Part shown: positions 1 through 10,716 of the stretch, piece by piece
Layout of the letters: the number at the start of each line of letters is the position of its first letter
Position numbering within the stretch: the first letter of the stretch is position 1
NCBI GenBank assembly: GCA_019136325.1
Contig: JAGVUJ010000007.1
Location: forward strand, 1 to 10,716
DNA from: Deltaproteobacteria bacterium
Lineage (GTDB): Bacteria > Desulfobacterota > Syntrophia > Syntrophales > Smithellaceae
DNA: 10,716 bases
Direction of reading: 5' to 3'
Notes under the pieces: generated by a model
Database searches by the model: none
The model's input: only the letters and a program-made list of their open reading frames with translations
Told to the model about the DNA's origin: nothing
Position numbers and translations under genes: made by a program

Positions 1-501
1 GCCGATGACCACGGCCTTTTTGATTTTGCCTTCATCGCGGACGTTACGCAGAAAATCGGCGTCCTTCATGGATTGTAATGTGGTAATGCCCTGGAGATCT
101 GTGCCCGGAACCGGCGGCATTCGGGGAACGGCGCCGGTGGCGATAACGAGTTTGTCATACGTCAGGGTGCCGGTTTCTCCGGAAACCGTATTTTTGAAGG
201 AAACGGAACGGTTTTTCGTGTCGATGTTAGTGACTTCGGTGTTGACCTTCGCTTCGATATCTTTGGCGTTGAGGTAAAACATCGGATTGCGCACGACGCC
301 CGCGGGCGTGCAAAGTAGCGCGTTGCGGTCGTTAAAAAAACCTCCGACGTAATACGGGTAGCCGCAGGACGCCATGGAAAGGTCGGCTTCCTTCTGGATA
401 ATGATCACTTCCGCGTCGTTGTCAATGCGCCGGGCTTTCGCCGCTGCTTTGGGACCGGCAGCCGAACCTCCGATAACAATGATTCGTTTTCTCTGAGCCA
501 T
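1..501 (-). CDS. CoA-disulfide reductase / NADH oxidase-type FAD-dependent oxidoreductase, N-terminal part
   Basis: This is a flavoprotein of the pyridine nucleotide-disulfide oxidoreductase superfamily. Its C-terminal part lies beyond the left edge; the first 167 codons are present. Visible features are an N-terminal FAD-binding Rossmann strand ending in GGSAAG (residues 11-16), then SCGYPYYVGG with Cys46. That matches the single redox cysteine (C-G-x-P-Y-x-x-G-G) of CoA-disulfide reductases, NADH oxidases and NAD(P)H:polysulfide or persulfide reductases. An ATG motif (VIATGA) follows, and the fragment stops inside the second dinucleotide-binding strand (VVIG). The ATG at 501 has GGAGGA (509-514) seven bases upstream. 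It is separated from the upstream gene by about 250 bp with its own putative FNR-type promoter, so it is probably a separate transcription unit. Whether it acts on CoA-disulfide, polysulfide or oxygen cannot be told from this part, nor whether it carries a C-terminal rhodanese domain. Confidence 0.9.
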   Translation of the reverse strand, partial: MAQRKRIIVIGGSAAGPKAAAKARRIDNDAEVIIIQKEADLSMASCGYPYYVGGFFNDRNALLCTPAGVVRNPMFYLNAKDIEAKVNTEVTNIDTKNRSVSFKNTVSGETGTLTYDKLVIATGAVPRMPPVPGTDLQGITTLQSMKDADFLRNVRDEGKIKKAVVIG

Positions 502-575
502 AGTTTTATCCTCCGATTTTTAAAAGTGACCTGAACATAAAAGGTCGCTTCCATAAATTTGATTCTCTCAGTGAA

Positions 576-581
576 AAAATA
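576..581 (-). promoter_or_regulatory. putative -10 hexamer of the flavoprotein gene
   Basis: On the minus strand this reads TATTTT, four of six bases of the TATAAT consensus. It would place the transcription start near 569, giving a leader of about 68 bases to the ATG at 501. It has no convincing -35 box, as expected if an activator bound at 601-620 replaces that contact. The sequence is AT-rich here, so a chance match is possible. Confidence 0.3.
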
Positions 582-600
582 GCAATTATCGGCAGCCGTT

Positions 601-620
601 GCATTGACTTAAATCAATGC
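601..620. promoter_or_regulatory. CRP/FNR-family operator palindrome
   Basis: A perfect 7-base inverted repeat, GCATTGA/TCAATGC, surrounds a CTTAAA spacer. Its core TTGAC-TTAA-ATCAA (604-617) matches the FNR consensus TTGAT-N4-ATCAA at all but one position. It lies about 100 bases upstream of the flavoprotein start at 501. Its centre (610.5) is about 41.5 bases from the start point expected for the -10-like hexamer at 576-581, the geometry of class II activation by CRP/FNR proteins. The family is inferred from the palindrome only; a DNR-, HcpR- or FNR-like protein could be the regulator. Confidence 0.5.
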
Positions 621-656
621 GGATAATTATTTTCAGAGTCCGTATATTTTGAGCCG

Positions 657-754
657 GCCGGCATCAGACCTTATGGAACATACATGGCAACGACCTCATC
701 CGCAGCATAAATTACCCCGCCGGCGATTAGCTGTGATTTAATAATAACTTTTAC
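657..754 (-). pseudogene. remnant of a hotdog-fold thioesterase 3' end
   Basis: Read on the minus strand from 751, this piece translates as KVIIKSQLIAGG, then VIYAADEVVAMYVP, a TAA stop, and GLMP. The intact thioesterase at 2754-3236 has KVVIESRLIAGG, then QICATGEVVAIQVP and EALMP in the same register. By hand count about two thirds of the roughly 100 bases are identical, so this is an old, diverged paralogue and not a recent copy. Nothing of the thioesterase is visible upstream of about 755, where the sequence becomes the end of the HdrD-like gene. The TAA may be a premature stop or the natural end of the lost paralogue. The rest of the 502-750 interval holds only the promoter elements listed. 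Confidence 0.7.
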
Positions 755-1944
755 GATGATGCGGGCGATATTTCAGCATCAACGTGCCTCAACGGAAGCG
801 TGGGATGTTTTATGAAAGCCCTGATGAAAAGGGGAATCCTTCGGGATAACGGTTTGGTGATCGTATCCCCGTAGGCTTTCAGCAACTCATCCGGCATGTA
901 GTGAAGCTTTATTCCCGCAATTCTGTTGGTGAAGGAGAGCGTGATAAAACATCCGGGGCAGTTGACGGCCATATCTTTCATTCCGGTTTCCTTCACTTCT
1001 TTGTATTTTTTCCACTGTTCCTTGAAGAGACTTTTCGGAAGATTAAGGGTCCGGAGAACGCTCACGGCCCCGCAGGAAAGGTTGCACTCTCCATGATGGG
1101 GGAGTTCCACTATATCGGCGCCCGCTGATTTGTAAACGGCGCGAAGGTCGCGGGCAAAGCCGTCACCCAGTTCGCTGACATAACATGATTCATGGAGGGT
1201 CGTCTTTAGTTTCAACGGTTGTTTTACTGTGATCTTGCCGGATTCTCTTTTTTCATTCAGCCATTCATACAGGGAAATCAATTTGAATGGCAATTCCCTG
1301 CCGTATACATTTTTCAGTATATTGGATAGATAGTTGTAGCAGGATCCGCAGTAGCAAACCATTCTCTCGATATTCAATTTCTCAAAAGCTTTCAGGGTTT
1401 TTTCAATCGTTTCGGTGTAGGCTTTCCATGAACCGAGACGGTATGCAAGCTCACCACAACAGAGATCCGGCGGCCCGAATTTCGGCAGTTCCTGTAAAAC
1501 AGCGGAGTTTTCAATATCGAAACAACTTATTCTGCCGATGCATCCGACCCACAGAATTTCTTTTGAAGGCGGTGGAATTTCCGACCATTTTTTCAATATG
1601 GATTGTTCCTCCCTGGAAAGCATGGCATAAATATCCTTCCACATTGACATTTTCATGCCGTTGAAGAGATAGGGGTAGACAGCGGATATCTTTCCTTTCT
1701 TCTTCCTGTTCTCCATGAACTTCTCCAGAATAAATTCATGAAGTCTTAACCCCTCGGGGCAATAATTATTGCAACTGAAGCAGAACGTGCATTCCCTGAA
1801 AATTTTTTCCGAGTAACCGGTTTTCAATAATCCGGTCATTTCAGCAACGGCCTCGGGCTTGTCCATGTGCATCACGGGACATTGGACAAGACATTCACCG
1901 CACGTCGTACATTTATTCCAATCCGATAATTTGGCATATGACAT
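751..1944 (-). CDS. HdrD/GlcF-like iron-sulfur protein with two CCG-type domains
   Basis: This is a 397-residue (Fe-S)-binding protein of the heterodisulfide reductase D / glycolate oxidase F type, probably a cytoplasmic electron-transfer subunit. Two 4Fe-4S motifs open the protein: Cys12/15/18/22 followed by Pro, and Cys52/55/58/62 followed by Pro. A first cysteine-rich domain has Cys135, CCG at 162-164 and CYCGSC at 197-202. A second has Cys254, CNLSCG at 287-292 and CPGC at 329-332. In the second domain the usual CCG reads SCG, so its noncubane-type cluster site may be altered. The ATG at 1944 is chosen because GGGGGA (1954-1959) lies nine bases upstream; a longer reading frame to 2022 would overlap the upstream gene and lacks the family's usual start. 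It sits 19 bases after the MetV-like gene, suggesting that it passes electrons to or from that protein's partner reductase. Its last codons overlap the thioesterase remnant. Confidence 0.85.
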   Translation of the reverse strand: MSYAKLSDWNKCTTCGECLVQCPVMHMDKPEAVAEMTGLLKTGYSEKIFRECTFCFSCNNYCPEGLRLHEFILEKFMENRKKKGKISAVYPYLFNGMKMSMWKDIYAMLSREEQSILKKWSEIPPPSKEILWVGCIGRISCFDIENSAVLQELPKFGPPDLCCGELAYRLGSWKAYTETIEKTLKAFEKLNIERMVCYCGSCYNYLSNILKNVYGRELPFKLISLYEWLNEKRESGKITVKQPLKLKTTLHESCYVSELGDGFARDLRAVYKSAGADIVELPHHGECNLSCGAVSVLRTLNLPKSLFKEQWKKYKEVKETGMKDMAVNCPGCFITLSFTNRIAGIKLHYMPDELLKAYGDTITKPLSRRIPLFIRAFIKHPTLPLRHVDAEISPASS

Positions 1945-1963
1945 AATACATGTTCCCCCTTTT

Positions 1964-2698
1964 CTATCTGAATTGACGAATAACCCATTCAAGTTTCTGG
2001 ATACGCGCCGCAGACCATGCAAAAAATTTTTGCCAGAGCCCGGCGCTTTTTATCTCATGCGTCGAATGCGTGTTTCGATCTTCTTTGTGTGAGTGTAATT
2101 CTTTTAATAACGGCAGTAAATGCAGATTATTGCTCCGTTCATGGATAATGTGCCATACGCAATTTATTTGCGGATCGAGCGCGCATTTCAAGTTTGATTC
2201 TGAATAGGATTTGCAGGGGCCGTATTTGCTTTTTGCGGGACATTCGCTCAACGGACAGATTCCAGCGGTGCAGGTTAGCACGCAATGTCCGCAGCTTCTG
2301 CAGAGGCTATGTGCAATAACCGGATCGCTGCTGGAAACTGCGGCGCTTCCCACGGAATCCAGCACATTGATTACAGGCAAATCCGGCCGACAGCTATTCG
2401 CTGATTTTATTCCCGCCGCGCAACTCAAAACGATCAATGCATCACACTTTTCGAGGGCCTTTTTGTTGGCCCTCAACGCCTGACGCATTATTTCTTCGGG
2501 ACAAGCGGCAAGAATGACTTTGTCCAGTTTGATCTGTTTGTGATTTTTCAGCAGATGCGCTTTCAGAACTTCCACGCCGGTCTTGCCGCCCGTGTAGGAA
2601 AGATTGGCGCATGTTCCACAACTCAGAATGCCGAATGTTTTATAATCTTTTAGTATGAGATTAATTTCCGGCTCCGGTTTCCAAATGGTTTTATTCAT
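1964..2698 (-). CDS. MetV-like zinc/iron-sulfur protein (methylene-THF reductase C-terminal domain family)
   Basis: This 244-residue Cys-rich protein resembles MetV, the small partner of MetF in the methylene-tetrahydrofolate reductase of acetogens and other anaerobes. The N-terminal half carries GILSCGTC (Cys27, Cys30) followed by a TGG turn, as in MetV. The C-terminal half has the signature of the family: CRSCGHC (133-139), Cys143, AGICP (Cys148), ECP (Cys153) and YGPC (Cys162), with further cysteines at 172 and 180. The tail (about 185-244) is basic, His-rich and not recognisable. No metF is visible in the window. The ATG at 2698 is preceded only by a weak Shine-Dalgarno (AGGA about 11 bases upstream). 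The 19-base gap to the HdrD-like gene argues for a two-gene functional unit in C1 metabolism or electron bifurcation. The family call is fairly sure; the physiological direction is not. Confidence 0.75.
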   Translation of the reverse strand: MNKTIWKPEPEINLILKDYKTFGILSCGTCANLSYTGGKTGVEVLKAHLLKNHKQIKLDKVILAACPEEIMRQALRANKKALEKCDALIVLSCAAGIKSANSCRPDLPVINVLDSVGSAAVSSSDPVIAHSLCRSCGHCVLTCTAGICPLSECPAKSKYGPCKSYSESNLKCALDPQINCVWHIIHERSNNLHLLPLLKELHSHKEDRNTHSTHEIKSAGLWQKFFAWSAARIQKLEWVIRQFR

Positions 2699-2753
2699 TG
2701 TTTACCGTATCCTGACTGTGAAAAGCGTATTGTATATCGGGGCTTGGGATCTG

Positions 2754-3236
2754 CTATTCTTTTAAATGGTCCGGCATCAGGGCTTCCGGCACCTGAATGG
2801 CAACGACTTCGCCGGTGGCGCATATCTGGCCGCCGGCAATCAGCCTCGATTCGATAACGACTTTGCGCCTTTTGATCTCCTTGACTTTCCCCCGTATTTC
2901 TATCGGTCCGCCAAGCGGTGTGGGCAAAAGATAGTTTACGTGCAAAGAGGCGGTCAGAAAACGAATCGGCGGCAGGGTATCCATCTCGCGGTTTTCAGAG
3001 CAGTATTTGGCCGCCGCCGCTGTGCCAGTGGAATGGCAATCGATCAGCGACGCAATCAGACCGCCGTAAGCCATTCCGGGAATAGCCATGTAGCGGGGAT
3101 CCGGTTGATAAACACAGACGGATTCTTCTCCGTCCCAGTAGCTTTTGATTTGCAGACCGTGTTCGTTGAGGCGACCGCAGCCGTAACAGTGGCTTAAATC
3201 GTCGGGATAGTAGTCCTGAAACGCTTTTTGCTTCAT
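2754..3236 (-). CDS. hotdog-fold thioesterase, PaaI family
   Basis: This 160-residue protein probably hydrolyses an acyl-CoA or other thioester. The N-terminal CYGCG (Cys17, Cys20) followed by NEHGL is typical of PaaI-like hotdog proteins. GMAYGG (54-59) precedes the long hotdog helix, which contains Asp66 and His68, candidates for the catalytic acid/base region. The start at 3236 has AAGGGG (3242-3247) five bases upstream; a TTG at 3257 would lie upstream of that Shine-Dalgarno and is rejected. The gene begins 33 bases after the stop of the selenoprotein and ends 55 bases before the MetV-like gene, so it may be read with both. Substrate is unknown. A diverged fragment of a relative lies at 657-754. 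Confidence 0.85.
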   Translation of the reverse strand: MKQKAFQDYYPDDLSHCYGCGRLNEHGLQIKSYWDGEESVCVYQPDPRYMAIPGMAYGGLIASLIDCHSTGTAAAAKYCSENREMDTLPPIRFLTASLHVNYLLPTPLGGPIEIRGKVKEIKRRKVVIESRLIAGGQICATGEVVAIQVPEALMPDHLKE

Positions 3237-3269
3237 AAAAACCCCTTTTTTATACAAGAAATTTTATAT

Positions 3270-3524
3270 TTACAATCGAGAGGACAGAAAAGCATGCATT
3301 TTTTGCGCGTCTGTTGCAATATCAACATGCACGTGTTCATTGTCAAAGATGACATTGGTTGAACTTCTGAAATTATACGGCAATGCCTCGACGGCATCGA
3401 TTGTGTAAATTTTTACATCCAGAATGGTCTCAAATTTTGTTTTCATCTCTTCAGCTACACCTATAGCCTTCTTGCAGCTTATTCAGCCCGGATTTCCGCT
3501 ATGAAAAACCAGTAATGTCTTCAT
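3270..3524 (-). CDS. candidate thioredoxin-like selenoprotein with a UxxC motif
   Basis: This 84-residue reading frame is interrupted only by TGA at codon 14 (3485-3483). With TGA read as selenocysteine it gives SGNPGUISCKKA, a U-x-x-C redox motif placed after the first strand (TLLVFHS) exactly as CxxC is in thioredoxins. A helix, a second strand (DVKIYTID), and a strand pair around STNVIFDNEHV follow, a layout like the small thioredoxin/glutaredoxin-like proteins of about 80 residues. The usual cis-Pro before the third strand is not apparent. The ATG at 3524 has AAAGGGG (3531-3537) six bases upstream and starts 16 bases after the MBL gene, so they are probably co-transcribed. A hairpin with GGU in its loop follows the TGA at a suitable distance. 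The alternative is a nonsense mutation replacing a Cys codon, but the exact motif position and the 70 open codons downstream favour Sec. NCBI's 'thioredoxin-like (seleno)protein' families, such as SaoT, are worth comparing; I do not assign one. Confidence 0.75.
3453..3468 (-). promoter_or_regulatory. candidate bacterial SECIS hairpin
   Basis: In the mRNA, GGCUA (3468-3464) can pair with UAGCU (3457-3453), including one G-U pair, closing a UAGGUG loop (3463-3458). The loop begins 20 nucleotides after the UGA and holds GGU. In E. coli fdhF the SECIS loop also carries GGU about 20 nucleotides after its UGA, and SelB recognises it. The stem is short (5 bp) and no clear lower-stem extension is seen, so the structure is plausible but not proven. 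An alternative pairing, AGCUGC with GUAGCU, also forms. Confidence 0.5.
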
Positions 3525-3540
3525 GATAGTCCCCTTTATG

Positions 3541-4491
3541 TTAATTAAATGTCAATTTTGTTCCGGCCATATTCAAAATAAATTGTTCGGGCATTTGCTT
3601 TTCCATCTCCATAATGGCTTTGCGTCCCGTGCAGTGTGTCGGAATGATATAAGCCGGGTTGATTTTCTTGAATTCCTGCGTGGTGCGATCAATAATCGGT
3701 TCAAAAAACGGCCCGGATAGATGGAATCCGCCCATCACTGCGTGAATTTTATTAATACCGGTAACTTTCATCGCGTGATGAACCGTATTAATGATTCCGG
3801 AATGCGCACAACCGGAAAGGATAATCAACCCTTTGTTTTTCAGATTCATGACAATAGAGGTGTCGTCTTCGATGGCATCCCAAACTTCCTTTCCGTCTTG
3901 CTGGCAATGAGGAAGCGGCCATCCCGTTTCGAAATCCGTGCTACGGGGAATTTCGCCCAGAAAAAGAATCGTATCTTCCAGTAAAAGATATGGTTTTTCA
4001 GTTTCCACCACGGTGAGACCCGCGGCTTTAACCATTTCCCGCGTCAATTCCGGAAAATTGATTTTTAATTCCTCTCCGAATTTGAGATAACGCGGCGATT
4101 TAAACGCGGACGGATGCACGGCGAAAGGGATATTCTTTTTACCGGTCATGGTGACGAGTTTTGCCATGCCACCCGTATGGTCACTATGTCCGTGGGAAAG
4201 AGCGGCTGCCTCGACCTGTGTCATATCAACGTTAAGCGTTTCCGCATTTTGCGCCGCACCGTTTTCCGAAAAACCGAAGTCAAGCAGCAGCGTATGCGTT
4301 TTGTTTCCGAGAGTTGTTTGGACGAGTGCGGAAAAACCGTGCTCAGCCAACACGGAAGCCCGGATTTCTCCTTCTTTTAAAGGATTGGCTCGCGTGACAA
4401 CAGCGTTGCTGTCCATCGCGGTAATTTCAATGTAGTTATCCTGTAATGTCAGGATTTCAACCCTATCAACTGCTTTTAAAGCTGTTGTCAT
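3541..4491 (-). CDS. MBL-fold metallo-hydrolase (COG1237-like)
   Basis: This is a 316-residue metallo-beta-lactamase-fold protein. The metal-binding motif HGHSDH occupies residues 100-105. Further likely ligands are GCAH (227-230), GGFH (254-257) and PTHC (284-287), an arrangement seen in the family often annotated as metal-dependent hydrolase or 7,8-dihydropterin-methyl-aminobenzene phosphate synthase-like. The first ~60 residues form an N-terminal strand region before DFGFSENG (71-78). AAAGGAGG (4501-4508) lies nine bases before the ATG. The gene follows the NifX-family gene by 20 bases and is followed after 16 bases by the thioredoxin-like selenoprotein, so redox control or sulfur chemistry on a shared substrate is possible. 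The true substrate cannot be read from the sequence; cytoplasmic, with no signal peptide seen. Confidence 0.85.
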   Translation of the reverse strand: MTTALKAVDRVEILTLQDNYIEITAMDSNAVVTRANPLKEGEIRASVLAEHGFSALVQTTLGNKTHTLLLDFGFSENGAAQNAETLNVDMTQVEAAALSHGHSDHTGGMAKLVTMTGKKNIPFAVHPSAFKSPRYLKFGEELKINFPELTREMVKAAGLTVVETEKPYLLLEDTILFLGEIPRSTDFETGWPLPHCQQDGKEVWDAIEDDTSIVMNLKNKGLIILSGCAHSGIINTVHHAMKVTGINKIHAVMGGFHLSGPFFEPIIDRTTQEFKKINPAYIIPTHCTGRKAIMEMEKQMPEQFILNMAGTKLTFN

Positions 4492-4511
4492 GATACCAAT
4501 CCTCCTTTGAT

Positions 4512-4850
4512 TTAGTGATCGCAGAGATTGTCTCCGACTTGCAATGAACCGGCAAAAAAATCCGTAATCAGTTTTTCCGGTGTTTCGACCGGAGCACCGA
4601 CTACGACCTGAATGCCCTGCTCGGCAAACAACTGTTGGGCTCGTTGACCCATGCCGCCGGCAATAATCATATTAGCACCTTGTTTGGCCAGCCATGGCGG
4701 CAAAAGTCCCGGTTCATGAGGCGGCGCGGCAATGTCTTCACGTTTGATGATTTTTTTAGTTTGGTCTTCGATTTCGATGATAGCAAAACTCGCGCAGTGA
4801 CCGAAATGCGCTGTAAGTTTTCCTTCGGCTAACGGTATGGCTATTTTCAT
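4512..4850 (-). CDS. NifX/NifB-family (dinitrogenase Fe-Mo cofactor-type, ORP-like) protein
   Basis: This 112-residue protein belongs to the fold that binds iron-molybdenum cofactor precursors in NifX/NifY and the Mo-Cu cluster in the Desulfovibrio orange protein. It opens MKIAIPLAEGKLTAHFGHC, the characteristic first strand and H-F-G-H-C turn, continues with ANMIIAGGMGQRA, and ends in NLCDH, a Cys-His tail common in the stand-alone group. It has no nif structural genes near it. GGAG (4859-4862), partly overlapping the Mrp gene's downstream end, lies eight bases before the ATG, so translation is probably coupled to Mrp. Next to Mrp and MinD-type ATPases, a role as small carrier for a metal-sulfur cofactor is likely; the metal is unknown. 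Confidence 0.85.
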   Translation of the reverse strand: MKIAIPLAEGKLTAHFGHCASFAIIEIEDQTKKIIKREDIAAPPHEPGLLPPWLAKQGANMIIAGGMGQRAQQLFAEQGIQVVVGAPVETPEKLITDFFAGSLQVGDNLCDH

Positions 4851-4862
4851 GATTCATTCTCC

Positions 4863-5759
4863 TTATGAGTTTAATATTTTTGTCTTATCCAAGTCTTTTG
4901 TAATTTCATCAATGATTTTTTGCATGATTTCCCCTGTGGGCGTTTTCGATGAATGATAAATAAAAACCTTACCCGAGTCGCCGGACTGTGCGATTGCCGG
5001 ATCCATGGGAATAGCGCCAAGAAAAGGCACATTCATGTCCGTTGAGATTTTCTTGCCGCCGCCGGTGGGCAGAATCTGTGTAATTTCACCGCATTTCGGA
5101 CACGCAAAACCGCTCATGTTTTCGATGACGCCGACCACCGGTACGTCAAGACGCTTGCAAAAGCTGATAGATTTGCGCACGTCCACTGCGGCGACTTTCT
5201 GCGGTGTGGTGACAATAATTGCGCCGTCCAGCGGCTGAATCAACTGGCACAACGACAGGGGTTCATCACCTGTGCCCGGAGGAGCGTCAACAATTAAGTA
5301 ATCCAGATCGCCCCAATGCACATCCGTCAGGAATTGTTTGATAACACCCATTTTCATCGGACCGCGCCAGATGACAGCGTCATCGGGATTCTGCAACAAA
5401 AACCCCAGAGACATTATTTTCAGGCCACCGAATTCAACCGGAAACAATCCGTCGGGGCCGCCTTTGAGAGTTTCATTTTCCAGTCCCAGCATGGTGGGTA
5501 CGCTGGGACCGTGAATATCCACGTCCAGCAAACCGACTCGCAGACCGTTTAATGCCAGCGCGGTGGCCAGATTGACCGCAACGGTGCTTTTACCGACGCC
5601 GCCCTTGCCGGAAAGCACGACGATTTTTTTCTGAATGCGGCAGAGCGTCGCCTGCAATTTGCGGCGATCAGCGTATTCTTCAGGACTTTCATCCTTTTTC
5701 TGTTTTTTAGCCGCGCAGTCGGAATCGCCGCACGTATCACATGTTTTTTTTTCTTCCAC
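4863..5759 (-). CDS. Mrp/Nbp35-family P-loop ATPase, Fe-S cluster carrier
   Basis: This is a cytoplasmic ATPase that binds and transfers 4Fe-4S clusters as a dimer (ApbC/Mrp/Nbp35 family). Numbered from the ATG at 5774, it has an N-terminal C-x2-C-x4-C cluster (Cys12, 15, 20), reminiscent of the Nbp35 N-terminal ferredoxin-like motif. It then has the deviant Walker A GKGGVGKST (56-64), DVDIHGPS (83-90), DAPPGTGD (162-169), and the CPKC bridging-cluster motif (224-227). The GTG at 5759 is preferred as the start: GGAGG (5772-5768) lies eight bases before it, whereas the ATG at 5774 overlaps that Shine-Dalgarno and has only AT-rich sequence upstream. The GTG start gives 298 residues and keeps the N-terminal cysteines. 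It sits between the IscU-like scaffold and the NifX-family gene, consistent with loading clusters onto one of them. Confidence 0.9.
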   Translation of the reverse strand: MEEKKTCDTCGDSDCAAKKQKKDESPEEYADRRKLQATLCRIQKKIVVLSGKGGVGKSTVAVNLATALALNGLRVGLLDVDIHGPSVPTMLGLENETLKGGPDGLFPVEFGGLKIMSLGFLLQNPDDAVIWRGPMKMGVIKQFLTDVHWGDLDYLIVDAPPGTGDEPLSLCQLIQPLDGAIIVTTPQKVAAVDVRKSISFCKRLDVPVVGVIENMSGFACPKCGEITQILPTGGGKKISTDMNVPFLGAIPMDPAIAQSGDSGKVFIYHSSKTPTGEIMQKIIDEITKDLDKTKILNS

Positions 5760-5767
5760 TATTATAT

Positions 5768-5772
5768 CCTCC
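5768..5772 (-). promoter_or_regulatory. Shine-Dalgarno that decides the Mrp start
   Basis: GGAGG on the minus strand lies eight bases before a GTG (5759-5757) and overlaps the alternative ATG (5774-5772). The ribosome therefore most likely starts at GTG. The upstream ATG has no purine-rich site before it. Confidence 0.6.
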
Positions 5773-5779
5773 ATTTATT

Positions 5780-6163
5780 TTATTGATTAAGATAATCTTC
5801 ACAAGCCGCTTTTAACGTATTGGTCGCCAGAAGCGCGCAGTGTTCGTGATCTTCGGGAAGTCCGTCAAGAACATTGAGAACATCCTTTTGACTTATTGCT
5901 TGGGCTTCCTCAATCGATTTTCCCTCGGCCATACAGGTTGTCATGCTGCCGCAGGCACGCGAAGGATCACAGCCATCGGTGATAAAAGAGACTTTCCTGA
6001 TTTTGCCTTCTTCAACCAGAATCCAGAACTCCATGGTGTCGCCGCAGGGTCCGGTAATTCTCGCGTGTCCGCTAAAAGAATCCATCGGTCCCATATTATG
6101 AGGCGAATCGGCATGTTTTTTTGCCGTGGCATAAGTTTCGTCCAGATTTACTAACTCACTCAT
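5780..6163 (-). CDS. IscU/NifU-N-like iron-sulfur scaffold protein
   Basis: This 127-residue protein resembles the N-terminal scaffold domain of NifU/IscU, on which Fe-S clusters are built. The three scaffold cysteines can be placed: Cys40 in GPCGDTM, Cys65 or Cys71 in GCDPSRACGSM, and Cys109 in EHCALLATNTLKAA. It lacks NifU's central ferredoxin and C-terminal domains, and no cysteine desulfurase is visible nearby. It starts 11 bases after the MinD-ferredoxin stop, with AAGG (6173-6170) six bases before the ATG, and ends just before the Mrp gene. Its wording departs from classic IscU, as in the sets of archaeal and anaerobe 'NifU-like' proteins tied to MinD and Mrp ATPases. It probably supplies clusters to them. 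Confidence 0.8.
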   Translation of the reverse strand: MSELVNLDETYATAKKHADSPHNMGPMDSFSGHARITGPCGDTMEFWILVEEGKIRKVSFITDGCDPSRACGSMTTCMAEGKSIEEAQAISQKDVLNVLDGLPEDHEHCALLATNTLKAACEDYLNQ

Positions 6164-6174
6164 TATTTACCTTC

Positions 6175-7056
6175 TTATACCTCCCGAAGATTAAGATTTT
6201 TCCAGAGTTGTTGAATATCATCGCCGCTTGGGGCATCGATTTCAACAACCGATTTTTTCTGTATTTGCGCCTGTGTGACGGCATTGTCGTAGCGAATCCG
6301 TCCGGCAATTCGCGCGCCTAATCCCGCAGCATTTTCTTCAATACGCTCAGTCATGTCGGGATTGATATCCCATTTGTTGACGCACACAGCTGCTGGAATT
6401 TGAAAATGACGGGTAAGGCCCAGCACCCTTTCCAGATCGTGTTCGCCCGAAACTGTTGGTTCCGTGACCACCAGAACCTGCGAAGCACCGGTCACCGAGG
6501 CAATAACCGGACAGCCGATGCCGGGAGGACCATCCACAATAATCAATTCACAATTTTCTTTTTCCGCGATGGCGCGGGCTTCCCGCCGCACGGTGGAAAC
6601 CAATTTGCCGGAGTTTTCAGCGGCCACCCCCAGACGCGCGTGAACCATCGGCCCCAGACGCGTATCGGAGACAAACCACTTGCCGCAGTTGCAATCCGGG
6701 AAATCAATCGCTTTTTCCGGGCACATTTCCACGCAAACTTTGCAGCCCTCACAGGCAACGGGATCCACGGCAAATAAAAGCTCTCCCTGAAAATTCTGCT
6801 TACTGTGAATGGCATTAAAGCGGCAAACGTCTTTACAAATACCGCAGCTGATACAGTCGGTTTGACGGATAACAGCTTCATGACCGCTGATAAATTCGTG
6901 TTCTTCCTTGATTTGCGGTGTCAGGACTAAATGCAAGTCGGCCGCATCCACATCGCAATCACAGATCACCGAACGCTTTGCCAGCGCTACCAGTGATGCC
7001 GTAACGCTTGTTTTCCCCGTACCTCCTTTTCCGCTGATTATTACCAATTCCTTCAT
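6175..7056 (-). CDS. MinD-superfamily ATPase with inserted ferredoxin domain (first copy)
   Basis: This 293-residue protein is a COG1149-type ATPase in which two 4Fe-4S motifs are inserted into a MinD/ParA-like P-loop fold. The deviant Walker A GKGGTGKTS spans 9-17. CDCDVDAADLH (32-42) follows, then the clusters: Cys68/71/74/78 and Cys102/105/108/112 followed by Pro. Walker B is in IIVDGPPGIGCPV, and TEPTVSGEHDL is the usual downstream motif. The ATG at 7056 (MKELVIISGKGG) fits family starts and has GAGG (7070-7067) ten bases upstream. ATGs at 7062 and 7065 are closer to that site; 7065 would give an ATGA overlap with the methyltransferase stop. It is paralogous to the ATPase at 8923-9765. 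Paired copies of this type occur in ORP operons of Desulfovibrio, and here it probably couples ATP hydrolysis to cluster or electron transfer onto the scaffold or NifX-type protein. Confidence 0.85.
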   Translation of the reverse strand: MKELVIISGKGGTGKTSVTASLVALAKRSVICDCDVDAADLHLVLTPQIKEEHEFISGHEAVIRQTDCISCGICKDVCRFNAIHSKQNFQGELLFAVDPVACEGCKVCVEMCPEKAIDFPDCNCGKWFVSDTRLGPMVHARLGVAAENSGKLVSTVRREARAIAEKENCELIIVDGPPGIGCPVIASVTGASQVLVVTEPTVSGEHDLERVLGLTRHFQIPAAVCVNKWDINPDMTERIEENAAGLGARIAGRIRYDNAVTQAQIQKKSVVEIDAPSGDDIQQLWKNLNLREV

Positions 7057-7061
7057 GGCCA

Positions 7062-7691
7062 TCATTCCTCAATATCCGGCGATAGGTTTGTTCTGCCGGC
7101 CACAAGCATGTCCTGCAAGTCGCTTTGATGTTCTCTTACAGTGAATCCGCGTTCGACCAGGATGGTCTTCATCTCCGCCAGGGTGCCGCCGCTGACGTCG
7201 TGGTATCTTCCTTCGCGCTCGTGAATCCTGTCCAATATCGCGAGTCCCTTTTCGTTAAAATCGCTCAACACGATTTTACCATCCGGCGATAGAAGTCGTG
7301 TGAATTCATCACAGACCTTGCGGATAGAGGAAAGGTGATGAATCATGTTCACGGCGAAAATCACATCAAAAAAACCGTCGTTACAGGGGATGGATTCAAC
7401 ATCGGCGATGAGGAAAGTCACCTGCGACTGAAATCCATAATACATCAGGTTGAGCAGGGCGAATCTCTGTTCCGCTACGGAAATATCCAAAGAGAAAAAT
7501 TTATATCCTGCCTGCGCCAGAGCAAGCGTGAAATAGCCCTTGCCCGTACCGGCTTCCAGAATGTTGCCCGCTACAGGCAACGATTTTTCAATGATAAAAG
7601 AACGCTCCAGATCGATATTGTATCCGAATGTCCGGTAAAGCGCGACACGTTTCTGATATTTTATGTGATTTTCGATAATGTCCTTTTGCAT
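7062..7691 (-). CDS. class I SAM-dependent methyltransferase
   Basis: This 209-residue protein has a Rossmann-fold methyltransferase core: the SAM-binding motif I ILEAGTGKGYFTLALA near residues 44-59, an acidic residue after the second strand (SLDIS), IADVES, DVIFAVNMIHHL as motif IV/post-motif, and LSPDGKIVLSDF. This is the Methyltransf_11/25 type; substrate is unknown and may be small molecule, protein or RNA. The ATG at 7691 has AAGGA (7698-7702) six bases upstream; a TTG at 7697 is less likely. It lies 15 bases after the radical SAM gene and its stop overlaps the region of the next gene's starts, so it is translated in coupling with both. Confidence 0.85.
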   Translation of the reverse strand: MQKDIIENHIKYQKRVALYRTFGYNIDLERSFIIEKSLPVAGNILEAGTGKGYFTLALAQAGYKFFSLDISVAEQRFALLNLMYYGFQSQVTFLIADVESIPCNDGFFDVIFAVNMIHHLSSIRKVCDEFTRLLSPDGKIVLSDFNEKGLAILDRIHEREGRYHDVSGGTLAEMKTILVERGFTVREHQSDLQDMLVAGRTNLSPDIEE

Positions 7692-7706
7692 CGTCAATCC
7701 TTCATC

Positions 7707-8657
7707 TTATTTTCTTTCCGCTATCTTGTAAAACAAGCCTTGTTCGGCGCGCATTGCAATGATGAGCCGCTTATCTAAAAGACTTTTCAGCTTTTTGGCC
7801 ACGTCGTGCGGATGCAATCCCATCCCGGTACTGATTCCCTCGAGTGTGCATGGTCTTCTGGCCAGAAGATCCAGAATGTCTTTGTCTGAGGATTCCACCC
7901 CATTTATTCCGGAAAGATCAGAGGATGTTGCGTTTTGGAGAATGTCGACCGGACATAAAAACAAACGGGCAAGTTTCTGCAATTGTCTGACGTCAACGGG
8001 ATGGGCAAAATCTTCATAGGCTGGACGGCTCACGGTATTAATTTGAACTTTTTCGATATGAATTTTATTGACCCATGCCGCCATTTCTTTTACTTCTTCC
8101 GCCATACCGTTAATTCCCGAAAGCAGGAGAATTTCCAGCCAGATGTGTCCTGTAAATTGTTTTGAAAAATCAATCAGCCCCTGAATCACTCGTTCGAAAG
8201 AAATATCTTTGTGCGGACGATTGACGTATTGGAAAAGTTGCTCATTGCCGGCATCCAGCGAAGGAATGACGATATCCGCCTTCATCAATGATTGGCGGAC
8301 CTCCGGCAGATAAAGCAGAGACCCGTTGGTCAGAACGGCTACCGGAATGTTCGTCCTTTCTTTTATCTTACCGATGATTTCACCGATGGATGCGTGCAGG
8401 GTTGGTTCTCCCGAACCGGCAACGGTGATGTAATTGCATTCAAACTTCGTTAATAACTTTTCTTCGATTTCCGACAACACATCAGCCAAAGGAACATAAT
8501 CGAGCCTTACGGTCGTTTTATTTGTCGTTTTTCCCAGTTGACAGTAGATACAATCATACGTGCAGGTTTTATACGGCACGATGTCCACTCCCAGCGACTT
8601 TCCTAACCTGCGGGACGGGACAGGACCATAGACATATTGATAGACTCTTTCTGACAT
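7707..8657 (-). CDS. radical SAM protein, COG0731-like, with C-terminal winged-helix-like domain
   Basis: This 316-residue protein has the radical SAM cluster motif C-x3-C-x2-C as CTYDCIYC (Cys32, 36, 39), preceded by YGPVPSRRLGKSLGVD, which is typical of the COG0731 group often annotated as wyosine/[tRNA-Phe imidazoG37] synthetase-related. GSGEPTLH (81-88) and NGSLL also fit the fold. The last ~60 residues (LLARRPCTLEGI to the end) look like a winged helix-turn-helix. The ATG at 8657 has GGAG, overlapping the FmdB stop region, about six bases upstream; an extension to 8762 would run through the FmdB gene in another frame and is rejected. True wyosine synthesis in bacteria is not expected, so a role in cofactor or protein modification is possible, but the substrate is unknown. 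Confidence 0.85.
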   Translation of the reverse strand: MSERVYQYVYGPVPSRRLGKSLGVDIVPYKTCTYDCIYCQLGKTTNKTTVRLDYVPLADVLSEIEEKLLTKFECNYITVAGSGEPTLHASIGEIIGKIKERTNIPVAVLTNGSLLYLPEVRQSLMKADIVIPSLDAGNEQLFQYVNRPHKDISFERVIQGLIDFSKQFTGHIWLEILLLSGINGMAEEVKEMAAWVNKIHIEKVQINTVSRPAYEDFAHPVDVRQLQKLARLFLCPVDILQNATSSDLSGINGVESSDKDILDLLARRPCTLEGISTGMGLHPHDVAKKLKSLLDKRLIIAMRAEQGLFYKIAERK

Positions 8658-8658
8658 T

Positions 8659-8916
8659 TTAATCTCCACAAGGGGCTTGACCGCATCGTTGCTTTGCACC
8701 GCAACAGGTTGTTCCCGTTTCTTCAAAGGAACAGCTTTTTGCAGTGTCGCGCATACTGACACCGGCTGACTTCATAATAAAACCACTGCCGCCGCTAACG
8801 ATTCTTTGTACGTCAGCTCTACATTCGGGACATATCCTGATAGGCGCATCTTTCATGCTTTGTTGCCTTTCAAAACGTAGACCGCACTTGCTGCATTCAT
8901 ATTCATAAGTCGGCAT
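8659..8916 (-). CDS. FmdB-family zinc-ribbon protein with Cys-rich tail
   Basis: This 85-residue protein starts MPTYEYECSKCGLRFE, the FmdB/CxxC_CXXC_SSSS family signature, and has the second zinc knuckle CPEC after RI. The knuckles (Cys8, Cys11, Cys29, Cys32) probably bind zinc. A stretch VSGGSGF follows, and the tail from about residue 60 has unusual cysteine content (SCSFEE, TTCCGA, RCGQAPCGD). AAGGA (8926-8930) lies nine bases before the ATG. The gene starts seven bases after the MinD-type gene and ends one base before the radical SAM start, so it belongs to the same transcript. FmdB proteins are small regulators or chaperone-like partners of unclear function. Confidence 0.85.
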   Translation of the reverse strand: MPTYEYECSKCGLRFERQQSMKDAPIRICPECRADVQRIVSGGSGFIMKSAGVSMRDTAKSCSFEETGTTCCGAKQRCGQAPCGD

Positions 8917-8922
8917 TTGTTC

Positions 8923-9765
8923 TTATCCTTTCTTTTTCGAATTGGCAATTTTCTCTAAAAGATTTTCAAAACGTTCCCGGTATTGAGGCAGGGCATCCAC
9001 CATCAGAATTCCCCGTGAATAATTTTCCGCAATTTGCCGGTCATCGGGAATTTCCATCAGAATGGGAACGTTTTCCTTTCGACAGAATTCATGAACGCGG
9101 TTATCACCGCTCCCCATTCGATTGACAAGAACGCCAAAGGGCAGATTCAACTCTCTGACCATATCCACCGCCAGCGATAAATCGTGCAAACCGAAAGGCG
9201 TCGGTTCCGTTACCAGTAGAACAAAATCCGAATCCCTGATCGCGGCAATAACCGGACAGGATGTGCCGGGCGGGGCATCTAAAATAGCCGGAGCATCAAC
9301 CGGCAACGTATTTTTTACGGCGCGGATAAGCGGTGGAGCCAACGCCACGCCAACATTTAGTTTTCCCGTAACCAGCGTGATATTCTCCGTGCGCGACGTT
9401 TCAACAACACCGATACGCCTGTTTTTTTCACTGATGGCCTTAGTGGGACAGACCAGCGTGCACCCGCCGCAGCCGTGGCACATTTCCGGAAACACAAGCG
9501 GCGTTGTTCCAAAAGTGACAATGGCGGAGAACTGGCAGATTTTCGCACACTCACCGCAGCCGTTGCAGAGTTCTTCATTGACATCCGGCACGGGGAGGCC
9601 GATGGTTTTTTCAGAATGCCCCGATGTTTTTAAAAATAAGTGGGCATTGGGTTCTTCCACGTCGCAGTCCGCAAGACACACATCTCTCTTAAAGACACGC
9701 GCCAGATTGACGCTGACCGTGGTTTTTCCGGTCCCTCCTTTTCCTGATGCAACGGCCAGCTTCAT
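8923..9765 (-). CDS. MinD-superfamily ATPase with inserted ferredoxin domain (second copy)
   Basis: This 280-residue protein is of the COG1149 type, like 6175-7056. Walker A GKGGTGKTT (8-16) is followed by DCDVEEPNAH (33-42), the EEPN variant usual in one of the two paired paralogues. Inserted clusters are Cys67/70/73/77 and Cys96/99/102/106 followed by Pro. AILDAPPGTSCPV and TEPTPFGLHDL follow in the expected order. The ATG at 9765 overlaps the upstream stop by ATGA, with AAAGGAG about 11 bases upstream. Its presence beside a second, different MinD-ferredoxin ATPase suggests a heteromeric complex, as proposed for the ORP complex. It may be soluble or peripherally attached, possibly to the adjacent membrane protein. 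Confidence 0.85.
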   Translation of the reverse strand: MKLAVASGKGGTGKTTVSVNLARVFKRDVCLADCDVEEPNAHLFLKTSGHSEKTIGLPVPDVNEELCNGCGECAKICQFSAIVTFGTTPLVFPEMCHGCGGCTLVCPTKAISEKNRRIGVVETSRTENITLVTGKLNVGVALAPPLIRAVKNTLPVDAPAILDAPPGTSCPVIAAIRDSDFVLLVTEPTPFGLHDLSLAVDMVRELNLPFGVLVNRMGSGDNRVHEFCRKENVPILMEIPDDRQIAENYSRGILMVDALPQYRERFENLLEKIANSKKKG

Positions 9766-10459
9766 AGGATTTTACTCTCCTTTGGGTTGATCCAGAGCAG
9801 AGGGAAAACGATATCGCTGGTGCAGCAGGGAACCCATACCGCCAGAAATAAAAAAAACGCGATCAGTATGGTGGTAACTACATCAACGGACGTACCCAAC
9901 GCCATTAAAACGTGAAATAAGGAAGCCCATGTACTCAGAAGCACATGTCCCGCATGGGGAATTCTGGTATGCGATATGACAAACCCTAAAGCGATGCCGG
10001 CCAGCGCCAGAGGGTTCACCAGCCACCATTTTTCAATGAAGCCCAGATGAACGCCCCGATGCGGGAGTTCCAGCAGCCATTCCCCGATGTAGGGAATAAA
10101 CGAATCGCTGAATGTGGCAATGCCGATTGAGCCGATATAACCGATTATGATGATTTGCAAGATATTGCCGCGCGAATGCATTCTATACATGGCAGTGGTA
10201 ACCAGGGCGCTCAGCAAAACGTGTAACGGATGCATTGTCCAGAAAAGCCCGGAGGAAAACTCCCGCGGCACCTGAAACTGGATGAATGCAGCCATAATGA
10301 CGATCCCGGTTACTGTACCGAACATTGTGAACGGTGCATGCAATTTAAGCAACAGTTTGTGGCCGCGTTCAATCCAATAAAAAATCCTGCATGACGGCTT
10401 TTGGCAAAATATTCGGTCTGACGAACAAAACAGGTTATGCCTTCCGACGGCATTTTCAT
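9762..10459 (-). CDS. His-rich multi-pass membrane protein, with likely frameshift near the start
   Basis: This is a protein of unknown function, with about six hydrophobic helices between roughly 10345 and 9800. Histidines are frequent near helix ends (LHAPF, MHPLHVLL, LPHRGVHLGF, PHAGHVLL, LFHVLM), and VPCC sits before the last helix, suggesting a possible metal or haem site. The membrane frame has no credible in-frame ATG or GTG before its first helix. The only start with good context is the ATG at 10459, which overlaps the TrmO-like stop as ATGA and has GAGGG upstream, but it is in another frame. It reads 25 residues to AGFF at a run of six T (10384-10379); one extra T would join it to YWIERGHKLLL in the membrane frame. 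This may be a sequencing error, a real mutation or programmed slippage. Its stop overlaps the next gene by ATGA. Confidence 0.6.
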
Positions 10460-10716
10460 GAACGGTACCCTCGTTTTCCCCTTTTTGCTGCTGTGGATTC
10501 ATCCACCTCATCCTGCCAGCCGTTTTTCCGGATATCATGCAGATCGAATTTTGCCGTATAGGGCTTGATGTCCAAAAGCGGAGTTCCGTCGAGAATGTCA
10601 ATTCCATCCACATAAAGGATATTGTCCTCTATACGGATGAGTTCTACAACGCTAAGCCCAAGAGGATTGGGACGACCCGGCGCGCGTGTGGAAAATATTC
10701 CCCGCTCCACGTCCTG
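10456..10716 (-). CDS. TrmO/TsaA-like protein, C-terminal part
   Basis: The visible 86 residues (plus stop) form the core of the UPF0066/TrmO family, which in E. coli methylates N6-threonylcarbamoyladenosine-37 of tRNA using S-adenosylmethionine. Signature stretches are RGIFSTRAPGRPNPLGLS and VDGIDILDGTPLLDIKPY. The N terminus lies beyond the right edge; sequence right up to 10716 stays in frame (QDVERGIF), so the GTG at 10710 is internal. The end, GKRGYRS, suggests the short single-domain form. Homologues of this family are common in metal-cofactor gene clusters of anaerobes, so the tRNA role is not certain here. It is the first gene seen in this run of minus-strand genes, and the promoter is outside the window. 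Confidence 0.85.
   Translation of the reverse strand, partial: QDVERGIFSTRAPGRPNPLGLSVVELIRIEDNILYVDGIDILDGTPLLDIKPYTAKFDLHDIRKNGWQDEVDESTAAKRGKRGYRS

Follow-up and report, generated by a model that had tools for sequence, protein, structure and literature searches.

The 10,716-nucleotide stretch of DNA analyzed here (the window) carries a small gene, tsoX, of 84 codons plus a TAA stop (3270 to 3524, minus strand), in the gap between an MBL-fold hydrolase gene (4491 to 3541) and a thioesterase gene whose ATG lies at 3236. Read from 3524 to 3270, the frame contains a single internal stop, a TGA at codon 14 (3483 to 3485, minus strand), and its product reads MKTLLVFHSGNPG-U-ISCKKAIGVAEEMKTKF...FLSSRL-stop. 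A previous reading of the letters alone (the sequence-only reading) had described this frame and its lone TGA as a hidden selenoprotein gene preceded by a Shine-Dalgarno sequence, with no strand given; the frame was confirmed on the minus strand, where AAAGGGG, within the Shine-Dalgarno-like AAAGGGGA (3530 to 3537), ends 6 nt 5' of the ATG. Without recoding, gene finders yield 58 amino acids starting from Met27 (P0003, 100% identical to the window, from a cluster on 82 contigs), and 12 of the 15 database proteins found begin 3' of the TGA. Three of the 15 (P0002, P0005, and P0008) carry Trp at the Sec position, probably the result of gene calling with a TGA-as-Trp code. Except for 60 nt, the window is 100% identical to a contig from a Smithella sp. 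metagenome-assembled genome (JAGOMJ010000001.1; locus L001), and genome-level tests were run on G001, the genome containing this contig.

The recoded frame was accepted as real because of homology: its product matched the curated selenoprotein family NF045809 (“HSGNPxU motif (seleno)protein TsoX”) at 126.1 bits (E value of 4.7e-37, cut-off of 52), with residues 3 to 82 of 84 aligned to model positions 2 to 81 of 82, and relatives conserve both sides of the TGA. The window protein shares with TsoX the HSGNPxU plus xxC motif (as HSGNPG-U-ISC), the position of Sec, and the UxxC arrangement. Pfam returned only a glutaredoxin-like match under its cut-off. Two other families of small thioredoxin-like (seleno)proteins resemble TsoX in having UxxC, according to a table in PMC13188914, and the window product is a member of neither, scoring 13.7 bits against the HUIPC motif thioredoxin-like (seleno)protein (NF047660, cut-off of 105) and 15.9 bits against the ArsC family (seleno)protein (NF041106, cut-off of 85). 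TsoX itself is already listed, as UxxC, among known and predicted selenoproteins in this 2026 review, whose entry credits it to Haft and Tolstoy 2025, mSystems (its reference 64). Judged by sequence, the window gene is almost certainly a TsoX selenoprotein gene, and the product of this small gene, cut short by standard gene finders, is very probably a thioredoxin-like protein that contains selenium.

Codon 14 was compared across 27 distinct genomes with TsoX. NF045809 exceeded its cut-off in 21 of 395 genomes in a phylum sample and in 4 of 51 genomes in a family sample, one of the latter being G001 again, and G003, G004, and G005 were added by tblastn only, without NF045809 scoring. Matches under the cut-off (4 of 25 in the phylum search and 6 of 10 in the family search) were dropped before codons were counted; eight of these ten weak loci (all except L050 and L087) were read, and all proved to be CxxC frames with IPT, i.e., thioredoxins. 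One copy (L046) was read by hand. At codon 14, the U of HSGNPxU, 26 of the 27 genomes have TGA and the remaining one has TTA; TAA, TAG, or Cys codons were found in none. Cys17 (3474 to 3476, minus strand), the presumed resolving cysteine of UxxC, is Cys in all 27; it was part of the search pattern, and no genome was lost through that requirement. The sequence-only reading had looked to Cys-containing relatives aligned at codon 14 for support, and this expectation failed among the 27 genomes, the only such proteins encountered being ordinary CxxC thioredoxins under the family cut-off. A Sec-only TsoX family would be unusual, given the statement in PMC13188914 that Cys homologs exist for nearly all selenoproteins. 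In the five HSGNP codons 5' of the TGA, amino acids are kept in nearly all of 24 genomes while third bases vary, and the upstream part is therefore coding. The exception at codon 14, genome G300 (L045:155-415), has TTA and has also lost the Thr found elsewhere at the thioredoxin cis-proline position (SSAAV versus SSTNV, giving Ala); it retains tRNA-Sec, selA, and a foldable SECIS-like hairpin. A true loss or change of function would probably explain this double change better than sequencing error would.

A bacterial SECIS-like hairpin (3453 to 3468, minus strand) follows the TGA, with a 6-bp stem and an AGGU loop (3459 to 3462) located 20 nt 3' of the UGA. When 26 of the 27 genomes were aligned over this region (excluding the TTA copy of G300), RNAalifold produced one hairpin, with GGCUAU-AGGU-GUAGCC as the commonest stem form. 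Pairing was present in 96.8% of 156 stem cells across the 26 sequences, compared to at most 53.2% for slid structures. Both sides of a pair changed in 7 cells, 5 of them at columns 36 to 45, a pair in which each base sits at a third codon position. Using shuffles that ignore relatedness, the covariation score and the share of paired cells were reached in 0 of 500, and the observed count of two doubly changed pairs was reached in 67 of 500 and is not exceptional; an earlier count on 22 of the 26 sequences gave the same picture. Of the codons within the hairpin, ATA is conserved in 15 and GTA in 17 of 24 genomes. Mispaired stem positions occur in three divergent rows (L033, L041, and L047), the last of which, a fusion protein in G148, has 3 of 6 mispaired.

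In the window, the lowest pair of the hairpin stem is G-U, and the hairpin folded alone has an energy of −5.0 kcal/mol. A competing pairing wins in a 48-nt piece of the window (−7.3 kcal/mol), and a 66-nt piece folds at −8.7 kcal/mol with this hairpin plus a second one. Single-sequence folding z scores of 0.44, −1.01, and −0.87 leave the window hairpin unsupported by itself, whereas the comparative evidence does support it. The bSECIS rules set out in a passage of PMC13188914 specify a loop of 3 to 9 nt, a stem of 4 to 16 bp, a G in the first two loop positions, a loop 16 to 37 nt after the UGA, and a minimum free energy of −7.5 kcal/mol or lower. The window hairpin agrees with the loop, stem, G, and spacing rules (4-nt AGGU, 6 bp, G second, 20 nt). 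The SECIS hairpin proposed by the sequence-only reading is borne out by its geometry and by covariation, and less clearly by its energy. Rfam at gathering thresholds placed no family within the window. The hairpin is supported as a covarying structure that is energetically weak in the window's own sequence.

The selenocysteine genes that the sequence-only reading would expect in the same genome were located in G001, where selA (627 bits), selB (355), selD (376, with an in-frame TGA of its own), and tRNA-Sec (77) all scored over their cut-offs. In the first six TsoX genomes, selA, selB, and tRNA-Sec were each present in 6/6 and selD in 5/6, all five with an in-frame TGA. Presence of this machinery is necessary but discriminates little, and co-occurrence of selA with TsoX is uninformative as a test because selA was matched in 355 of the 395 phylum-sample genomes, including 20 of the 21 with TsoX (all but G306).

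These data bear on three readings that dispense with selenocysteine. Translation could begin only at Met27 to give a 58-residue protein, leaving the TGA and the 13 codons upstream as a decayed or regulatory leader, and gene finders do call exactly that product, most database entries likewise starting after the TGA. Such a start is highly improbable and was rejected: it would remove strand 2-8 and most of helix 15-30 from a confident structural model, the conserved HSGNP codons with their changing third bases lie within the discarded part, and a stop that is TGA in 26/27 genomes, never TAA or TAG, does not suit a leader. That the frame is simply decaying was also rejected, since it is intact downstream and relatives conserve both flanks of the TGA; the decay or lost U/C conservation that the sequence-only reading had named as grounds against a selenoprotein did not appear. 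A UGA read as Trp under a code 4-like table would account for the W in the three database proteins noted above, yet neighboring genes are full-length open frames in table 11, Sec machinery exists alongside a SECIS-like hairpin that covaries, and a redox UxxC motif suits Sec rather than Trp, which reduces this reading to a negligible chance, and it too was rejected. A selenoprotein that gene finders cut to 58 residues is supported by independent evidence from the covarying hairpin, from codon 14 across 27 genomes, and from the Sec genes.

The predicted structure of the tsoX product is a confident thioredoxin fold, in which residues 2 to 8 form strand 1 and residues 15 to 30 form helix 1, in line with the thioredoxin-like order of strands and helices described from the sequence alone. 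The modeled fold is shared with thioredoxins such as PDB 2trx and 1gl8, with TsoX starting at about thioredoxin residue 20 and identities of 11 to 22%. Thioredoxin has CxxC and a cis-proline, whereas TsoX has UxxC and no WCGPC, and alignment to 1gl8 and 1fb0 places Thr56 (codon at 3357 to 3359, minus strand; Thr in 26/27 genomes) where the cis-proline would be, so that the missing cis-proline of the sequence-only reading is also borne out. Because UxxC and Thr56 replace CxxC and cis-proline, TsoX would work like a thioredoxin but is not one.

The flanking genes given coordinates here, from the flavoprotein to the Fe-S scaffold, are all on the minus strand. The next gene downstream encodes a hotdog-fold (4HBT) thioesterase (2754 to 3236; PF03061), and two further genes separate it from the gene for a flavoprotein that resembles CoA-disulfide reductase and carries a rhodanese domain at its C terminus, of which the window contains the N-terminal part (1 to 501; complete as L001:13024-14724). 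The next gene upstream is the MBL-fold hydrolase (3541 to 4491; PF00753), and farther upstream lie a Nitro_FeMo-Co (orange-protein-like) gene (4512 to 4850), an Mrp/NBP35 P-loop Fe-S carrier (4863 to 5774), and a NifU/IscU-like Fe-S scaffold (5780 to 6163; PF01592), consistent with the earlier description of a gene following an MBL hydrolase in an Fe-S assembly train. MinD-type ATPases with ferredoxin motifs lie at 6175 to 7065 (Pfam) and 8923 to 9765 (by eye), and they recall Orp3/Orp4 of the Desulfovibrio vulgaris orange-protein (ORP) complex as described in a passage of PMC6345978. The same source treats Desulfovibrio MrpORP as one protein, whereas the window has two adjoining genes (4512 to 5774), similar to its C-terminal domain (NF041136 positions 265 to 364, 131.7 bits) and N-terminal domain (positions 2 to 256, 383.9 bits), each under the MrpORP cut-off of 450. 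Unlike the window locus, the ORP complex is described in that text with no mention of a selenoprotein.

The Tso (three selenoprotein) operon has tsoA, tsoB, and tsoC together, an arrangement that was not found at the window locus. Searched by tblastn, the 20 kb around the window tsoX yielded no gene resembling TsoA, TsoB, TsoY, or MbdU; across G001, TsoY had no match, and the best match to TsoB, named a rhodanese/DsbD fusion-like protein in an entry of PMC13188914, reached 144 bits versus a cut-off of 805. A survey of neighbors in 24 genomes, using a crude ORF caller on loci of 1.9 to 20 kb so that all counts are lower bounds, found tsoA-like genes near tsoX in at least 10, tsoY in at least 3 (G003, G151, and G361), MbdU-like genes in at least 2 (G222 and G306), and tsoB directly 3' of tsoX in at least 1 (G167). 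The TsoB search over these genomes was noisy, with 24 of 24 “matching” and 1 over cut-off. A class I methyltransferase gene adjoins tsoX in at least 4 of the 24, with a weak fifth match in G148. These methyltransferases (L067:7236-7871, minus; L068:8174-8299, plus; L065:8392-9009, minus; L070:8851-9432, plus) weakly resemble methyltransferase parts of other selenoproteins, the one in G214 (L068) being a 42-residue fragment. At the loci of three further genomes and of G259, no Tso partner, MbdU, or such methyltransferase was found, apart from a separate methyltransferase in G401.

The order MBL hydrolase, TsoX, thioesterase, CoA-disulfide reductase/rhodanese recurs in three genomes of one family, the window/G001, G415, and G401. 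Identities to the window proteins in this order are 84% (218 residues, to the contig end), 69%, 88%, and 93% (164 residues) in G415, and 58, 62, 78, and 83% in G401, which has in addition a methyltransferase gene after the MBL gene, a SLAC1 gene after the thioesterase, and an ORP-like gene preceding MBL and TsoX. None of the block was found on the 6.1-kb contig of G406, the one other genome of this family in which TsoX was detected. In G259, present in the phylum sample only, an MBL gene, NifU, and TrmO lie near tsoX. G148 (L071:6588-7811) encodes an in-frame fusion between thioredoxin reductase (TIGR01292, 384 bits) and a divergent TsoX that has the TGA (NF045809, 94.5 bits), and in G377 a 161-residue frame upstream of tsoX aligns to thioredoxin reductase over no more than positions 1 to 133 of 300. 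The fusion, the non-Tso company, and the joint loss of Sec and Thr are not described in the TsoX passages of PMC13188914, the one paper on the family covered here.

NADH-dependent persulfide reductases are generally regarded as joining a CoA-disulfide-reductase domain to a rhodanese domain. What links the genes that accompany TsoX may be sulfane-sulfur or thiol chemistry, and the unusual neighbors in the window hint at sulfur and thiol chemistry there as well. The G148 fusion is a natural hint of the TsoX electron donor.

Because a hairpin follows the UGA and the matching genome has SelA, SelB, SelD, and tRNA-Sec, the ribosome should insert selenocysteine at codon 14. Fold and motif suggest that Sec14 would be an exposed nucleophile that attacks the substrate, with Cys17 as the resolving thiol, so that a selenenylsulfide (Se14-S17) would form and need rereduction. 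Gene company and the one fusion suggest that electrons would come from a flavin disulfide reductase, which in the relative with the fusion would be the attached thioredoxin reductase and in this Smithella lineage might be the CoA-disulfide-reductase/rhodanese protein. As a guess, the substrate is perhaps a persulfide, a disulfide, or a thioester-linked or CoA-linked sulfur species. The best overall explanation, and a likely one, is that tsoX encodes an 84-residue thioredoxin-fold selenoprotein acting as a redoxin that depends on Sec and receives its electrons from a flavin disulfide reductase; thiol/selenol redox catalysis is predicted with good confidence, while the CoA-disulfide-reductase/rhodanese protein is a tentative choice of partner, on balance unlikely. 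Counting against this explanation are the weak window hairpin with its competing pairing, the unexceptional number of doubly changed pairs under shuffles that ignore relatedness, the mispairing in G148, the nondiscriminating selA and its missing match in G306, and the widely varying gene company, including the lack of the block on the G406 contig.

TsoX might instead be a noncatalytic selenoprotein, a Sec/Cys carrier of metal or selenium or a sensor serving the adjoining Fe-S/ORP train. The window tsoX does sit with NifU, Mrp, an ORP-like protein, and MinD-type ATPases, the ORP-like gene recurs in G401, and Thr in place of cis-proline weakens the analogy with thioredoxin. By tblastn over 27 genomes, however, ORP-like genes accompany tsoX in G001 and G401 alone and NifU-like genes in G001 and G259 alone, against at least 10 of 27 with tsoA-like genes, and the thioredoxin reductase fusion in G148 points to redox turnover, which makes a carrier or sensor rather improbable. 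Within the preferred reading of a Sec-dependent redoxin, a broader and doubtful proposal is that TsoX is an obligate-selenium redoxin family, having no Cys form and a functionally needed Thr in place of cis-proline, and that in Smithella relatives it has moved out of the Tso system and operates with the CoA-disulfide-reductase/rhodanese protein, MBL hydrolase, and thioesterase as a Se-dependent persulfide or CoA-thiol reductase. The thioredoxin reductase fusion, the shared non-Tso company, and the copy that lost Sec and Thr together offer three handles on the uncharacterized TsoX, and these, along with the lack of a Cys form among 27 genomes, are worth following.

The 60 nt by which the matching contig differs (L001:3115-3174) are absent from the window at 10350/10351 and, by eye, include an ATG together with a likely ribosome site; with or without them, the ORF at 10613 to 9762 stays open. 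Just past the CoA-disulfide-reductase/rhodanese gene, L001:14834-15148 encodes an encapsulin-type ferritin-like cargo protein of the EncB family.
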